Shown here piece after piece: positions 1 to 64,000 of a stretch of DNA of 64,000 nucleotides. Where the stretch lies: NCBI RefSeq assembly GCF_007752935.1, contig NZ_CP036319.1, positions 4,940,501 to 5,004,500 of the forward strand, in the 5' to 3' direction. The notes under the pieces are model-generated. The model saw nothing but the letters and a program-made list of their open reading frames with translations. It was not told the DNA's origin and searched no databases. Position 1 is the first letter of the stretch. Every line of letters starts with the position of its first letter. Source of the stretch: Crateriforma conspicua. GTDB taxonomy: Bacteria > Planctomycetota > Planctomycetia > Pirellulales > Pirellulaceae. A program made the translations under genes and the position numbers.

Positions 1-251
1 ACTACTACCAGCAGCCCCCGAGCGACCAAGCTTGCGACCGACCGCTCAACGGTTTTGCGATCAATCCCACACCGACCCGCGATGGCTCGCTGGGATACCG
101 TCGCGATCCCTTCGCGGGTGTCGCGGTACAACGCCAGCCACACCAACAACTCGGACCGTCGCAGTTCGCTTGCCGTGAAGTCCACAAACGCATTCAAGAC
201 GCGGAAGCGGTCGGCGGTTTGACGCTTCGGCTTTGTCTTTGGGCGGGTCAT
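1..251 (-). CDS. Winged-helix/HTH replication-type protein (partial, C-terminus outside window)
   Basis: The frame opens with ATG at 251, inside the ATGA overlap with the stop of the DnaB-like gene, and stays open to base 1, giving 83 codons. The visible part starts MTRPKTKPKRQTADRF, a basic N-terminus, followed by a helix-turn-helix-like segment (about residues 52-83, around VSQRAIAGRCGIDRKTVERS) typical of plasmid and phage replication initiators or their regulators. The 4-nt overlap points to translational coupling with the helicase gene upstream, so it probably belongs to the replication module of the integrated element. The exact family cannot be named because the rest of the protein is outside the window. 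Confidence 0.6.
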   Translation of the reverse strand, partial: MTRPKTKPKRQTADRFRVLNAFVDFTASELRRSELLVWLALYRDTREGIATVSQRAIAGRCGIDRKTVERSVASLVARGLLVV

Positions 252-1165
252 TCCTCACCCCACAATCCCGCAATCGCAGCGCGAAGTTGGCGGTGTTCCT
301 CGGTCATCGGTGGTTCGGTCGGTTCGAACGATTGGACCGAGCGGTCGAACGTCAGGTCGCAATCCGTCGGCTGACCGTAGCGGCTTTTCAGTTGCCTCAA
401 CGTCACGTCGATAACCGCGTCGTCGGCGTCCTGTTCGGCGTCCTTCGCGGGAACCAGCAGGTAGGCGTCATCGGCCCCGTATTCCAGTTCTGACGACTCC
501 CGAAAGGATGCCAGTGACAAGCCGTCGCCGGCGTAGCTGGTGCGGCCTTTGGCATCCTTCGAACGTCCGACCGCCGACAACGCCAGAACGCAACAACCCG
601 CATCGGCGAACCGCCGTATCGAATCCATCGTCGCATCGACCGAACCGCGTTTGTCGTCATGCTTGCCGACCGGCCGGATTCGTTGGATGTAGTCCAAAAC
701 AACCAACTCGGCTTCGATGTCGTCCGCAGCCGCCGCGACGTTCTCAAGTGTCATCGGTGCCCGCACAAACACCAGCCTGTCGGCGATGTCGTCGATGACA
801 TCAAAAGCCGCGTCTAGTTTGTCGCGTTGCCGTTCACCTAGTTGGCGGCTTTGGATGTAGTCCAGTCCCACCCCCGATAAACGGCTCAGTTGCCGTTCTA
901 ACAGCCGTTCCGGCGGCATCTCGACATTGCAGACGCACGCACGCAACGATTCGTCAGCGGTCATCGCAGAGACGACGCACTGCATGGCAAATGCCGTCTT
1001 GCCCATGCCGGGTGAACCGCCCAACAAAGAGACGGTCCCCGGACCAAGCCGGACGTGTTCCAATCCCGGCCCGATGTCATATCGGCGCGGCGGTTCGCCG
1101 TGCAAAACATCGTCTTGCCAGTCATCGAACAACCGGTCGCACCGGATGAAGTTCGCGGCGGTCAT
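248..1165 (-). CDS. DnaB/RecA-fold replicative helicase-like ATPase
   Basis: A 305-residue protein with a P-loop GSPGMGKT at residues 50-57 and a Walker B-like strand LVVLDYIQ near residue 155, followed by a sensor-type segment VLALSAVGRSKD. This is the layout of the DnaB C-terminal helicase core; the N-terminal primase-interaction domain of full DnaB is missing, as in many phage and plasmid helicases. It probably unwinds the element during its own replication together with the primase encoded just upstream. Its ATG lies within the ATGA overlap with the primase stop, and its own stop overlaps the next start the same way. It could also be a RadA/KaiC-like ATPase, but the gene neighbours favour replication. 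Confidence 0.78.
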   Translation of the reverse strand: MTAANFIRCDRLFDDWQDDVLHGEPPRRYDIGPGLEHVRLGPGTVSLLGGSPGMGKTAFAMQCVVSAMTADESLRACVCNVEMPPERLLERQLSRLSGVGLDYIQSRQLGERQRDKLDAAFDVIDDIADRLVFVRAPMTLENVAAAADDIEAELVVLDYIQRIRPVGKHDDKRGSVDATMDSIRRFADAGCCVLALSAVGRSKDAKGRTSYAGDGLSLASFRESSELEYGADDAYLLVPAKDAEQDADDAVIDVTLRQLKSRYGQPTDCDLTFDRSVQSFEPTEPPMTEEHRQLRAAIAGLWGEE

Positions 1166-2130
1166 TCCGTAACCCCTTTCGACAATCCATTGTCAATCGC
1201 TCGGCGGACATCAGCCGGCGGCAACCCCGAGTCCAAAGCCGATTCAGTCAGCAACGCATGCGCAAGTCGCGGCGGACAACCAAGCTCGGCCAAGTTTGCT
1301 GCCGCCGAGTACAACAGCCGGTGTCGGTCGCCTTCGTCCGCACCGTCGCGGATAAACTCCAATGTCGCCAAGTTCAGCTCGGTCCGGTCGGTGTCGCGAC
1401 TTCGGACCGCTTCGGTTTTTCGGTTCGTCTGTTCGCAAGCCGATTGCCAGTCCGCGACCGCTCGTTCGTCGGCCGCTGGTGTTTCTGGCAAGTCGAACGC
1501 CAGCGGCTCGGCCGAACGCTCCACAATCGCCGCCGGCCGAACCTGCATCAGCTCATCGACCGTCAGGAACCGCTTGTGACGTCCCGTCTTGCCGTGGCGG
1601 CTGTTCGGTGCTCGTAATGGCTGGACGATGTGGTAGATAGCCGTGTCGAGCCTTACAGCGGCCTTCGTGGCGATGTCCTCGGCTACCTGCCGAGCCACCC
1701 GGCCGAACACGTCCGACGGTTTGGCGGCGAACAGTGATGTCGGTAGGCCAACGTGAAAGCCTTTTGACCCGCTGAAGAACACCAGCAGCTCGGATTCATC
1801 GACTTGGTATCGCTCCAACACCCAAGCGACCAACCGCCGAGCCGAAGCGGTTGCCCGGTCGATGTTGCCGTCGTCGTCGATGTCGGCCCACAAGTACCGC
1901 GACCAATGCGTCCCGGTGAACCCGCGAACGTCCAACGTTCCGTCCGGTCGAACCACGCGCGACCGAATCGCATTGTCGTACTGGAAAGGTGATAAGAACC
2001 CTTCGCGGTCAATCTGTGCTAGGTCATCGCAATCCGCGTAGGCCGCGAACGCGCGGTCATAATCGACCAAACGACGCTCGCGGCTACACGGTCCAACAAT
2101 GCGATACCCCAGCGGCATCGCATTGGTCAT
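1162..2130 (-). CDS. Archaeo-eukaryotic-type DNA primase (AEP/PrimPol-like)
   Basis: A 322-residue protein with the three signatures of the AEP primase superfamily: WADIDDD at residues 81-87 (hhhDhD metal site, D83 and D85), FFSGSKGFHVGLP at 118-130 (sxH motif, H126), and LDTAIYHIVQPLRAPNSRH at 161-179 (third acidic position D162 followed by a conserved basic segment). It would make primers, or act as a primase-polymerase, for replication of the element. The start overlaps the stop of the DUF669-like gene by one base, and the stop overlaps the helicase ATG by four, so the genes form a tightly coupled cassette. The C-terminal third (about 200-322) resembles helical regions of plasmid primases but was not assigned. 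Confidence 0.8.
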   Translation of the reverse strand: MTNAMPLGYRIVGPCSRERRLVDYDRAFAAYADCDDLAQIDREGFLSPFQYDNAIRSRVVRPDGTLDVRGFTGTHWSRYLWADIDDDGNIDRATASARRLVAWVLERYQVDESELLVFFSGSKGFHVGLPTSLFAAKPSDVFGRVARQVAEDIATKAAVRLDTAIYHIVQPLRAPNSRHGKTGRHKRFLTVDELMQVRPAAIVERSAEPLAFDLPETPAADERAVADWQSACEQTNRKTEAVRSRDTDRTELNLATLEFIRDGADEGDRHRLLYSAAANLAELGCPPRLAHALLTESALDSGLPPADVRRAIDNGLSKGVTE

Positions 2131-2621
2131 CAGAACGTTTCCCCGCTTTCGGGTGCGCTCTCACTGTCGCCGTCCGGCGCGAATGCGTCCGGTTCCGGCT
2201 TAATGACTTCGACAACCTCGAATTTCCGCACGCGGTTCCCTTCGTTGCCGTCGTCGTCGCGGCGGATTGCCAGCTTGACGTTGCAGCGGAACACAGCCGG
2301 CAACGGCCGTTCAAGTTGTTCCAAGTCGGTCACACCGAGCTTTGAAAGGTCGCGTTTTGTTCGCGACATTGCGGCCTCGGTGAACCAGCATTCATGCCAG
2401 AACCGGCCGCCGGTGTGTTCACCTTCGGCCACCTCGAACGTCAGCCGGTATCCCGGCGTCCCTTTGGTTCGGCTTTCGATGGCCTCACCCGCCACAATGT
2501 CGGCGACGTATTCGCCTTTGGGTAGCACGTCATTGTCGGCGGCGGCGGCCGTAGTGTCCCAAGCCGATTTGATGGTGTCTAAGGTGCCTTGCTGGCGTAG
2601 AATGTTAGATAGCTTTCCCAT
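2130..2621 (-). CDS. DUF669-like phage/plasmid replication accessory protein
   Basis: A 163-residue protein beginning MGKLSNILRQQG. The core around PKGEYVADIVAGEAIESRTKGTPGYRLTF and GGRFWHECWF (residues about 37-85) has the beta-rich pattern of DUF669, a family often found beside phage helicases, primases and nucleases and thought to bind single-stranded DNA. The acidic C-terminal tail (FAPDGDSESAPESGETF) is like that of SSB proteins, which supports this by analogy. The ATG at 2621 was chosen over an upstream in-frame ATG because an AAAGGA ribosome binding site lies about 8 bases before it and the upstream extension contains a terminator. It is the first gene of the replication cassette. The family call is moderate. 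Confidence 0.62.
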   Translation of the reverse strand: MGKLSNILRQQGTLDTIKSAWDTTAAAADNDVLPKGEYVADIVAGEAIESRTKGTPGYRLTFEVAEGEHTGGRFWHECWFTEAAMSRTKRDLSKLGVTDLEQLERPLPAVFRCNVKLAIRRDDDGNEGNRVRKFEVVEVIKPEPDAFAPDGDSESAPESGETF

Positions 2622-2683
2622 TTTTGATTCCTTTTGATGGGGTGCTAAGAAACGGCGAAGACGTCCGACCGTCTTTGCCAAGA

Positions 2684-2735
2684 AAAAACCGAAACGGCTG
2701 GTGTCGGTTGGTAGACGACACTGGCCGTTTTTTTC
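2684..2735 (-). terminator. Strong two-part intrinsic terminator after the DUF1580 gene
   Basis: Arms AAACGGC/GCCGTTT (2692-2698 and 2724-2730) enclose a second stem GTGTCG/CGACAC (2701-2706 and 2716-2721), with a CA/CA internal loop and a 9-base apical loop. On the minus strand the stem is followed by CGGTTTTTTC. On the plus strand it is followed by a run of T, so it could work in both directions. It begins directly at the DUF1580 stop codon and separates that gene from the replication cassette. Confidence 0.8.
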
Positions 2736-2991
2736 ATCTGCTCCGGGCTTCGATGAATCGGGTGATCGACTGGCGCGATGTGAACCACTGGCGGCCCAGG
2801 CGGATCGCCTCAAGCTTCACCTTGGTGTCACCAACGCCGCGCTGAATCCACCGCGTCATCGTGGCCTTGTCCGGCCGGCATCGGCGGCCAGTGACGCGGG
2901 CGATCTCGGCCCGTGCTTCAGCGATTGTGAGAATGTCTTCGGACAGAATCCGGCGGACAGATTGGCCGGCATCTTGTTCGGCGGTTTGCAT
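2734..2991 (-). CDS. DUF1580 HTH/excisionase-like DNA-binding protein
   Basis: An 85-residue protein starting MQTAEQDAGQSVRRIL. It contains an Arg-Trp helix pattern (RPDKATMTRWIQRGVGDTKV) and the segment LEAIRLGRQWFTSRQSITRF, features of DUF1580, a small planctomycete-restricted family related in layout to MerR/excisionase helix-turn-helix proteins. In mobile elements such proteins act as excision directionality factors or small repressors. The ATG at 2991 has an AAGGGA ribosome binding site, and that site lies inside a perfect 13-bp inverted repeat (2996-3038), which suggests control at the transcript or DNA level. A longer frame starting at 3027 would run through this repeat and is less likely. 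A strong terminator follows immediately. Confidence 0.72.
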   Translation of the reverse strand: MQTAEQDAGQSVRRILSEDILTIAEARAEIARVTGRRCRPDKATMTRWIQRGVGDTKVKLEAIRLGRQWFTSRQSITRFIEARSR

Positions 2992-2995
2992 GAAA

Positions 2996-3038
2996 AATCC
3001 CTTGCGTTTGATTGCTGCTAAATGCAACGCAAGGGATT
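2996..3038 (-). promoter_or_regulatory. Perfect 13-bp inverted repeat covering the DUF1580 ribosome binding site
   Basis: AATCCCTTGCGTT (2996-3008) and AACGCAAGGGATT (3026-3038) are exact reverse complements separated by 17 bases. On the minus strand the arm nearest the gene contains the AAGGGA ribosome binding site of the DUF1580 gene, whose ATG begins five bases further on. Folded in mRNA, the repeat would hide that site; as DNA it is a classic dyad for a dimeric regulator, perhaps the DUF1580 protein itself. Which of the two applies cannot be told from sequence. Confidence 0.75.
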
Positions 3039-3081
3039 GTGGGGCGACGGTAGGAAAACGCAGCCGTAGAAAAATCTAACC

Positions 3082-3816
3082 CTATGGTCCGACCCAGTGT
3101 TTTGCCCACTTTTGCGTCTTGGGATCAGCCCGAAGTTCCCAAGGAATACGGGGCTTCGCACGGTTTGCGACTTCGTTCATTTGCCGTATCAGGTTTCGGA
3201 ACTCGCTGCCCGCACCCGGTGCAATCTCTGCCCGGCTCATTGGTGACTTGGCAAGCCAAAACACGTCAAGGATTTGCTGGCGATTGACGGTCGTAAGCAG
3301 GTTGCGCCAGCGGTCCCACTCGGCTTTGCGAGCACAAGGGGCGAGAATCCCCAACGCATTCGCAGCCGCTTTCAATTCCCGCTGAACGTCTCGCCATCGT
3401 GCGTCGATGTCTCGCCAAGTATCGTCACGCATCCAATCAAGCCATTCCCGATGCACGGCTATCGACCGAAATACCAAGGCGGCGACATCGGAAAGCGCCG
3501 GGTGGCTCTGGCACTCTGCAAGGGCTGCGGCTGCTGCGTGTTCGAATGGTGTCGACAGGTCGAAAATGCGTGACGCTGTTTTGACCCGCGTCGTTGGCCA
3601 ACGATAACCCGGCGGGTATTCGCGCAGGTGTGGCGGCGTCATCAATTGATATTCATACCGCCGCCGAATGTCTTGCCGTGTCCATCCCCGACGGTTGCCC
3701 CTCAGTGGTCGCCAAGACTCCTGCGGGACGTCCAGATAGTAGCCGTCTACGTCGTCCAGATCGCAAACAAAAACATGCTGGCGATCTATCAGCGCGATGT
3801 ACTCGTCCAATTTCAT
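3082..3816 (-). CDS. Hypothetical protein of the integrated element
   Basis: A 244-residue protein from MKLDEYIALIDRQ, with no family that I recognise. The N-terminal part holds an acidic segment (FVCDLDDVDGYYLDV) followed by a basic, aromatic stretch (GWTRQDIRRRYEYQLM). The middle is alanine-rich and helical, with many Trp and Arg residues (REWLDWMRDDTWRDIDARW). It looks soluble, without signal peptide or membrane segments. An in-frame ATG at 3954 would add 46 arginine- and proline-rich residues that look unlike real protein, so 3816 is preferred although neither start has a clear ribosome binding site. It lies just downstream of the integrase on the same strand and may share its transcript; a cargo or regulatory role is possible. 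Confidence 0.5.
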   Translation of the reverse strand: MKLDEYIALIDRQHVFVCDLDDVDGYYLDVPQESWRPLRGNRRGWTRQDIRRRYEYQLMTPPHLREYPPGYRWPTTRVKTASRIFDLSTPFEHAAAAALAECQSHPALSDVAALVFRSIAVHREWLDWMRDDTWRDIDARWRDVQRELKAAANALGILAPCARKAEWDRWRNLLTTVNRQQILDVFWLAKSPMSRAEIAPGAGSEFRNLIRQMNEVANRAKPRIPWELRADPKTQKWAKHWVGP

Positions 3817-3965
3817 GATGGTCCAATGCTTTCGGCACCACGGCGGCCGGCGGTGCATTGGAGATACCGCCGGCCGTTCCGTGACGCCATCACGCCGACC
3901 GTCGCCGGCATGACTTGGTTGACGCGGTGACCGTCGCCGCCGCGTTGGGTTCATTGTTCAGATTG

Positions 3966-5168
3966 CTAGACGGACGGTCCAGCCTTGGCGGCTTCGATTG
4001 CCTTTTCCAGCGACAGCTTGGCGTAGTGCTCGGTCATCGACGCTCGACTATGACCAAGCATTGCCTGTGCGGCTTCCACGCCCAACGCTTCGCGGATGAC
4101 CGTGCCAGCGGTATGCCGAAGTTGGTAGGGGAACCAATGGTCGGTCCCGGCCTTCTCTGCCGCTCGCTGAATCGCACGTCGGTAACTGTCCGCACCAAAG
4201 CAGGGTCTGTAGTTTCGCTCCTTGCGTGTTCCGTCCCTCGCCGTTTTGCCATAGCCCGGCCGGTCGCCCTGGTTCATCGGCGTTTTGCGGTTCGCACTTC
4301 GCTGGTCCCGGTGCCAGTCGGCCGACTCCTTCGGGGTGAAGCAGTATTTATCGTCCGGCCGGTCCAAAAACGGCTTTAGCGCCAACTTCGCATCGCCCAC
4401 CAGTGGCACCGCCTTGGTCTTGCCATGATGGGCGGTCTTGTGCGTCGGCGGTCGGTACACCCACACACCGTCCGGTCGCTTCTCGATGTCGGTCGGACGC
4501 ATCTTGCAGACTTCACTCGGACGCATCCCGGTTGCCGCCTGAATCCGCACCATTGCCTTGACAGTTGGCGATAGGTGTTTCGCCGTCAGTCTGACCGCTT
4601 CGATGTCGACCGGTTGCACGGGTTCGGATTCGCGGGCCTTGGTCTGACCCTGCTTCAGCGGTTCCAACGTTTGCAAGGCAACCAAGTATTCCGGCTTCAC
4701 AATCTCGCGGCTCACTCCGAATCGGAAGATTGAAACGATGCAACGGGTCTGCGTGTTGACGTACTTGCGACAGTTGCCGGACGCGACAAACAAGTCCCGA
4801 AGTTCGGCAAGCTTGCGGGGGCCGAAATTCTCGACAGGGTCGTCGCCGTATTCGTCTTCCAGGACGGAACACAGGCTTCCGTACCTCGACAGCTCGCCAG
4901 CGTTCTTGGCGTAGCGGACCTTGGCGTGTTCTCGAAACTCGGCCGTCAGGCATCGCACGGTTACCGGCTGGTCTGACTTGTGCGTTTCGACTTGTTCGGG
5001 CATCCGCTGGCCGTTGGCGTTGTACTCCGCCAATAGTGCGTAGTACTTGGCCCAGCTTTGCGGGCTTCCATGTTCGCCTAGATAGAAGTTGCGACCGTCC
5101 AGCGTGACGACTGCTTGGCCCGATACGTGGTAGCGATAACCGGGGGCCGTAGAACGTTTGCGTGGCAT
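3966..5168 (-). CDS. Tyrosine recombinase/integrase of the element
   Basis: A 400-residue site-specific recombinase. The catalytic domain holds Arg216 in TGMRPSEV, a candidate Lys at 244 or 250 in THKTAHHGK, Arg351 and His352 in YQLRHTAG, His373 in LGH, and the nucleophile Tyr382 in EHYAK. The first histidine of the usual HxxR box is Tyr348. The N-terminal part (about 65-170) is a SAM-like core-binding domain. The gene lies 137 bp beyond the 3' end of tRNA-Val and reads away from it, the usual layout for elements inserted into tRNA genes, so this enzyme probably carried out that insertion. ATG at 5168 gives the full domain set. Confidence 0.93.
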   Translation of the reverse strand: MPRKRSTAPGYRYHVSGQAVVTLDGRNFYLGEHGSPQSWAKYYALLAEYNANGQRMPEQVETHKSDQPVTVRCLTAEFREHAKVRYAKNAGELSRYGSLCSVLEDEYGDDPVENFGPRKLAELRDLFVASGNCRKYVNTQTRCIVSIFRFGVSREIVKPEYLVALQTLEPLKQGQTKARESEPVQPVDIEAVRLTAKHLSPTVKAMVRIQAATGMRPSEVCKMRPTDIEKRPDGVWVYRPPTHKTAHHGKTKAVPLVGDAKLALKPFLDRPDDKYCFTPKESADWHRDQRSANRKTPMNQGDRPGYGKTARDGTRKERNYRPCFGADSYRRAIQRAAEKAGTDHWFPYQLRHTAGTVIREALGVEAAQAMLGHSRASMTEHYAKLSLEKAIEAAKAGPSV

Positions 5169-5188
5169 GTGCTGCCGTCCTCCGAATG

Positions 5189-5213
5189 ATTCTTGATATC
5201 GAATATCAAGAAT
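5189..5213. promoter_or_regulatory. Perfect 11-bp palindrome upstream of the integrase
   Basis: ATTCTTGATAT (5189-5199) and ATATCAAGAAT (5203-5213) are exact inverted copies around a 3-bp centre, 21 to 45 bases before the integrase ATG. The AT-rich dyad stands out from GC-rich surroundings. It could be an operator in the integrase promoter or an arm-type site for the integrase or its accessory factor. Confidence 0.65.
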
Positions 5214-5272
5214 GACTTGGAAACGGGTCGCACTGCCTTGGGCAGGTAACGCTCACAGGAGCGATCCGACCG

Positions 5273-5291
5273 GGAAAACACGGTGTTTTCC
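5273..5291 (-). terminator. Hairpin just past the tRNA-Val 3' end
   Basis: GGAAAACAC and GTGTTTTCC form a 9-bp inverted repeat with a single central base, about 15 bases downstream of the tRNA. It may end the tRNA transcript, although no T-run follows, or it may be part of the attachment site, since the DNA here should belong to the inserted element. Confidence 0.4.
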
Positions 5292-5305
5292 GAAACTCAC
5301 AACTA

Positions 5306-5350
5306 TGGGCGATACAGAATTCGAATCTGTGACCTCTGCGGTGTGAACAC
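5306..5350. other. Probable attachment site at the tRNA-Val 3' end
   Basis: The intact tRNA-Val 3' half lies next to the integrase gene, so the recombination core is expected within the T-arm and acceptor or anticodon part of the tRNA. The matching direct repeat at the other end of the element should lie left of base 1 and is not in the window, so the limits given here are only approximate. Confidence 0.4.
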
Positions 5351-5379
5351 AGCGCTCTAACCAACTGAGCTAATCGCCC
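5306..5379 (-). tRNA. tRNA-Val (anticodon CAC)
   Basis: The 74-nt reverse-strand sequence folds as a full cloverleaf: acceptor GGGCGAT/ATCGCCC, D-arm GCTC/GAGC with loop AGTTGGTTA, anticodon stem CTGTG/CGCAG with loop TTCACAC (anticodon CAC, reading GTG valine), a five-base variable loop AGGTC, and T-arm ACAGA/TCTGT with loop TTCGAAT. The discriminator base is A and CCA is not encoded. It is the target site of the neighbouring integrative element. Confidence 0.95.
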
Positions 5380-5419
5380 GATGGGGGCCGGCCGGTGAGC
5401 CGACGACTTCGGAAGCGAC

Positions 5420-5448
5420 AGCGTAGAAAAATCGATTCGATTCCGCAA
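5420..5448 (-). promoter_or_regulatory. Candidate promoter for tRNA-Val
   Basis: On the minus strand TTGCGG (5443-5448) and TACGCT (5420-5425) are separated by 17 bases, about 40 bases upstream of the tRNA. The spacing is ideal but each box matches the sigma-70 consensus at only three of six positions. Confidence 0.35.
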
Positions 5449-5471
5449 GCAGCATTCCCGGGTGCGATGCG

Positions 5472-6560
5472 TCAACGATTTGGCAATCGTTCTTGGCTGG
5501 GTCGCAGAGCTACGGAGGTCGGATGAAATGCTTGCCAGGCGAAACGAAACGAATGCGTCCACGACACTGCCGGATCCGCCTGAGTCACACGAAACTGGAG
5601 TGCAACCGGGTCGAATTTCACGACCAACGACGCTCCGGCTAGCTGGAAACGGCGGGAAGATGCTCGATTGCCAAATGCGTCGGCGGCGATGAAGCCGGAC
5701 TGGCCGTTGGCCGACACTCCCAACACCAACGATTTCAAATCCGAGGCTGGCAATTCCATCGCCGCAGGATTGACCGGAAACATCAGCCCCGGACGGCGAA
5801 GGTAAGCTTCGTACGGATTAACGGTGTAATCGCGTCGACTGCCTGAGCGAACGGGATCGGCCGAACGGATCGATACGACGGTGGATTGCGGGTGCCGGTC
5901 GACCCACTGCTTCCAATGGACCAATTCATGGCGAACGGGCGCCAAGCGTGTCCCCGCCATTGGACCGCTGATCGCTCGCAGATCCAATTGCGACCACAGA
6001 CTGGGATTCGATGATCGCCGGTCGTACATCAGCACGTTGCTGTTGAACAGCAAGCCCGAAACACCGAACTCGATCGATCTTGATCCGACATCCCGGTCGA
6101 CCACGACCGCTGAGTCACAAAGCGGACAGAAGGTCACCGCGATCGCGTGATCCCCAAATTGATCGTTGATGATCTCGTGATAATTCAGGATGGAAATTGG
6201 ATAGGCCCTGGCCATACCACCCATTGCAACACCGATCACGCGATCATCGCCGCGCATCGCGTCCGCTTGGTCCACCGTCAAAACGACGGGGTCGCTCAAC
6301 GCGGCAATCCCGTCTTTGGGTGGCCCGCCGCGGAGGATCTGTTCGCGGGGCACCAGTGATTCGGATAGATCGAATCCGTTCGGTCTGACGTCGCGTTCCC
6401 CGGAATCCTGAACCAGCGTCACTGGCAAAGTCATCGACACGTCCCGTCTTGCTGTCGATCCATCCCGAACGGACGCGGAGACGCAAGTCACAACGAAAAC
6501 AACCAAAGCCAAAGCCCACCCAAAACGATTTGGCTGACGCCGGCAGACTTTTGTTTGCAT
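5472..6560 (-). CDS. DUF3179 domain-containing secreted protein
   Basis: A 362-residue protein starting MQTKVCRRQPNRFGWALALVV, a good signal peptide ending near CVSASV. It then shows the DUF3179 pattern: ARAYPISILNYHEIIND, FCPLCDSAVVVDR with its Cys pair, LLFNSNVLMYDR and SLWSQLD. The biochemical role of DUF3179 is not established; the Cys-x-x-Cys motif hints at metal or redox binding, and the protein should be periplasmic. ATG at 6560 was chosen over an upstream in-frame ATG at 6677 because only the shorter form begins with a signal peptide. It is divergent from the FMN-binding/polyferredoxin operon, which may point to shared redox physiology. Confidence 0.82.
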   Translation of the reverse strand: MQTKVCRRQPNRFGWALALVVFVVTCVSASVRDGSTARRDVSMTLPVTLVQDSGERDVRPNGFDLSESLVPREQILRGGPPKDGIAALSDPVVLTVDQADAMRGDDRVIGVAMGGMARAYPISILNYHEIINDQFGDHAIAVTFCPLCDSAVVVDRDVGSRSIEFGVSGLLFNSNVLMYDRRSSNPSLWSQLDLRAISGPMAGTRLAPVRHELVHWKQWVDRHPQSTVVSIRSADPVRSGSRRDYTVNPYEAYLRRPGLMFPVNPAAMELPASDLKSLVLGVSANGQSGFIAADAFGNRASSRRFQLAGASLVVKFDPVALQFRVTQADPAVSWTHSFRFAWQAFHPTSVALRPSQERLPNR

Positions 6561-6815
6561 CGGATCGAGGACCGTCACGACAATTGTCTCCCACAGACGA
6601 AAAACGGGCGGTGAACCATCTTCCCGAAAAACAATGGCGAAGGCCGTCGCTAAACCGACGAGCGGGATCGTTAACAATCACCGCCGGACACATCGACGCA
6701 GCCGCAACAACTAAACTGACCGAAGCGGTGTTCGAATCGACGCCAATCGGCACACCGCAGCATGGGGCCGCGATGAACCGCCACCACTTTCAACCGTTCG
6801 CACGACAGCACAAGC

Positions 6816-8201
6816 ATGAAACCTCCGAACATTCGCAAACCAAAATCTGTCGGCCGCGGATTGACAGCAGCGTTAAACGCCCCATGCATTCGCCGCTACG
6901 TCACGTCTAGGTTTCAGCTGGCGATCGTTACCGTGTTGGTGATCTCGGTTTTCGGATCTGGCCACGCGCGAGCCGCCGACAAGATCGAGTTCGTCAACGG
7001 CACCGAGCTGGACGGAAAGATTTTGCAGATTCGCAAAGCCGACAAAGAATTCGACTTTGAGACAGACATCGGTGGCCGCACGATTTCCCGCACCTACCCG
7101 TACGACAAGGTCCACGCGGTCACATTTGGCGGCAAGCGGTTTGTGATCACGCCGAAAACTGCGGCAAGCACCGCATCGTCTTCGGCCAGCAGCGATCCAA
7201 ACCAACTGAACCGTTCGCGTGGCGAAGTCTTACAGATCATCGAACAAGCCGGCCGTCAGCCGCCCAGCTGGCTGGCATCGACGCCGATGAATCATCCTGC
7301 GTCGCTGGACCTTTCATGGCCGCTGAAGCCGGGGGGACCATGGAACGAATCAAAGAATGTGGGTCAGTACATTTGGGGACGAGTGAATCCGAACCCGGGA
7401 CGCTGGCGCAGCGGGATCAAGTTGGTCCATCAATGCATCGACCAACACAAGACAGACCCGAAGTTACTGAAACGTGATTTCGAGAAACTGGGGCAAATGT
7501 ATTTCGAGCTTTTGCAAGATTACCCACGCGCTGCCTATTACATGAAGCTGGCGGGGGCAGCGCCAGACAAGCAACTGGGCGTGCACTTGGCGGAATGCTA
7601 CTGGCGACTGGGCAACAAATCGATGGCCTTGCAAACGCTCGCCGGACGCAGCATTCATTTCGACGCGATCAAATTGCTGGGTGACATGGGGGAGGTCGAT
7701 CGAGCCGTTCGACTGACTGCCGCGTACGCCAACAGCAACTTCTTCAACGAGGCCTTCTTGAACGCTGGTGATGCCCTGCGAAACGCGGGTCGATACGACG
7801 AGGCAATTCAATACTACCAACGCATTTTGGATTTGGATCGCGCGCGAAATGCCGAATACAAGAAGCGTTATCACGGCCGCGCCCGCGACGCGATCCAGGC
7901 GATTCGGCTGTTCGACAAAGTCGATGTGACGAAGATTTCCGACGGCACCTACCAGGCAACCGCCACGGCCTACGCTGGCCCTCTGACCGTGGATGTCATC
8001 GTTGCCGACGCAAAAATCGAATCCGTGCAAGTCGTCAAACACAAAGACAAGCAATTCTATGCCGCACTGACCGACACACCGCGTCAAATCATCGAAAAGC
8101 AGACGGTCAAAGACATCGACGGGACCAGCGGTGCGACCATCACATCCCAGGCCATCATCACCGCCACCGCAATGGCACTGGGCAAAGGGTCCAATCAATG
8201 A
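6816..8201 (+). CDS. Secreted TPR protein with C-terminal FMN-binding domain
   Basis: A 461-residue protein. A hydrophobic export segment (FQLAIVTVLVISVFGSGHARA, about residues 33-53) follows a basic N-terminus. Residues about 215-365 hold TPR-like helical repeats (for example NAGDALRNAGRYDEAIQYYQRIL). The C-terminal 90 residues form an FMN-binding domain of the RnfG/NosR type, ending in DGTSGATITSQAI, where Thr441 of SGAT is the residue that ApbE-type transferases attach to FMN. This points to a periplasmic flavin electron carrier, fitting the membrane polyferredoxin two genes downstream. The stop overlaps the next ATG as ATGA. No clear ribosome binding site precedes the chosen start. Confidence 0.82.
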   Translation: MKPPNIRKPKSVGRGLTAALNAPCIRRYVTSRFQLAIVTVLVISVFGSGHARAADKIEFVNGTELDGKILQIRKADKEFDFETDIGGRTISRTYPYDKVHAVTFGGKRFVITPKTAASTASSSASSDPNQLNRSRGEVLQIIEQAGRQPPSWLASTPMNHPASLDLSWPLKPGGPWNESKNVGQYIWGRVNPNPGRWRSGIKLVHQCIDQHKTDPKLLKRDFEKLGQMYFELLQDYPRAAYYMKLAGAAPDKQLGVHLAECYWRLGNKSMALQTLAGRSIHFDAIKLLGDMGEVDRAVRLTAAYANSNFFNEAFLNAGDALRNAGRYDEAIQYYQRILDLDRARNAEYKKRYHGRARDAIQAIRLFDKVDVTKISDGTYQATATAYAGPLTVDVIVADAKIESVQVVKHKDKQFYAALTDTPRQIIEKQTVKDIDGTSGATITSQAIITATAMALGKGSNQ

Positions 8202-9271
8202 TTGTCGCGTCGCGTATCGCCCTGGCTGTCCTTGCTTCCGTATCCTTTTATCAATCGCTGTATGCCGGCGACCCGGTGGACGGAAGCTGGAACGACGGAC
8301 GGTTTCATTGGCACGTCGGCAAGCCCATCTTAAGTGTTGACCAGGATCGCCTACCGGACTTGCCGGATCATCGATGGGTGGCCGTCAAAGACCCCAGCGT
8401 GGTTCGTCACGACGGACACTGGCATTTGTTTTGTACGCTTCGCAACGACAAGAAGGGCGACGGCCGGATACGCATCGGCTATCTGAAATTTTCCCAGTGG
8501 GAACAGGCCAAGTCGTCCGAATGGTCCGTCCTGGATTTGACATTGGACTACCACGGCGCGCCGCAAATCTTCTATTTCCGCCCCGACCAAAAGTGGTATC
8601 TGATTTACCAGGCGGCGGATGAATCGCGCAACCTTCGCTACGGCCCCTGCTATTCGGTCAACGATGACATCAACAACCCGGCCGACTGGAGTCGTCCCGA
8701 GTCTTTGTACGTGGTCCCGGAGGGCGAGCAGGCCGGGTTGGATTTTTGGGTCATTTGCGACAACGATCATGCCTATCTGTTTTTCACTTCGCTGAACGGA
8801 AAATTGTGGCGATCACGAACCCGCTTGGATCAATTCCCCGACCGCGGGTGGTCCGAACCGGTGATCGCATTACAGGCCGACATCTATGAGGCCAGCCACA
8901 CGTATCACATCAAGGGTTTGGAAAAGTACGTGACCTTGGTCGAAGCTCAAGATGGAAAACGTCGCTACTTCAAGACGTTCATCGCCGACACACTGGACGG
9001 AACATGGCGGCCCTTGGCGGCTAGTCGCCAAAAGCCGTTCGTCGCCCCGAAGAACGTCATCAACCAATCGACATCTTGGGCGACGTCCTACAGCCATGGT
9101 GAATTCATTCGCGACGGCATCGACCAGCGACTGAGCATCTCGGATGACCGTTTGACGTTGCTGTTCCAGGGGGCTTCGGACACCGAATACCAGCGTGGTT
9201 CCTATGGCGACATTCCCTGGCGATTGGGATTACTGCGTCTGGCTGACGAACCATACGATGCACCGGAGTAA
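8198..9271 (+). CDS. Secreted GH62-like alpha-L-arabinofuranosidase
   Basis: A 357-residue protein with a signal peptide (MIVASRIALAVLASVSFYQS, cleavage near LYAG). The mature part follows the five-bladed propeller layout of glycoside hydrolase family 62: WVAVKDPSVVRHDGHWHLFCT near residues 60-80 contains the conserved KDPS acid, then GAPQIFYFRPDQKWYLIYQ and FEASH-like ADIYEASHTY further on. Such enzymes remove arabinose side chains from xylan. It starts inside the ATGA overlap with the FMN-binding gene, so it is translated from the same message, which is surprising given the redox neighbours. It could also belong to a related GH43-type clan member. Confidence 0.75.
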   Translation: MIVASRIALAVLASVSFYQSLYAGDPVDGSWNDGRFHWHVGKPILSVDQDRLPDLPDHRWVAVKDPSVVRHDGHWHLFCTLRNDKKGDGRIRIGYLKFSQWEQAKSSEWSVLDLTLDYHGAPQIFYFRPDQKWYLIYQAADESRNLRYGPCYSVNDDINNPADWSRPESLYVVPEGEQAGLDFWVICDNDHAYLFFTSLNGKLWRSRTRLDQFPDRGWSEPVIALQADIYEASHTYHIKGLEKYVTLVEAQDGKRRYFKTFIADTLDGTWRPLAASRQKPFVAPKNVINQSTSWATSYSHGEFIRDGIDQRLSISDDRLTLLFQGASDTEYQRGSYGDIPWRLGLLRLADEPYDAPE

Positions 9272-9352
9272 CGCCGAACGGCCGACGGACGGATCGGGTG
9301 CCTGATCACCGGCACAGCGCGCACACGAAACGAACCTCGACGACGATTCATC

Positions 9353-11932
9353 ATGACGGCTGGAAAAAAACGATTACTGGCCTTGGGGATCGCCATGGTT
9401 TGCACGGCGGCTTTGGCGGCCGGGGCCGGCCAATGGCATTGGACGTTCGGAACCCTTCGGCTGGATCCGATGGTCTTGGCTGCGTCGATCGTTGGGTTGG
9501 CCGCCAGCGCCTTGATATTGCTGTCCAGCTTTCGCAGTGACGACGGGTCCAAGGTGTTGATCCGTTTGGACTGGTTTTTGCCGATGCTGAGGCGGCCCAA
9601 GGCGGGCAAGGCGGTGTCGCCGTCTATCCTGGGCCGAACGATGCGGCGGGTGATGCCATCGACGTTGCAATCCGACTGGTCCACCAAACGCCGCGGCCCG
9701 GTTCGTCGCTGGCTTCGCCGACTGGGCCCCAGTTGGACGGCTGCTCCGGTGCGACGGCTTGTTCAAGGCACCTGCTTGGTCACTTTTTGGATTCTGTTTT
9801 TCTACGTTTGCTGGCCGTATGACGCTCGTCCGGCACTGGTCCAGCCCGCGTCGACCGGGTGGTTGTTGCAAACGGTTGACCAGCAATCGGGTGAAGTTCG
9901 GTTCCAGGGCGACGACTCGACGGACGCTTCCATCGAAGCGGGGGACTACTTTGTCATCGACACGGGCGTGACCGACGATGCAGCCGCGGATCTGGGACAG
10001 TTTCGCATCGACATGAACTCCGACGGGACGATTTCACTGAAGCCCAGCCAAACCAAGGCGGCGGGACAGTGGGACGCCTTTTTCTTTGGTACCGGCCCCT
10101 ATGACTTGTACGCGATGCGGCTGGGACAATGGCCCTCGCACTACGCCGACAATCTGCGAGGCAAGGAAAGATTACCGGCCGAGTTGTTTCTGATCATCGA
10201 TCCGCTGGTCAGCCTTTCGACGGCCGTCGCATCGCGAAGCCTTGTCTGGTCGCTGACTGCGGCGGGCGTGATTTTGATCGTTTGCGTTTTGATCCCGCGT
10301 GGTTTTTGCGGCTACCTGTGTCCATTGGGCACCACGATTGATCTGTTCGACTGGCTGGTGGCCGGGCGAGTTGGCCGCTTCCGCGTTCCCGATGACGGCT
10401 GGTGGGTTCACATCAAGTACTACCTATTGGCTGGAACCATGATCGCGGCGGTCGGCGGCGTGCTGGTCTCTGGCTTTTTTTCAGCGATCCCGGTGGTCAC
10501 TCGGGGCATGCTGTTCTTGCTGGATCCGGTGCAAACAGGCGCAACGCGAGGCTGGCATTTGATCCCGCCGATCAATGCGGGGCATATCGTTTCGCTGTTG
10601 TTGTTTGCAGCGGTGCTGTGCTTGGGTTTTTTGCGTCCCAGGTTTTGGTGCAAGTACGTATGCCCCAGCGGCGCGGTATTTAGCGTGGGCAACCTGCTGA
10701 GGGCGACCGAACGCAAAGTCGAATCCAGCTGCATTCACTGCAACAAGTGTGTGGAAATCTGCCCGTTTGACGCGATCAAACCGGACTTCACGACCCGCGG
10801 GACAGACTGCACGATGTGCCAGTCGTGTGGCGGTGTGTGCCCGACGCATGCGATTAAATTTGTCGAGCGGACCAACCTGGTCCAGCTGAAAACCTTTGAT
10901 GACCCACCGACAGGCGAAAGCTCGCTGGGGCGCCGCGGGTTCCTATCGGCCGTCGGTGGCGGTGCGGCCGCGGTGGTGGGTGGCGTCGGAGCGGTGGCGG
11001 CCACCAAAGCGTTCGGTGCCAAGCTGTCCGATGACGAATCGTTTCGCCCCGTACGACCGCCCGGCAGTGTCCCCGAGCAAGAATTCTTGCAGATGTGCAT
11101 CCGCTGTGGTGAGTGCTTCAAGGCTTGCCCCAACAACGTGCTGCAGCCGGAGGGATTCCAGCAAGGCTTGGAAGGACTGTGGACGCCGATGGTCCAGGCC
11201 GACTGGGCCGGATGCGAATCCAGTTGCAACGCGTGCGGCCAGGTTTGCCCGACGGGTGCGATTCGGGCGCTGCCCATCGAAGAAAAGCGGCACGCGCGGA
11301 TGGGGCTGGCGATTCTGAATGAATCCACCTGTCTGCCGCTGGCGGGCAAGGAGGATTGCGACCTGTGTGTCCAGGAATGTCAGGCAGCCGGGTATCACGC
11401 CATCGAATACACCCAGGTCGGTGTTCAAACCGACGAAAGCGGGATGCCGATCGAAGGGACGGGATTCCTGGCCCCGCTGGTCATCGACGACGCTTGCGTG
11501 GGTTGCGGGCTTTGCCAGACACGTTGCTATGCCATCAACGTCAAGGATCGCGGCGTCCTGGATGAATCGGCCATTGTTGTTGTCGCCGGCGGGGACCGAG
11601 AAGACCGGCTGATGGAAGGCTCCTACCGCGAACTGCACGAACAACGCACCGGCGGGGCCGCCAAGGATCCGACGCCGACCGGCCATGGCACGCGATCGCA
11701 GACGGCCGCCCCGAAGGGTGGCGGCGCGTCTGGCACGGCCCGCAGCGATTCACAGGACCCCTTCGGACTGGGTGGCGATGCCGATCCGTTCGGCCTGGGC
11801 GAATCGGTCGGCAGCGAATCCACCACACCGGACGCCCACCCCGCCAAAAACACTGATGATCTGGATCCTTTCGGAATCGGCATCGAAACGGATGCTGGGC
11901 AAACGCCAAGCGACGACGACAGCCCGTTCTGA
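9353..11932 (+). CDS. Membrane polyferredoxin, NapH/NosR-like fused to a NapG/MauM-like ferredoxin
   Basis: An 859-residue protein. The N-terminal half has several membrane segments (about 8-25, 40-58, 140-155, 295-315, 360-385, 415-430) and the paired CPLG (near 322) and CPSG (near 437) boxes of the NapH/NosR/CcoG fold, then two 4Fe-4S motifs CIHCNKC and CTMCQSC (about 460-495). A twin-arginine-like segment LGRRGFLSAVGGG (about 525) follows, then further cysteine clusters CIRCGEC (582), CESSCNACGQVC (620), CDLCVQEC (669) and CVGCGLCQTRC (715), as in NapG/MauM. The tail has repeated DPFG motifs. It should pass electrons across the membrane, probably to the FMN-binding protein of the same operon. 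Confidence 0.85.
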   Translation: MTAGKKRLLALGIAMVCTAALAAGAGQWHWTFGTLRLDPMVLAASIVGLAASALILLSSFRSDDGSKVLIRLDWFLPMLRRPKAGKAVSPSILGRTMRRVMPSTLQSDWSTKRRGPVRRWLRRLGPSWTAAPVRRLVQGTCLVTFWILFFYVCWPYDARPALVQPASTGWLLQTVDQQSGEVRFQGDDSTDASIEAGDYFVIDTGVTDDAAADLGQFRIDMNSDGTISLKPSQTKAAGQWDAFFFGTGPYDLYAMRLGQWPSHYADNLRGKERLPAELFLIIDPLVSLSTAVASRSLVWSLTAAGVILIVCVLIPRGFCGYLCPLGTTIDLFDWLVAGRVGRFRVPDDGWWVHIKYYLLAGTMIAAVGGVLVSGFFSAIPVVTRGMLFLLDPVQTGATRGWHLIPPINAGHIVSLLLFAAVLCLGFLRPRFWCKYVCPSGAVFSVGNLLRATERKVESSCIHCNKCVEICPFDAIKPDFTTRGTDCTMCQSCGGVCPTHAIKFVERTNLVQLKTFDDPPTGESSLGRRGFLSAVGGGAAAVVGGVGAVAATKAFGAKLSDDESFRPVRPPGSVPEQEFLQMCIRCGECFKACPNNVLQPEGFQQGLEGLWTPMVQADWAGCESSCNACGQVCPTGAIRALPIEEKRHARMGLAILNESTCLPLAGKEDCDLCVQECQAAGYHAIEYTQVGVQTDESGMPIEGTGFLAPLVIDDACVGCGLCQTRCYAINVKDRGVLDESAIVVVAGGDREDRLMEGSYRELHEQRTGGAAKDPTPTGHGTRSQTAAPKGGGASGTARSDSQDPFGLGGDADPFGLGESVGSESTTPDAHPAKNTDDLDPFGIGIETDAGQTPSDDDSPF

Positions 11933-11977
11933 AACATGTCCGATTGCCGACAAGTTCTCGGTGCGGCAACAAAACCT

Positions 11978-12003
11978 GTCAGCGACAAACAAACTGCGCT
12001 GAC
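11978..12003. terminator. Weak hairpin between convergent genes
   Basis: GTCAGCG (11978-11984) and CGCTGAC (11997-12003) form a 7-bp stem with a 12-base loop, between the polyferredoxin stop and the DUF2752 stop. No T-run follows, so a terminator role is only a guess. Confidence 0.25.
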
Positions 12004-12068
12004 CCGATCGCAATGATCCGGTGCCGTGACAGGGATTCGGGCTCGCCCGAGACGTCTTCGTCGAGACC

Positions 12069-12569
12069 TTATGCACCGGCTTCGCTTGCCAGCCGGATTG
12101 CCCAGTCGACCAAGGTTAACACCGCAATTCCGACGGCGGACCATCCCAGCACTCGAATCCATTCCGGCCGGGGCAATCGACCGCGCCAAGCGACCCCGAT
12201 CGCCACACCGCTGAATATCAGCGCAAACACCGCCAGGAAGAACCCTCCCGAATTCACCGCCAGGCTGCTGGCCCACTGGCCATGGGTAAAGTGGCTCCAA
12301 GATGTCGTCATACCGCAGGCCGGACAACGCACGCCCAGCAAGATGCGTGTGGAGCAGGGCGGTAGCCCAAGTTGACGATGGGTTCCCAGGCCTTCGGAAC
12401 TCGGCTGCAACGTGGACGCGATGAGCAACAACACCAAAGGCACGCCGGCGGCGACCGCAGCGACCAATCGCGCCGGGATACTCAACGGAAACGGGCGATC
12501 AACGGTCGCCTGCGCCCCCGGCCGGGGCGGGTGCGACAGACCATCAGGGGTTTGTGGACGGCTTGTCAT
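12069..12569 (-). CDS. DUF2752 membrane protein
   Basis: A 166-residue protein with three predicted membrane segments (about residues 33-52, 107-128 and 138-158). The DUF2752 hallmark CPACGMTTSWSHFTHG (about 82-97) lies between the first two, preceded by STRILLGVRC. The family is widespread in bacteria and its function is unknown; the Cys pair may be redox active. The proline-rich N-terminus is probably cytoplasmic. The gene faces away from rpsJ and converges with the polyferredoxin gene. Confidence 0.85.
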   Translation of the reverse strand: MTSRPQTPDGLSHPPRPGAQATVDRPFPLSIPARLVAAVAAGVPLVLLLIASTLQPSSEGLGTHRQLGLPPCSTRILLGVRCPACGMTTSWSHFTHGQWASSLAVNSGGFFLAVFALIFSGVAIGVAWRGRLPRPEWIRVLGWSAVGIAVLTLVDWAIRLASEAGA

Positions 12570-12621
12570 GCCAAAATCCGGTCGTAATCGGAAAAAGTTC
12601 GTCCGAATTTCATAACAGCTG

Positions 12622-12650
12622 TTGACGTTTTTTTCGCCGGGTCATACCTT
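12622..12650 (+). promoter_or_regulatory. Candidate promoter of the S10-spc operon
   Basis: TTGACG (12622-12627), matching the -35 consensus at five of six positions, is followed after 17 bases by TACCTT (12645-12650), a poor -10 box. It lies about 120 bases before rpsJ, in the 200-bp gap after the divergent DUF2752 gene, where the start of this long operon is expected. Confidence 0.4.
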
Positions 12651-12769
12651 CCTTGCCTTCGCCGAGCGGGATTGTCCCGCAACGCTGCCAGTACGCACGC
12701 CGATATGCTTTCGGCATGGCCGCGGTTCAGCGAAACGCCCTTTGGTATTTCCCTTTTTAGGTTGTCGCT

Positions 12770-13096
12770 GTGTCTGCCGGGACGAACGAAGTTATCCGCA
12801 TCCGAATGGAAGCTTACGATCACTCTGTGCTTGACCAGAGCGCTCTGGAGATCGTGGATACCGTCAAGCGAACGCACAGCGAGGTTCACGGCCCGATTCC
12901 GTTGCCCACGCGAGTGGAACGCTACACGGTTTTGTCGGGTCCGTTTGTGAACAAGAAATCTCGGCAACAATATGAAATCCGGACGCACAAGCGTCTGATC
13001 GACATCGTTCAGGCAACGGCCAAAACGATTGAAGCATTGAACAAGTTAAGTTTGCCGGCCGGCGTGGACATCAAGATCAAGGCGTCCGCTCGTTAG
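12770..13096 (+). CDS. rpsJ: 30S ribosomal protein S10
   Basis: A 108-residue protein with the S10 core [35 protein letters not shown] and [16 protein letters not shown], of near-normal family length. S10 binds 16S rRNA in the 30S head and also serves as the NusE antitermination factor. It is the first gene of the S10-spc cluster. The start is GTG at 12770, adding a short MSAGTNE extension; the core begins at VIRIRM. A 213-bp gap, unusually long for this operon, separates it from rplC. Confidence 0.97.
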
Positions 13097-13309
13097 TCAG
13101 TCGGTCGTGGCGAAGCGATCCGATGATCGTCTCGTCGTTTTGTGGTTTATTCGCTGGTTTCTGCATGCATGGAAGCCGTGCCGATAACCGCTCGCCAGCC
13201 TTCGCGTTGATTGCGTTGGATGTGGAATAGAGTTCGGTTCGGTCTCGGCGACTTCGGAATCCAATACGAACGTTTGAGGGCCCCGTGATACGGCGGGGTG
13301 CAGGTTGCT

Positions 13310-13996
13310 ATGTCTCCTTCCATACTCGGCCGCAAGGTCGGAATGACGCAGGTTTACCAGGACGACGGGACTGTCGTGCCGGTGACCGTGATCCAGGCGG
13401 GACCCTGTCACGTGCTGCAGGTTCGCAGCGTGGATCGGGACGGCTACGAAGCAGTTCAATTGGGTTTCGAAGACAAGCCCCGTCGCTTGGCCAACCGCAG
13501 CGAACGCGGTCATGTTGCCAAGCTGGACAGCAAGCGTTCGAAGAAACGCTCGGCAGGCGGCGTTGAATTGCCCGCCAAGGCAGATTGTGAGCCCAAGCGT
13601 TTCGTCCGTGAGTTCCGCGGTGCGACGGATTTGGAAATCGGTGCGGAAGTCACCGTCGGCCAATTTGCCGAAGTCCAAAAGGTGGACATCACCGGCACCA
13701 GCAAGGGCCGTGGTTATGCCGGTGTCATGAAACGACACAACTTTAGCGGTCAGCGTGCATCACACGGTGTGAAGAAAGTCCACCGTCACGCCGGGGGTAC
13801 CGGCTGTAGTGCATCGCCCAGTCGCGTCTTCAAAGGTCGTCGCATGTCCGGGCAATACGGAAATGCCCGCAGCACCGTGCGAAACCTGGACGTCGTTCGC
13901 GTGGACCCGGAGAACAACTTGCTGCTGGTACGCGGCGCGGTTCCCGGCCCCAATGGCGGCTTCGTCTCCGTCCGTCAAACCAACAAGTTGGGGTAA
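13310..13996 (+). CDS. rplC: 50S ribosomal protein L3
   Basis: A 228-residue protein beginning MSPSILGRKVGMTQVY, the usual L3 opening. The conserved tract GTSKGRGYAGVMKRHNFSG and the loop RASHGVKKVHRHAGG lie near residues 125-160. L3 helps shape the peptidyl transferase centre. The frame is open from a GTG at 13298, but ATG at 13310 matches the family start and follows a GCAGG-type ribosome binding site. Confidence 0.97.
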   Translation: MSPSILGRKVGMTQVYQDDGTVVPVTVIQAGPCHVLQVRSVDRDGYEAVQLGFEDKPRRLANRSERGHVAKLDSKRSKKRSAGGVELPAKADCEPKRFVREFRGATDLEIGAEVTVGQFAEVQKVDITGTSKGRGYAGVMKRHNFSGQRASHGVKKVHRHAGGTGCSASPSRVFKGRRMSGQYGNARSTVRNLDVVRVDPENNLLLVRGAVPGPNGGFVSVRQTNKLG

Positions 13997-14001
13997 GCGT
14001 T

Positions 14002-14655
14002 ATGGCAACACTGCCCGTTTATGATGCCGCCGGCAGCGAAGTCGGCAGCTATGACATCGATACCGAACAGATCGCCGACCGCATCAGCAAGCAATTGCTG
14101 CACGACGTCGTGGTGATGTACCAAGCCAACCAGCGTCAAGGCAGTCGTGCCGCGAAGACTCGTGGCATGGTCGCCGGCAGCAAGAAAAAGCTGTATCGCC
14201 AAAAGGGCACCGGTAACGCCCGGGCCGGCGGAAAACGCACCAACGTTCGCCGTGGTGGTGGCGTGGCTCGCACGATCGCCCCTCGCGATTACAGCTACCG
14301 GTTGCCCAAGAAGGCGATCAAGTTGGCGACGCGAATGGCCATCCGCAGCAAAATCGACGACGGCGAAGTCGTGGTGGTCGACGACTTGAAGTTCGAAGAA
14401 CCCAAGACTTCGCAAATGGCCGGCACCCTGAAGGCATTGGGCCTGGGTGGTGTGTCGACATTGGTCGCCACCAGCGATCAGGACAGCATGGTCTACAAGA
14501 GTGGCCGCAACATCACCGGTGTCTCGGTCGCCCAAGTGCGTGACCTGAACGCCCTGTCGGTGCTTCGCCCCAAGCGGATGCTGATCACCAAAGCGGCCTT
14601 GGACAAAATCAAAGACGGCAGCTTCGCGGCCAACGCCGAAGGGAGTGATGAGTGA
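14002..14655 (+). CDS. rplD: 50S ribosomal protein L4
   Basis: A 217-residue protein with the L4 signature QRQGSRAAKTRGMVAGSKKK and GTGNARAGGKRTNVRRGGG (about residues 46-90), the loop that reaches into the exit tunnel. The C-terminal Rossmann-like part follows the family. It begins five bases after rplC and its TGA overlaps the ATG of rplW by one base, so L4 and L23 are coupled in translation. In enterobacteria L4 represses this operon; that control has not been shown here. Confidence 0.97.
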   Translation: MATLPVYDAAGSEVGSYDIDTEQIADRISKQLLHDVVVMYQANQRQGSRAAKTRGMVAGSKKKLYRQKGTGNARAGGKRTNVRRGGGVARTIAPRDYSYRLPKKAIKLATRMAIRSKIDDGEVVVVDDLKFEEPKTSQMAGTLKALGLGGVSTLVATSDQDSMVYKSGRNITGVSVAQVRDLNALSVLRPKRMLITKAALDKIKDGSFAANAEGSDE

Positions 14656-14978
14656 TGAGCAAGATCAATCCCCCGGAACCCACCCATCGCGGCGTTGAAC
14701 TGGAACCCCACCAGATCTTGCTGCGTCCCTTGGTGACCGAAAAAGGTGTCCACCGCGCGACTCGAAACAACCAATACGCGTTCCAAGTCCACCGCGATGC
14801 CAACAAGATTGACATCCGCCGTGCGGTCGAATCGCTGTTTGATGTCAAAGTCGCCAAGGTGCGTACCCAGACTCGCAAAGGCAAAACGCGGCGTTTCAAG
14901 TTTCGATACGGTCGTACCAGCGACTGGAAGAAGGCGATCATCCAACTGCACCCGGATCATCGAATCGACTTCTTCTAA
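14655..14978 (+). CDS. rplW: 50S ribosomal protein L23
   Basis: A 107-residue protein with the L23 pattern LRPLVTEKG (residues about 26-34), NQYAFQVHRDANKIDIRRAVE and the lysine/arginine-rich loop QTRKGKTRRFKFRYGR. It sits at the exit-tunnel rim where SRP and trigger factor dock. The ATG at 14655 overlaps the last base of rplD; an adjacent GTG three bases earlier is also in frame. The N-terminus is about 15 residues longer than in E. coli. Confidence 0.96.
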   Translation: MSKINPPEPTHRGVELEPHQILLRPLVTEKGVHRATRNNQYAFQVHRDANKIDIRRAVESLFDVKVAKVRTQTRKGKTRRFKFRYGRTSDWKKAIIQLHPDHRIDFF

Positions 14979-15104
14979 AGTGCGTCGCCGGTCGCTTTGG
15001 GTTCGCGGTCGTTCGTAAGAACGAATCTGATTGCGACGCAATTCACCGAGGCGAACGTCCGACACGCCCCATCAAATACCCTTTCCATCTGAATCAGACC
15101 TGTC

Positions 15105-15962
15105 ATGGGCATTCGAGTATACAAGCCGACCAGCGCCGGACGACGCAACGCGTCGGTCAGCGACTTTGCGGATTTGACGCCCGGCGCCAAGCCGGAACGG
15201 TCGTTGCTGCGTCCGCTGCGAAAAACCGGCGGTCGTAACAACCAGGGCAAGATCACCGCCCGGCACCGTGGTGGCGGTCACAAGCGAAAGTATCGCGTGA
15301 TCGATTTCCGTCGCGTCAAGGATGGTGTGCCTGCGGTCGTCGATTCGATCCAGTACGACCCGAACCGCTCGGCTCGCATCGCACTGCTGAAATACACCGA
15401 CGGTGAAAAAGCATACATCGTCGCACCTGCCGGACTGAAAGCAGGTGACAAGGTCGAAAGCGGTCCCGATGCGGCACCAAACGTCGGCAACTGCTTGCCG
15501 CTGAAAAACATCCCGTTGGGTACGTCGATCTGCTGCATTGAAATGCGGTTGGGCGGCGGAGCAACGCTTTGTCGTTCGGCCGGAACGCAGGCGACTTTGA
15601 TGGCTCGTGAAGCCGACTGGGCGCAGTTGTTGTTGCCCAGTGGCGAAGTCCGCCGTGTCCCCAGCGGATGCCGGGCAACGATCGGTCAAGTCGGCAACAG
15701 CGATCACATGAACGTGCGCCTGGGTAAAGCCGGACGTGCCCGCTGGTTGGGCCGTCGTCCGCACACTCGCGGTACCGCGATGAACCCGATCGATCACCCG
15801 CACGGTGGTGGTGAAGGTCGTACCAAGGGCGGTCGTCACCCGGTCAGCCCGCAGGGCAAGAGTGCCAAGGGTGGTTCGACACGCCAGAAGCGTAAACCAA
15901 GCAACAGCAGCATCGTTCGTCGTCGCAAGAGCCGGCGTTACGGTCAATTGAAGTTGAAGTAA
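15105..15962 (+). CDS. rplB: 50S ribosomal protein L2
   Basis: A 285-residue protein of normal length with the L2 landmarks [19 protein letters not shown] near residues 45-63, [19 protein letters not shown] near 226-244 (containing the histidine tied to peptidyl transferase activity) and the basic C-terminus. L2 bridges the subunits and is needed for 23S rRNA assembly. It starts with ATG at 15105 after a 126-bp spacer. Confidence 0.98.
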
Positions 15963-16011
15963 ACACAAAATCGCCCCGATCCCGCGTCTAGCGTAGACGG
16001 AAACACCAAAC

Positions 16012-16284
16012 ATGAGTCGCAGTCAAAAGAAAGGGCCTTACGTCGACCCGAAGCTGTTTTTCAAAGTGCAAAAACAGTCGGAAACGGGGAAGGCGGAACC
16101 CATCAAGACTTGGGCACGTGCCTGCACGATTGTCCCCGAGTTCGTCAACGTGACCTTCATGGTTCACGACGGGCGCAAGCACGTCAAAGTGTTGGTCACC
16201 GAAGACATGGTGGGCCACAAGTTGGGCGAATTCGCTCCCACGCGGACGTTCAAGGGTCACGGCGGCAAGGGCGGCAAGCGATAG
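16012..16284 (+). CDS. rpsS: 30S ribosomal protein S19
   Basis: A 90-residue protein starting [16 protein letters not shown], with the S19 motifs [22 protein letters not shown] and [19 protein letters not shown]. It binds 16S rRNA with S13 in the 30S head. Length and both termini agree with the family. rplV follows after nine bases. Confidence 0.98.
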
Positions 16285-16293
16285 GAAAATCCC

Positions 16294-16653
16294 ATGGCAC
16301 AAATCAACGCAGTCCACAAGAACGCACGCATCAGCGCACAGAAGGTCCGGTTGGTCGCCAACATGGTTCGCGGCATGTACGCCGACGAAGCATTGGACCT
16401 ACTGAAGTTTCAGCCGCAGCGTGGTGCACGCATGTTGGAAAAGGTGATCAAGAGCGCCGTCGGCAATGCTCAAGATCCCGATCAGAACGGTGGCACCAGC
16501 CATCGCATTGAAGAATTGGTTTTGACCGACGTCCGAATCGACAGCGGTCCGATGTTCAAGCGAATCCGTCCTCGCGCTCGCGGGATGGCTTTCATGATCA
16601 AGAAACGTTTCAGCCATATCCGCGTCGGCCTGACGCCGATCGACGAACTGTAA
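16294..16653 (+). CDS. rplV: 50S ribosomal protein L22
   Basis: A 119-residue protein with the L22 pattern NARISAQKVRLVANMVRG (residues about 9-26) and the tunnel-reaching beta hairpin DSGPMFKRIRPRARGMAFMIKKRFSHI. It contacts all 23S domains and lines the exit tunnel where macrolides bind. It lies nine bases after rpsS, consistent with co-translation. Confidence 0.98.
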   Translation: MAQINAVHKNARISAQKVRLVANMVRGMYADEALDLLKFQPQRGARMLEKVIKSAVGNAQDPDQNGGTSHRIEELVLTDVRIDSGPMFKRIRPRARGMAFMIKKRFSHIRVGLTPIDEL

Positions 16654-16709
16654 TCGACGCGTAACGTCGAATCGCTTTCCATCAAAGCCCCTAAGATCCA
16701 CCCGACATC

Positions 16710-17420
16710 ATGGGACAAAAAGTCAATCCCGTCGCTTTCCGCACCGGCGTAACCCGCGGCTGGCAAAGCCGTTGGTATGCGTCGAAGCAGGACTATTCGG
16801 ACTTGCTGGTTGAAGATCGCAAGATTCGCGACTTCATCTGCAACCATCCGAAGCGTCCGCAGTATCGCAACGCGGGAATCGATCGCATCGAAATCGAACG
16901 GACTCGTGACGAGGTCCGTGTGATGATGTTCGTCGCTCGCCCCGGTCTGATCATCGGCAAGAAAGGTCAGGAGATTGAAATCCTGCAAGCCGAGCTTCAA
17001 AACCTGGTCGGCCGACGCATCAACTTGAAGGTCGAAGAAGTCGGTCGCCCCGAGCTGCAAGCTCAATTGGTCGCCGAAGACATCGCCCAACAATTGCAAA
17101 AGCGTTCCAGCTTCCGCCGAACGATGAAGCGTTCGTTGGAACAAACGATGGACGCCGGTGCCAAGGGCATCAAGATCCAACTGGCCGGCCGGTTGGGCGG
17201 AGCCGAAATGGCTCGACGTGAAAAACAAATCGCCGGATCGATTCCGCTGAGCACCCTGCAGGCGAAAATCGACTACGGCATTACTGAAGCGATGACGCCA
17301 CAGGGGCACATCGGGATTCAGGTCTGGGTTAATCAAGGTACTTACGGAGACGACACCGATGGCGCTGATGCCCAAACGGGTCAAGCATCGAAAAAGCCAA
17401 AGAGGACGTATAAAAGGTAG
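16710..17420 (+). CDS. rpsC: 30S ribosomal protein S3
   Basis: A 236-residue protein starting [13 protein letters not shown], with the KH-domain loop [10 protein letters not shown] (about residues 81-90) and the C-terminal domain RGAEMA-like [10 protein letters not shown] plus the final motif [11 protein letters not shown]3 forms the mRNA entry channel with S4 and S5. The last 20 residues ([19 protein letters not shown]) are a basic extension encoded by DNA that is also read in another frame as the N-terminus of L16. Confidence 0.97.
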
Positions 17421-17775
17421 CGCGACTCGCGGCAACACGGTGGTCTTTGGTGACTACGGGATCCAGTCCTTGGAACCTGGTTGGATCAAGGCGACCACCA
17501 TCGAAGCCGGTCGTATCGCGGCCCAACAATACGTTCGTGGCGAAGGCAAGCTTTACATTCGCATCTTTCCCGACAAGTCCGTGACCAGCACACCGCTGGA
17601 AACTCGGATGGGTAAGGGGAAGGGTGAGCCCGAGTTTTGGGCGGCCGTGGTGAAGCCTGGCACGATCCTTTACGAACTGAGTGGTGTGACCGAGCAACAG
17701 GCAAAAGTCTGTTTCGCTCGACTCGCCAGCAAATTGCCGGTCAAGGTGCGTTTCGTCGAACGGCGAACGGCCTGA
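17359..17775 (+). CDS. rplP: 50S ribosomal protein L16
   Basis: A 138-residue protein starting [17 protein letters not shown], the universal L16 opening, with [17 protein letters not shown]-like AGRIAAQQY and the motif [12 protein letters not shown]16 sits by the A-site tRNA on the large subunit. Its start lies 62 bases inside rpsC in the +1 frame. The overlap is real because the MPKRVKHRK segment is conserved throughout the family and the S3 frame has no stop until 17420. Confidence 0.97.
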
Positions 17776-17997
17776 GCCGAAACCAAACACAGCCCGATGA
17801 GAACGGGTGAGCATTCCCGCGGCGCTTGATGCCCGGGTGACTCACCTCATTCGACCGGGCAGGCCGCAACGAGATTTCCGCCAACGGTCGCTGATCAACG
17901 CATCACCGACCGCCATGAATCAGCGGAGTCCCACCGTCATCAACGGCCGAACCGAACCAATCCACCGAACAACGTTTACGACAGCCGATCAAGTTTC

Positions 17998-18216
17998 ATG
18001 GCAACCAACACTGAACTGCGCGAGATGAGCGACGAGCAGCTCGAAGCGACCGCAAAAGAAGCGGCCGAGACGCTGTTCCGGTTGCGTTTTCAATCCCAGT
18101 CCGAGCGATTGAATACGCCCAGCGAAATGAAGAAGAACCGCCGGCTGATCGCCCGGATCAAGACCATTCAAACCGAACGTCGAATTGCCGCCGAAAACGC
18201 ATCGGCCACGGCCTGA
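17998..18216 (+). CDS. rpmC: 50S ribosomal protein L29
   Basis: A 72-residue helical hairpin protein: LREMSDEQLEATAKEAAETLFRLRFQ followed by NRRLIARIKTIQTERR, the standard L29 layout. It lies beside L23 at the exit tunnel. It follows a 222-bp gap after rplP, much longer than the near-zero spacing usual for this pair. A GGTGAG/CTCACC arm pair (17806-17811 and 17841-17846) in that gap could form a stem with a long loop. Confidence 0.95.
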   Translation: MATNTELREMSDEQLEATAKEAAETLFRLRFQSQSERLNTPSEMKKNRRLIARIKTIQTERRIAAENASATA

Positions 18217-18265
18217 GCCGGACAAGATCGACTGACGAGACAAACCCCAACCAAATCATTTCAAA

Positions 18266-18613
18266 ATGCCCAAGCGTGTTGTTTCCGGCGTGGTGACCAG
18301 CGACAAGATGGCCAAAACCCGTCGCGTGGAAATCAATCGTGTCGTCAAGCACCCGAAGTATGGCAAGTACGTCAAACGTAAGACGGTTTGCCATGTGCAC
18401 GACGAGAACAATGAATCCGGCGTCGGCGACCTGGTGGAGATCATCGAGTCGCAACCGCTGAGCAAGACGAAGCGTTGGCGATTGGTCAAGGTTTTGGAAA
18501 AGTCCACCGAGGTCGACTTGGCCGCTTTGCGTGCCGCACGAAAGGGCGAAACACCGGCCGAACAAGAGGCCATCGAAGCTGCCCACAGTGGCGACGAACC
18601 GACTGCGGAGTGA
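18266..18613 (+). CDS. rpsQ: 30S ribosomal protein S17
   Basis: A 115-residue protein with the S17 OB-fold motifs [37 protein letters not shown] and [19 protein letters not shown]. It binds helix 11 of 16S rRNA. The family is usually about 85 residues; here an acidic, alanine-rich tail of about 30 residues ([20 protein letters not shown]) is added. Confidence 0.96.
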
Positions 18614-18745
18614 AAACCCGCTGGTCGGCAATGACAACCGAACAATGGACCGCCGATCGGAATTGAAACCGACGGTCGTCACGGCGGCGGACGCCGAAAA
18701 CCGAGTCCGCGCGAACCACCATTCATTTTTGATTTTCACCGAATC

Positions 18746-19114
18746 ATGATTCAGCAAGAAACTCGCCTGAACGTCGCCGACAACACGGGTGCCCGTGAAG
18801 TGATGTGCATCAAGGTGCTTGGCGGCAGCCGTCGTCGATTCGCCACCGTCGGCGACATCATCGTGTGTAGCGTTAAGAGCGTGATCCCGGGCTCGGAAAT
18901 CAAGAAGAAATCGGTCGTGCGTGCGGTCATCGTCCGCACCAAGCAACCGACGCGTCGCCAAGACGGAAGCTACATCCGTTTTGACAGCAACGCGGTGGTT
19001 TTGATCGACAAAGACAAGTCCCCTCGTGGTACACGGATCTTCGGTGCGGTCGCACGCGAATTGCGGGAACGCAACTTCATGAAGATCGTCAGCTTGGCCA
19101 ACGAAGTGGTTTGA
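18746..19114 (+). CDS. rplN: 50S ribosomal protein L14
   Basis: A 122-residue protein starting [16 protein letters not shown], with the L14 pattern [23 protein letters not shown] and [20 protein letters not shown]. Length and ends match the family exactly. It forms an inter-subunit bridge with 16S helix 44. A 132-bp spacer separates it from rpsQ. Confidence 0.98.
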
Positions 19115-19173
19115 TCGCATCGCCGTAAACGCCGGCATGCCGGATCAAAGGGAAAACAAGGAACAAGACAGCC

Positions 19174-19515
19174 ATGAAATTTCGAATCGACGATGAAGTG
19201 ATTCTGGTCGCCGGGGCGGACAAAGGCCACCGCGGCAAGATCCTGAAGATCGACCGCCAACAAAACAAGGTCGTGGTCGAAGGCGCCGCCCGCGTGTGGA
19301 AGCACGTTCGCCGCAGCCAGAAGAACCCCCAGGGCGGACGATTGAGCAAAGAAATGCCGATCAGCGCCAGCAACGTGATGTTGGTCGATCCGTCGACCGG
19401 AAAACCAACCCGCATCGGTGTCCGCTACCTGGAAGACGGCAGCAAAGAACGTTTCGCCAAAGCCAGTGGCACCAGCCTAGGCCAAATCGCACCGGCCAAA
19501 GCCATAAAGTCGTAA
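19174..19515 (+). CDS. rplX: 50S ribosomal protein L24
   Basis: A 113-residue protein with an N-terminal KOW motif ([20 protein letters not shown], residues about 7-27), [15 protein letters not shown] and a C-terminal extension. L24 starts 50S assembly near the exit tunnel. It is slightly longer than the E. coli form. ATG at 19174 gives the expected start MKFRIDDEV. Confidence 0.97.
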
Positions 19516-19601
19516 ACCGGCCGCCGAGACAACATCGGGGGCAACCGTCCAATTCAAATCGTCCGGCACCGCCGGCACCCAACGTCGCAATAGCCTGACC
19601 C

Positions 19602-20177
19602 ATGGCACAGAACAAACCACGATTGCAAGAGAAGTACGACGAATCGATTCGTGCTGCCTTGAAAGAAAAGTTCGGCTTCACCAACCCGCACCAAATTCCT
19701 CGTTTGGAAAAGATCACGCTGAACATGGGCGTGGGTGCTGCGGTCGGTGACAAGAAGGTCTTGGACTTGGCGGTCGACTGCATGACCGAAATCACCGGAC
19801 AGAAACCCGTCATTACCACCGCTCGCAAATCGATCGCCGGTTTCCGCTTGCGGGAAGGCATGCCGATCGGATGCATGGTGACGCTGCGTCGTGACCGGAT
19901 GTACGAATTCCTGGATCGCCTGGTGTCGATCGTGTTACCTCGTGTCCGTGACTTTCGCGGTATCAACCGCAATGCTTTCGACGGACGTGGTAACTACACC
20001 ATGGGTTTGACCGAACAGTTGGTTTTTCCCGAGTTGAATCCCGACAAATACACGCGGCCGCAAGGGATGAACATCACGTTCGTCACGTCCGCGAAGAACA
20101 ATGATGAGGCTCGTGAAATGCTGTCGTTGTTCGGCATGCCGTTCAAGAGCGATCCGAAGAAGGAAGAAGCCGCTTAG
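19602..20177 (+). CDS. rplE: 50S ribosomal protein L5
   Basis: A 191-residue protein with the L5 signatures [16 protein letters not shown] and [21 protein letters not shown], then [23 protein letters not shown]5 binds 5S rRNA and contacts P-site tRNA. Length is close to the family norm and both flanking genes are in the classical order. Confidence 0.98.
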
Positions 20178-20244
20178 GTTTCGCCCTGATCAAACATTAC
20201 CGCCAGCCAAAACTATTGACCTTAGGCAAAAGCAGAAGCAAGCC

Positions 20245-20430
20245 GTGGCAAGCAAATCCAAAATCGCAAAAGCCCTGCGGACCCCGAAGTTTTCGACCCG
20301 TCGTGAAAACCGATGCCGGTTTTGTGGACGGCCCCGTGGCGTGTATCGCAAGTTTGGCATCTGCCGAATTTGCATCCGTGACAACGCCGACCGTGGTTTG
20401 ATCCCCGGTCTGCGTAAGGCCAGTTGGTAG
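20245..20430 (+). CDS. rpsN: 30S ribosomal protein S14, zinc-binding type Z
   Basis: A 61-residue protein starting at GTG 20245: [15 protein letters not shown], then two Cys pairs, CRFC (24-27) and CRIC (40-43), that bind zinc, and the closing [10 protein letters not shown]. This is the short zinc form rather than the long zinc-free form. Because it is short and begins with GTG it is easily missed. It lies between rplE and rpsH, its normal place. Confidence 0.95.
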
Positions 20431-20473
20431 TTCGTGAGTCCAGTAGATAAGAAGACCGTGGAGCTTTACCGCC

Positions 20474-20869
20474 ATGATGACTGACCCGATTGCCGACATG
20501 CTGACCCGCATTCGCAACGCCGTCCGTGTCGAACGGCCGTTCGTCGATATCCCCAGCAGCCGCGTCAAGCGAGGCATCGCCGACGTTCTGAAGCGTGAAG
20601 GATTTGTGTGGGATTGGAAGGAAGAAGAAACCGAACCCGCCAAGACGCTTCGGCTGGAATTGAAATACGGGCCCAACGGCGAACGTGTGATCCAAGCGAT
20701 CAAACGCGTAAGCAAGCCCGGACGCCGGCTGTACAGCCGCGGCAAGGAACTCAAGCCCGTACTGGGTGGCATGGGCATCCAAATCATTAGCACCAGCAAA
20801 GGGGTCATGAGCGACCGCGAAGCCCGCCGCGAGAACGTTGGCGGCGAAGTTCTTTGCGAAGTCTCTTGA
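20474..20869 (+). CDS. rpsH: 30S ribosomal protein S8
   Basis: A 131-residue protein starting MMTDPIADMLTRIRNAVRV, with KEEETEPAKTLRLELKYG in the middle and the C-terminal signature GIQIISTSKGVMSDREARR. S8 binds helix 21 of 16S rRNA in the central domain. It lies 43 bases after rpsN. The first two codons are both ATG. Confidence 0.97.
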   Translation: MMTDPIADMLTRIRNAVRVERPFVDIPSSRVKRGIADVLKREGFVWDWKEEETEPAKTLRLELKYGPNGERVIQAIKRVSKPGRRLYSRGKELKPVLGGMGIQIISTSKGVMSDREARRENVGGEVLCEVS

Positions 20870-21034
20870 TCCCACCCATCCGTCAACGACCGATCAGCGA
20901 TGTCCAAGCGGCTGGCGCCGCCCATTGCATCGACACGATGATCGTGGACCATCGAAAACGATAGTCGCCCGTTGGCGATCCCGACAGACAACCCGATTGG
21001 GTCAACCGACAATCGAAACTGAAAGCTGATCGAC

Positions 21035-21574
21035 ATGAGTCGCATTGGAAACAAACCGGTCAAGATCGAAGGCGGCGCGAAAGTGTCCGTCAGCAATCGT
21101 GTGATCGAAGTGGAAGGCCCCAAGGGCAAACTGACGTTCCAACACCGTCCGGAAATCGACGTCAAAATCGAGGACGATGAGGTCAGCGTCAGCCGAAAAT
21201 CAAACGTTCGTGTCGCACGTGAGTGCCACGGTCTGACACGCGCTTTGGTCGCCAATATGATCGAAGGCGTGACCAAGGGCTATGAAAAGCGTTTGGAAGT
21301 CGTGGGCGTCGGTTATCTGGCGATGGTCAGCGGCGATACCTTGCAGCTTCGCGTCGGCTATGCCAACGAACTGCATCGCAAGATCCCCACGGGATTGAAC
21401 GTGACCTGCCCGGACCAGACGCATATCGTCGTCCAGGGCTGTGACAAGCAACAGGTCGGCCAATTTGCCGCCGAAATCCGTGCCCTGCGTAAACCTGAAC
21501 CTTACAAGGGCAAGGGCGTGCGTTACCAAGGCGAACAAGTCAAGATCAAGCCTGGTAAGGCAGCCACCAAGTAG
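21035..21574 (+). CDS. rplF: 50S ribosomal protein L6
   Basis: A 179-residue protein starting MSRIGNKPVKIEGGAKVS, with the duplicated fold and the C-terminal signature PEPYKGKGVRYQGEQVKIKPGK. L6 lies near the sarcin-ricin loop where GTPase factors bind. It follows a 165-bp spacer after rpsH. Confidence 0.98.
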   Translation: MSRIGNKPVKIEGGAKVSVSNRVIEVEGPKGKLTFQHRPEIDVKIEDDEVSVSRKSNVRVARECHGLTRALVANMIEGVTKGYEKRLEVVGVGYLAMVSGDTLQLRVGYANELHRKIPTGLNVTCPDQTHIVVQGCDKQQVGQFAAEIRALRKPEPYKGKGVRYQGEQVKIKPGKAATK

Positions 21575-21639
21575 TCGGCCCGTAACACCAACGGCCGCGA
21601 TAGGGTCAACGCCCTTTCCATCGAAGGCAAACAAACGTC

Positions 21640-22008
21640 ATGGACAAGAACAAACAACTTCAGAAAAAACGGCTTCGCCGCCGCAATCACGTTCGCAATC
21701 GCCTGCGTGGCGACAACACGCTGCCGCGTTTAAGTGTGCACCGTTCGCTGAAGCACTTCAGTTGCCAGCTGATCGACGATTCGTCCGGCAAGACGCTGGC
21801 CAGTGCCAGTACCCGCGACAAGGCTTTGCGTGAATCGATCAAGGCTGGTGGGAACTGCGACGCCGCGGCCGAAATCGGCAAGGCGATCGCCGAAAAGGCG
21901 TCCGCCGCCGGAATCAGCGAAGTCAAATTGGATCGTGGACACAACAAGTACCACGGTCGTGTTAAAGCGTTTGCCGACGCCGCCCGCGAAAGTGGCCTGA
22001 AACTGTAA
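21640..22008 (+). CDS. rplR: 50S ribosomal protein L18
   Basis: A 122-residue protein starting MDKNKQLQKKRLRRRNHVR, with LPRLSVHRSLKHFSCQLID and the closing VKLDRGHNKYHGRVKAFADAAR (the conserved DRG-x-YHGRVKA tract). It binds 5S rRNA with L5. Normal length and position. Confidence 0.98.
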   Translation: MDKNKQLQKKRLRRRNHVRNRLRGDNTLPRLSVHRSLKHFSCQLIDDSSGKTLASASTRDKALRESIKAGGNCDAAAEIGKAIAEKASAAGISEVKLDRGHNKYHGRVKAFADAARESGLKL

Positions 22009-22103
22009 CGTCAGTGAAACGCTGACCATCACGCATTGCACGGTCCGGCCAAACGGACCGCCCCCCTTTACGAACCGACCGTTCATGCCGACGGGCAAAG
22101 ATC

Positions 22104-22637
22104 ATGAGTAGCGGACCCCGCAACAAACGAAAAAAAAACGAAGAACCCGCTGTCGGTGACGGCATGCTGGACCGCGTTGTGAAGATCAAGCGTTGTGCCG
22201 CCGTGGTCAAAGGCGGTCGACGGTTCAGCTTCGCAGCGATGGTGGTCGTCGGTGACGGCCAAGGCAAGGTCGGCTGGGGCTATGGCAAAGCCAACGAAGT
22301 CCCGCCCAGCGTTCAAAAAGCACAAAAGCAGGCCAGCCGTAGTCTGGTCCAAGTCCCGTTGGTCGACGGTTCCATTCCGCACCAAGTTTGGGGTCACTTC
22401 GGTGCCGCCAAGGTGCTGTTGGTCCCCGCCGGTGCTGGTACCGGTATTATCGCCGGTCAGGCCGTGCGTGCCGTTTGCGAAGCCACCGGTATCCACGACA
22501 TTTTGACCAAGTCCTACGGCACCAATAACCCGGTCACCTTGGTCAAGGCGACGTTCGACGCATTGGAAAAGTTGCGTACGATTGAACAAGTCGCTGCCCT
22601 GCGTGGTTTGGAACCGGCCGAGTTGGTCGAGAACTGA
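22104..22637 (+). CDS. rpsE: 30S ribosomal protein S5
   Basis: A 177-residue protein with the S5 double-stranded-RNA-binding domain (DRVVKIKRCAAVVKGGRRF and GWGYGKANEVPPSVQKA) and the C-terminal ribosomal S5 fold (GAAKVLLVPAGAGTGIIAG). It shapes the mRNA entry site. In many bacteria rpmD (L30) follows; here the 186-bp gap to rplO has no such frame. Confidence 0.98.
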   Translation: MSSGPRNKRKKNEEPAVGDGMLDRVVKIKRCAAVVKGGRRFSFAAMVVVGDGQGKVGWGYGKANEVPPSVQKAQKQASRSLVQVPLVDGSIPHQVWGHFGAAKVLLVPAGAGTGIIAGQAVRAVCEATGIHDILTKSYGTNNPVTLVKATFDALEKLRTIEQVAALRGLEPAELVEN

Positions 22638-22823
22638 ATCAGTTCGCCAAACTTCATTCCGGTCGATCAAGGACGCCCGGATCCGTGGTTCACGCCGACG
22701 GACGAACATCCTTGACGCGAATCGACGTTTAGATTCGTTTACAAGCCCATTATCGCATAAAATGTTCGCGGCCATTGCCCATGGTCCGTTTGAACGACCA
22801 GCCAATCGACTTGGTGATAGATC

Positions 22824-23321
22824 ATGAATTTGAACGATGTGCACCGCGGGATTACCAAGAACCGGGCCCGCAAACGAATCGGCCGTGGGATCGGTAGCGG
22901 TCATGGCAAGACGGCCGGCCGTGGACACAAGGGACACAAGAGCCGCAGCGGTTACAGCCGCAAGCCCAACTTCCAGGGCGGTGCGATGCCGATGTTCCGC
23001 CGCATCCCCAAACGTGGTTTCAACAACCGCTGGGCGACCACCGTCTTTGCCGTCAATGTCGGCCGTTTGAACGCGGCATATGATGATGGTGCGACCGTCG
23101 ATCTGGAATCGATGAAGGCGAAAAATTTGGCGTCAGGAACGTTCGACGAAGTCAAGATTTTGGGCGACGGCGAACTGACCAAAAAGCTGACCGTCACCGC
23201 ACATCGCTTCAGCAAATCGGCCGAAGAAAAGATCACCGCCGCCGGCGGCACAATTAACAAGCTGCCGCCCAAACGCACTCCCAAAGAACGCGTCGAAGCC
23301 CTCAAGTCAGCATCCAACTGA
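22824..23321 (+). CDS. rplO: 50S ribosomal protein L15
   Basis: A 165-residue protein starting [20 protein letters not shown], with the glycine/arginine-rich [20 protein letters not shown] and [15 protein letters not shown] typical of L15. It is a late assembly protein of the 50S. It is the last ribosomal gene of the run; a strong terminator lies 70 bases downstream, so secY is not read from this operon unless there is read-through. Confidence 0.98.
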
Positions 23322-23390
23322 CGGATCCTGGTAAGTGATGGCTGCGGCCAATAGCTTTCCGGCCGAACGAGATCGACCATTCAAAACGCC

Positions 23391-23424
23391 AAAGCATCGT
23401 GACACCGTCACGATGCTTTTTTTC
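23391..23424 (+). terminator. Intrinsic terminator ending the S10-spc operon
   Basis: AAAGCATCGTGAC (23391-23403) and GTCACGATGCTTT (23407-23419) form a perfect 13-bp stem with a 3-base loop, followed by an unbroken T-run to 23423. It lies 70 bases after rplO and just before the stop of the opposite-strand kinase gene. It is one of the two strongest terminators in the window. Confidence 0.92.
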
Positions 23425-23487
23425 GTTCCGCATCGTCGAACTACGTCTCCAAAAACCTGTTGATCGCGCATCTGCAGTTTCGACCGA

Positions 23488-25179
23488 CTAGATTAAGGCT
23501 GCGGTTCGGCCACGTTCGGCTGATTCCTTCATTGCGGCTGGGATGGCGATCAGGTGAGCAATTAACTGGACCAGCGCCATGCAGCAGATGAACAGGTGAG
23601 CAACGTAGCTTGCCAGAGGATTGCCTTGATAAGCAGAAAAGGCGGCCTTGGCTCCGAACAAAACGGATGCCAGCGCACCGACGAACACCAGGCTCAATAG
23701 TATCCCGATGGTCACGCTCCAGCGTTTTCGCCGGATCGTCCGAAAACCATTGATCAGCAGCGGCAGGTGGGGAAAGAGTGCGACCGGGATGGTTTCCTTG
23801 AAGAATTGCCAATTGTCGACGGAGAAAGGCACCTGATACCCCAATCCCATCAACACGTAGTGACTGTACAGATTGCTTAGAACGGCGATCTGGATCGCGA
23901 CCGTAACCACGCCGGTCTGCGTGATCCGTTCGGGCCGACGACACCACAGCCAAAACCGACGTCCCAGGGAAACACGGCGGATTCGAATCGGGTTCTCCGA
24001 CGCAAACAGCCGCAGGTCATCGCGAAGGGCGGCTGCCGTCGAATAGCGGTCCGACGGTTCCCGCTGCAGGCACCGGGAAATGATCGTACGCAAGTCGCGT
24101 GGCAGTGTTCGCAATGGCATCGTCGAATGCACGTTGACCGAACGAATTTGATCCAGAACCAACGTTAACGTTTCACCATCGAATGGACGCTTGCCGGTCG
24201 CCAACTCGTGCAGGACGACCCCCAAAGCGAACACATCACTGGCCGGGCCGATCAGATCTCGACGACACTCCGCCTGTTCCGGTGCCATGTACAGAGGCGT
24301 GCCCAAAAACATACTTTCAGTAGTCTGATCCAATTGCACGTCCATCAACCGAGCCAAACCAAAGTCGGTCACTTTCGGATGCAGGGCGGCAAGATCCGAT
24401 CGCGGATCCGTTTGGTCATCACGCCCCACCAGCAAAATGTTCGACGGCTTCAAATCCAAATGGACAATGCGACGGCCGTGACAATGCTGAATCGCATCGG
24501 CAACGGCGGCCATGAACCTAGCCGCGTCGTAAGGATCCCGTGGTTGCGGATTCTTCCGCATCCAAGTCGCCAGATCGCCCCCGTCGCACCACTGAGATGC
24601 GATGTAGGGATAGGGGCCATCCGATCCGACCTGCAGGATCGACACCAGATTCGGATGATCCAGCTGCGCCGCCGCCCGCGCTTCGCGAATGAAGCGACGT
24701 TCCACGTCTGGCGACAGCATGACTTCCACACGAGGCACCTTCAGCGCAACTTCACGATCAAGAGCCGGATCACGGGCATGAAAGACGTTTCCCATGCCAC
24801 CACGGCCGACCAAGCGGGTCAGCTCATAATTTCCGATCTGCTTCAGCGGCGATCGAGAGAATTGACTGTCGACCGGCGTTTCCGCCAAGTTCATCGGGAC
24901 CCCCGGGGTCTCGTGAACGGTCGATTTGGATCGCCCCGGCGCCGACAAATCGAATGCCGCTAACGGCCGATTTCCGTTCTTTGCCGCTTCCACCAACGAA
25001 GCCAACCGATCACGACGCTGATGGTTGTCGCCGCACAGGTCGTCCAATAGATCCTGTCGTTGCACAGGATCATCAACGCGGCAAAGTCTCCTGACAGCTT
25101 CTTCGTCGGACAACGCGTCGTCGGATGGCACGGTTACCTCGTGTTGAACGTCACGACAGAACTGGGAAATCCCGGTCAT
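23488..25179 (-). CDS. Membrane-anchored Hanks-type serine/threonine protein kinase
   Basis: A 563-residue protein. The kinase domain (about residues 118-395) shows the glycine loop GRGGMG (125-130), catalytic Lys147 in VALKV, Glu166, the catalytic loop HLDLKPSN (Asp242), the DFG motif (271-274 region) and the APE-type GTPLYMAPEQ. The HRD arginine is Leu, so it is a non-RD kinase. The N-terminal 115 residues are a soluble, planctomycete-style regulatory stretch. The C-terminal 140 residues have about four membrane segments. It lies on the opposite strand between rplO and secY and is divergent from secY, an unusual position. Targets cannot be read from sequence. Confidence 0.93.
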   Translation of the reverse strand: MTGISQFCRDVQHEVTVPSDDALSDEEAVRRLCRVDDPVQRQDLLDDLCGDNHQRRDRLASLVEAAKNGNRPLAAFDLSAPGRSKSTVHETPGVPMNLAETPVDSQFSRSPLKQIGNYELTRLVGRGGMGNVFHARDPALDREVALKVPRVEVMLSPDVERRFIREARAAAQLDHPNLVSILQVGSDGPYPYIASQWCDGGDLATWMRKNPQPRDPYDAARFMAAVADAIQHCHGRRIVHLDLKPSNILLVGRDDQTDPRSDLAALHPKVTDFGLARLMDVQLDQTTESMFLGTPLYMAPEQAECRRDLIGPASDVFALGVVLHELATGKRPFDGETLTLVLDQIRSVNVHSTMPLRTLPRDLRTIISRCLQREPSDRYSTAAALRDDLRLFASENPIRIRRVSLGRRFWLWCRRPERITQTGVVTVAIQIAVLSNLYSHYVLMGLGYQVPFSVDNWQFFKETIPVALFPHLPLLINGFRTIRRKRWSVTIGILLSLVFVGALASVLFGAKAAFSAYQGNPLASYVAHLFICCMALVQLIAHLIAIPAAMKESAERGRTAALI

Positions 25180-25516
25180 TCTGCTCAGCGACGCGATTCA
25201 GCGATAGTTGATCCGGAGTGAAATTCCGCTGGATTTCGGGCCTGGCAATCCCCTTTCTGCAGCCTTCGCGTCGGTCAGCGGAGCGTCATTGCAACCATCC
25301 ATCGGTCCACAAACCATGAAGGATTTTGCTACGGCGATCACCTTCGGCGGGCAAGAAATAGCGGAAAGAAACTGGGAAAACTGCCCGACATCCCGAATCA
25401 CGGGGTTTTCTGCGGTTGCCGAAGGCAAATTTCCGACCGTTCAGCCTCGCGGACCAACCGGAAAATCGCTAATCTTCGTCTTTTCTGCACGCCATCCCCG
25501 TTGTCCGTTCTGGCAC
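25180..25516. other. Divergent intergenic region between the kinase and secY
   Basis: This 337-bp gap should hold the promoters of both the kinase gene and secY-adk. The secY frame is open upstream to 25208, but the translated extension does not resemble SecY or any protein, so it is treated as non-coding. No convincing -35/-10 pair, hairpin or repeat was seen. Confidence 0.5.
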
Positions 25517-26914
25517 ATGTTTGAAAAGCTTCGAATCGTCTTCACCATTCCCGAATTGCGGAAGAAGGTGCTTCTGACCATCGGGTTGCTGGCCGTTTAT
25601 CGGATCGGTTTTCACATCCCGTTGCCGATGGTCGCCACGAACTTGGGCGAATCCTCCGGTGGTGCGGCCGACTTCTTCGAGCGGGTCAGCATGTTCGCCG
25701 CCAGCGATCTGCGCCAGGCGACGATCTTTGGTCTGGGGATCATGCCCTACATTTCGGCGTCGATCATTTTCCAATTGCTGGGCAGCGTTTACAAACCGCT
25801 GGAAGAGCTGAAGAAGGAAGGCGAGGCGGGCCGCAAAAAGCTGAACGAATACACGCGTTATCTGACCGTGGCGATTTGTTTGGTCCAAAGCTACATGTAC
25901 CTGAAGTTCATGTTGATGGCCGGTGGCCCGGGTGGCTTCGGAAACATAAACCCGAACTTTTTGAACGCCGAAGGCACCGGCCTGTTTTGGGGCTGGCAGA
26001 TCGTCGCCGTCCTGGTGATGACCTGCGGGACGGTGTTCCTGATGTGGTTGGGCGAACAGATCGACGAATACGGTATCGGCAACGGCATCAGCCTGTTGAT
26101 CATGGCAGGCATTTTGGCCCAGATGCCCAAAGCGTTGTATGAACTGATCCGAAACATGAAGCCGCAACTGACCGGGCTTAGCCGCGGACAGGTCGGCATT
26201 GAAACACTGATATTGTTGGTCTTGTTGTTTGTCTGTGTTGTTTTCGGCGTGGTCTTCATCACGCTGGGTCAACGCAAGATCCCGACGCAATCGGCCAAGT
26301 TCACCCGCGGACGCCGGGTTTACGGCGGCACGCGTCAATTCTTGCCGCTGCGGATCAACCAAGCCGGCGTGATGCCGATCATCTTCGCCAGCAGTTTGCT
26401 GATGATCCCCGGCGTTTTCTTTGGGTTCATGGCGGGTCTGTTTGAGACCGATTCGTCGTTGTTCCGCTGGCTGAACATGATCGGATTGTCGATGCAGGAC
26501 CAAAGCTCCTATTTCTTCAATCTGCTGTACGTCGCGCTGATTTTCTTCTTCTGCTACTTCTGGACGGCGATCACGTTCAACCCGAAAGAAATGTCGGACA
26601 ACCTGAAGGAAAGTGGCACGTTCATTCCGGGGTATCGTCCCGGTAAGCGAACGACCGATTACCTGGAAAAGGTGATGGTACGAATCACCTATGTCGGCGC
26701 CGCGTTCTTGGGATTGATCGCGATCGTCCCGACGATTGTTTACGGTTCGTTGGGTGTGCCTTATTCGATCGCTGGTTTCTACGGTGGAACGGGCCTTCTG
26801 ATCGCCGTCAGCGTCGCGTTTGACTTGGTGCAGAAGATCGACAGCCACTTGGTGATGCGAAACTATCGCGGGTTGCTCGAAGGTGCCGGTGGCGGAACGT
26901 CCCCCGTCGTCTGA
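25517..26914 (+). CDS. secY: Protein translocase subunit SecY
   Basis: A 465-residue polytopic protein starting MFEKLRIVFTIPELRKKVL, with ten membrane segments, the plug-region and TM2 signature LGIMPYISASIIFQLL (about residues 76-91) and the cytoplasmic loop GQRKIPTQSAKF. SecY is the channel of the Sec system. ATG at 25517 gives the classical start; the upstream in-frame stretch is not SecY-like. In most bacteria secY is co-transcribed with rplO, but here a terminator and an opposite-strand kinase gene separate them, so it needs its own promoter. adk follows 49 bases later. Confidence 0.97.
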   Translation: MFEKLRIVFTIPELRKKVLLTIGLLAVYRIGFHIPLPMVATNLGESSGGAADFFERVSMFAASDLRQATIFGLGIMPYISASIIFQLLGSVYKPLEELKKEGEAGRKKLNEYTRYLTVAICLVQSYMYLKFMLMAGGPGGFGNINPNFLNAEGTGLFWGWQIVAVLVMTCGTVFLMWLGEQIDEYGIGNGISLLIMAGILAQMPKALYELIRNMKPQLTGLSRGQVGIETLILLVLLFVCVVFGVVFITLGQRKIPTQSAKFTRGRRVYGGTRQFLPLRINQAGVMPIIFASSLLMIPGVFFGFMAGLFETDSSLFRWLNMIGLSMQDQSSYFFNLLYVALIFFFCYFWTAITFNPKEMSDNLKESGTFIPGYRPGKRTTDYLEKVMVRITYVGAAFLGLIAIVPTIVYGSLGVPYSIAGFYGGTGLLIAVSVAFDLVQKIDSHLVMRNYRGLLEGAGGGTSPVV

Positions 26915-26963
26915 TCGTGGCCGTCGCACGACCGTTTCGTTTCGCTTCTGACTCGGTGAATCT

Positions 26964-27569
26964 TTGAACGCATCCAACCGACGTGGCGTCGATCACAACG
27001 ACGCCCCCGTGTTCCGGATCGTCTTCATTGGTCCGCCCGGGGCAGGCAAGGGCACCCAGTGCCGGCGTCTGTCCGAACGTTTGTCGATCCCGCATTTGTC
27101 GACCGGCGAAATGCTGCGTGCGACCAAGGACGGATCGGAGGTCGGCGAATTGGTGGCCAGCTATATCGACGGCGGCCGATTAGCCCCCGACGATTTGGTG
27201 ATGAAGATCCTGACCCGTCGTTTGGAAAAGGCGGATTGTTCATCGGGCTACCTGCTGGATGGTTTTCCGCGGAATGTCCAACAGGCGCGGCTGATGGACG
27301 ATTACTTGAGCAGCCAAGACGAACAGCTGACCCATGTCATTTCGCTGTGCGTCCCCCAGGAAATCTTGATCGAACGTTTGGCACGTCGTGCGGAAACCGA
27401 AGACCGCGATGACGACACCGACGAAACCATCCGGGTCCGCCTGGAAATCTTTGAATCGCAAACTCGGCCCGTTCTGGACTATTACCGCCAGTCCGGCATC
27501 CTGACCGACGTTGATGGCACCGGAACGATGGACGAGGTTTCGCAGCGTCTGCTGGCATGCGTTGTCTAA
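26964..27569 (+). CDS. adk: Adenylate kinase
   Basis: A 201-residue protein with the P-loop GPPGAGKGTQ (about residues 23-32), the AMP-binding STGEMLR and the LID-approach motif LLDGFPRN. It interconverts AMP, ATP and ADP. The LID is short and lacks the four zinc cysteines. The start is uncertain: TTG at 26964 gives 15 extra residues, while GTG at 27009 would begin MFRIVFIGPPG as in most adenylate kinases. The gene sits after secY in the standard order. Confidence 0.94.
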   Translation: MNASNRRGVDHNDAPVFRIVFIGPPGAGKGTQCRRLSERLSIPHLSTGEMLRATKDGSEVGELVASYIDGGRLAPDDLVMKILTRRLEKADCSSGYLLDGFPRNVQQARLMDDYLSSQDEQLTHVISLCVPQEILIERLARRAETEDRDDDTDETIRVRLEIFESQTRPVLDYYRQSGILTDVDGTGTMDEVSQRLLACVV

Positions 27570-27853
27570 TCGGGCCCGCTGGCGGTCTGGACCGAGTCGA
27601 TCGACCGGGCGAAGTCTGACCAGATTCAGCGTCGGCTAGATTCGGTGATGACCGCACGGCGATACGTCGGTCCTTTGTCATCGCCCGCGAAGACGCGCGT
27701 GTTGGATTCCCCTGTAGGGGGCATCGACGGCAGATCGCACGATTGATCGGTGTATCGCTGGGGTGAACGGGTTTTACAATGGACTCGGTTGAAAGCACCG
27801 TATTCTGCAATCGGCGAATCGATTCATTTGCCATCATCACATCGGATCAAACG

Positions 27854-30800
27854 ATGACCTTGTCTTTCCGCTTTCGGTTTTTGTTGGTTTACCTGGGCTG
27901 GCTGGCGATGCTTTGCGGCACCGTGTCGGCCCAAGGCCTGCCCTTTCAAAATCGCGCCGAATCATCCGCGGGCTTGATCACGCCACCACGCGCAGTGCGA
28001 CAGATCTTGAGCGACGCCCAGCGAGCAATCGATCAACAGCAATGGAGCGATGCCGTTGCCGGCCTGGGCGATTTCCTGCAGCAAGAGACCAGCGAAGCAG
28101 CCGACCTGGCGCTGACCCAAGACTATTTCCTGGACTCGGTCGACCAGGATCCCAACGCCACGTTGTCACAAAGCTTGATCCGCCAAGCCCGCCAGATGAT
28201 CGGCGATTTGCCGGCCGACGCACGCGAGACGTATGAATTACTGTACGGCCCGTCGGCACGACGAATTTTCGACCAGGCGACCCGGCAACGTGATTGGCTT
28301 GCCTTGGCCGAAGTCCGACGTCGGTATTTCCATACCCAGGCCGGGTATCTGTCTTCGATCGTCCTGGCACGTCGCGCGTGGCAGCGTGGCGAAGCCTTGC
28401 ATTGTGCCATGCTGTTGAAAGACATCATTCCGCAAGCCGACGCTTCACCGCACATCGACGCATCGGTTGTTGCTTTATTCGCGGTCGCAGCCCACCAATC
28501 GGAACTAAGCCTTGAACCGGAGTTGAAACTTTCCGGGCCGGTTCCTGCGGTTGGCGATGCCGAGGCCATCGCCGCCGGTCAGAGTCGTTCGGGCGAATCA
28601 TTACGACAATGGTGTAACGATGCGGCGACGATCGGCGATTTGGCGTCGGCTCGATGGAGGCAGAACTTCGGCTTGATGGGAACAACGCCGGACCGTAACG
28701 GAGGTGCGTCAGGGCAAATGCCGCTGACTCGGCCGGAATGGGTGGTCGAATCAACCGCGTCGCCCCGGGAATCCGAATTGCTGGCTGACCAAGCCGAACG
28801 GTTCCGCAGCCAAGGTGTTCTGCTGCCACCCAGTGCCCAACCGCTTTCGATCGACGGCCAAGTGATGGTTCGGACGACCAAATGGTTGACCGGAATCGAT
28901 CAGTCAACCGGCAAGATGGTTTGGACCTTTCCGTGGTATTCCGCCCAGGATGCGTTGGATGATTTCGAAACGCCGCATCCGTCGCTGAGCGAGGAACAGG
29001 AGGTCGCACAATTGGTCCAGCGGGTTTGGCATGACCTACCCTATGGCCAGCTTTCCAGCGACGGCCAACGGTTGTTCTTGCTGGACGGATTGGACGACCT
29101 GGAATCGTTTCGTATGGGCAACAGCGCGATGGGGTTGCGATCGCGGCGGGAAGCCGCCAACACCCTGGTCGCTTTAGAGCTGAAGACACAGGGCAAGTTG
29201 CTGTGGCGGATTGGGGCCGATGAAGACGAAGCCAGCACCTTGGGCGACGCCTTTTTTTTGGGACCGCCACTGCCCATCGATGGCCGGTTGTATGTCTTGG
29301 CAGAAGTCAGTGGCGATTTGGGACTGTATTGCCTGGATCCCGCAACCGGTCAAGAAATCTGGCGGCAAACGTTGGGTTCGATTGATGGCTTGCCGGTGCG
29401 ATTCGATGCACAGCGAAGATTGGCCGGCGCGATGCCAACCTACTATCAAGGGCTATTGATTTGTGCGACCGGAAACGGCTTGGTGGTCGCGATTGATTTA
29501 GCGGACCGAACGTTCCGCTGGGCCCGTCGTTACCCCCGGCCTCGTTCCGCTGCCAACAACAGTTTCTTTGATCCCGAACGTAACGATCTTGAATCTACCC
29601 AGCGTCGATGGGCCGACGGCGTCGCAATCGCCGGCGACGGTCACGTGGTCATCACCCCGGTCGAAAGCGACCAATTGATCGTTTTGAATGCGGCGACGGG
29701 GCAATCCAGTTTTCGCGCGAAACCCCGAAGCGGTGAACTGTACGTTGCCGGAATTCGCGACGGCAATTACATCTTGGTCGGCCGCCGTCAGGTCGCCGCG
29801 TATGACCTGGATTCGGGAAAAAAAGTCTGGGCGACCGATGATTCGGTGTTTGCCGGCGATCAAGAGGTGGCGGGTCGTGGAGCATTCGGCGATGGCGACT
29901 ATCTCGTGCCCACGACGCAACAGGAATTGATTCGGATTTCAACCGCCGACGGATCAATCACCGGTCGTAAAAAGGTCGACTTTCCTTTGGGCAATCTGGT
30001 GGCATCCGGTGGCGAACTATTCAGTCAAACCGCGACCGAAGTTGTCATGGCATCTGGGATGAGTAGTTTGCAACCGGACGTGCGTCTTCGTCTGGAACAG
30101 AACCCCGACGACGTGATGGCGCTGATCGACCAAGCGCAACTGATGCTGGAAAACGGCCAGCGTGATCAGGCCGTTGACGTGCTGCACAAAGCCGAAGCGT
30201 TGGACAGTGACAACGATGAAATCGATCAACTGCTGGTGTCGGCAATGCTAGAACAGCTACGTGAATCAGAAAGCATCGATACTGATCTGATTGCCAAGCT
30301 GGAACCAAGAATCGATCAGCCGGAACAGATGCTGGAATTCCAACGCTTGAAGGTGGACGGGTTTCTGCGGCAAGGCCAGCCGGAACAATCGTTGCGTGAA
30401 CTGTTGGCATTGTCCGCAATGGTGTTGGATTCACCCGAAAGCGATGGCACGGTGGTTACCGGATCGCAAACCGTTTCGGTGCATGAATGGATCGCCGGCC
30501 GCGTAACGCGTTGCTATCGAATCACCGAAGACCAAACCAACGAGGTTTCGGTTTCCGAAGAGAACCTGGACGATTTGGTCAGCCGCACCTTGTCCGAACA
30601 GTTGGCCCGACCGACCGCGCAGCTGCAAGAATTGTTGCGGCAATGGTCGCCGACAGGATTCGCCGACCAGATTGGCCAGGTGTTGTTCGAGCGTTTGAAA
30701 ACGAAACGGCAATATCATTTGATCGAACGGATGGCACTGGGCACACTGCCGCATCGACGCTGGAAAGAGCTTTCCGACGACCGGCTGTACATGTTGGCGT

Positions 30801-32506
30801 ATGCCTACGCAAAGTCCGAGATGCCGGAAGACGCATCCGCGGTCATCGCCGAACTGGCAAATCGAACGGCGATTGATCGATTGGCCGAAGCGGATTGGGC
30901 CGGCCCTTTACCTGATTTGCTTGGACAGCGAACCGCGCCGTTGGATCTGTGGCCCGATCGTGTCGACGTCAGCTTGGACTTGTTGACGCGAGCCAGTCCG
31001 ACCATGGCCATGTCCAATTTCCAAGCGTTGCAGCGTCGCTTTGCCACTTTACGTTTATCGTCGGAATCGGGACGGACGTTTTCCGGGTGGGAGATCGGCA
31101 CCAATAGCAGCCAGTCACTGCAAGTGCGTGACGCGTTGGGACGTGCGCGACCGATCGCGTTGTCCCCGCACCCCAATCGCAACGGCATGCGGGAATATGC
31201 AATCAGCGGAAGCCTGGCACTGCTAAGTGTGGGTACGGAACTGATCGCATTGGACATGACCAAAGTTAATGACGCGATGCAACCACCGATGATCTGGCGG
31301 CGAGAATTGGTCAGTCGCGAATCAGGCGTTTCATCCGTGCGTACCGAAAACGATTTGGGCGATGTCATTTATCGCAACCGCATCAGTAGCGGAACGATGA
31401 TCAACGGAATGCTGCCGGAAATCAGTGTGGGACCGATCTTGGGCGATCGCTTCTTCGTATTTCGAAACGGCGAATTGATGTGCCTGGACGCGATCACCGG
31501 CGACACACGATGGCGCACGACCGACGCACCACGCACCGGCGTGCTGGTCGTCGACGGATCGCGTGTGGCCCTTGTCTCTGACGAAACCAACGAGATTCGA
31601 ATCTACGATCTTTATGACGGGACGTTGACGAGCCAGAAGCCTTGGAATCATGGCGATCTGTGGGGCCGCAGCGATCGCTTTGTCGTCGCGATTCAGGCCG
31701 ACGGTGAAGATGATCAAAACGAATCACTGCGTCGCCGCGTGATCATGGTCGACCCATTGGCCGATGGCAGCGGTGTGATGATCGAATCTGACAACTGCGT
31801 CGTGTCCCGTTCCAGCCAGTCCACCGAAGATTCGTTCGGGGATCTGTTGAACGGACGTTGGGTCACGATTCTTAACCACGAAGGCAAGCTTGTCGTCTGG
31901 GATTTGCAATCAGGAAAGGAACTTGCACGCGAATCGATCGACCTGTCACCGGGGCACCTCGGGTTATCCAGCGTTCAAATGCGAGGTGGTTTGGTCATTC
32001 TGCCGCAAGTCAGTATGCCGGCAAGCAATGACATCGAATCGGAAAAACTGGACGGCCGCACAACAGACAATCAAAAAGAAGCGGGAGCCGCGTTGGCATT
32101 TGATAGCGTCACCGGCGAATTGAAATGGCGGCAAGATTTCGAACTTCCTTGGGGCGTGACCTTGGACCAACCCGCAGCTTCACCGCTGTTGCTGTTCACA
32201 CGTTTGCGTAGTGCCTATTCAACGCAAGGAAAGCGTGAACAGTCATTGGATTTCCAAGCCATCGATGTTCGAAACGGCAAACTGATCGCGCAGCAATTGC
32301 GAAACGACGTCGGATCCAAGTTCACGTTCCGCGATACCGAACAAACGTTGCTGCCACACAACAACATCAAAGCGCGTATCGATACCCTGACGATCGACTT
32401 TCAGTTCCTGTTCGAATCCCCTAGCAATCCGGCTGGACAACCGGATGCTGGCGATCAACCAAGTTCCAGCGACGAGATTGACGACACGACGCCGGAGCAA
32501 CCTTAG
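27854..32506 (+). CDS. Large secreted PQQ-type beta-propeller protein
   Basis: A 1550-residue protein with a signal peptide (LSFRFRFLLVYLGWLAMLCG, cleavage near VSAQG). It carries two sets of PQQ/BamB-like propeller repeats: about residues 330-730 (for example MVWTFPWYS, LLWRIGADE, QEIWRQTLG, FRWARRYP, KKVWATDD) and about 1130-1500 (DTRWRTTD, LVVWDLQSGKELA, ELKWRQDF). A helical TPR-like linker lies between (about 760-1080). It should be periplasmic or outer-membrane associated; BamB-like assembly or scaffold roles are possible, but no PQQ-enzyme active site was seen. The ATG at 27854 was chosen because it starts the signal peptide; an upstream ATG at 27779 is also in frame. Confidence 0.78.
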   Translation: MTLSFRFRFLLVYLGWLAMLCGTVSAQGLPFQNRAESSAGLITPPRAVRQILSDAQRAIDQQQWSDAVAGLGDFLQQETSEAADLALTQDYFLDSVDQDPNATLSQSLIRQARQMIGDLPADARETYELLYGPSARRIFDQATRQRDWLALAEVRRRYFHTQAGYLSSIVLARRAWQRGEALHCAMLLKDIIPQADASPHIDASVVALFAVAAHQSELSLEPELKLSGPVPAVGDAEAIAAGQSRSGESLRQWCNDAATIGDLASARWRQNFGLMGTTPDRNGGASGQMPLTRPEWVVESTASPRESELLADQAERFRSQGVLLPPSAQPLSIDGQVMVRTTKWLTGIDQSTGKMVWTFPWYSAQDALDDFETPHPSLSEEQEVAQLVQRVWHDLPYGQLSSDGQRLFLLDGLDDLESFRMGNSAMGLRSRREAANTLVALELKTQGKLLWRIGADEDEASTLGDAFFLGPPLPIDGRLYVLAEVSGDLGLYCLDPATGQEIWRQTLGSIDGLPVRFDAQRRLAGAMPTYYQGLLICATGNGLVVAIDLADRTFRWARRYPRPRSAANNSFFDPERNDLESTQRRWADGVAIAGDGHVVITPVESDQLIVLNAATGQSSFRAKPRSGELYVAGIRDGNYILVGRRQVAAYDLDSGKKVWATDDSVFAGDQEVAGRGAFGDGDYLVPTTQQELIRISTADGSITGRKKVDFPLGNLVASGGELFSQTATEVVMASGMSSLQPDVRLRLEQNPDDVMALIDQAQLMLENGQRDQAVDVLHKAEALDSDNDEIDQLLVSAMLEQLRESESIDTDLIAKLEPRIDQPEQMLEFQRLKVDGFLRQGQPEQSLRELLALSAMVLDSPESDGTVVTGSQTVSVHEWIAGRVTRCYRITEDQTNEVSVSEENLDDLVSRTLSEQLARPTAQLQELLRQWSPTGFADQIGQVLFERLKTKRQYHLIERMALGTLPHRRWKELSDDRLYMLAYAYAKSEMPEDASAVIAELANRTAIDRLAEADWAGPLPDLLGQRTAPLDLWPDRVDVSLDLLTRASPTMAMSNFQALQRRFATLRLSSESGRTFSGWEIGTNSSQSLQVRDALGRARPIALSPHPNRNGMREYAISGSLALLSVGTELIALDMTKVNDAMQPPMIWRRELVSRESGVSSVRTENDLGDVIYRNRISSGTMINGMLPEISVGPILGDRFFVFRNGELMCLDAITGDTRWRTTDAPRTGVLVVDGSRVALVSDETNEIRIYDLYDGTLTSQKPWNHGDLWGRSDRFVVAIQADGEDDQNESLRRRVIMVDPLADGSGVMIESDNCVVSRSSQSTEDSFGDLLNGRWVTILNHEGKLVVWDLQSGKELARESIDLSPGHLGLSSVQMRGGLVILPQVSMPASNDIESEKLDGRTTDNQKEAGAALAFDSVTGELKWRQDFELPWGVTLDQPAASPLLLFTRLRSAYSTQGKREQSLDFQAIDVRNGKLIAQQLRNDVGSKFTFRDTEQTLLPHNNIKARIDTLTIDFQFLFESPSNPAGQPDAGDQPSSSDEIDDTTPEQP

Positions 32507-32555
32507 GATCAAGGTCCGCCGGGCCAATCGGGTCGAAGCCTGATCGATCCCGCAA

Positions 32556-34124
32556 TCACTTCATTGGAAATTGCAAACACAGCACTGTTTGATCGCCACG
32601 CAGCAGAATCTGCGGAGCGAGATCGGGGACGGCCACCCACAGGGGCGCGGACCAACACGGGTACTGAAGTGCTGGGTTTGTATCACCGTTTGCAAAGGCT
32701 TCCTCAGTCGCCAGATCATGCGAAGCTTTAATCGACAGTGCTTCGGGATCGGCCTTGGCGATGTGAAGTGTGCCGCGTTCCTCCAGGACCAGCAAATGGT
32801 CCCCCACCGCGGTCACGCTGCTGCGTCGGCGTTCCAATCCAGTCCATTTGACGGTCCCCGTCATCAAGTCCACACAGCGAAAATCGCTGTCCGGGGCGTT
32901 TCTGCCACTGCAGCCGTAAAGGTAACCGTTGACCAAAACCGGCGTCGCCCAGTGGCAGCGCATCGCCATGCGTCGACGATCACGACGTGGGTCTTGCCAA
33001 ACGGCGGTCGGTGATTCGGATGGATCCACCTCCAGCAACACACTTCCCACTTCATAGCACTCGCTGATGAATACCTTCGATCCATCGACCACGGGGGTCA
33101 TAGCATTGACGCTTTCCAGCAAGTCCGATCGGTGATGGAACTTCCAAAGGGTCGTCCCGGCCTTTGCGTCGACGCACCACAAATGATCACGGGCCAACAA
33201 TAAAACACACGCTTTGTTGTCGATCTGAATCGGACGTGGACTGCTGTAGCTGGCCAGATCGTCAACGGCTTGCCACCGCACTTGGCCGGTGTTTCGATTG
33301 AAAGCAACCAACCCGGTGCCATTTGGGCTGACGCGGTTCAACTGTCCCGGCGGAACTACTTGGTCTTCGTCGGGGCTTCCGCCCACCATGACAATGACCA
33401 AATCATCGATAACAAGCGGAGCCGAACCGACGCCGAAAAAGTTTTGGACCACCGCGAACTGATCAACGGTTTCCACCGACCATCGTTCAGTGCCGTCGCT
33501 TAATGATCGACAGGTCAGTCGACCGCGAACCCCAAGCGTATAGACACTGTCTTGGTGCACGGTCGGACTCGATCGCGGTCCCGCTTCGTACCCGTACAAG
33601 TCCTGGTATCGACATTCGTTTTGTTGCGTCCAGATAATTTGTCCCGATGCCAAATCCACACATCGCAGTCGTTCCGTGATGGATGACCGGCGCCCAACGA
33701 CGCGGCGGTCGGTGGAATCGGGTGCCGCATCAAAGTGATAGTATCGATCGGCCGCGGTGACACCGATGCCGTAACCTTCGCCGACCGGCAACGACCAGGT
33801 GACCGAAGGCTTGCCGTTCCAGTCGACTCGATCGGCGGCTTGGATCAAATCCGCGTCGTGGACGATGCCATCGAATTGCGGCCCCAAAAACCGCGGCCAA
33901 TCCGCCGCCGACTGACCGGCCGATACGATGACCAGTGCCAATGCGGTCACCCAAGGTGCAATCACGTTGGGGACGACCAAGCAGCACTGTTGCGCTGCGG
34001 GCGCACTCCAGTTGGCGGTTCCCCGCGGATGCGGCCGGCGGCCGGGCGGCGTGAAGGTCAGCCGAACGCCGTTGCACACACGTCCTTTGGACACGCGATG
34101 ATTCGCGAAGCAATGTTTCGGCAT
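32556..34124 (-). CDS. Secreted PQQ-like beta-propeller repeat protein
   Basis: A 522-residue frame with an export segment VTALALVIVSAGQSAA followed by the planctomycete motif DWPRFLGPQFDG and propeller repeats (IIWTQQNE, ERWSVETVD, VRWQAVDD, TLWKFHHR, VKWTGLER). This is the PQQ/quinoprotein-like fold common in planctomycetes next to secreted enzymes; catalytic activity is not evident. The start is uncertain: ATG at 34124 leaves about 50 residues before the hydrophobic segment, and closer TTG or GTG codons (around 33990) would give a more normal signal peptide. It converges on the larger propeller gene. Confidence 0.75.
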   Translation of the reverse strand: MPKHCFANHRVSKGRVCNGVRLTFTPPGRRPHPRGTANWSAPAAQQCCLVVPNVIAPWVTALALVIVSAGQSAADWPRFLGPQFDGIVHDADLIQAADRVDWNGKPSVTWSLPVGEGYGIGVTAADRYYHFDAAPDSTDRRVVGRRSSITERLRCVDLASGQIIWTQQNECRYQDLYGYEAGPRSSPTVHQDSVYTLGVRGRLTCRSLSDGTERWSVETVDQFAVVQNFFGVGSAPLVIDDLVIVMVGGSPDEDQVVPPGQLNRVSPNGTGLVAFNRNTGQVRWQAVDDLASYSSPRPIQIDNKACVLLLARDHLWCVDAKAGTTLWKFHHRSDLLESVNAMTPVVDGSKVFISECYEVGSVLLEVDPSESPTAVWQDPRRDRRRMAMRCHWATPVLVNGYLYGCSGRNAPDSDFRCVDLMTGTVKWTGLERRRSSVTAVGDHLLVLEERGTLHIAKADPEALSIKASHDLATEEAFANGDTNPALQYPCWSAPLWVAVPDLAPQILLRGDQTVLCLQFPMK

Positions 34125-34271
34125 AAGGCTTGCGTGGACCGTTGATTCGGCCGATGGTAGGAAGCGTCCCCCTGCCGACGACCGGCATCGTCGGGGCGGC
34201 GAAGCAAACAAGAACGCTGAAAATTTTTTTTGGTTCATGGTGTCGCCGATCGAATCGGTGGGAGAGTGTCA

Positions 34272-34700
34272 GTGAGCGATTTGGTCGTCAATCGACGTTT
34301 AACGTTGCCGGCGGAATCGATCCAGATTTCGCATTCGCGAAGCAGTGGCCCTGGTGGGCAGAACGTCAACAAAGTCAATTCTCGGGTCACACTGCGGTGG
34401 TCGCCCGGGCAATGCGATGCGATGCCGGAGGATTGGAAACGCCGGTTCATGGCCCGTCAAAGTAACCGTATCACCCGGGACGGTGATTTGGTGCTGCATA
34501 GTGACCGTTTTCGCGATCAGCCCAGTAATCTAGCGGACGTCCGGCAACGTCTGGTCGATCTGTTGCTGGAATGCCAGTGGCCACCGAAGGCTCGCAAGGC
34601 GACTCGTCCCAGTCGTTCGAGCAACAAAAAGCGATTGAAAAAGAAAAAACAGCACAGCCAAAAAAAACAGCTTCGCCGGTCGCCGATCCCACGCGACTGA
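34272..34700 (+). CDS. arfB: ArfB/YaeJ-like peptidyl-tRNA hydrolase (ribosome rescue)
   Basis: A 142-residue protein starting at GTG 34272 (SDLVVNRRLTLP), with a GGGAG ribosome binding site about 10 bases before it. It holds the catalytic GGQ motif in SRSSGPGGQNVNKVNSRV and a lysine/arginine-rich C-terminal tail (KKRLKKKKQHSQKKQLRRS) that in this family enters the empty mRNA channel. Together these indicate a codon-independent release factor that frees stalled ribosomes. It lacks the codon-recognition domain of RF1/RF2. An upstream start at 34230 is possible. Confidence 0.9.
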   Translation: MSDLVVNRRLTLPAESIQISHSRSSGPGGQNVNKVNSRVTLRWSPGQCDAMPEDWKRRFMARQSNRITRDGDLVLHSDRFRDQPSNLADVRQRLVDLLLECQWPPKARKATRPSRSSNKKRLKKKKQHSQKKQLRRSPIPRD

Positions 34701-34763
34701 TGCGGATTCGGATTCAATGCTTCTCGTCAAAATTGTCGCTGCTATAGTAGAGACCAGGCCGAG

Positions 34764-34779
34764 GGCCGATCGATCGGCC
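34764..34779 (+). promoter_or_regulatory. Perfect 16-bp palindrome in the leader of the UvrB/UvrC-motif gene
   Basis: GGCCGATCGATCGGCC is fully self-complementary and lies about 40 bases before the ATG at 34818 and 15 bases after a TATAGT box (34743-34748). It may be an operator or form a short hairpin in the leader. No good -35 box was found at normal spacing. Confidence 0.4.
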
Positions 34780-34817
34780 GGGGCGCAGCGGCCGGTTTCT
34801 CTCGTCCAGTCAGACCG

Positions 34818-35561
34818 ATGGAATCGATGAAACGTTCAATGCATATCGACGACCTGTTGTCCAAGTGGGCCTACGATCCGTCGAATCTGAACGTCCGATT
34901 GGTCAAAGGCAAGGACGGCCGTGATGTGATTCAGATGCGGCTGGACATGGGCATTCTTCAGCTGGAAACCGCCGGTCGTCCGGATGGTTCAAAGGTCGAA
35001 GGATCCGATACCTATTTGGATCATTTGCAACTGGAACACCTGGAAGCCCCGGACCGGGTGCTGACGGATGATGAATGCGCCGAAGTCGACCGTGAATTCA
35101 TGCAGTTCTACCATCGGCGTTTGTGTTGGTTGCGGCTGCAGTATTACCACCGCGCGGTCATGGACGCGAATCACACCTTGCGGCTGATGGACCTGTCGTC
35201 GGTGATGAGCCCGGATGAAGAATGGACGGGATCGCACGAACAGTACCGGCCATTCGTTTTGTTCCACCGGACCCAGGCCGAAGCGTTGGGTGAATTGGAA
35301 GAAAACAGCGCCGAAGAAGCCGTCCAAGCGATCAATCGCGGCTTGGAAACGATGCGTCAGTTTTTTATTCAGCACGACGCCGAAGAACATTTCGAAGAAG
35401 ACGAGCTGGTCGTCCGCTTGGCCGAACTACGCGAATCGTTGCGAAACGAGTACGAAGTCGGCCAAACGCTTAGCGAACGCTTGGATGCCGCGATTCAACA
35501 AGAAGAGTATGAATTGGCGGCCCGTCTGCGTGATGAGCTTGCACGACGCCAATCCCGCTGA
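34818..35561 (+). CDS. UvrB/UvrC-motif (UVR) domain protein
   Basis: A 247-residue soluble protein. The last 35 residues (TLSERLDAAIQQEEYELAARLRDELARR) match the UVR motif, a helical hairpin that mediates protein contacts in UvrB, UvrC and McsA. The rest (MHIDDLLSKWAYDPSNLNVRLVKGKDG, ETAGRPDGSKV and an acidic helical middle) matches a planctomycete-type protein with no known activity. There are no zinc-binding cysteines as in McsA. It is a single-gene unit. Confidence 0.8.
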   Translation: MESMKRSMHIDDLLSKWAYDPSNLNVRLVKGKDGRDVIQMRLDMGILQLETAGRPDGSKVEGSDTYLDHLQLEHLEAPDRVLTDDECAEVDREFMQFYHRRLCWLRLQYYHRAVMDANHTLRLMDLSSVMSPDEEWTGSHEQYRPFVLFHRTQAEALGELEENSAEEAVQAINRGLETMRQFFIQHDAEEHFEEDELVVRLAELRESLRNEYEVGQTLSERLDAAIQQEEYELAARLRDELARRQSR

Positions 35562-35715
35562 TTCAATCACCGCATCTTGGTGACTTTGGTCGACCTGTCC
35601 AAACTGACAGGCGGTGGCCGATCGCGGACAGGGTCGTCGCCCTTGGTGATCGGATCATGTCGCCACGAATCACCGACGCTTTGTTTGATCCTTTTGTAGC
35701 CGCGGGAATGCCGCT

Positions 35716-37128
35716 ATGCCGTTGATGCAACGTGCCCGTTTGGGTTCGTCCACTTGGTTGTTGTTGTTGCGTTCGGCGGCGGTGGTCGGCCAGTTGGTAA
35801 CGATCTTCGCCGTCTGGGTCCTGGCCGACCTTGATGTGGCATACCTGCCGCTATTGGGCTTGGTCGCACTGACCGCCACGACGAACGTCATCTATGCGCT
35901 GTGGCTGACACGCAAGAAACCCGCCGCGACGGTTGAGCCATCGGATGAATTAAGTCGCCCCGAAGCCATCGGCATGAAGGGTCCGGTCGGCAGACTGGCG
36001 AATGCAACGGACGACCCGTCGTCTTTGCTTGTGGACATCGACGACGATGCCAGCAAGTCCGCGGGTTGGATCGCTTGGGCGTTGATGCTGCTGGACCTCG
36101 TGACGTTGACGGCCATGTTGCACCTGACCGGGGGCACGCAAAATCCGTTTTGTTTTTTCTACTTGGTCAACTTGTCGGTCGGCGGCGTGATGCTGCGGCC
36201 GTATCGCGCGTGGACGTTGACGCTGGTCGCCGTGATCGGCTTCGCGTTGCTGTTGTTGTTTTCCACCGCGCTGCCAGAACTGCTGGACACCAACATCGAC
36301 GCGGCAAGCAACATTCATCGACTGGGCCAGATGATCGCCTTCACCGCGTGTTCAGCCGTCATCACGTACTTCGTTACCCGCACATCGGGCGAACTGCGGA
36401 TGCGCGAAACGCAGTTGTTGGAAGCACAGGCCACCGAAGCAGCCAATCGACAACTGGAGGGTTTGACGACATTGGCCGCCGGTGCGGCACACGAACTGGC
36501 CACGCCGTTATCCACCATCGATGTCATCGTTCGTGAATTGTTCCGCCACTTGGATGGAATCGAAAAGCCCGCATCGGTGGAAGAAGACTTGCAGCTGATC
36601 GACGGCCAGTTGGAACACTGCCGTCAAATTTTGCAACGAATGCGTGCGGCATCGGGTGATTCAACGACAGGTCGCTGGGACGAAACGACCGTTGGCGAAT
36701 TGATCGATGTTGCCCTTGACGGTGTCCGACAACCTCATCGCGTGGATGTGATCGACGCGGCACCAGAGATCGAAGACCGACCGCTGTGGGTGCCCCAGGA
36801 AGCGGTGGCCCAAGCAATCCGAAACCTGATTCACAATGGCCTGGACGCAAGTGACCGCGACAAAAATGTTGTTTTGGAATCCCGTGTCGACGATGGCGTG
36901 TTGCAACTGATCGTGACCGATTCCGGATGCGGCATGAGCGAAGACGTTTTGGAACGGATCGGCAATCCTTTCTACACCACCAAAGATCCGGGTCGCGGGA
37001 TCGGACTGGGCATCTTTTTGACGCGAAACGTTGTGAAAAAGCTGGGTGGTCAACTGAAAATGGACTCGACGCCCGGTGTCGGAACGACGGCACGGATCAT
37101 TTTACCCATCCGCCCACCAGCGAACTGA
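35716..37128 (+). CDS. regB: RegB/PrrB-type redox sensor histidine kinase
   Basis: A 470-residue sensor kinase. Six membrane segments in the first 225 residues include the quinone-binding motif GGTQNPF (139-145) typical of RegB. The cytoplasmic part has the H-box AAGAAHELATPLST with phospho-acceptor His259, an N-box NLIHNGLDASD near 372, and G boxes DSGCGMS and GRGIGLGIFL. A 50-residue polar insertion (about 65-115) between membrane segments 2 and 3 is unusual. RegB phosphorylates RegA in response to the redox state of the quinone pool; the regA-like gene lies 133 bases downstream. Confidence 0.9.
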   Translation: MPLMQRARLGSSTWLLLLRSAAVVGQLVTIFAVWVLADLDVAYLPLLGLVALTATTNVIYALWLTRKKPAATVEPSDELSRPEAIGMKGPVGRLANATDDPSSLLVDIDDDASKSAGWIAWALMLLDLVTLTAMLHLTGGTQNPFCFFYLVNLSVGGVMLRPYRAWTLTLVAVIGFALLLLFSTALPELLDTNIDAASNIHRLGQMIAFTACSAVITYFVTRTSGELRMRETQLLEAQATEAANRQLEGLTTLAAGAAHELATPLSTIDVIVRELFRHLDGIEKPASVEEDLQLIDGQLEHCRQILQRMRAASGDSTTGRWDETTVGELIDVALDGVRQPHRVDVIDAAPEIEDRPLWVPQEAVAQAIRNLIHNGLDASDRDKNVVLESRVDDGVLQLIVTDSGCGMSEDVLERIGNPFYTTKDPGRGIGLGIFLTRNVVKKLGGQLKMDSTPGVGTTARIILPIRPPAN

Positions 37129-37261
37129 CCCATATTGTCACAGGTGCCCTTTAAATCGTGCCGAACTGTGGCGAAACGGGGCGACGGGATGCAAACAAAA
37201 TGTCACAATCGGGTTACACTTGAGACTTGGTCGCATGTCTCGCAGTACCAGGAAAGGAACG

Positions 37262-37918
37262 ATGAACGATCGAGATTCAGAACCGGGCCCCATCTACACC
37301 ACCAGCGACGTTCAAGCCGAAAGTATCTTGCTGGTCGATGACACGTTTGTGCTGCGGGACCGCTTGGCAATGGCGATGCAACAACGTGGTTTTCGAGTCG
37401 AAACGGCTGGGAACTACGACGAGGCCGTCGAAGTATTTAAGCAACGTCCCACTGACCTTGCGGTCTTGGACTTGCGAATGCCGGGCCGCAACGGTCTGGA
37501 ATTGCTACGCAAGTTGCTGGAATTCAAGGAAGACACGCGGATCATCATCTTGTCCGGTTTCGGCAGCATTCCGGCATCGATCGACGCCATTCGCTCCGGT
37601 GCGGTGAATTTCCTTAGCAAGCCCGCGGACGCCGACGACATTCTTGCCGCATTCCTGCGTGGTGACGAACAAACGGTTCCCGACGGTGCCGTTGCGTTTC
37701 CTGCGCCCTCGCTTGCGCGAAACGAATGGGAACACATCCATCGGGTCTTGGCCGACTGCGATGGCAACATCAGCGAAGCGGCACGACGTCTGGGAATCCA
37801 CCGCCGGTCGCTACAGCGAAAGTTGCGCAAGCGTGCACCGGAGGATCCCTCGGTCCCCGATGCAGAAGACATGTTGGACGCCGACGATGCAATCGCCGGC
37901 GAAGAAGCAGTGGAATAG
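37262..37918 (+). CDS. regA: RegA/PrrA-type response regulator
   Basis: A 218-residue regulator with a receiver domain (acidic pair Asp26-Asp27, phospho-acceptor Asp70 in LAVLDLRMPG, Lys120 in FLSKP) and a C-terminal Fis-type helix-turn-helix (GNISEAARRLGIHRRSLQRK, about 169-188), nearly identical to the RegA DNA-binding helix. An acidic tail follows. ATG at 37262 is preceded by AAAGGA at the right distance; the frame is open further upstream but that part is not receiver-like. Partner of the RegB-like kinase upstream. Confidence 0.9.
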   Translation: MNDRDSEPGPIYTTSDVQAESILLVDDTFVLRDRLAMAMQQRGFRVETAGNYDEAVEVFKQRPTDLAVLDLRMPGRNGLELLRKLLEFKEDTRIIILSGFGSIPASIDAIRSGAVNFLSKPADADDILAAFLRGDEQTVPDGAVAFPAPSLARNEWEHIHRVLADCDGNISEAARRLGIHRRSLQRKLRKRAPEDPSVPDAEDMLDADDAIAGEEAVE

Positions 37919-38032
37919 TCCGCGGTTTCCAGCCAACCAATCCTTTGACAGTCCACTGAACATCGCCGGGGCGTTCGAAACCGCATCGGCGATTTGTCGT
38001 TCCAACTGACCAGTGCCTCGTTTTCGAAAAGG

Positions 38033-39214
38033 ATGCATGACGTGCAGTGGATTTGGGACGACGGTGGCCGCGCGGCCAGCGGCTTCGTCGGAATCGCGGG
38101 CGACTGTGTCACGCGGTCGATCGCCATCGCGACCGGTTGGTCCTATGGCCGCGTCTATCGCGAACTGTTCGATGCCAACCAATCATCGCCGCGTGATGGC
38201 GTCCCGATCGATTTGGCGGAACCCTATCTGAAAAGGGCCGGTTGGAAACGCCTGCTTGCCCATGACGTCCCGTGGGATGAACTGCCGCAAGGCGTGGTCA
38301 TTGTGGATTCTCAGAACCGCAGAACCGGCAAAGGAAGACACTGGACAACGGTGATCGACCACACCGCCTATGACACCTGGAATCCCGTCGACGACGAATA
38401 CCAGATCCTTGCATTCTGGACGCCGCCACCGTCGGATTCACATGATGCGACGATGCCCGCGGTGTCGCGAAACCGGCGACGAACCCAACACGCCCGCGCC
38501 CACCAGGATGAGTTTGACAAAATCCTGAATCGCATCCGAGCGTTGGACAACACCGCCAGTAACGACGCCAGCACCGAGGGTGAAAAACGCAATGCATTGC
38601 GGATGATGCAGAACTTGATGCTGCGTCATAACCTTTCTCGCGAAGACCTGACCATCCGGGATGACACCGACAACTTGGCTTTGACCCGCATGGCGTGCCC
38701 GGTCAACGGCCGAAGAGCCTGTCGGTGGGAAAAGGACTTGGCACACTATTTGACCGAGCAGGTCTTTCCCATGGTCCTTTGGTACGTCAACACTAAGGGA
38801 CACCGCACGCTGTTCTGGTTTTATGGTCCGCTGGATGACGTCGAACACTGCATCCAGTTGTTTCGTGAATTGCTGCTGACCATCGCGACATCGGCACGCC
38901 TTCGCTACGGCGGCCACAGTCGCGGCAGCGGTGCGTCGTATTGCGAGGGCTACGTGTTGGGCCTGCCGACCGCAGAGACCGATTTCAAATCCAATCAGAC
39001 CGAGGCGAATGATCGGTCGCTGATCCAGGCCCGCGTTCTATCCACCCAGCGTTTGGCGGAAGAATGGCTAAACGTCGAATGCGGCATTCGGCTGGTCACG
39101 ACACGCAGCAGCGGCCGATTCGACCACGACCCTGATGCGGCCCGTCGTGGTGAAGTGCATGGTTCCCAGCACGATGTTCGCGGCGAAAACGGACGGAAGC
39201 GGATCGGTAACTAA
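38033..39214 (+). CDS. Papain-like domain fused to DUF2786 protein
   Basis: A 393-residue protein. The front (about residues 1-125) has GDCVTRSIAIATGWSYGRVY and later GKGRHWTTVIDHTAYDTWNP, a Cys-His-Asn/Asp arrangement like papain-fold peptidases or transglutaminases. The middle (about 150-200) is DUF2786 (KILNRIRALDNTASN, RMMQNLMLRHNLS). The C-terminal part (GHSRGSGASYCEGYVLG) accompanies DUF2786 in phage and bacterial proteins. It has no signal peptide, so it acts in the cytoplasm. A TTG at 37994 would add 13 residues. The function of DUF2786 is unknown, and catalysis by the front domain is inferred from motif order only. Confidence 0.68.
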   Translation: MHDVQWIWDDGGRAASGFVGIAGDCVTRSIAIATGWSYGRVYRELFDANQSSPRDGVPIDLAEPYLKRAGWKRLLAHDVPWDELPQGVVIVDSQNRRTGKGRHWTTVIDHTAYDTWNPVDDEYQILAFWTPPPSDSHDATMPAVSRNRRRTQHARAHQDEFDKILNRIRALDNTASNDASTEGEKRNALRMMQNLMLRHNLSREDLTIRDDTDNLALTRMACPVNGRRACRWEKDLAHYLTEQVFPMVLWYVNTKGHRTLFWFYGPLDDVEHCIQLFRELLLTIATSARLRYGGHSRGSGASYCEGYVLGLPTAETDFKSNQTEANDRSLIQARVLSTQRLAEEWLNVECGIRLVTTRSSGRFDHDPDAARRGEVHGSQHDVRGENGRKRIGN

Positions 39215-39273
39215 ATCCACGATCGCCGCCACCCCCTTGCAAGGTCCACCGCCGTGACCAGCACCGCCGCGAT

Positions 39274-39300
39274 TGCCGGCCGCCAAAGGCACGGCCGGCA
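39274..39300. terminator. GC-rich hairpin between convergent genes
   Basis: TGCCGGCCG (39274-39282) and CGGCCGGCA (39292-39300) form a 9-bp stem with a 9-base loop, between the DUF2786 gene and the PhoD-like gene, which point at each other. There is no T-run, so it may be a weak or factor-aided terminator in both directions. Confidence 0.45.
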
Positions 39301-39320
39301 TCCAGACGCGATGTCACCCA

Positions 39321-41648
39321 TCAGCCCAGGCGGTTGTCCCCGGCATTTTCAGATTGATGGATGGTCACGGGCCAACCAGGAAACTGGTTATCCGGATTCC
39401 CATCGGTCGCATCGACCATGAACCGAAACGATTCCAAGGTATAGGTTTTGGCCTTCGTATCGATCGTGATCATGCCGAAACCGCTGCCCTTTTGATGCGC
39501 TTTTTCGTAGCGATTCTTCTTCGTGCCGACTTCCGGATTCCCGACGGCATACACATAAGCTTTATTGCCCAGACCATCAACGTATTCACCGGTGTTTTCC
39601 CGGCCGTGTTGTGGTCGATTTTGGTGAGGCATTCCCATTTCATCCGGACGCCACCAACGCGGATAGCCCGCCGCAATCGCCGGCGTACAGAACGACCAGA
39701 AACTGTCGCGTTGCTTTTCGACACCGTATTGAACCAACGTCGTCAGGTGCTGGTCACCGTTGACGTGCAACGGCATGCCTTCGCGTGCAATTTCAATTGC
39801 ACGGTCACGAGGCGTTTGCGGCCAACCACCACAGTCCAAGTCGGCGACCAGATATCCGTCGTATCCACCGTGGTGGGTTGCCACACCGGCAAACACGGTT
39901 TGGGTCAGCAACACCTTCATCGCATGACCACGCCAGTCCTTGGTCCACTGCCGCAAAAAGTCCTCTTGTCGCTGTCCCAGCAAGATCAAGCCCGGCTTGT
40001 CCAAGGTTTTCGGATCCACCGAGCGATCAGCCAAGTGATCGGCGCGTCCGCTGCCGGTATCCACATTCTGAGGACCGCTTTTCCATTGCCGGTCGGCCAC
40101 CACCGCAAAACTAACGTCGCCGTAAACCATGTCCCCGTAATACACACTAATGTCTTGCAAGACGGGTGTGGGGTCATAGAAATCGGGATGATGCGACGCA
40201 TTCGTTCGATGAACCACGTTGACCATCCGAGCCGGTTCGCGGTAGCCACCATTGGACGACGTTCCACCGGCATCGATGTCCATTGGTTTGCCACCTTCCC
40301 CCCAGATATTGCCCTGGAACACGTCGTGATCGTCCGGGATACACAACGTTGGGCAATCTTTCATCGCGTGACGAAATGCCAGTCCGTGCTGATAGAACTT
40401 ACGCAAGTAGTTCAAGATGGCAGGCTCGGCAGGTTCGCGAATCAAACCGTATCCACCGTGACCTTCGTAGAGCTGATCGCCAGAGAAATACAGCAAATCC
40501 GGGTCCAACCTCATCAGGTTTTCACAGACCGGTGCATAAGGAAACGCGTAGTCGTTTTGGCAGGTCAGGCCCGCCATCCGCAGAGGTCGGCCTGTTGGAT
40601 TTTGCTTGATCTTGCCGCTCCAGCGATGCGTCACGGGCGATCCGCTCTTTTGTCTTTCCTGATACACCACCTCATAGTCGGCCGGCCGTTTCTGATCCCA
40701 ATTGGGAAGCCGGAAGGTTGCGGTCCACGCATCGTGATCCAAGGTGGCCGTGCCCATCGATTCCCAGGCTTCGCCGTCGCGTCGGACCCGCAACTGAATT
40801 TGATCCGAATCTTCTTTGCCCAGCGGTCCGGTCAATGCGGAAAGCTTCAACACAAAACCATCGTCGCCGCGAGAATCACTAAGCGAATACATCGTCCACA
40901 GAATGGGACCAAACTGATTTTCGGGGGTGACTGTGAAGGCGTCGCCGGCGACGGTCCAATCGCCGAATCGATACCTCCCGCCTTGTCCCGACTTCACTTG
41001 AGCTTTGAAATTATTGACAAGGGCCACGTTGCCTTGCACAGCATCGGCAGCCACCTTCGACGTTACTTTTGCCAGCACTTTGTCATTGGTATCGGTTGCG
41101 GTCAGAGTCAAACGCACTTGATGGTCATCGGGAACTCCGCTCAGGTGCAACGTGACGTTACCGGCATCCAGATCGGACTGGACGGGGACTGACTTGCGGC
41201 CGATCTGCAATTGATCGCCGACGATTCCAACGTTGATGCCGCTGCGCGCAAACAGGTTGCTTCGATAATCATTCAATTCGCTGCGGATTCCGATTCGAAT
41301 CCCAACGCCGGCATCGCTCTTTCCGCTCTCGACCCGTCGCACATTCACTGACACGGCAAAGGGCTGGTCGGCCTTGGTCAATTGATGGGTCAGTAAATGG
41401 ATGTTTCGATTGCCGGCCGATGACTGACATTCTGCCATGCCATCGACGATTCGCCAATCTTCCATTGGGTTGGCCCAATAGTCCCCGCCCAGAAACACTC
41501 GATCAAAACAATCATTCCAGCCGGACTGGTGGGTGACCCGCAGGTCCAATGCGTTGGATGCCTGCTGGGCGAACGAGGGCGTTGCGCCGGCCGTGGCGGT
41601 ACCGGCACCGAAGATCTTCAGAACATCACGACGTTGAAACGATGGCAT
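39321..41648 (-). CDS. Tat-exported PhoD-like alkaline phosphatase
   Basis: A 775-residue protein starting [19 protein letters not shown], a twin-arginine signal. The N-terminal 350 residues are beta-rich, fitting a LamG-like and fibronectin-like region. The C-terminal half carries the PhoD metallophosphatase motifs: [28 protein letters not shown] and [15 protein letters not shown]. PhoD enzymes cleave phosphodiesters and monoesters and use Fe and Ca; folding in the cytoplasm before Tat export agrees with that. ATG at 41648 was chosen because it begins the Tat signal, 36 bases downstream of another ATG. Confidence 0.87.
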
Positions 41649-41757
41649 GGTTGGGGCGTTGGATCCGGTGTAAACAAGAGACAAAGCGACTGAATCGTCG
41701 AATTGTAACGTGCCGCCGCTGAACGGTTGGACCGCCGCATCGCGATGTCGCCCTGGA

Positions 41758-42144
41758 TTATCGACTCATCTGGAAAATTCCCTCATCGCGTCTTCCGGTA
41801 AAACTGGCATTGAACGAATGCGGCGTCACCACGGCATTCATGCGGTACGTTCCCAGCAACGGCAGGCGGGTCTGTGATTGGTACATCGACGATGTTCCCG
41901 GGACACGTGTCAGCGTCGCCGGATACGCGAACGGCACGACTTTGGCAAAGCGGCCGGCAAACCAAGCACGGTAAGTCTGCGAATCCACTTGCCGGATCTT
42001 CGCCCGCAGCGGTCCCTGATGCCCCGTCGATTCGCTTCGCCACATGCCACTCCAGCGTCCATTGGGGGATGCGGCCGACGCCACAGGTCCCAGGCAAACA
42101 AGCAGGGCAACCAATATGCAACCAAAACAACGACGTCGATTCAT
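41758..42144 (-). CDS. Small secreted hypothetical protein
   Basis: A 128-residue protein with a signal peptide ([20 protein letters not shown], cleavage near ASAASP). The mature part begins [19 protein letters not shown] and continues with a beta-rich pattern ([41 protein letters not shown]), suggesting a small lipocalin-like or jelly-roll barrel. The family is not recognised. It is divergent from the sulfatase gene and upstream of the PhoD-like gene on the same strand, 109 bases away. Confidence 0.72.
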
Positions 42145-42375
42145 GTGATGACGGCCGGCGGTAAAAGAGGATCGGAAAACAACATCCATCGAACTCGGGC
42201 CCCATCTTAATCGCCGCCCAGGTGGGTCGCCCGCTGGCCGATCGGGCCAGCTGCGGATCCGACTCTCATGCTTCACATTCGTGCAACAATCAACCGAGGC
42301 TTTCGATACTCCGGGATGATTCGGATAGACTGGCTGCACGCCCCTTCCTTGTTGACCGCCAAAGAGTGTCCGGCC

Positions 42376-43959
42376 ATGGCAGTGATCGCACGATCCTTTT
42401 TCGCAGTGTTTGTCGTCAGTCTGTTCGTCGTCAGTCAGGACGATCAGTGTTTGGCCGAAGCCCAAGATCGTCCTCCGAACATCGTGTTCATCATGGCGGA
42501 TGATCTGGGATATGGCGAACTGGGCTGTTACGGACAGCAGAAGATCGAGACGCCCAACCTGGATGCGTTGGCGAAACAGGGCGTGCGTTTGACACAACAT
42601 TACTGCGGGGCGCCGGTGTGTGCACCGTCGCGATGCGTGCTGATGACCGGCCGTCACTTGGCCAAAGCCGAAGTACGAAACAACCGGGATTCCGGCAACG
42701 GCCGCATCTTTCCGGGACAGTTCCCTTTGACAGACGAAGCCGTCACGATCGCCGAAGTTTTGAAAACCAAAGGATACATCAACGGAGCCTTTGGAAAGTG
42801 GGGTCTGGGACCGTCGCGAACCAGCGGTTCACCGATTCGCCAGGGCTTTGACCGCTTTTATGGTTACAACGGCCAACGAAACGCCCACAGTTTCTATCCC
42901 GCTTTCTTGGATTCGAACGAACGCGAAGTACGGATCAATCAGTATCCGATTCCCGGTCACGATCGCAAACCCGAAGGCAGCGTCGACGCGGATGACTATC
43001 GTGCCGAGAATTACGCCCCAGATTTAATCCTGAAGGAAGCGATCGGTTTCATCAAAGCGAACAAAGACAAGACGTTCTTTGCGTATCTACCGTTTACCGA
43101 GCCACATGTTGCGATGCAGCCCCCACAAAGCTGGATCGATCATTATCCATCGCAGTGGGACCAACCGGGCGAACCCTTTGACGGCCATGGTGCTTATCGC
43201 GGCCAAAACGGATACCTGCCTCATCCACGTCCTCGAGCAGCATACGCGGCGATGATCAGCGATTTGGATGAACACGTCGGTCAGGTGTTGCAAACGTTGG
43301 ACGAATTCGGACTAACGGATCATACGATCGTTGTTTTCACTTCGGACAATGGCTCAACGCACGAAGGCCGCGATCCCAACTTTCACATCGGGGGAGCCGC
43401 CTGCAAGTTCTTTGATTCGACCGGTGGACTGAAGGGGTACAAGGGCAGTGCGGATGAAGGTGGTATTCGGGTGCCCTGCTTGGTCCGTTATCCCGGTGTG
43501 ATCCCTGCCGGAACCGTCTGTGACTTTCCTTCCTATTTCCCTGACTGGTTTGCAACGTTGTCATCCTTGGCGGGCGCCGACGGTTATCAGGATCAAAGCA
43601 TCGCGGATCTTTCCGACGGGACGGTTCTGACCGACGCGTTGCGTGGCAAAGATGCTGAGCGACAAAGCCCGATGATCTGGGAATTCACCGGCTACGGTGG
43701 TTACGTCGTTGTCCGCGACGGCAAGTGGAAAGCGATCCGAAGGGATGTCGTCCGCAAGAATCCTGAACCTTGGGAACTGTACGACTTGTCCAGCGATCCG
43801 GGGGAAACGAACGATTTGGCCACCGAGTTTCCCGAACGAGTCCAAGCGATGGAGCAAGTGTTCTTGGACAACCGCACGATCGAACCGGACTTTCCCAACC
43901 CTTTATATGACGCACAAACGGCGGCCAAAGAAACCTCCGGTGCAAAGGGAAGCAACTAG
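42376..43959 (+). CDS. Secreted formylglycine-dependent sulfatase (arylsulfatase A type)
   Basis: A 527-residue protein with a signal peptide (MAVIARSFFAVFVVSLFVV, cleavage near CLAEA). The active-site motif CAPSR has Cys82, which must be converted to formylglycine. PPNIVFIMADDLGYGELGCYG binds the metal with its Asp pair, TGRH follows, and VVFTSDNGS supplies further ligands. The C-terminal part fits the type I family (YDLSSDPGETNDL). It removes sulfate from carbohydrates or small esters, probably in the periplasm. It ends one base before the ATG of the HExxH protein, so the two are co-expressed. Confidence 0.93.
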   Translation: MAVIARSFFAVFVVSLFVVSQDDQCLAEAQDRPPNIVFIMADDLGYGELGCYGQQKIETPNLDALAKQGVRLTQHYCGAPVCAPSRCVLMTGRHLAKAEVRNNRDSGNGRIFPGQFPLTDEAVTIAEVLKTKGYINGAFGKWGLGPSRTSGSPIRQGFDRFYGYNGQRNAHSFYPAFLDSNEREVRINQYPIPGHDRKPEGSVDADDYRAENYAPDLILKEAIGFIKANKDKTFFAYLPFTEPHVAMQPPQSWIDHYPSQWDQPGEPFDGHGAYRGQNGYLPHPRPRAAYAAMISDLDEHVGQVLQTLDEFGLTDHTIVVFTSDNGSTHEGRDPNFHIGGAACKFFDSTGGLKGYKGSADEGGIRVPCLVRYPGVIPAGTVCDFPSYFPDWFATLSSLAGADGYQDQSIADLSDGTVLTDALRGKDAERQSPMIWEFTGYGGYVVVRDGKWKAIRRDVVRKNPEPWELYDLSSDPGETNDLATEFPERVQAMEQVFLDNRTIEPDFPNPLYDAQTAAKETSGAKGSN

Positions 43960-43960
43960 A

Positions 43961-44749
43961 ATGCTTCGCAGCGGTGCCACCAAAATCAGACGTCGCCGCG
44001 TCGCTGCAAGCTGTACCGGCATCTTGATTGGTGCTTGGTTGGTGGTTTCCACCGTCCCCATGGTCGTCGCACTTCCAACGGCATCCGCCCAGGAAGCGAC
44101 GGCCGACCGTAGCGACGGTCCATCATCACCGGCAAAGGATATTCGGGATGGTTCGCCTCGGATCGACATCTCGGACTATCCGGAACCGCCCGAATCACTG
44201 CGGTCTTGGATCCGATCGGGCAATGTGAGTTTTTATCGGGGTGGCACTTCGTTTGACGGTGAGACCATTTTCAAAACGGACCTGAATTTTCGCAGCCAAT
44301 GCCGCTGGCGAAAGCAGCGAGAACAGAACCGCCAAGTCATCCGAATCGACTATCGATTGACGCGTCTTCGTGTGAGCTTGGCACATCACATTCATTTGAA
44401 ACGGATTCCGCCGAAGGACCGTTTTTGGGATTCCGCCTTGGTGCAACACGAATTCGATCACGTTCGAATCTCCACGCTCGTTGCAAAATCGAAACACTTG
44501 GCAGACGACTTGAAAGCCGCATCACCGATTTTGCGAGAATTGCCGTCCGGCCAACGTGTGACTCAGGCATGGGTGGACCAAGTCGTTCGCGAACACGTCC
44601 AACATCGGTTTCATCAAATGAATGAACTGATCCAGATACGCTATGACGACTTGGATCAGCAAACCGCCCACGGACGGCGACCGATACCAGCCGACAGCCA
44701 GGTTCGACAATGGTTGGGCGAACCGGCCAAGGCATCGACCGAACACTGA
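43961..44749 (+). CDS. Secreted protein with HExxH-type zinc-peptidase motif
   Basis: A 262-residue protein with an export segment (ASCTGILIGAWLVVS, then LPTASAQEA). The key feature is ALVQHEFDHVRIS (about residues 163-175), an HExxH zinc site of the kind seen in DUF922-like predicted peptidases. The flanking region SFDGETIFKTDLNFRSQCRW and IDYRLTRLRVSLAH is beta-rich. A third zinc ligand was not identified. It begins one base after the sulfatase stop. A protease or maturation role for the sulfatase is possible but inferred only from position. Confidence 0.62.
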   Translation: MLRSGATKIRRRRVAASCTGILIGAWLVVSTVPMVVALPTASAQEATADRSDGPSSPAKDIRDGSPRIDISDYPEPPESLRSWIRSGNVSFYRGGTSFDGETIFKTDLNFRSQCRWRKQREQNRQVIRIDYRLTRLRVSLAHHIHLKRIPPKDRFWDSALVQHEFDHVRISTLVAKSKHLADDLKAASPILRELPSGQRVTQAWVDQVVREHVQHRFHQMNELIQIRYDDLDQQTAHGRRPIPADSQVRQWLGEPAKASTEH

Positions 44750-44946
44750 ATCAGCGTTGCGGGCATTCCGGATGGAATCCGGCGACATTGGCAATGCAGG
44801 CATCGTGTTCGCTTGGCGATCGCCCCCACCGCGTCGATCATTTCAGATTGGATCAGTGTGTAGGGGTTGGGACGATGGCGCGAAGCGTGGTAAGTTGCCC
44901 GGTTGCTAGACCAAGACCCGCTTTTTCCCCCAATCGGCGACCCAAA

Positions 44947-47127
44947 ATGTCGGTGGACACCTATTCGATCTGCCCTTGCGGCAACGGCAAGAAGATCAAA
45001 TTCTGCAAGTGCAAGGACTCGATCCACGACATGGATCGCGTGATCAAAATGGTCGAAGGCGGCCAGGTCGTCCCGGCACTTGATCGGCTGGCGGCGATCC
45101 TGGAAGAACACCCCGACGCCGCATGGGCATTGGCGATCCGCGGCCGACTGTTGATTGATTTGCGTGAATACGACACGTTGGCCGAAAACGCCGAACGGTT
45201 CATGCGATTGCAGCCCAGCAACCCATTGGCGTTGACCCAGCGTGCGGCCGCCAAGCTATTCAGCGGGGACGTCGAATCAGCCACCGGATCAATGCTGGAC
45301 GCTTTGACCGAGAGCGGTCGCGAGGTCGACAGCTTCGTCATCAGCGTCGCATCGGTGTTGTCCTACACGCTGCTGCAAACCGGCGCTTTCCTGACCGCCC
45401 GCGCCTATGCAACGCTGGCGGTGATGGCCGAGGGCTTTGAAGGCCAAAACGCGGCCATGGATGTCTTGGGGCAATTGAATCACGCCCCGACGATTCCAAT
45501 GCTGTTGAAATCGTTGCCCGAACCGATTTCGCGTCCGTCGACGGTTGATTGGGGCGAGCGTTTTGACGAAGCCCAGGGATTGCTTCGCAGCAACAAGGTC
45601 GTGCTGGCTGAAACGAAGCTGCAGTCTTTGCAGCGGGTCGCATCGATGGAACCGGCGATTTTGTCGGGCCTGCTGCACTGTGCCATTTGGCGTGGCAATT
45701 TGGAACGTCAATCGGACTTGTTGCGTCAATTGTCCCAGTGCGAATCGCTGGACCAGCAGCAACGTGTCCGTTTCGCGGCGATGGCCGAACTGGTTCATCC
45801 CGACCTGAAGGGAATTTCGGTTTCGTTGACACGCTTGGAAGCGACCATTGGCGATCTGGACGAGATCGAAATGGCGTTCCTGGCCGATTCACGCGTGTTG
45901 AAATTGCCCGCCGAAGCGGCCCAGAGCCTGCGACAGGAGGACGAAGAAGTCGCCCCACGCGTTGCGTTTCAAATCTTGGATCGTGACCGCCCCGAACCGA
46001 CCGAAGCACCGAGCGTCGACAATTTCCCCCGATCCCTTGCCATTGTTTTGTTGTATGGCAAGCAGACCGATCGTGATGCCAAATTGATCGCGTTGGACAT
46101 GCAATCCGCCGACGCGGAAACGGTTCAATCCAAACTGTCCGAACTCTTGCCCGGGGTTGAATATCAGTCGACCCAGGATCGTCAATTGCCTTTCTTGGTC
46201 GCGGCACGTCCGCAATTGGCCTTGGTCCAGTTCGAAGCCGATCCGCTGGCCGTGGACGAAACCATCGTCTCGATCCAGCGCAGCGAGGTCGCCGACCGTT
46301 TGACAAAGATCGCGTTGCCCATGCTGGGTGACCGTTCACTGGTCGACGCGGCCCAGGATTCGGACGCGAAGTTCGACTGTTCGGTGGCCGTCACGATCAT
46401 GGAGTCCTATGACTTGCTGACGTCGTTGGACGAAGAATTGTCGGGCAAGATTCGATCCGCCGCCAACGTGGATGCGTTGCCCGGACTGACCATCAGCGAT
46501 GACGATATCGAAGACGTCGCCAATGTTGATCTGAACCGGGTCGATGTGGCGGGGCTGAACAACGAGTCGCGGATCTACTTGATGAACCGCGCCCAGCAGG
46601 TCTCCGCGACGCCACTGCTGCGTCGAGTCGCCCAATCCATCCTGGATTCCAACATCCGCAACGAAAACCCGGATGTGACCATCATGGCCTATTTTGCTTT
46701 GGTGGGCAGTTCGACGAACTTCAAGTCCAAGCTTGCCCTGCTGGACGAAGCCAAAGCGTACGCCAAGGCGAACGACCGGGTCACGCCACGGATGCTGTTC
46801 TTGGAACTGGAACTGCGATTGCAAGCACGCGACGGCGAAGGTTTCCAGCAATCGTTGCGAGAGGTGTCGGAAACCTATGGCAATAACCCGGAAGTCATGG
46901 CCCAGCTGCAGCAAATGCTGATGTCATGGGGACTGATTCGCCCGGACGGATCGCCGCGTAACGCCGGCCCGGCTGCTGCGGCACCGGCTTCGCCGCAAGC
47001 AGAATCGGGTTTGTGGACTCCGGATTCCGGTAGCCCCGCAGCGGCGCCCCCCGCCGCATCGGGTCCGCCCGCATCGGCCCCAGAAAGTGGTAGCGGTGGC
47101 AAGCTTTGGGTCCCCGGCATGGACTGA
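44947..47127 (+). CDS. SEC-C zinc-motif protein with TPR-like repeats
   Basis: A 726-residue soluble protein. The first 25 residues hold CPCGNGKKIKFCKCK, a SEC-C-type zinc knuckle (Cys9, Cys11, Cys20, Cys22) as at the C-terminus of SecA. Residues about 40-170 look like TPR repeats (ALDRLAAILEEHPDAAWALAIRG, ERFMRLQPSNPLALTQ), and helical repeats continue to about 690. The tail is rich in Ala, Pro and Gly. ATG at 44947 gives the motif right at the N-terminus. The role is unknown; SEC-C knuckles bind ribosomes or SecB, so a scaffold near ribosomes or translocation is possible. ribD starts nine bases downstream. Confidence 0.77.
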   Translation: MSVDTYSICPCGNGKKIKFCKCKDSIHDMDRVIKMVEGGQVVPALDRLAAILEEHPDAAWALAIRGRLLIDLREYDTLAENAERFMRLQPSNPLALTQRAAAKLFSGDVESATGSMLDALTESGREVDSFVISVASVLSYTLLQTGAFLTARAYATLAVMAEGFEGQNAAMDVLGQLNHAPTIPMLLKSLPEPISRPSTVDWGERFDEAQGLLRSNKVVLAETKLQSLQRVASMEPAILSGLLHCAIWRGNLERQSDLLRQLSQCESLDQQQRVRFAAMAELVHPDLKGISVSLTRLEATIGDLDEIEMAFLADSRVLKLPAEAAQSLRQEDEEVAPRVAFQILDRDRPEPTEAPSVDNFPRSLAIVLLYGKQTDRDAKLIALDMQSADAETVQSKLSELLPGVEYQSTQDRQLPFLVAARPQLALVQFEADPLAVDETIVSIQRSEVADRLTKIALPMLGDRSLVDAAQDSDAKFDCSVAVTIMESYDLLTSLDEELSGKIRSAANVDALPGLTISDDDIEDVANVDLNRVDVAGLNNESRIYLMNRAQQVSATPLLRRVAQSILDSNIRNENPDVTIMAYFALVGSSTNFKSKLALLDEAKAYAKANDRVTPRMLFLELELRLQARDGEGFQQSLREVSETYGNNPEVMAQLQQMLMSWGLIRPDGSPRNAGPAAAAPASPQAESGLWTPDSGSPAAAPPAASGPPASAPESGSGGKLWVPGMD

Positions 47128-47136
47128 TTTCAGCGA

Positions 47137-48405
47137 ATGCCTGACGACAGCACGCCCGCCGACGAACCGTCGGGCCCCGATCATCCCGATCCAATTTCAA
47201 CGCCGCCGCCACGTCGCGGCGAATTGGCGCCCGCCCAATTTGCCACGCCCGCGGATGCCGCCGAAGCTGACCAGCGATGGATGCAAGATGCCTTGCGTTT
47301 GGCAACGGCGGGACAGGGTCACGTGGAACCGAACCCCATGGTCGGATGCGTGCTGGTTCGCGACGGCCGCTTGATCGGTCAAGGTTACCACCGGAAGTTT
47401 GGCGGTCCCCACGCGGAAGTCGAAGCGATCCGGGATTGCCTGGCGAGTGGCCAGACGACGGTCGGCTGCACAGCCTATGTCACCTTGGAACCCTGCTGTC
47501 ATCACGGAAAAACACCTCCTTGCACCGGAGCCTTGATCGACGCACAGGTTCATCGCGTCGTTATCGCAGTTGCTGACCCGTTCAAACAGGTCGACCACGG
47601 CGGCATTCGGCAATTGACTGATGCAGGGATTCGCGTCGACGTCGGTGTTTTAGAATCGGAGGCACGGTTTATCCTGGCCCCCTATCTGAAACGCATCACG
47701 ACGGGAATCCCGTGGATGATCGCCAAATGGGCGATGACCGCCGACGGCAGGATCGCGACCGTCACGGGCCAGAGTCAATGGATTACCGGCACGGACAGCC
47801 GGGCCGATGTCCATCAAACCCGCGGACGCGTCGATGCGATCGTCGTGGGAATGGGGACGATGTCGGCGGATGATCCGTTACTGACCGCTCGACCGCCGGG
47901 GGCCAGGGTCGCCCAGCGTCTGGTTTTCTGTCGAACGTCGCTGCCCGGCGAAACATCGCGATTGGTGCAGACGGCGGATCAGATTCCGACCACTTGTGTC
48001 GCCCCGGAAGACCTGAACCCAGTATCACAAAAACGTCTGGCCGACCTGGGTGTACGTTTTCTGCGGCCGACCGCAGAACCACCCTGTGATCAGGTAGCTC
48101 GATCGAACGATTGTGGGCCGGCGGAGATGGACCCGCCACTTCGCCGGGTCATGCGAACGTTGAGCCATGAAGGCGCAACCAACGTCTTGTTGGAATGCGG
48201 TGGGCGTTTAATGGCCAGTTTTCTTTCCGAAAACCTTCCCGACGAGTTTCACATCTATGTCGGCGCGAAGGTCTTTGGCGGTCACACGGCCCCTGGTCCG
48301 GTGGGCGGAGCTGGGATTTCGGCTATCGGTGAGAGCCCCGCGTTGGAATTGGTCGAATCCAGAGCCATCGGCGAAGACGTCAAAATTATTTATCGGCGGA
48401 AGTGA
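47137..48405 (+). CDS. ribD: Bifunctional riboflavin biosynthesis deaminase/reductase RibD
   Basis: A 422-residue protein. The deaminase domain (about 46-190) has the zinc site His92-Ala-Glu94 in GGPHAEVEA and the Cys pair in LEPCCHHGKTPPC (Cys120, Cys129). The reductase domain (about 195-420) begins PWMIAKWAMTADGRIAT and ends LECGGRLMASF and YRRK. It converts the first pyrimidine intermediate of riboflavin synthesis in two steps. The first 45 residues are a proline- and aspartate-rich extension not usual in the family. No FMN riboswitch precedes it; it follows the SEC-C/TPR gene by nine bases. Confidence 0.95.
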   Translation: MPDDSTPADEPSGPDHPDPISTPPPRRGELAPAQFATPADAAEADQRWMQDALRLATAGQGHVEPNPMVGCVLVRDGRLIGQGYHRKFGGPHAEVEAIRDCLASGQTTVGCTAYVTLEPCCHHGKTPPCTGALIDAQVHRVVIAVADPFKQVDHGGIRQLTDAGIRVDVGVLESEARFILAPYLKRITTGIPWMIAKWAMTADGRIATVTGQSQWITGTDSRADVHQTRGRVDAIVVGMGTMSADDPLLTARPPGARVAQRLVFCRTSLPGETSRLVQTADQIPTTCVAPEDLNPVSQKRLADLGVRFLRPTAEPPCDQVARSNDCGPAEMDPPLRRVMRTLSHEGATNVLLECGGRLMASFLSENLPDEFHIYVGAKVFGGHTAPGPVGGAGISAIGESPALELVESRAIGEDVKIIYRRK

Positions 48406-48697
48406 GAATCTTGCACCGTGATCGCGTGAAACGCTTTTTCTGCCGACCCTAGGCATTTCGTCGCAACCGCGCTCTTTATTTCTTCTCCCAATTTTGACGA
48501 TAACCGGGGAAACGGACTCGTCGGGCTGGCCCCGACAAGAGGGCCGGCTGATGCGTCCATATCGATTCGCTCCCAGAGAGGGTTTGCCACCGAGAGACTG
48601 ACTTGCCTACATACGCACCGCAAAATGGATTGGTGTTTGGTGTTGGTCCTTTGGCGGGCCCTCTTAAAACACGCTGAAAGGCGAAGAGGGTTCCGGG

Positions 48698-49678
48698 ATG
48701 AGATGGCGTTGTTTGCTTGCCGTGATACTCGGCTTGTCCATGACGGACGTGGCGACTTTTGCTCAAGGTCGCCCGGAGGCTGAGCGTCTTTCCCCGACCC
48801 CATCGTCGCTGACAAGCGACATGTCTTTTGACGACCACGGGATGGCCCGTTTCATCTTGGTCGGCGGCCGATTGCAGCTTCACCCGCTGCAGCATCGAAA
48901 GGGCCGCGAAACCCGCGATCGTGGTGGTGTCTTTGAAAGTATTTCGGTCCAATCGCACGCGGGTCTGCCGACACTGCAGTACACGTTTCAATCGGCTGAG
49001 TGTCACTTGTCATTGAACGTCCAGGACGCCAAGTCGATCCGGATGGAATTGTTCGTCACCGACACGCAACGTCGTGATGTGCTGGAACAATACGAAGGCA
49101 AGCCCGTCCGCTGGATCACCGATGACACCATCGAAGCAGACAGCCTGTTGCACCTGAGAAGGCAAAACCCACAGTCCTTTGACAAGACGTTTGGTGAAAT
49201 CGTTGCCCATCTGTTGCGTGGCCAATCGCTGCACGCGTTCAGCCGAAATGTCGACCGCAAGCTGATCCACTTGGTTTCGTCCACCGACACGGCGCTGCCG
49301 CGTCAGGACCAGATTCAACAGTGGATCGAAGCATTGTCGGCCGATCAGATCGGTAAACGTCAAACCGCACAAAACCAACTGTTGCGTGTGGGCACCCCCG
49401 TCCTGCAGATGCTGGATGCCATCCCGAGCGAACACTTGGATGCGGAACAACGGTATCGCATCAAACAGATCCGCCGACGCTTGACCCCAACCATGGAAGA
49501 CTCCGTCGCGTCGTGGGCCCACCGTTTGGCCATGGACCGACAGTACTTTGCGACCATCGCGGGTGACTTACCGATCGACCAACAGTTGATCGTCAACCGA
49601 CACTTAGAATCATTGGGCATGGAACCCATCGTCGGTTCGTCCGAAAGCTTGGTTCATGTGGCGACGTCATCGGATTGA
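48698..49678 (+). CDS. Secreted hypothetical protein
   Basis: A 326-residue protein with a signal peptide (MRWRCLLAVILGLSMTDVA, cleavage near TFAQG) and an AGAGGG ribosome binding site. The middle (about 60-185) is beta-rich and may bind a ligand (LQYTFQSAECHLSLNVQDAK); the C-terminal third is helical and HEAT-like (TAQNQLLRVGTPVLQMLDAI, a RIKQIRRRL segment). No family was recognised. A GTCGGG/CCCGAC hairpin (48520-48536) lies in the 292-bp region before it. It converges on the asparagine-synthase-like gene. Confidence 0.68.
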   Translation: MRWRCLLAVILGLSMTDVATFAQGRPEAERLSPTPSSLTSDMSFDDHGMARFILVGGRLQLHPLQHRKGRETRDRGGVFESISVQSHAGLPTLQYTFQSAECHLSLNVQDAKSIRMELFVTDTQRRDVLEQYEGKPVRWITDDTIEADSLLHLRRQNPQSFDKTFGEIVAHLLRGQSLHAFSRNVDRKLIHLVSSTDTALPRQDQIQQWIEALSADQIGKRQTAQNQLLRVGTPVLQMLDAIPSEHLDAEQRYRIKQIRRRLTPTMEDSVASWAHRLAMDRQYFATIAGDLPIDQQLIVNRHLESLGMEPIVGSSESLVHVATSSD

Positions 49679-49802
49679 ATCGAACCGGACCGACCTAATG
49701 GTGCGGACGATTTGTTCTGGCGCTCTGCGTCAGTGAATCTGATGTTGTCACGACAAGCAACGACGGCCACTGAACCAGGAATCGTCGATGGCTTGTTGCT
49801 AA

Positions 49803-51182
49803 TTAGTGAACCTGGACGTCTGCGGTCCCACGCTGGATCGACGCGAAAGCATCGCGGTAGGCCTGTTCCTTTTCCGGGAACAACGGCCCCTGGTCGATCG
49901 GCCCCACCGCACCGTGCTGAAAACGACTTTTGGGAAACACCGGCATCGTTACACCGCAAATCTGCTGGATTCCTGACGCCACGATTTGCCCCTTCAAATC
50001 GTAAAGACGCTGATGGTCCCAGTCGGTCAAACCGACAAAGGGAATCGCTTCGGCCACTTCGATCACCGCCGTGGTGGCATAGGGGCTGAACCCTTCAAAG
50101 CCAAACTTCTTTGCCGGTGCCGCGGTACGCACGTGACCACGACTTTGGCCGCCGCTGTAGGTCAGTGAATGCTTGACCGCGTCGACGCCCCACCCCTCTT
50201 GGTAAAGCATTCGATTCCCCAACACGCTGCGAATGGTTAGCTCGGGATTCTCTTCGATTGGATAGTCCTTCAAGTTTTCATCGCCGCCATCGCCATCGAT
50301 CAAGTATTTCCAAGTGGGATAGCGACGTCGGACTTCGCGCAGCAGGGCGATTCCCATGGCGGCCGCCTGGACGTCCAAGGGCTTGTAGTCTTCGATGACT
50401 TGCACCGCTTCGCGCCAGTCGACCGCGTTGGGTTCGACTTTCACGGGCTCCCACAACATCTGCAAGTTCATCGATTCCAAACACGCCAACGCCTGGCGGG
50501 CATCGGTTGAATCTTCGTCACCGACATTCAGCGTGAACGCCTTTAACCTGGCTGGCGACTGGCCGCGACGGCGAAGTAAAAAATCCATCAACACGACGAT
50601 CGACGTGCTGTCGATACCGCCGCTGAACATGACACCAATCGGCGCATCGGCGGGGAGGGATTCCAGCCACTGATCGCAAATTTCCGCCAAGCGTCCGATG
50701 TAGGCTTGGCCGATCGCTTGGACATTGCCGGGCAACCGGTTTCGCGGCGGCGCAAAGAAACGTGTCAGCGCGGGGTTCGGGTCGGGGCAACCGACCAATT
50801 GCAATTCCAATAGATGATGTGCCGGAACCATCCGTGTGTACGCCGCGCGGAATTGATCTCCCAAACCTTCACGCATCAGTTGTTGACGGATTTCGTCAAT
50901 CCGCTCGGCAATAATCAACGCCGGTCCCTCGGCCCGCTTGGCCAAAAAATACCGCATGGGGCGTCCGATCGACCGGGCCATGCGGATGGTCTTTCCCGAC
51001 TTTGCACAGATCGCAAATTGACCTTGAATCTGTGCCACTCGAGATGCGTCGCCGCTGGCAACCGCTTCGACGGCTTGGTCAAAGGTTCCCGACAGCAAAA
51101 TGTTTCCGGCAGGATCCATCAGGTCGACAATGCGGTCGATCAAGGCGGTCGGCTGGTCTTGAAAAGTTCGTGACGGATTCAT
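49803..51182 (-). CDS. Asparagine-synthase-like enzyme lacking the glutaminase cysteine
   Basis: A 459-residue protein with the PP-loop SGGIDST at residues 187-193 and the second synthase motif YLIDGDGGDENLKDYP (about 290), marking the asparagine synthase C-terminal domain that adenylates a carboxylate. The N-terminal 170 residues resemble the glutamine-hydrolase fold, but residue 2 is Asn, not the nucleophilic Cys. So it either uses free ammonia or another amine, or forms rings as beta-lactam synthetases do. It is divergent from the FAAL-ACP-oxoamine synthase gene, which suggests a joint biosynthetic role. Confidence 0.82.
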   Translation of the reverse strand: MNPSRTFQDQPTALIDRIVDLMDPAGNILLSGTFDQAVEAVASGDASRVAQIQGQFAICAKSGKTIRMARSIGRPMRYFLAKRAEGPALIIAERIDEIRQQLMREGLGDQFRAAYTRMVPAHHLLELQLVGCPDPNPALTRFFAPPRNRLPGNVQAIGQAYIGRLAEICDQWLESLPADAPIGVMFSGGIDSTSIVVLMDFLLRRRGQSPARLKAFTLNVGDEDSTDARQALACLESMNLQMLWEPVKVEPNAVDWREAVQVIEDYKPLDVQAAAMGIALLREVRRRYPTWKYLIDGDGGDENLKDYPIEENPELTIRSVLGNRMLYQEGWGVDAVKHSLTYSGGQSRGHVRTAAPAKKFGFEGFSPYATTAVIEVAEAIPFVGLTDWDHQRLYDLKGQIVASGIQQICGVTMPVFPKSRFQHGAVGPIDQGPLFPEKEQAYRDAFASIQRGTADVQVH

Positions 51183-51510
51183 CGAGTCTTTGCCAAATGG
51201 GGTGGTTCGAGACGAACTCGCAACATTTCAGTCAGGGGATGATGGCCCGGGCCACAGAGGCGAAGATCGGGCCGCAAAAGCGTCCCGTCAATATACGGCT
51301 GACCGGCGGTGGCGGTCGCTATCCGGCGACAATCGCGGCACTGATCAGGGCATTCCGACCGTGTTCAACGGCCAGACGGGATCGTCATCGATTCGGGTCA
51401 ATCGCAACGATTTTGCGGGCAGACCACATTCGGCGTGAAGGCTTAACCAACATGACGGTTGATCCGGACAGGCAGTCTAGGCGCTGCAATCGAACCCGAT
51501 TTCGGACACA
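51183..51510. other. Divergent intergenic region of the asn-synthase-like and FAAL genes
   Basis: A 328-bp gap that should hold the promoters of both genes. No reading frame, strong hairpin, repeat or convincing promoter pair was seen. Confidence 0.45.
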
Positions 51511-54500
51511 ATGGGCGGCCTAGTAAGAATGGACGCGTGCCGACGCTGCCGACACGACGATTTTTTCGACGTGCGGGTCGCTCGCCTGTGCCGAAACCTT
51601 CCTTCGGCAACTGACACGGAAGCGGCTCGATTTTGGCAAACCGATTTCACTCCCGAATTATCAGCGACTTCGCCCGTGGACCTGTCCTTCTATGGTGATG
51701 ATCAGTTACCTCCCCAGGATAACTTTCCGGGAATCCTGAGCCACTGGGCGATGCTGCGTGGCGACCAGCCGGCGTATTACTTTACCGACGCCGAGACCCT
51801 GGAAGAAAAGCTGACCTATCGCGAACTGTGGGACGAAGTCCGCGGGTTGGCGGGGTATCTGCAAAGCCGGTGTGGCATTCGGCCGGGCGACCGAGTCCTG
51901 TTGATCTATCCGCCGGGCCTGGATTTCGTGATCGGTTTTTACGCCTGTCACGCCGCCGGTGCGATCGCCGTGCCCGCGTTTCCCCCCCGTCGCAACCGCA
52001 AGGCGTCGCGGATCCGATCGATCGTGGTCGACGCCGACGCACGGTGGGCGTTGTCGACGCAATCGGTCGTCGAACAGTTGACCGGCGACCAATTTCATGA
52101 GGATCTGCTTGGCGTCCAAATGCTGGGCACCGATGATCCGTCGACACGAAAGCCGGACCGCTGGCGCCGGCCCAAGCTGGACGGCGATTCGTTGGCGGTG
52201 CTGCAGTACACGTCGGGTTCGACCGGTTCGCCCAAAGGCGTGATGCTGACCCAGCGGAATTTGGTCACCAACACGAAGTTCATCAAGCAGGCCTTTGAAC
52301 CGCCCGCGGACACGGTGGCGATGACCTGGCTGCCGACGTACCACGACATGGGTTTGGTCGGTGGGGTTTTGATGCCGATGTTTGTCGGCGTCCCGAATGT
52401 TTTGATGAGCCCGATGACGTTCTTGCAACGTCCGTCGCGTTGGTTCCAAAGCATTTCAAAGTACGGCGTGACCGTCAGCGGCGGCCCCAACTTTGCCTAT
52501 CAGTTGTGTGTCGACAAAATCGACGACAGCGAACTGGAAGGCGTCGATTTGTCGACCTTCAAGATTGCGTTCAACGGCGCCGAACCGATCCGGGCTTCCA
52601 CGCTGGACGCGTTCACACGGCGTTTTGAAAAGTACGGGTTTGACCATCGTTCACACCTGCCTTGTTACGGGATGGCTGAAACCACGTTGCTGGTGACCGG
52701 TGGTCCGTCCAACCCCCGTCCTGTGACGAGCTGGTTTGACGGCGGTGCGTTGGATGAAAAAGCCGTCCGTCCGGCCAGCGAAGATCAGCAAGGCGCCCGA
52801 CAATTGGTCGCCTGTGGCCGCGTCTTGGAAGACGAATCAGTGCTGGTCGTCGATCCGGAAACCTGCGAAGTCAATGCGTCCGATGCGATCGGCGAAATCT
52901 GGGTGCAAAGCGACTGTGTGGGACAGGGATACTGGCGTCGTACGGAGGATTCCGAACGGACCTTCAACGCGTTCACCGCTGACGGCGACGGCCCATATTT
53001 GCGAACCGGCGACTTGGGCTTTTTGTACGAAGGCCAGCTGTACGTTTCCGGTCGTCTGAAAGACATGATCATCGTGCGGGGCGTGAATCGATACCCGCAA
53101 GACATCGAAGCGACTGTGGAACGCGCCAGCGATGTCATCCAAGCGGGTTCCGTCGCAGCGTTTGCCATGAACCACGACGACCGCGAACAGTTGGTGATCG
53201 TCGCCGAGGCGGTTCGGCGCCGTGATCACGACTGGGATAGGGAACTGCAGCGTATCCGCCGCGCGGTAACCGAAGAACATGAATTGCCGCCTGATGCGGT
53301 CTACATCGTTCGCAACAGCAGTGTTCCCAAGACCAGCAGTGGCAAGATCCAGCGTCACGCTTGTCTGCATGCGGTTCGCGACGGCAATTTGAAACTGATC
53401 GCCAAATGGGTGCGTTGGGAAGAAGACGGCACGTCGGTGACGGCCGATGGCGATGCGGTTCCCATGATGCGTGCCGCCGCGGCGACCGGTTCCGATCCCG
53501 ACCAAGCCGCAAACCGTGATTTGAATCCGGCGATTGTTGATGCCGTGCTGCACCATATTCGTCGGGTGGCCGGTGATCGTGCCACAACGCTTCACCTGGA
53601 CACCAACATCGTCTTGGACCTGGGGCTGGACAGTCTGGAGCGACTGGAAATCGCCCAGAATCTAGAACGCACCTTCGGCGGACGATTCCCCGAACAAGTC
53701 CTGGATGAAATTGAAACGGTTGCGCAAACCGCTTCGGCCATCGAACGCTACCTTCCGCCCGGCGGTGAGAGCAGGGCAAAGACGTTGCTGGACCAAGCGT
53801 CGGATCAGCCCGTTGACGCCGACTCGGAAACGCCCACCGCGCCCCGACAAGTCGTTGAACCGGAGTTCGACATCAGCCAGTTTGCCGAATACCGGCGGCT
53901 GAAAGCGACCATGCAGCAGATGGCCATGACGGGGGTCCCCAATCCCTACTTCACGGTTCACGAACAAGTTGTCAACGACCGGACACGGATCGACGGTCGT
54001 GAATTGATCAGTTTTGCCAGTTACAACTACTTGGGCATGAGCGGGCATCCGGCGGTGACCGCTGCCGCCGCCGAAGCGGTGAAAAAGTACGGGACCAGTG
54101 TTTCGGCCAGTCGTTTGGTTTCGGGCGAAAAACCGATCCACGGGCAACTCGAACAATTGATCGCCGATTGGGTGGGTGTGGACGCTTCGATCACCATGGT
54201 GGGCGGTCATGCGACCAACGAAACGACGATTGGTCACTTGGTCGGTCACGGTGACCTGATCATTCACGATGCGCTTGCCCACAACAGCATCGTCCAGGGT
54301 GCGTTGTTGTCGGGCGCGAAACGCCGGCCTTTCCCGCACAACGATTACGAGACGCTTGATCGCGTGCTTTCGGATTGCCGATCCCAGTACCGCCGCGTGC
54401 TGATCGTGATTGAGGGCGTATACAGCATGGACGGCGATTTCGCCGATGTGCCGGAGTTCGTCAAAGTCAAGAAACGGCACCAAGCGATGCTGATGGTGGA

Positions 54501-55086
54501 CGAAGCCCACAGTTTCGGCACGATGGGGGCAACCGGACACGGGATCGCGGAGCACTTCGCGATGGACGCCCGTGAAGTCGATATCTGGATGGGCACCCTT
54601 AGCAAGTCGGCCGCATCGTGTGGCGGGTACATCGCCGGCAGCAAGGAATTGATCGAATTGCTGCGTTACACCGCCCCCGGTTTCGTCTTCAGCGTCGGCA
54701 TGCCGCCGGCCCAGGTGGCCGCTGCGATCGCGTCATTGCAGACGCTGGACGCGGAACCCGAACGGGTTCAAAAACTGCGTGAAAACAGCGAATTGTTTTT
54801 ATCGCTGTGTCAGGATCGTGGGCTGGACACGGGCGACAGTGGTCAAACGCCAGTGGTTCCCGTGATCACGGGCAATTCGATGGTGGCGCTTCGGCTGTCA
54901 CACCGGCTGAAGGCGGATGGAATCAACGTCCAGCCAATTCTGTACCCCGCCGTCGACGAATCAGCGGCTAGATTGCGGTTTTTCATCACTTGCGAGCACA
55001 GCGAAGACCAAATTCGGTTCACCGTCGAACGTACCGCCCACCACTTGGCGGAACTGGGATTCCAAACGGCTTCGGTCGCCGGATGA
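51511..55086 (+). CDS. FAAL-ACP-alpha-oxoamine synthase single-chain fusion
   Basis: A 1191-residue three-part enzyme. Residues about 60-640 are a fatty acyl-AMP ligase: YTSGSTGSPKG near 233, YGMAETT and GRLKDMIIVRGVNRYP. Residues about 670-750 are an acyl carrier protein with phosphopantetheine Ser708 in LGLDSLERLE. Residues about 795-1185 are a PLP-dependent alpha-oxoamine synthase (AONS/serine palmitoyltransferase family) with YNYLGMSGHP, VDEAHSFGTMG and PLP-Lys1032 in GTLSKSAASCGG. It should load a fatty acid onto its ACP and condense it with an amino acid, releasing CO2 and giving an acyl amino-ketone. The precise N-terminus is uncertain. Confidence 0.92.
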   Translation: MGGLVRMDACRRCRHDDFFDVRVARLCRNLPSATDTEAARFWQTDFTPELSATSPVDLSFYGDDQLPPQDNFPGILSHWAMLRGDQPAYYFTDAETLEEKLTYRELWDEVRGLAGYLQSRCGIRPGDRVLLIYPPGLDFVIGFYACHAAGAIAVPAFPPRRNRKASRIRSIVVDADARWALSTQSVVEQLTGDQFHEDLLGVQMLGTDDPSTRKPDRWRRPKLDGDSLAVLQYTSGSTGSPKGVMLTQRNLVTNTKFIKQAFEPPADTVAMTWLPTYHDMGLVGGVLMPMFVGVPNVLMSPMTFLQRPSRWFQSISKYGVTVSGGPNFAYQLCVDKIDDSELEGVDLSTFKIAFNGAEPIRASTLDAFTRRFEKYGFDHRSHLPCYGMAETTLLVTGGPSNPRPVTSWFDGGALDEKAVRPASEDQQGARQLVACGRVLEDESVLVVDPETCEVNASDAIGEIWVQSDCVGQGYWRRTEDSERTFNAFTADGDGPYLRTGDLGFLYEGQLYVSGRLKDMIIVRGVNRYPQDIEATVERASDVIQAGSVAAFAMNHDDREQLVIVAEAVRRRDHDWDRELQRIRRAVTEEHELPPDAVYIVRNSSVPKTSSGKIQRHACLHAVRDGNLKLIAKWVRWEEDGTSVTADGDAVPMMRAAAATGSDPDQAANRDLNPAIVDAVLHHIRRVAGDRATTLHLDTNIVLDLGLDSLERLEIAQNLERTFGGRFPEQVLDEIETVAQTASAIERYLPPGGESRAKTLLDQASDQPVDADSETPTAPRQVVEPEFDISQFAEYRRLKATMQQMAMTGVPNPYFTVHEQVVNDRTRIDGRELISFASYNYLGMSGHPAVTAAAAEAVKKYGTSVSASRLVSGEKPIHGQLEQLIADWVGVDASITMVGGHATNETTIGHLVGHGDLIIHDALAHNSIVQGALLSGAKRRPFPHNDYETLDRVLSDCRSQYRRVLIVIEGVYSMDGDFADVPEFVKVKKRHQAMLMVDEAHSFGTMGATGHGIAEHFAMDAREVDIWMGTLSKSAASCGGYIAGSKELIELLRYTAPGFVFSVGMPPAQVAAAIASLQTLDAEPERVQKLRENSELFLSLCQDRGLDTGDSGQTPVVPVITGNSMVALRLSHRLKADGINVQPILYPAVDESAARLRFFITCEHSEDQIRFTVERTAHHLAELGFQTASVAG

Positions 55087-55266
55087 CTCTGTCCGTGGCG
55101 TCGCACCGACGCGGCGTGCCGCTGTAGTGACTTGCCAAAGGCGACGGCTGCTTTAAAATCTGAGTTTGTCGCGAAGTCGTCCTGTCTTGATCGGAGTGTT
55201 GATGCGGCTGCAACACGGACAAAACGACGGTCGCGACGCATGCCAATCAAAAAGGGAGAAACACAC

Positions 55267-55452
55267 TTGCTAACCGAAGCCACTGTCGAGAAAAAATTTC
55301 GCGGTTTGGTCAGCGATCCAAACCGAACCGAAGACGCCTTCGACAAGGCGGAGGAGCTTCTAGAAGAGGAGCTTCGCCCCGAAAGCCCGCTTCGCCACCG
55401 CTTGAGCGTCGAATTGGAAGAGCTGCGAGAAGCAAACAACGCCAAGTCTTGA
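55267..55452 (+). CDS. Small acidic hypothetical protein
   Basis: A 61-residue, helical, charged protein (TEATVEKKFRGLVSDPNRTED, then EELLEEELRPESPLRHRLSVELEELREANN). TTG at 55267 is proposed as start because AGGGAG lies about 8 bases before it; an ATG at 55240 would add MPIKKGETH. No family was recognised. A strong bidirectional terminator lies about 65 bases downstream, so it is a self-contained unit. Confidence 0.62.
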   Translation: MLTEATVEKKFRGLVSDPNRTEDAFDKAEELLEEELRPESPLRHRLSVELEELREANNAKS

Positions 55453-55517
55453 TGCCTTTGCCATTGGCCCCGATGCTTCCACCAATCGCCCGGCCGGTGA
55501 CACCTACAAAACAAAAC

Positions 55518-55560
55518 GACAAAGCCCGCCTGAGAAATCTCTCAAGCGGGCTTTGTCTTT
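55518..55560. terminator. Strong bidirectional intrinsic terminator
   Basis: GACAAAGCCCGC (55518-55529) pairs with GCGGGCTTTGTC (55546-55557), with an inner stem TGAGA/TCTCA and a short loop. T-rich sequence follows on both strands. It serves the small gene on the plus strand and the BBP7-type gene on the minus strand. Confidence 0.92.
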
Positions 55561-55631
55561 TGATGGGGCCGAAACCATGACGGTGAAAATGGTCGACCCG
55601 ATATTCACCTGCGAGACCTGCGTCGTCGTCC

Positions 55632-56840
55632 TTAGCGGTTCAAGGTCAGACCCAGAGTTCCGCCGAACATTTGATAGTCTTGGTCCCAATCGCCTTCGGT
55701 TCCGTATCGCCACAGACCACGACCGATGTCAATGACCTGGAAACCGGCTCGAACGCTGATCGCTTTGGTCAACTGATATCCCAGTTCGCCGCGGACATCG
55801 AACCCGACCAGGAACTCTTCATTGCGAATGAAGGTCGGTGTGGTGCGATCCCGTTGGATCGTGATCGGAGGTTCGCCCACGGTCGGCTGTTCGTTGGTTT
55901 GCCCGAAGGCATAGATCGTCAGTTCGCTTTCGGTGTAGGCTTCGCTGCACTGCCAGTTGTTTCCAGCAAAGACCCGGAAGTCGCTGCTGTACATGAATCG
56001 GCCTTTGTGCTTGAAGTACCGGAAGCCCAGCTGTGCGGTCAGCATCTCATTGTCAGTGATCTGTGCGATGCTGGTAATCTGTTCGGCGGCACTGAATTCA
56101 ACGCCTGCCAAGATCGGGTTGGGCAAGGGCAGCAACACGTTCCCGGTGATGTTGTCTTGGGTGCTTTGATACGTCTGACGCAAATTGATGTCTTCCGCAC
56201 GCATCCAGCGGACGCCGACCATCGGTTCCAAGATGCCACCGTAGTGATACGGTTCCAAACGCCAAGTCTTGTTCAGCTCGTAGCTGTCAAACTTGATCAT
56301 GTTCTGGGAATTCTGCACGTCGTAGAAACGTGTGTTGTACCCCAGATTATTGCGGTCTTCCTGCGGAACGATGAACCCGAAAGGCGGGCCGGCCGGACTG
56401 TCGTCGGCGGTGCCTTGCAGATCGTCCAAACTGTACCGGTTGATGCGTTCTTGACGAACGACATCGGCCCGAAACACATCGTTCTCGGTCCAGTTGAACA
56501 ACCACCCCGTGTCTTTATCGGGCAGCATGTAACCGATTTCGTACCGGTGCCCCGATCCGTTGTCCAGTTTCGTCTCGGCATCGCCGTTGATAAACGTCTC
56601 CGGACGTGTGCCGTACAACAACAGTTTGTCGTACGTTGCAAACCAGCCCGTGTTGGCCCGCTTCTTGGGCTTCATGTCCAACAGGTCTGCTTCGTAAATT
56701 GGCTCAAACCATCGAAAGTCCGGATCGAACGCGAGCGGATCGACCGGCGGCACATCGTGATTCTGGGCGTACGTCGTTCCCGCCGCGGTCATCATGATCA
56801 CGACCGCGATGATTCTTGCCGTCAGCTTCCTTACCGACAT
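55632..56840 (-). CDS. BBP7-type outer-membrane beta-barrel protein
   Basis: A 402-residue protein with a signal peptide (MSVRKLTARIIAVVIMMTAAG, cleavage near TYAQN). The mature part shows alternating beta strands with aromatic belts (RYEIGYMLPDKDTGWLFNW, GGILEPMVGVRWMRAED, KISVRAGFQVIDIGRG-like end) and finishes in FGGTLGLTLNR, a typical outer-membrane C-terminus. This is the planctomycete BBP7 family, likely a porin-like barrel. ATG at 56840, preceded by GGTGGA, was preferred over a GTG at 56852. Confidence 0.85.
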   Translation of the reverse strand: MSVRKLTARIIAVVIMMTAAGTTYAQNHDVPPVDPLAFDPDFRWFEPIYEADLLDMKPKKRANTGWFATYDKLLLYGTRPETFINGDAETKLDNGSGHRYEIGYMLPDKDTGWLFNWTENDVFRADVVRQERINRYSLDDLQGTADDSPAGPPFGFIVPQEDRNNLGYNTRFYDVQNSQNMIKFDSYELNKTWRLEPYHYGGILEPMVGVRWMRAEDINLRQTYQSTQDNITGNVLLPLPNPILAGVEFSAAEQITSIAQITDNEMLTAQLGFRYFKHKGRFMYSSDFRVFAGNNWQCSEAYTESELTIYAFGQTNEQPTVGEPPITIQRDRTTPTFIRNEEFLVGFDVRGELGYQLTKAISVRAGFQVIDIGRGLWRYGTEGDWDQDYQMFGGTLGLTLNR

Positions 56841-57257
56841 CGCTTGTTCCACCGTCTTGCATGTAGTGAGGGACGCTGATCCCGGTTTGCCCGAGACCGT
56901 GTCTGCTTACCCGATCCCGAGAAGTCCGGGCTCGCTATCGCGACATCGCATCCACACCATCGCGGTGCGCATCCGATTCGGGTTGTGCCGGTAGTATCGG
57001 CGCGGTACGGCGCAGAGGCTTAGCTTCTTTGACCCCAGAAGCGGCAAAAGCATCAGAAAAGTAGCAAACGACAACGCTTTTCCAATCGTTACAAACCCAC
57101 GCCACCGTGTTTCACGAAGCATGGCGATTCGACCACCTGCCGCAGGACGTCTGGATCAAACACTGGCAACGCGGCCGCAAAAACCGATGTCCGCTGCGAA
57201 AACGACGCGTATTTTGGGTCGCCAGCTTTAAACGCCGGCGATACATCCGCCGCAGTC
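56841..57257. other. Intergenic region between tadA and the BBP7-type gene
   Basis: About 417 bp without a credible gene; every frame here is short and has an atypical composition. It should contain the promoter of the BBP7-type gene. A weak CCCG/CGGG hairpin lies near 56930. No clear promoter boxes or repeats were found. Confidence 0.45.
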
Positions 57258-57794
57258 CTATCCGTCGTAGGGCGACGTTTTTCGAAGCCGCGCCGCGGCA
57301 CGCTTGTCGGCAAAAAAATCCGTCAGAATCCGCCCGCAGTTTTCCGCCATCACGCCGCCGGTCACATCGCATCGATGATTCAGCCGGCTGTCATTCAAGA
57401 CTTCGTAAAGGCTGCAAACCGCGCCGGCCTTGGGGTCGGTCGCCCCGAACACGACACGGGGCACCCGAGCCTGGATGATGGCGCCGGCACACATCACGCA
57501 CGGTTCCAGCGTGACATACAGCGTGGTTCCCTCCAAACGCCAATCTTCCATGGCGGCAGCGGCCTGCGTGATTGCGATCATTTCGGCATGGGCCGTGGGG
57601 TCACGCAGCGTTTCTTTCTCATTTCGTGCCGCCGCGATCACCGTGTGGTCCTTCACAATGATGGCGCCGACGGGGACTTCCCCCGCGGTCACCGCCTCAG
57701 ACGCCATTTCCAGCGCACGACGCATCCAGTGGCGATCAACCTCGTCCAAACCTTGCAGGGGAATCCCCGGCGACGATTCATCGGGTGGGAACAT
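57258..57794 (-). CDS. tadA: tRNA adenosine(34) deaminase TadA
   Basis: A 178-residue deaminase with the zinc site HAEM (about residue 70) and PCVMCAGA (about 100-107), and the family tracts AGEVPVGAIIV and GATDPKAGAVCSLY. It converts A34 to inosine in tRNA-Arg. The ATG at 57794 gives a 20-residue lead before the core; a longer frame would overlap the upstream gene. It begins five bases after the DUF1080 stop and is probably on the same message. Confidence 0.94.
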   Translation of the reverse strand: MFPPDESSPGIPLQGLDEVDRHWMRRALEMASEAVTAGEVPVGAIIVKDHTVIAAARNEKETLRDPTAHAEMIAITQAAAAMEDWRLEGTTLYVTLEPCVMCAGAIIQARVPRVVFGATDPKAGAVCSLYEVLNDSRLNHRCDVTGGVMAENCGRILTDFFADKRAAARLRKTSPYDG

Positions 57795-57799
57795 CAACG

Positions 57800-58549
57800 C
57801 TACTTGTCGGTTTTCGGCTGTGGCGCCGCGTCGGCCTGTGACTTGTCCAACGTGCGAATCGCGATGTTTCGGATTTCCGAAACGCACTGATAGTTGGCCA
57901 ACCCCAGCGGTAATGCGGGGTCCATTTCGTCACGGATATCAAATTCGACGCCTTCGCGTTCGACTTGGACGACGATTTCGCCGTCGACCTTGCAAACGAT
58001 TTCTTTGGGAACGACGCGAATGTGAATCTTGTACCACTGGTCGTTTTCGTACATGCGGTACAGCGTGGTGTCGTTGCTGGACGCGTCATTTCCGTCGATG
58101 TTGCTGATTCCCGTGACACCACCGCCCCAGCCCCCCAGGACAAGGCTGCAGTGTTGATCGCCCACCGGAAACGTGACCGCCACAAAGAAATCGTGGGCGT
58201 CGGTTCGCTGAGCTTCCAAGCGAATTTCGTAGTTATCTTTGGGATAATCGCCGGTCCAGCGGACCCCGGTCAGCGGGTCCCCGAACCCCATTTCGATACC
58301 TTCGTCGGTGATTTCCACGGGCCCTTCGCCGCCGTAGCGTGAAAAGTCCCATTTGCCTTTCAAAGGCGTCCAGCCGGCATCATCGGGCGTTTTTTCGACG
58401 TCTTTGGTCGCGTCTTTCCCCTCCGCTGCGGGCGTGTCGTCGGCCGCCACTTGCCCCGCGAAAGGTGACAAAGCAGTCGCATAAGCGACGGATAATGCGA
58501 CAAAAAGAACCGTAGCAAACTTGGGCTGTCTATCTCGTGATGATTTCAT
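57800..58549 (-). CDS. Secreted DUF1080/LamG-like protein
   Basis: A 249-residue protein with a signal peptide (about residues 10-32, VLFVALSVAYATALSPF, cleavage near QVAADD). After an acidic linker the rest has a concanavalin-like beta sandwich pattern: WTPLKGKWDFSRYGG, DYPKDNYEIRLEAQRT, DFFVAVTFPV, YKIHIRVVPKEIVCKVDGE. This resembles DUF1080 (3-keto-disaccharide hydrolase) domains abundant in planctomycetes. Activity is not proven. ATG at 58549 begins the signal peptide; upstream in-frame codons do not. Confidence 0.75.
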   Translation of the reverse strand: MKSSRDRQPKFATVLFVALSVAYATALSPFAGQVAADDTPAAEGKDATKDVEKTPDDAGWTPLKGKWDFSRYGGEGPVEITDEGIEMGFGDPLTGVRWTGDYPKDNYEIRLEAQRTDAHDFFVAVTFPVGDQHCSLVLGGWGGGVTGISNIDGNDASSNDTTLYRMYENDQWYKIHIRVVPKEIVCKVDGEIVVQVEREGVEFDIRDEMDPALPLGLANYQCVSEIRNIAIRTLDKSQADAAPQPKTDK

Positions 58550-58670
58550 GAAACCGGCTTCGTTGTGAATTACGTGAGCGATAATTTGACCTAGTGCAGT
58601 CCGGGCCGTATTCCTTAGGAAGCGTTCGGCAGGAGTATTCGTCCGAACGCTCACCTCGGTGCAATTCCGT

Positions 58671-59186
58671 ATGACTTTGTTTCAAGCTTATCCGACGCGA
58701 GCCCCGTTGATGCAGCCGGTCACCAAGATCCGCATTTTTCGAATCCGGTTGGCGATTGTGTTGCTGGCGCTGTACTGGCTGGCGATGTTCACCGGCACCC
58801 ACTTGCCGCGTGTCGATTTTGTTCAGCTGCACGTTGGCGACAAGGTCAAGCACTTCGTGGGCTTCTTCGGCCTCGCGTTTCTACTGTGCTATGTGACCGG
58901 CGGCCGTCGTGTCATCACTCGGTTTTCGCGGGTGGCCGCCATTGTGCTTGCCTACGCGGCGTTCGACGAGTGGTCACAGGGCTTTGTGCCCGGACGGACC
59001 CCCGACCGGTACGATTTCCTGGCCGATGCGGCGGGAATGTTGGCCGCGATGGCGATGTACCTGGTCGCGAAGTTCCTGTTCGGACACCAAATTCGTGGGC
59101 TGATTCGAAAGATTCGTGGTCAGTCATCCGATTGGTCGACACCGGTGACCAAGTCGGCGGGCGCATCCACGTCGCCATCGGTTTGA
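58671..59186 (+). CDS. VanZ-like membrane protein
   Basis: A 171-residue protein with four membrane segments. The pattern DKVKHFVGFFGLAFLLCY (about 66-83) and DEWSQGFVPGRTPDRYDFLADAAG (about 107-130) is the VanZ-like family signature. Its function is unknown outside teicoplanin resistance. The start may be ATG at 58671, a GTG at 58659 or ATG at 58710; none has a strong ribosome binding site. It converges on purK. Confidence 0.82.
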   Translation: MTLFQAYPTRAPLMQPVTKIRIFRIRLAIVLLALYWLAMFTGTHLPRVDFVQLHVGDKVKHFVGFFGLAFLLCYVTGGRRVITRFSRVAAIVLAYAAFDEWSQGFVPGRTPDRYDFLADAAGMLAAMAMYLVAKFLFGHQIRGLIRKIRGQSSDWSTPVTKSAGASTSPSV

Positions 59187-59224
59187 GCCCTCGAACAGTT
59201 GCACCGACGCAACGGTCCCCACGC

Positions 59225-60379
59225 CTAAGACGATCGCAGTCGTTCCCGAGCTTCGCGAACCGCGTTGACCGCTGCGACGACATCGTCCGCCACCGCGGTC
59301 AGGTGCCCCATCTTGCGTCCCACCTTGGCACCCGCTTTTCCATACAAGTGCAAGCGAATCCCCAAAGCGGCCAGCGAATCTTCCAATCCAAAAACGCGAT
59401 CCCAAGCCGGATCGCCATCCTGCCATAAGTCGCCGAGCAGATTCACCATCGCGGCGCCGCCGGATACCAATCCAGTGTTTCCAAGCGAAAGCCCACAGAC
59501 GGCGCGGACCTGTTGTTCGAACTGGCTGACACCACACGCTTCGATCGAAAGGTGACCTGAGTTGTGTGGCCGAGGTGCGATTTCATTGATCATCAATGAA
59601 TCCCCCATCAGAAAAAACTCGATGCAGATCAATCCGATCAAATCCAATCCATCGGCCACGGCCATCGCAATTTCACGTGCCGATGATTCGATGGCCGGAC
59701 CGACCGATGCGGGACACGTTGTTTGGTCCAGGATGTGATTGACGTGATCATTTTCGAACAGCGGGAATGTCGACGTTTGACCGTGAACGTTCCGAGCCAC
59801 CAAGATCGAAACTTCTTTATCAAATCGGATGCACCGTTCGGCAATCCATTGGTCGGCCGTATCCCAGGGGACATCGTCCGCTTGCTGGGATGATTCGACG
59901 CGATACTGGCCTTTGCCGTCATAACCACTGCGTGCCGTCTTCACGATCACCGGGTAACCATGGTGTTCCGCAAATCGCCGGACGGAATCCGCGTCGCCGA
60001 CTTGATCAAACGGAGTCACGGGCAATCCCAGGTCACGCAAACTGGACTTTTCCAGCCAACGGTCTTGGGCGACACGTAACACGTCGGCTGAGGGGTAAGT
60101 CGGTGCAAATTCGGCACAACCCGCGATCGTATCGGTGGGAATGTTTTCGAATTCCAAAGTGATCACGTCGCACTGCCGGGCGAATCGTTTCACCACGTCC
60201 GGATCGTCGATCGCGCCGACAACGACTTGGGTCGCCACTTGTGCCGCGGGCGCGTTATCGGAATCGCATAACACGACGACCCGATAACCCATCTGTGCGG
60301 CGGCGATTGCGAACATGCGTCCCAATTGACCGCCCCCGACCATCCCCAAGGTGGCGCCTGGCATTAGCGTCTTTTTCAT
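59225..60379 (-). CDS. purK: N5-carboxyaminoimidazole ribonucleotide synthase PurK
   Basis: A 384-residue ATP-grasp enzyme. The N-terminal dinucleotide-like motif TLGMVGGGQLGRM is followed by the ATP-grasp core (YPVIVKTARSGYDGKGQ, EVSILVAR) and the closing NEIAPRPHNSGHLSIEA. It makes N5-CAIR from AIR, ATP and bicarbonate in purine synthesis. ATG at 60379 begins MKKTLMPGATLG; an upstream in-frame start is less likely. It lies 100 bases after purE on the same strand. Confidence 0.96.
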   Translation of the reverse strand: MKKTLMPGATLGMVGGGQLGRMFAIAAAQMGYRVVVLCDSDNAPAAQVATQVVVGAIDDPDVVKRFARQCDVITLEFENIPTDTIAGCAEFAPTYPSADVLRVAQDRWLEKSSLRDLGLPVTPFDQVGDADSVRRFAEHHGYPVIVKTARSGYDGKGQYRVESSQQADDVPWDTADQWIAERCIRFDKEVSILVARNVHGQTSTFPLFENDHVNHILDQTTCPASVGPAIESSAREIAMAVADGLDLIGLICIEFFLMGDSLMINEIAPRPHNSGHLSIEACGVSQFEQQVRAVCGLSLGNTGLVSGGAAMVNLLGDLWQDGDPAWDRVFGLEDSLAALGIRLHLYGKAGAKVGRKMGHLTAVADDVVAAVNAVREARERLRSS

Positions 60380-60479
60380 GGCGGACAAAGGCTCGGAGGT
60401 TCGAGGACCAGCAGCAGTGCTTGGTAGAGTGTCGGGGGACTGGGGACGCATCAAGGTCGACTCTCTCGCGTCAATGAAA

Positions 60480-61031
60480 TCAACACAGGTCGTTCAGATC
60501 AGCCGACTTCAGCACGTCGTCCTTTTGTTGACGAACGAAGTCGCAAAGCCTTTCGCGCAGATCGCTATCGGACAATGCCAAGACGCGCGCCGCGAAGATG
60601 CCCGCGTTCTTTGCACCGGACTTTCCAATCGACATGGTGGCCACCGGAATGCCGCCGGGCATCTGGACGATCGACAGCAGCGAATCCAGACCCTGCAACG
60701 CGCGACTTTGGACGGGGACACCGATGACCGGCAAATGGGTTTCCGATGCGACCATTCCCGGCAAATGGGCCGCCCCCCCGGCACCCGCGATAATGACCTG
60801 CACGCCACGACCGGCGGCCGATTGTGCGTAGGCGAACATCCGCTGTGGCGTGCGGTGGGCGCTGACCACCAAACACTCATGCGGCACGCCCAGCTGCTTC
60901 AACATTGCCGCAGCGGGCTGCATCGTTTCCCAGTCGTTTCGGCTGCCCATGATGATGCCGACCCGAGCACCGGTGTCCGGGAACTCGTTCGATGAAGTGC
61001 TGGTGGCGGTGGATTCGCTTTCCGAAGTCAT
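60480..61031 (-). CDS. purE: N5-carboxyaminoimidazole ribonucleotide mutase PurE
   Basis: A 183-residue protein with the class I PurE motifs [23 protein letters not shown] and [12 protein letters not shown], containing the active-site histidine. It moves the carboxyl group from N5-CAIR to give CAIR, following PurK. The first 22 residues ([21 protein letters not shown]) are a serine/threonine-rich lead not seen in most homologs. It is transcribed before purK. Confidence 0.96.
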
Positions 61032-61190
61032 TCGTATTCTCTGTCGCTGGCCTGGGACCACAAAACGTGGCAGGTCGTCGCGACAGTTTTAACGAATGTC
61101 CAAACAACACCCCAGCGGGCCAGCGGTTTTCTGACCGCCACATCCAGACCGGCGAACGAAAGGCCACCGGCCGGGGATGATTTTTGAAAG

Positions 61191-63221
61191 TCAGATTGAT
61201 GCTTCGATCGCTGCTTCAATGCGCCTTACGCGGTCCGACAGTTGCTGGACCACCGCATCGGCCCCTCGGCGGGTTTGCTCCGCCGGTTCAAGTTCGGCTT
61301 GGGCCGCCTGCAAGCGACCGTATGCGTCGCTGACCGCCTTTTCCAAAGTCGGTATCGCTTCCTGGATTTGCTTCCGCTGCGCGGCGACCGAAACGATCTG
61401 TTCCCGGGTCGCCAACAAACCGCGTCGTGATTCGGCCAAAGCGGCAAACGCATCAGCGACTTGCTGTTCTGCCGCCGCCAACCGTTGGTCGTCGATGTCG
61501 CCACGTTTCAACGCAACCTTGGCCGCGATCATTTCGTCATGGCTGACGTCGGCGGCCTCGGCGGCTTTCCGAATCGTCCCCTGTGCGGACTGTTCTTTTT
61601 GGTTCAGTTCGGCCAGCGTCGACTTCAGTTCCTCCAAACGATCGCGTTTCGACGCTAGATCGCGTTTTGCCACATCGACGGCGTCCTTCATCGTTTGGAC
61701 CTTGGTCTGAATCGGTTGCAAGTCATCCGTGGCCTTCTTCAGTTCCGCCTGGGCCGCTTTCAGTTTTTGTGAAGCAGCCGCCAACAGTTCCCTTTCATCC
61801 GGTGGATTGGATGCCAGGGTCAGTGTTTGCTTGGGATCATCGGTGGCAACGTTGAAGATTTGCCCACTCCAATCGCCATACACCGCTCGCTTTCCATCGT
61901 GTGACAGGGCGGCTTCCAAAACCGCTTCCTGCATCGCGGGAAGATCCCTGACTTTTGATCCGCCGGCATCCCAGACCGTGGCTTTGCGATTCCCGGATGC
62001 GGTGATCAATCGACCTTGATGGTCAAACGCGACGTCTTGGACAGGGCCACCAACGTTGATGCTTTTGATTTGGTTTCCCGTGTGCATGTCCCATAACTTG
62101 ACCGTGCCGTCTTCGCTGCCGCTGGCCAAAACGTTGCCATCGTCACGCCAAGACACTGCCGTCACGGCGCCCTTGTGACCAGCCAAGTCCAGATAGGGCT
62201 GTCCGGTGTCGGCTTCCCAAACCACCAGACCGGCCGAGCGATCACCCGAAGCGATCAACACATCGTCGGGGCTGAAAGCGACCGCCAAAATCCAGTCGGT
62301 GTGTTTCTTCAGATCAAACTTCAGCGACCCGTCGGTGACGTCGTAAATACGCAACATCCGCTTCGGTCCGCCCATCGCAACGCGGGTCATGTCGGAATTG
62401 GCGTCGCCATCAAACACGATGTCCAGTTCGTCACCGACCGTCGCAATACGCTCGCCGGTCCGAACATCGTAAATGGCCACCAGTCCCAGCACTGCGTGCT
62501 CGCCGCCGGCGACAAACAAATATCCGCCGTCGGAACTGAACCGGATCGATTGCGGGATGCCTTCGGCGAAGGGCAATACGCCCAGCAATTCACCGTTGTC
62601 GCCGTGATACAGGACGACCTGACGCTGGCCACCGACGGCGACCAAAGGCGCCCAGGGGCTGCAAGCGATCGCGGTGACCGCCGCCGGCCGGTTCGTCACC
62701 ACGGGGACGCCCATCGACACTGTTTCCGGCATGGCAGCCGGCCCTTCAGGCTTGCCGCGGCTGGCGGCGACAAATTCCAGTGGGTTCTTCTTTTTCGCTT
62801 TGGCCTTCGAACCACTGTTTTCCAGAATGCCGCCTTCGATCCAGGCCTGAAGAACCGCCAATTGCTCGGCCGGAATCTTGTCTTGGCCCGGCGGCATGAT
62901 CGGCGTGTCTTCGTGCGACACCAATTGCCACAGTCGGCTGCCGGCGTAATCCCCATCGTCATAGACGACTTCACCGCTGCCGCCGCCTTCCAACACCGCT
63001 TGGTACGAATCCAGAGCCAAGCCGCCCTTCTTTTCGCCCAAGTTGTGACAAGTCAAACAGTGCTGTCGAAAAATTGGTTTGACGTGTTCTTCAAACGTCA
63101 CCTTTTCTGCACCGGAATCCGGCGTCGATTGTTCGGCGGATGCCAAACCTGAAATCGCGACGGATGTCAGCGATGCGGCCAGCGCGATCGTCGAACGGAA
63201 TGCCCTTTGTCGTCTCAGCAC
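61191..63221 (-). CDS. Planctomycete cytochrome c/WD40 protein with C-terminal coiled coil
   Basis: About 676 residues. After a signal peptide (RSTIALAASLTSVAISG, cleavage near LASAEQ) comes a single-heme c-type domain of the planctomycete type, with CLTCH near residue 55 and MPPGQDKIP near 108. A WD40 propeller follows (about 180-470: LASGSEDGTVKLWDMHTG, IASGDRSAGLVVWEADTG). The last 190 residues form a long coiled coil rich in Ala, Glu, Lys and Gln. The start is uncertain: GTG at 63221 follows the upstream stop by 13 bases, while GTG at 63257 would overlap it. It probably works with the DUF1553 protein upstream. Confidence 0.85.
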   Translation of the reverse strand: MLRRQRAFRSTIALAASLTSVAISGLASAEQSTPDSGAEKVTFEEHVKPIFRQHCLTCHNLGEKKGGLALDSYQAVLEGGGSGEVVYDDGDYAGSRLWQLVSHEDTPIMPPGQDKIPAEQLAVLQAWIEGGILENSGSKAKAKKKNPLEFVAASRGKPEGPAAMPETVSMGVPVVTNRPAAVTAIACSPWAPLVAVGGQRQVVLYHGDNGELLGVLPFAEGIPQSIRFSSDGGYLFVAGGEHAVLGLVAIYDVRTGERIATVGDELDIVFDGDANSDMTRVAMGGPKRMLRIYDVTDGSLKFDLKKHTDWILAVAFSPDDVLIASGDRSAGLVVWEADTGQPYLDLAGHKGAVTAVSWRDDGNVLASGSEDGTVKLWDMHTGNQIKSINVGGPVQDVAFDHQGRLITASGNRKATVWDAGGSKVRDLPAMQEAVLEAALSHDGKRAVYGDWSGQIFNVATDDPKQTLTLASNPPDERELLAAASQKLKAAQAELKKATDDLQPIQTKVQTMKDAVDVAKRDLASKRDRLEELKSTLAELNQKEQSAQGTIRKAAEAADVSHDEMIAAKVALKRGDIDDQRLAAAEQQVADAFAALAESRRGLLATREQIVSVAAQRKQIQEAIPTLEKAVSDAYGRLQAAQAELEPAEQTRRGADAVVQQLSDRVRRIEAAIEASI

Positions 63222-63234
63222 GGTGTCGTCTCGA

Positions 63235-64000
63235 TCAGTGGTTAAAGGCAAATTCACGGCTGTTCAAAATCGCCCAAGCAACATCCTGCAGCACCGCTTC
63301 GGCATTACTTTGTTCGTTGACCATGGCCAACAAATCGTCGCGTTCTTCTTTCGTTGGCACCCGACTAAGCGAGCGAACATACAAGCGATCCAAGATTTGC
63401 TCTGGCGAAAGCTTCTCCTCCTTCAACCACGTCCGAATCAACTTTCCACTTGCGATTTTGCCTTGAACGGAATTACCGTTCAGCAAGTGCAAGGCCTGTG
63501 ATAGCGACGGGTCGGTGGACGCTTCGCATTCGCAAACGGTGGCTCGCGGTGACCGCCCGAAGGTCGTCAAGAAATAGTTGGACGTCGTCCCATCGGCGAT
63601 TTGGACCGCGCGGGCCCCCAGTGGCAGACCACGGAATTTGTCCGGGCTGTCGGTCACCTGGCTGAGACAATCCAACATGTTTTCGGCGGGAATCCGGCGG
63701 ATCACCGCGTGAGCATAATTGCGATTGTCATGCTGGTTGGATTCATTGATTTGACAGCTTCGCTGATAAGCGTCGCTGTTGCAGATATCACGCACCAACG
63801 CACGGAAATCGAAATCGTAGGCGACCAGTTTTTCCCCCAGTGTGTCAAACAATTCCGGATTGCTGGGTGGGTTACTGACCCGGATATCGTCCACTTCGTC
63901 GACCAAGCCGACGCCCATGAAGTGGGCCCAAACACGATTGGCGATGGACTTGGCGAAGTACGGATTCTCCGGTGCGGTCAACCAATCGGCCAGCACTTGG
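63235..64000 (-). CDS. DUF1553 (PSD1-associated) protein, partial
   Basis: The frame runs off the right edge, so the N-terminus and start are missing. The visible 255 residues begin KVLADWLTAPENPYFAKSIANRVWAHFMG, the DUF1553 signature, followed by FRALVRDICNSDAYQ, and IRRIPAENMLDCLSQVT. This is the C-terminal region of the DUF1549/DUF1553 proteins common in planctomycetes next to cytochrome c/WD40 genes. The function is unknown, thought to involve extracellular polymer or redox processes. It ends just before the cytochrome/WD40 gene on the same strand. Confidence 0.88.
   Translation of the reverse strand, partial: QVLADWLTAPENPYFAKSIANRVWAHFMGVGLVDEVDDIRVSNPPSNPELFDTLGEKLVAYDFDFRALVRDICNSDAYQRSCQINESNQHDNRNYAHAVIRRIPAENMLDCLSQVTDSPDKFRGLPLGARAVQIADGTTSNYFLTTFGRSPRATVCECEASTDPSLSQALHLLNGNSVQGKIASGKLIRTWLKEEKLSPEQILDRLYVRSLSRVPTKEERDDLLAMVNEQSNAEAVLQDVAWAILNSREFAFNH

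What the first reader, a model, noticed from the sequence alone, without database searches (positions are those of the whole stretch)
6816..11932. Candidate extracytoplasmic flavin/polyferredoxin electron transfer system
A secreted protein with a covalent-FMN motif (SGAT, Thr441) and TPR repeats is encoded with a NapH/NosR-like polyferredoxin. By analogy with Rnf, Nqr and NosR, the pair could carry electrons from the cytoplasm or quinones to the outside of the inner membrane. The TPR-FMN fusion and the lack of a known terminal reductase nearby are unusual.
Basis: partly seen in the sequence, partly recalled or inferred. Interest (0 to 1): 0.62.

Follow-up and report, generated by a model that had tools for sequence, protein, structure and literature searches.

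The report
Flavin-and-iron–sulfur electron export module
Two neighbouring genes encode a membrane iron–sulfur "wire" and a secreted protein that probably carries a covalently attached flavin; the pair is usually kept together in planctomycetes and verrucomicrobia and most likely moves electrons out across the inner membrane to a partner that is still unknown.

Summary
ORF 6816-8201 has a signal-like N-terminus, a TPR domain and an FMN_bind domain (model pLDDT 93; FMN domain like 8p2b). Thr441 is invariant in 68 of 68 aligned sequences. ORF 9353-11932 is a NapH-NapG fusion with an invariant twin-arginine before the last helix: the dual Sec/Tat polyferredoxin type of Tooke 2017, not a NosR. Both stated refutations fail: the genome has two ApbE genes, and the pair is adjacent in 70 of 80 related loci (4 cut by contig ends, 6 without). 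No terminal reductase is shared by the neighbourhoods. 27 of 80 loci carry their own ApbE just upstream.

Best reading: a NapH-like flavinylated electron conduit, a class described by Meheust 2021, in a new form. Least expected: most loci with their own ApbE have the motif glycine (D-x-x-[ST]-G-A-T) replaced by Arg, Asn, Lys, His or Asp (24 of 27, against 3 of 54 without). In four related genomes of that kind the other FMN_bind sites keep glycine. This hints at dedicated ApbE-substrate pairs, but the pattern is clade-structured and untested by enough independent cases. The window's own copy has the ordinary motif.

The parts
6816..8201 (+). FMN-TPR gene: signal-like N-terminus, beta domain, TPR domain, C-terminal FMN_bind domain (461 aa)
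6816..6971 (+). probable signal peptide, residues 1-52 (cleavage near ARA|AD inferred by eye; start codon uncertain)
   Evidence: sequence, (D55 invariant)
6978..7145 (+). small N-terminal beta domain, residues about 55-110
   Evidence: structure model
7359..7913 (+). TPR helical domain, residues about 182-366
   Evidence: Pfam; model; fold matches
7938..8189 (+). FMN_bind domain, residues about 375-458; fold matches solved FMN domains 8p2b (Z 14.1, rmsd 1.4, 81 aligned) and 8p2a (Z 12.7, rmsd 1.6, 83 aligned)
8118..8138 (+). flavinylation motif D-G-T-S-G-A-T (residues 435-441), Thr441 predicted to bear FMN
   Evidence: motif definition PMC12052999 (passage)
8198..9271 (+). GH62 glycosidase gene between the two (357 aa, signal-like N-terminus by eye)
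   Evidence: overlap
9353..11932 (+). NapH-NapG fusion polyferredoxin (859 aa)
9746..10861 (+). NapH part, residues about 132-503: helices with two CX3CP motifs (C319/C323, C433/C437) and two [4Fe-4S] motifs placed in the cytoplasm
   Evidence: sidedness inferred from NapH as described in PMC5449189 (passage)
10931..11011 (+). twin-arginine RR527-528 and low-hydrophobicity last helix (residues 527-553), the likely Tat-dependent segment
   Evidence: RR in 59 of 59; relatives' helices
11075..11548 (+). NapG part, residues about 575-732, four [4Fe-4S] motifs, placed outside the membrane by inference

Best explanation
A two-protein electron conduit across the inner membrane. The NapH part of the polyferredoxin takes electrons, most likely from quinol, and passes them through its iron-sulfur clusters to the NapG part, which lies outside the membrane after Tat translocation. 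NapG reduces the FMN that ApbE has linked to Thr441 of the secreted FMN-TPR protein. The TPR domain then docks one or more periplasmic client enzymes that take the electrons. Shown here: the domains, the conserved motifs, the predicted folds, adjacency of the two genes in most loci, ApbE in every genome checked, and frequent linkage to ApbE. Inferred: flavinylation, electron flow, quinol as donor, sidedness, and the role of the TPR. The client is unknown; a link to polysaccharide breakdown is a weak hint from the GH62 gene.
For: Pfam and NCBIfam domains. Pair adjacent in 13 of 14 order-level genomes, the other cut off, and in 70 of 80 collection loci; the genes overlap by 4 bases in 28 of 69 measured junctions, window included. 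ApbE directly upstream in 27 of 80. Thr441 invariant 68 of 68; RR and 20 of the 28 cluster/CX3CP Cys invariant 59 of 59, the other eight in the 58 rows that have those columns. FMN domain fold like 8p2b and 8p2a. ApbE in the own genome, in 33 of 33 relatives and in 8 of 8 genomes behind collection loci. NapGH as a quinol dehydrogenase and NapH-NapG fusions as dual Sec/Tat proteins are stated in passages of PMC5449189. NapH-like flavinylated clusters are described in passages of PMC8238504.
Against: No terminal enzyme is conserved near it, so neither the acceptor nor the direction is supported by context. Six of 80 loci have the FMN-TPR gene with room but without the polyferredoxin nearby. The gene is sporadic: 14 of 196 genomes drawn from the order, 15 of 343 from the phylum (at most 8 and 5 candidates per genome were scored, so these may be undercounts). 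The motif glycine is lost in 31 of 68 aligned sequences. No flavinylation or redox data exist.
Confidence: 0.62

Rival explanations
1. Same parts, opposite direction: a secreted dehydrogenase reduces the FMN-TPR protein, and the polyferredoxin feeds those electrons into the quinone pool.
For: Meheust 2021 (passages) found NapH-like flavinylated clusters with an alcohol oxidase as well as with a nitrite reductase, so this apparatus may run either way.
Against: No conserved secreted dehydrogenase in the neighbourhoods. GH62 is a hydrolase family, not a redox one. NapGH forms a quinol dehydrogenase complex (PMC5449189, passage).
Confidence: 0.2
2. A redox helper for maturation: electrons keep metal centres or cysteines of exported enzymes reduced during assembly, with the TPR domain as a platform.
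For: TPR fold; no fixed terminal reductase; variable neighbours.
Against: No client gene is conserved nearby. No direct evidence.
Confidence: 0.12
3. The FMN site is dead: the TPR protein works only as a scaffold and is not flavinylated.
For: The motif glycine is lost in 31 of 68 aligned sequences.
Against: Thr441 and Ala440 are invariant 68 of 68, and an ApbE gene sits just upstream in 27 of 80 loci, mostly where the glycine is lost. A dead site would hardly keep its own ApbE.
Confidence: 0.05

Closest known systems
NapH-like flavinylated gene clusters (Meheust et al. 2021, PMC8238504; passages and one methods section read)
   Same: Fer4_5 (PF12801) membrane iron-sulfur protein next to an FMN-binding gene; 539 such two-gene clusters were counted there, reactions of most NapH-like systems unknown.
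   Different: Here the NapH protein is fused to NapG and the FMN protein carries a TPR domain; the terms planctomycet, tetratricopeptide and TPR have no hit in that paper's main text. Its supplementary tables were not open to me, so some of these loci may be listed there.
Polytopic polyferredoxin (PFD), a NapH-NapG fusion (Tooke et al. 2017, PMC5449189; passages read)
   Same: NapH-NapG fusion; twin-arginine directly before a weakly hydrophobic last helix; four clusters outside.
   Different: No FMN partner appears in the passages read. The window's copy and some relatives have two extra N-terminal helices. No direct comparison with Q1NSB0 was made.
NosR / PceC
   Same: A covalent FMN and a NapH-type polyferredoxin serving a periplasmic enzyme (recalled; the flavinylated Nos and Pce systems are mentioned).
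   Different: There FMN and polyferredoxin are one polypeptide tied to NosZ or PceA (recalled); here they are two proteins and no such enzyme was found nearby.
FMN domains CbFMN4 d1 and SaFMN3 d2 (structures 8p2b, 8p2a; probably those of PMC10339131, whose abstract start was seen in a search listing)
   Same: Same FMN domain fold (Z 14.1 and 12.7).
   Different: Those proteins carry three or four covalent flavins; here there is a single FMN domain behind a TPR domain.

Membership tests
FMN_bind (PF04205), ApbE-flavinylated proteins | Profile match over the curated cut-off | tested here: met
   42.6 bits against 22
FMN_bind (PF04205), ApbE-flavinylated proteins | Motif D-x-x-[ST]-G-A-[ST] with the acceptor Thr/Ser | tested here: met
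   DGTSGAT in the window's protein, Thr441 invariant 68 of 68; motif as in PMC12052999 section 8 (passage)
FMN_bind (PF04205), ApbE-flavinylated proteins | FMN covalently bound | not testable with these tools
   needs mass spectrometry
[quoted passage not shown]
NapH-like flavinylated system (Meheust 2021) | FMN protein outside the cytosol | tested here: inconclusive
   signal-like N-terminus read by eye; no signal-peptide program run
Dual Sec/Tat polyferredoxin (Tooke 2017) | NapH-NapG fusion | tested here: met
   NapH match 280-508 and NapG match 525-727 in one ORF (below the models' own curated cut-offs)
Dual Sec/Tat polyferredoxin (Tooke 2017) | Conserved twin-arginine directly before the last helix | tested here: met
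   R527-R528 in 59 of 59 rows, helix 527-553
Dual Sec/Tat polyferredoxin (Tooke 2017) | Three clusters inside, four outside; sequence relation to Q1NSB0 | tested here: inconclusive
   two Fer4 motifs plus two CX3CP motifs in the NapH part and four motifs in the NapG part; Q1NSB0 not compared
Dual Sec/Tat polyferredoxin (Tooke 2017) | Tat-dependent translocation | not testable with these tools
   needs reporter fusions
NosR | FMN domain in the same polypeptide as the polyferredoxin | tested here: not met
   no FMN_bind match at E 0.001 in the 859-aa protein
Rnf / Nqr complexes | NqrB/RnfD-type (PF03116) and other pump subunits encoded alongside | tested here: not met
   no PF03116 match among the six window genes scanned around the locus; a PF03116 gene of this genome lies in L037, at about 3.68 Mb
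GH62 (PF03664), the in-between gene | Profile over cut-off and similarity to solved GH62 enzymes | tested here: met
   123.8 bits against 22.1; 5b6s E 2.7e-60; activity not tested

The most novel reading that the evidence does not exclude
Many of these loci hold a dedicated flavin transferase with changed target specificity. The cassette ApbE forms its own subfamily (signature TLNG-x-AQG) and flavinylates sites of the form D-x-x-S-[R/N/K/H/D]-A-T, in which the glycine normal for ApbE targets is replaced; the same genomes keep other ApbEs and, where other FMN_bind sites were found, these keep the glycine. These would be natural, mutually insulated ApbE-substrate pairs.
Probability: 0.4. Interest if true: 0.66.

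Novelty: new variant of a known kind. Interest (0 to 1): 0.5.

Why it matters
It gives a NapH-NapG fusion polyferredoxin a likely direct partner, a flavinylated TPR protein, in Planctomycetota and Verrucomicrobiota, whose periplasmic redox chemistry is poorly known. The TPR domain offers a way to fish out the missing client. If the ApbE/motif pairing is real, the accepted flavinylation motif would be too narrow: a strict [ST]GA[ST] search would miss 31 of the 68 sequences aligned here, and new insulated flavin-tag pairs might become available for protein labelling.

Tried and rejected
A conserved terminal reductase was sought by clustering ORFs of 80 loci plus the window and by Pfam scans of 20 neighbours in order-level loci. 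Beyond the FMN gene, the polyferredoxin and ApbE, the commonest clusters were a DUF1501-like family (11 loci; named by eye) and a sulfatase-like family (10 loci; sulfatases were found by Pfam beside three order-level loci). DUF1501 is a large family: 30 matches in the own genome, 29 over cut-off. At that density about 2.4 genes would be expected in the 589 kb of flanks, against 11 loci seen. So DUF1501 may be enriched; but the density of the other genomes was not measured, some of the 11 are near-copies (L118/L119), and position and orientation vary. I leave it open rather than call it a partner.

Foldseek of the polyferredoxin model against the PDB gave no match at E 0.001 (best E 0.083). Sequence hits in the PDB were ferredoxin-type domains.

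GH62 as an obligate part was rejected. In the 80 collection loci it is next to the FMN gene in 4 (L040, L041, L044, L101) and about 5 kb away in a fifth (L093); in the order-level set it is in 3 of 13 (window, L023, L026), and L026 is the same record as L044. A related GH62 exists in G137, where FMN-TPR was not found. It is hardly a random neighbour either: one copy where present, and directly downstream of FMN-TPR in 5 of the 8 genomes that have both. Those genomes were partly chosen because the adjacency was already known, so this is no unbiased rate.

The motif/ApbE association is not established once relatedness is considered. In the joint tree (67 rows) 5 independent pairs on starred branches gave 2-3 agreeing, 0 disagreeing and the rest tied; sign test p 0.25-0.5, too few to decide. 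I had left out L061, L116 and L150 from that tree (two long branches, one doubled module); L061 (His, no ApbE) and one copy of L150 (Ala, with ApbE) are counter-examples. An earlier tree of 66 polyferredoxins, which kept L061, gave 4 pairs, mean 2.9 agreeing and 0.2 disagreeing, median p 0.25. Counter-examples in all: a bulky residue without adjacent ApbE in L061, L075, L076 and L152 (Gln); ApbE-linked copies with small residues in L082, L092, L094 and in later phylum loci L135 (Gly), L151 (Ser), L150 (Ala), L146 (Ser).

The K-to-Q signature of the cassette ApbEs is weaker than it looks: the solved ApbEs 5mgy and 2o18 have Ala and Glu at that place, so the position varies in other ApbEs too.
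Full report
What is there. The window lies in a single-contig genome of 7,182,433 bases. The FMN gene (6816-8201), a GH62 gene (8198-9271) and the polyferredoxin gene (9353-11932) run in one direction. Pfam finds FMN_bind and TPR in the first, Glyco_hydro_62 in the second, and Fer4/Fer4_5 families in the third. NCBIfam relates the third to NapH (280-508) and to NapG/MauM (525-727), below those models' own cut-offs. Upstream and divergent lies a DUF3179 gene, downstream and convergent a DUF2752 gene.

The FMN-TPR protein. AlphaFold2 with an alignment of 68 sequences gave pLDDT 93.3 and pTM 0.80: a small beta domain, a TPR-type helical domain and a C-terminal FMN domain. The FMN domain matches the solved domains CbFMN4 d1 (8p2b, Z 14.1, rmsd 1.4, 81 aligned) and SaFMN3 d2 (8p2a, Z 12.7, rmsd 1.6, 83 aligned). 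In the 68 sequences Thr441, Ala440 and Thr443 are invariant and Asp435 is Asp in 66, Glu in 2, so the motif is real.

The polyferredoxin. The model has pLDDT 82.6 and pTM 0.81, with a low-confidence tail from residue 775. In 59 aligned sequences R527-R528 and the four CX3CP cysteines are invariant, and so are the cluster cysteines apart from a gap in one row. A pattern RR-x-x-L followed by RPPG was found in 51 of 64 longer ORFs, with mean Kyte-Doolittle hydropathy of the following helix 0.93-2.00, mostly 1.0-1.6; the other 13 did not fit the exact pattern, but RR stands in all 59 aligned rows. Tooke et al. 2017 (PMC5449189, passages) describe a NapH-NapG fusion of this kind, with a twin-arginine before a weakly hydrophobic fifth helix, as needing both Sec and Tat.

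Conservation. Order-level search: 14 of 196 genomes have FMN-TPR; in the 13 with enough contig (window included) the polyferredoxin is next to it. Public genome collection: 100 stretches encode a relative, the best 80 were kept, mostly Planctomycetota and Verrucomicrobiota by record title (MAG labels can be wrong). Polyferredoxin adjacent: 70 of 80 (in L090 the order is reversed). Four have the contig end too close (L062, L076, L085, L099); six have room but no polyferredoxin (L040, L066, L067, L075, L084, L115). The two genes overlap by 4 bases in 28 of 69 measured junctions, window included. ApbE lies directly upstream in 27 of 80; five of the others have under 700 bases upstream. A phylum-wide search found 15 of 343 genomes; some have doubled genes or modules, such as L146 and L150. 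Every genome searched for ApbE has it: own, 33 of 33 relatives, 8 of 8 others.

Partners. Clustering of ORFs in 81 loci found little else common: FMN gene 81, polyferredoxin 69, ApbE 26, next cluster 11 (ORF-based counts, slightly below the tblastn counts). GH62 was present in 6 of 81, one of them some 5 kb away. In a distant family of the phylum, G335 reads ApbE-FMN-FMN-GH62-propeller-polyferredoxin (L146) and G305 FMN-GH62-propeller-polyferredoxin (L147) (the propeller named by eye). GH62 is single copy in 12 of 37 genomes searched. A tree of 16 GH62 proteins separates six free-standing ones from the ten others with full support; the ten are eight adjacent, one 5 kb away and one in a genome where the module was not found. 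A functional link is possible but not needed.

The motif/ApbE pattern. ApbE targets are described as D-x-x-[ST]-G-A-[ST], and changing the glycine to alanine in one target gave a lower degree of flavinylation, about 50% (PMC12052999 section 8, passage). In this family the glycine is kept in 37 of 68 sequences; others have Arg 16, Ser 6, Asn 5, His 2, Lys 1, Asp 1. Across 81 loci a bulky residue occurs in 24 of 27 with adjacent ApbE and 3 of 54 without (Fisher p 3e-14, not corrected for relatedness). In the joint-tree set (67 rows, L061, L116 and L150 left out) none of 42 rows without ApbE has R/N/K/H/D/Q there and 21 of 25 with ApbE do (L146 is labelled F by a pattern slip, its residue is Ser). 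That set omits the exceptions L061 (dropped by me) and L075, L076 and L152 (no polyferredoxin ORF found). The tree-corrected test has too few independent pairs: 2-3 for, 0 against, the rest tied. Internal control: in four genomes with the SRAT cassette (G531-G534, related Verrucomicrobiota by record title) all eight other FMN_bind hits, on five ORFs, carry Gly (SGAT or TGAT, though the Asp before them is sometimes replaced). Two further cassette genomes (G535, G536) have no other FMN_bind hit. The cassette ApbEs read TLNG[IVLM]AQG in 26 of 26 readable, whereas seven other ApbEs (two of the own genome, five of 12 fetched) have Lys in place of that Gln; two solved ApbEs have Ala and Glu there, so this place is variable. 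Cassette ApbEs paired with Arg, Lys or His have Asp before the [TAC]GE stretch in 17 of 17 readable, and those paired with Asn have Asn in 5 of 5 (strongly clade-linked; of the other four, Asp-motif L107 and Ser-motif L092 have Asn, Ser-motif L082 and Gly-motif L094 have Asp). Loci found later show ApbE-linked copies with small residues. The window's copy is ordinary in this respect: Gly439 and no adjacent ApbE.

How it most likely works. Quinol to NapH, then the cytoplasm-facing clusters, the NapG clusters outside, the FMN on Thr441 and finally a TPR-docked client. Anatomy, conservation and ApbE supply are shown; the flow, its direction, the donor and the client are inferred.

Known or new. 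The broad class (NapH-like plus flavinylated partner) and the fused polyferredoxin are both in print. Their combination with a TPR-FMN protein and a linked ApbE was not seen in the listings of the paper searches (open-licence PMC library, capped lists), nor in the passages read of PMC8238504; the main text of PMC11334425 holds none of the six terms tried. I therefore file it as a new variant of a known kind.

Noticed in passing
window 3966-5168 and 5306-5379: A phage-integrase-family gene lies next to a tRNA-Val (CAC); the genes to its left look like replication genes of an integrated element (by eye). The FMN locus is on the other side of the tRNA.
   Followed up: partly
L038:7089-11095 (G000 at about 51-55 kb): A second flavinylated system in the same genome: a 581-aa protein with FMN_bind and Fer4_5 (two FMN_bind hits) next to an FAD_oxidored/Golvesin_C protein.
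   Followed up: no
L035:12100-13440: One ApbE of this genome carries an NqrM-like C-terminal stretch and lies near an FMN_bind protein, suggesting an Nqr-linked ApbE.
   Followed up: no
L112, L146, L150: Tandem copies of the FMN-TPR gene (L112, L146) or of the module (L150) in single loci.
   Followed up: partly
L046, L050, L066, L077, L078, L088, L092, L095, L099, L118, L119: A DUF1501-like gene (named by eye) occurs in 11 of 81 loci; about 2.4 genes would be expected at the own genome's density, so it may be enriched, in varying position and orientation.
   Followed up: partly
L146:5042-6215 and L147:2594-3641: A secreted-looking beta-propeller-like protein (repeats of GPDGN-[IL]-W, by eye) sits between GH62 and the polyferredoxin in a distant family.
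   Followed up: no
window 9353-9535 (first two helices) and rows L030-L033: The two N-terminal helices of the polyferredoxin are missing in several relatives, so they are dispensable for the conserved core.
   Followed up: no
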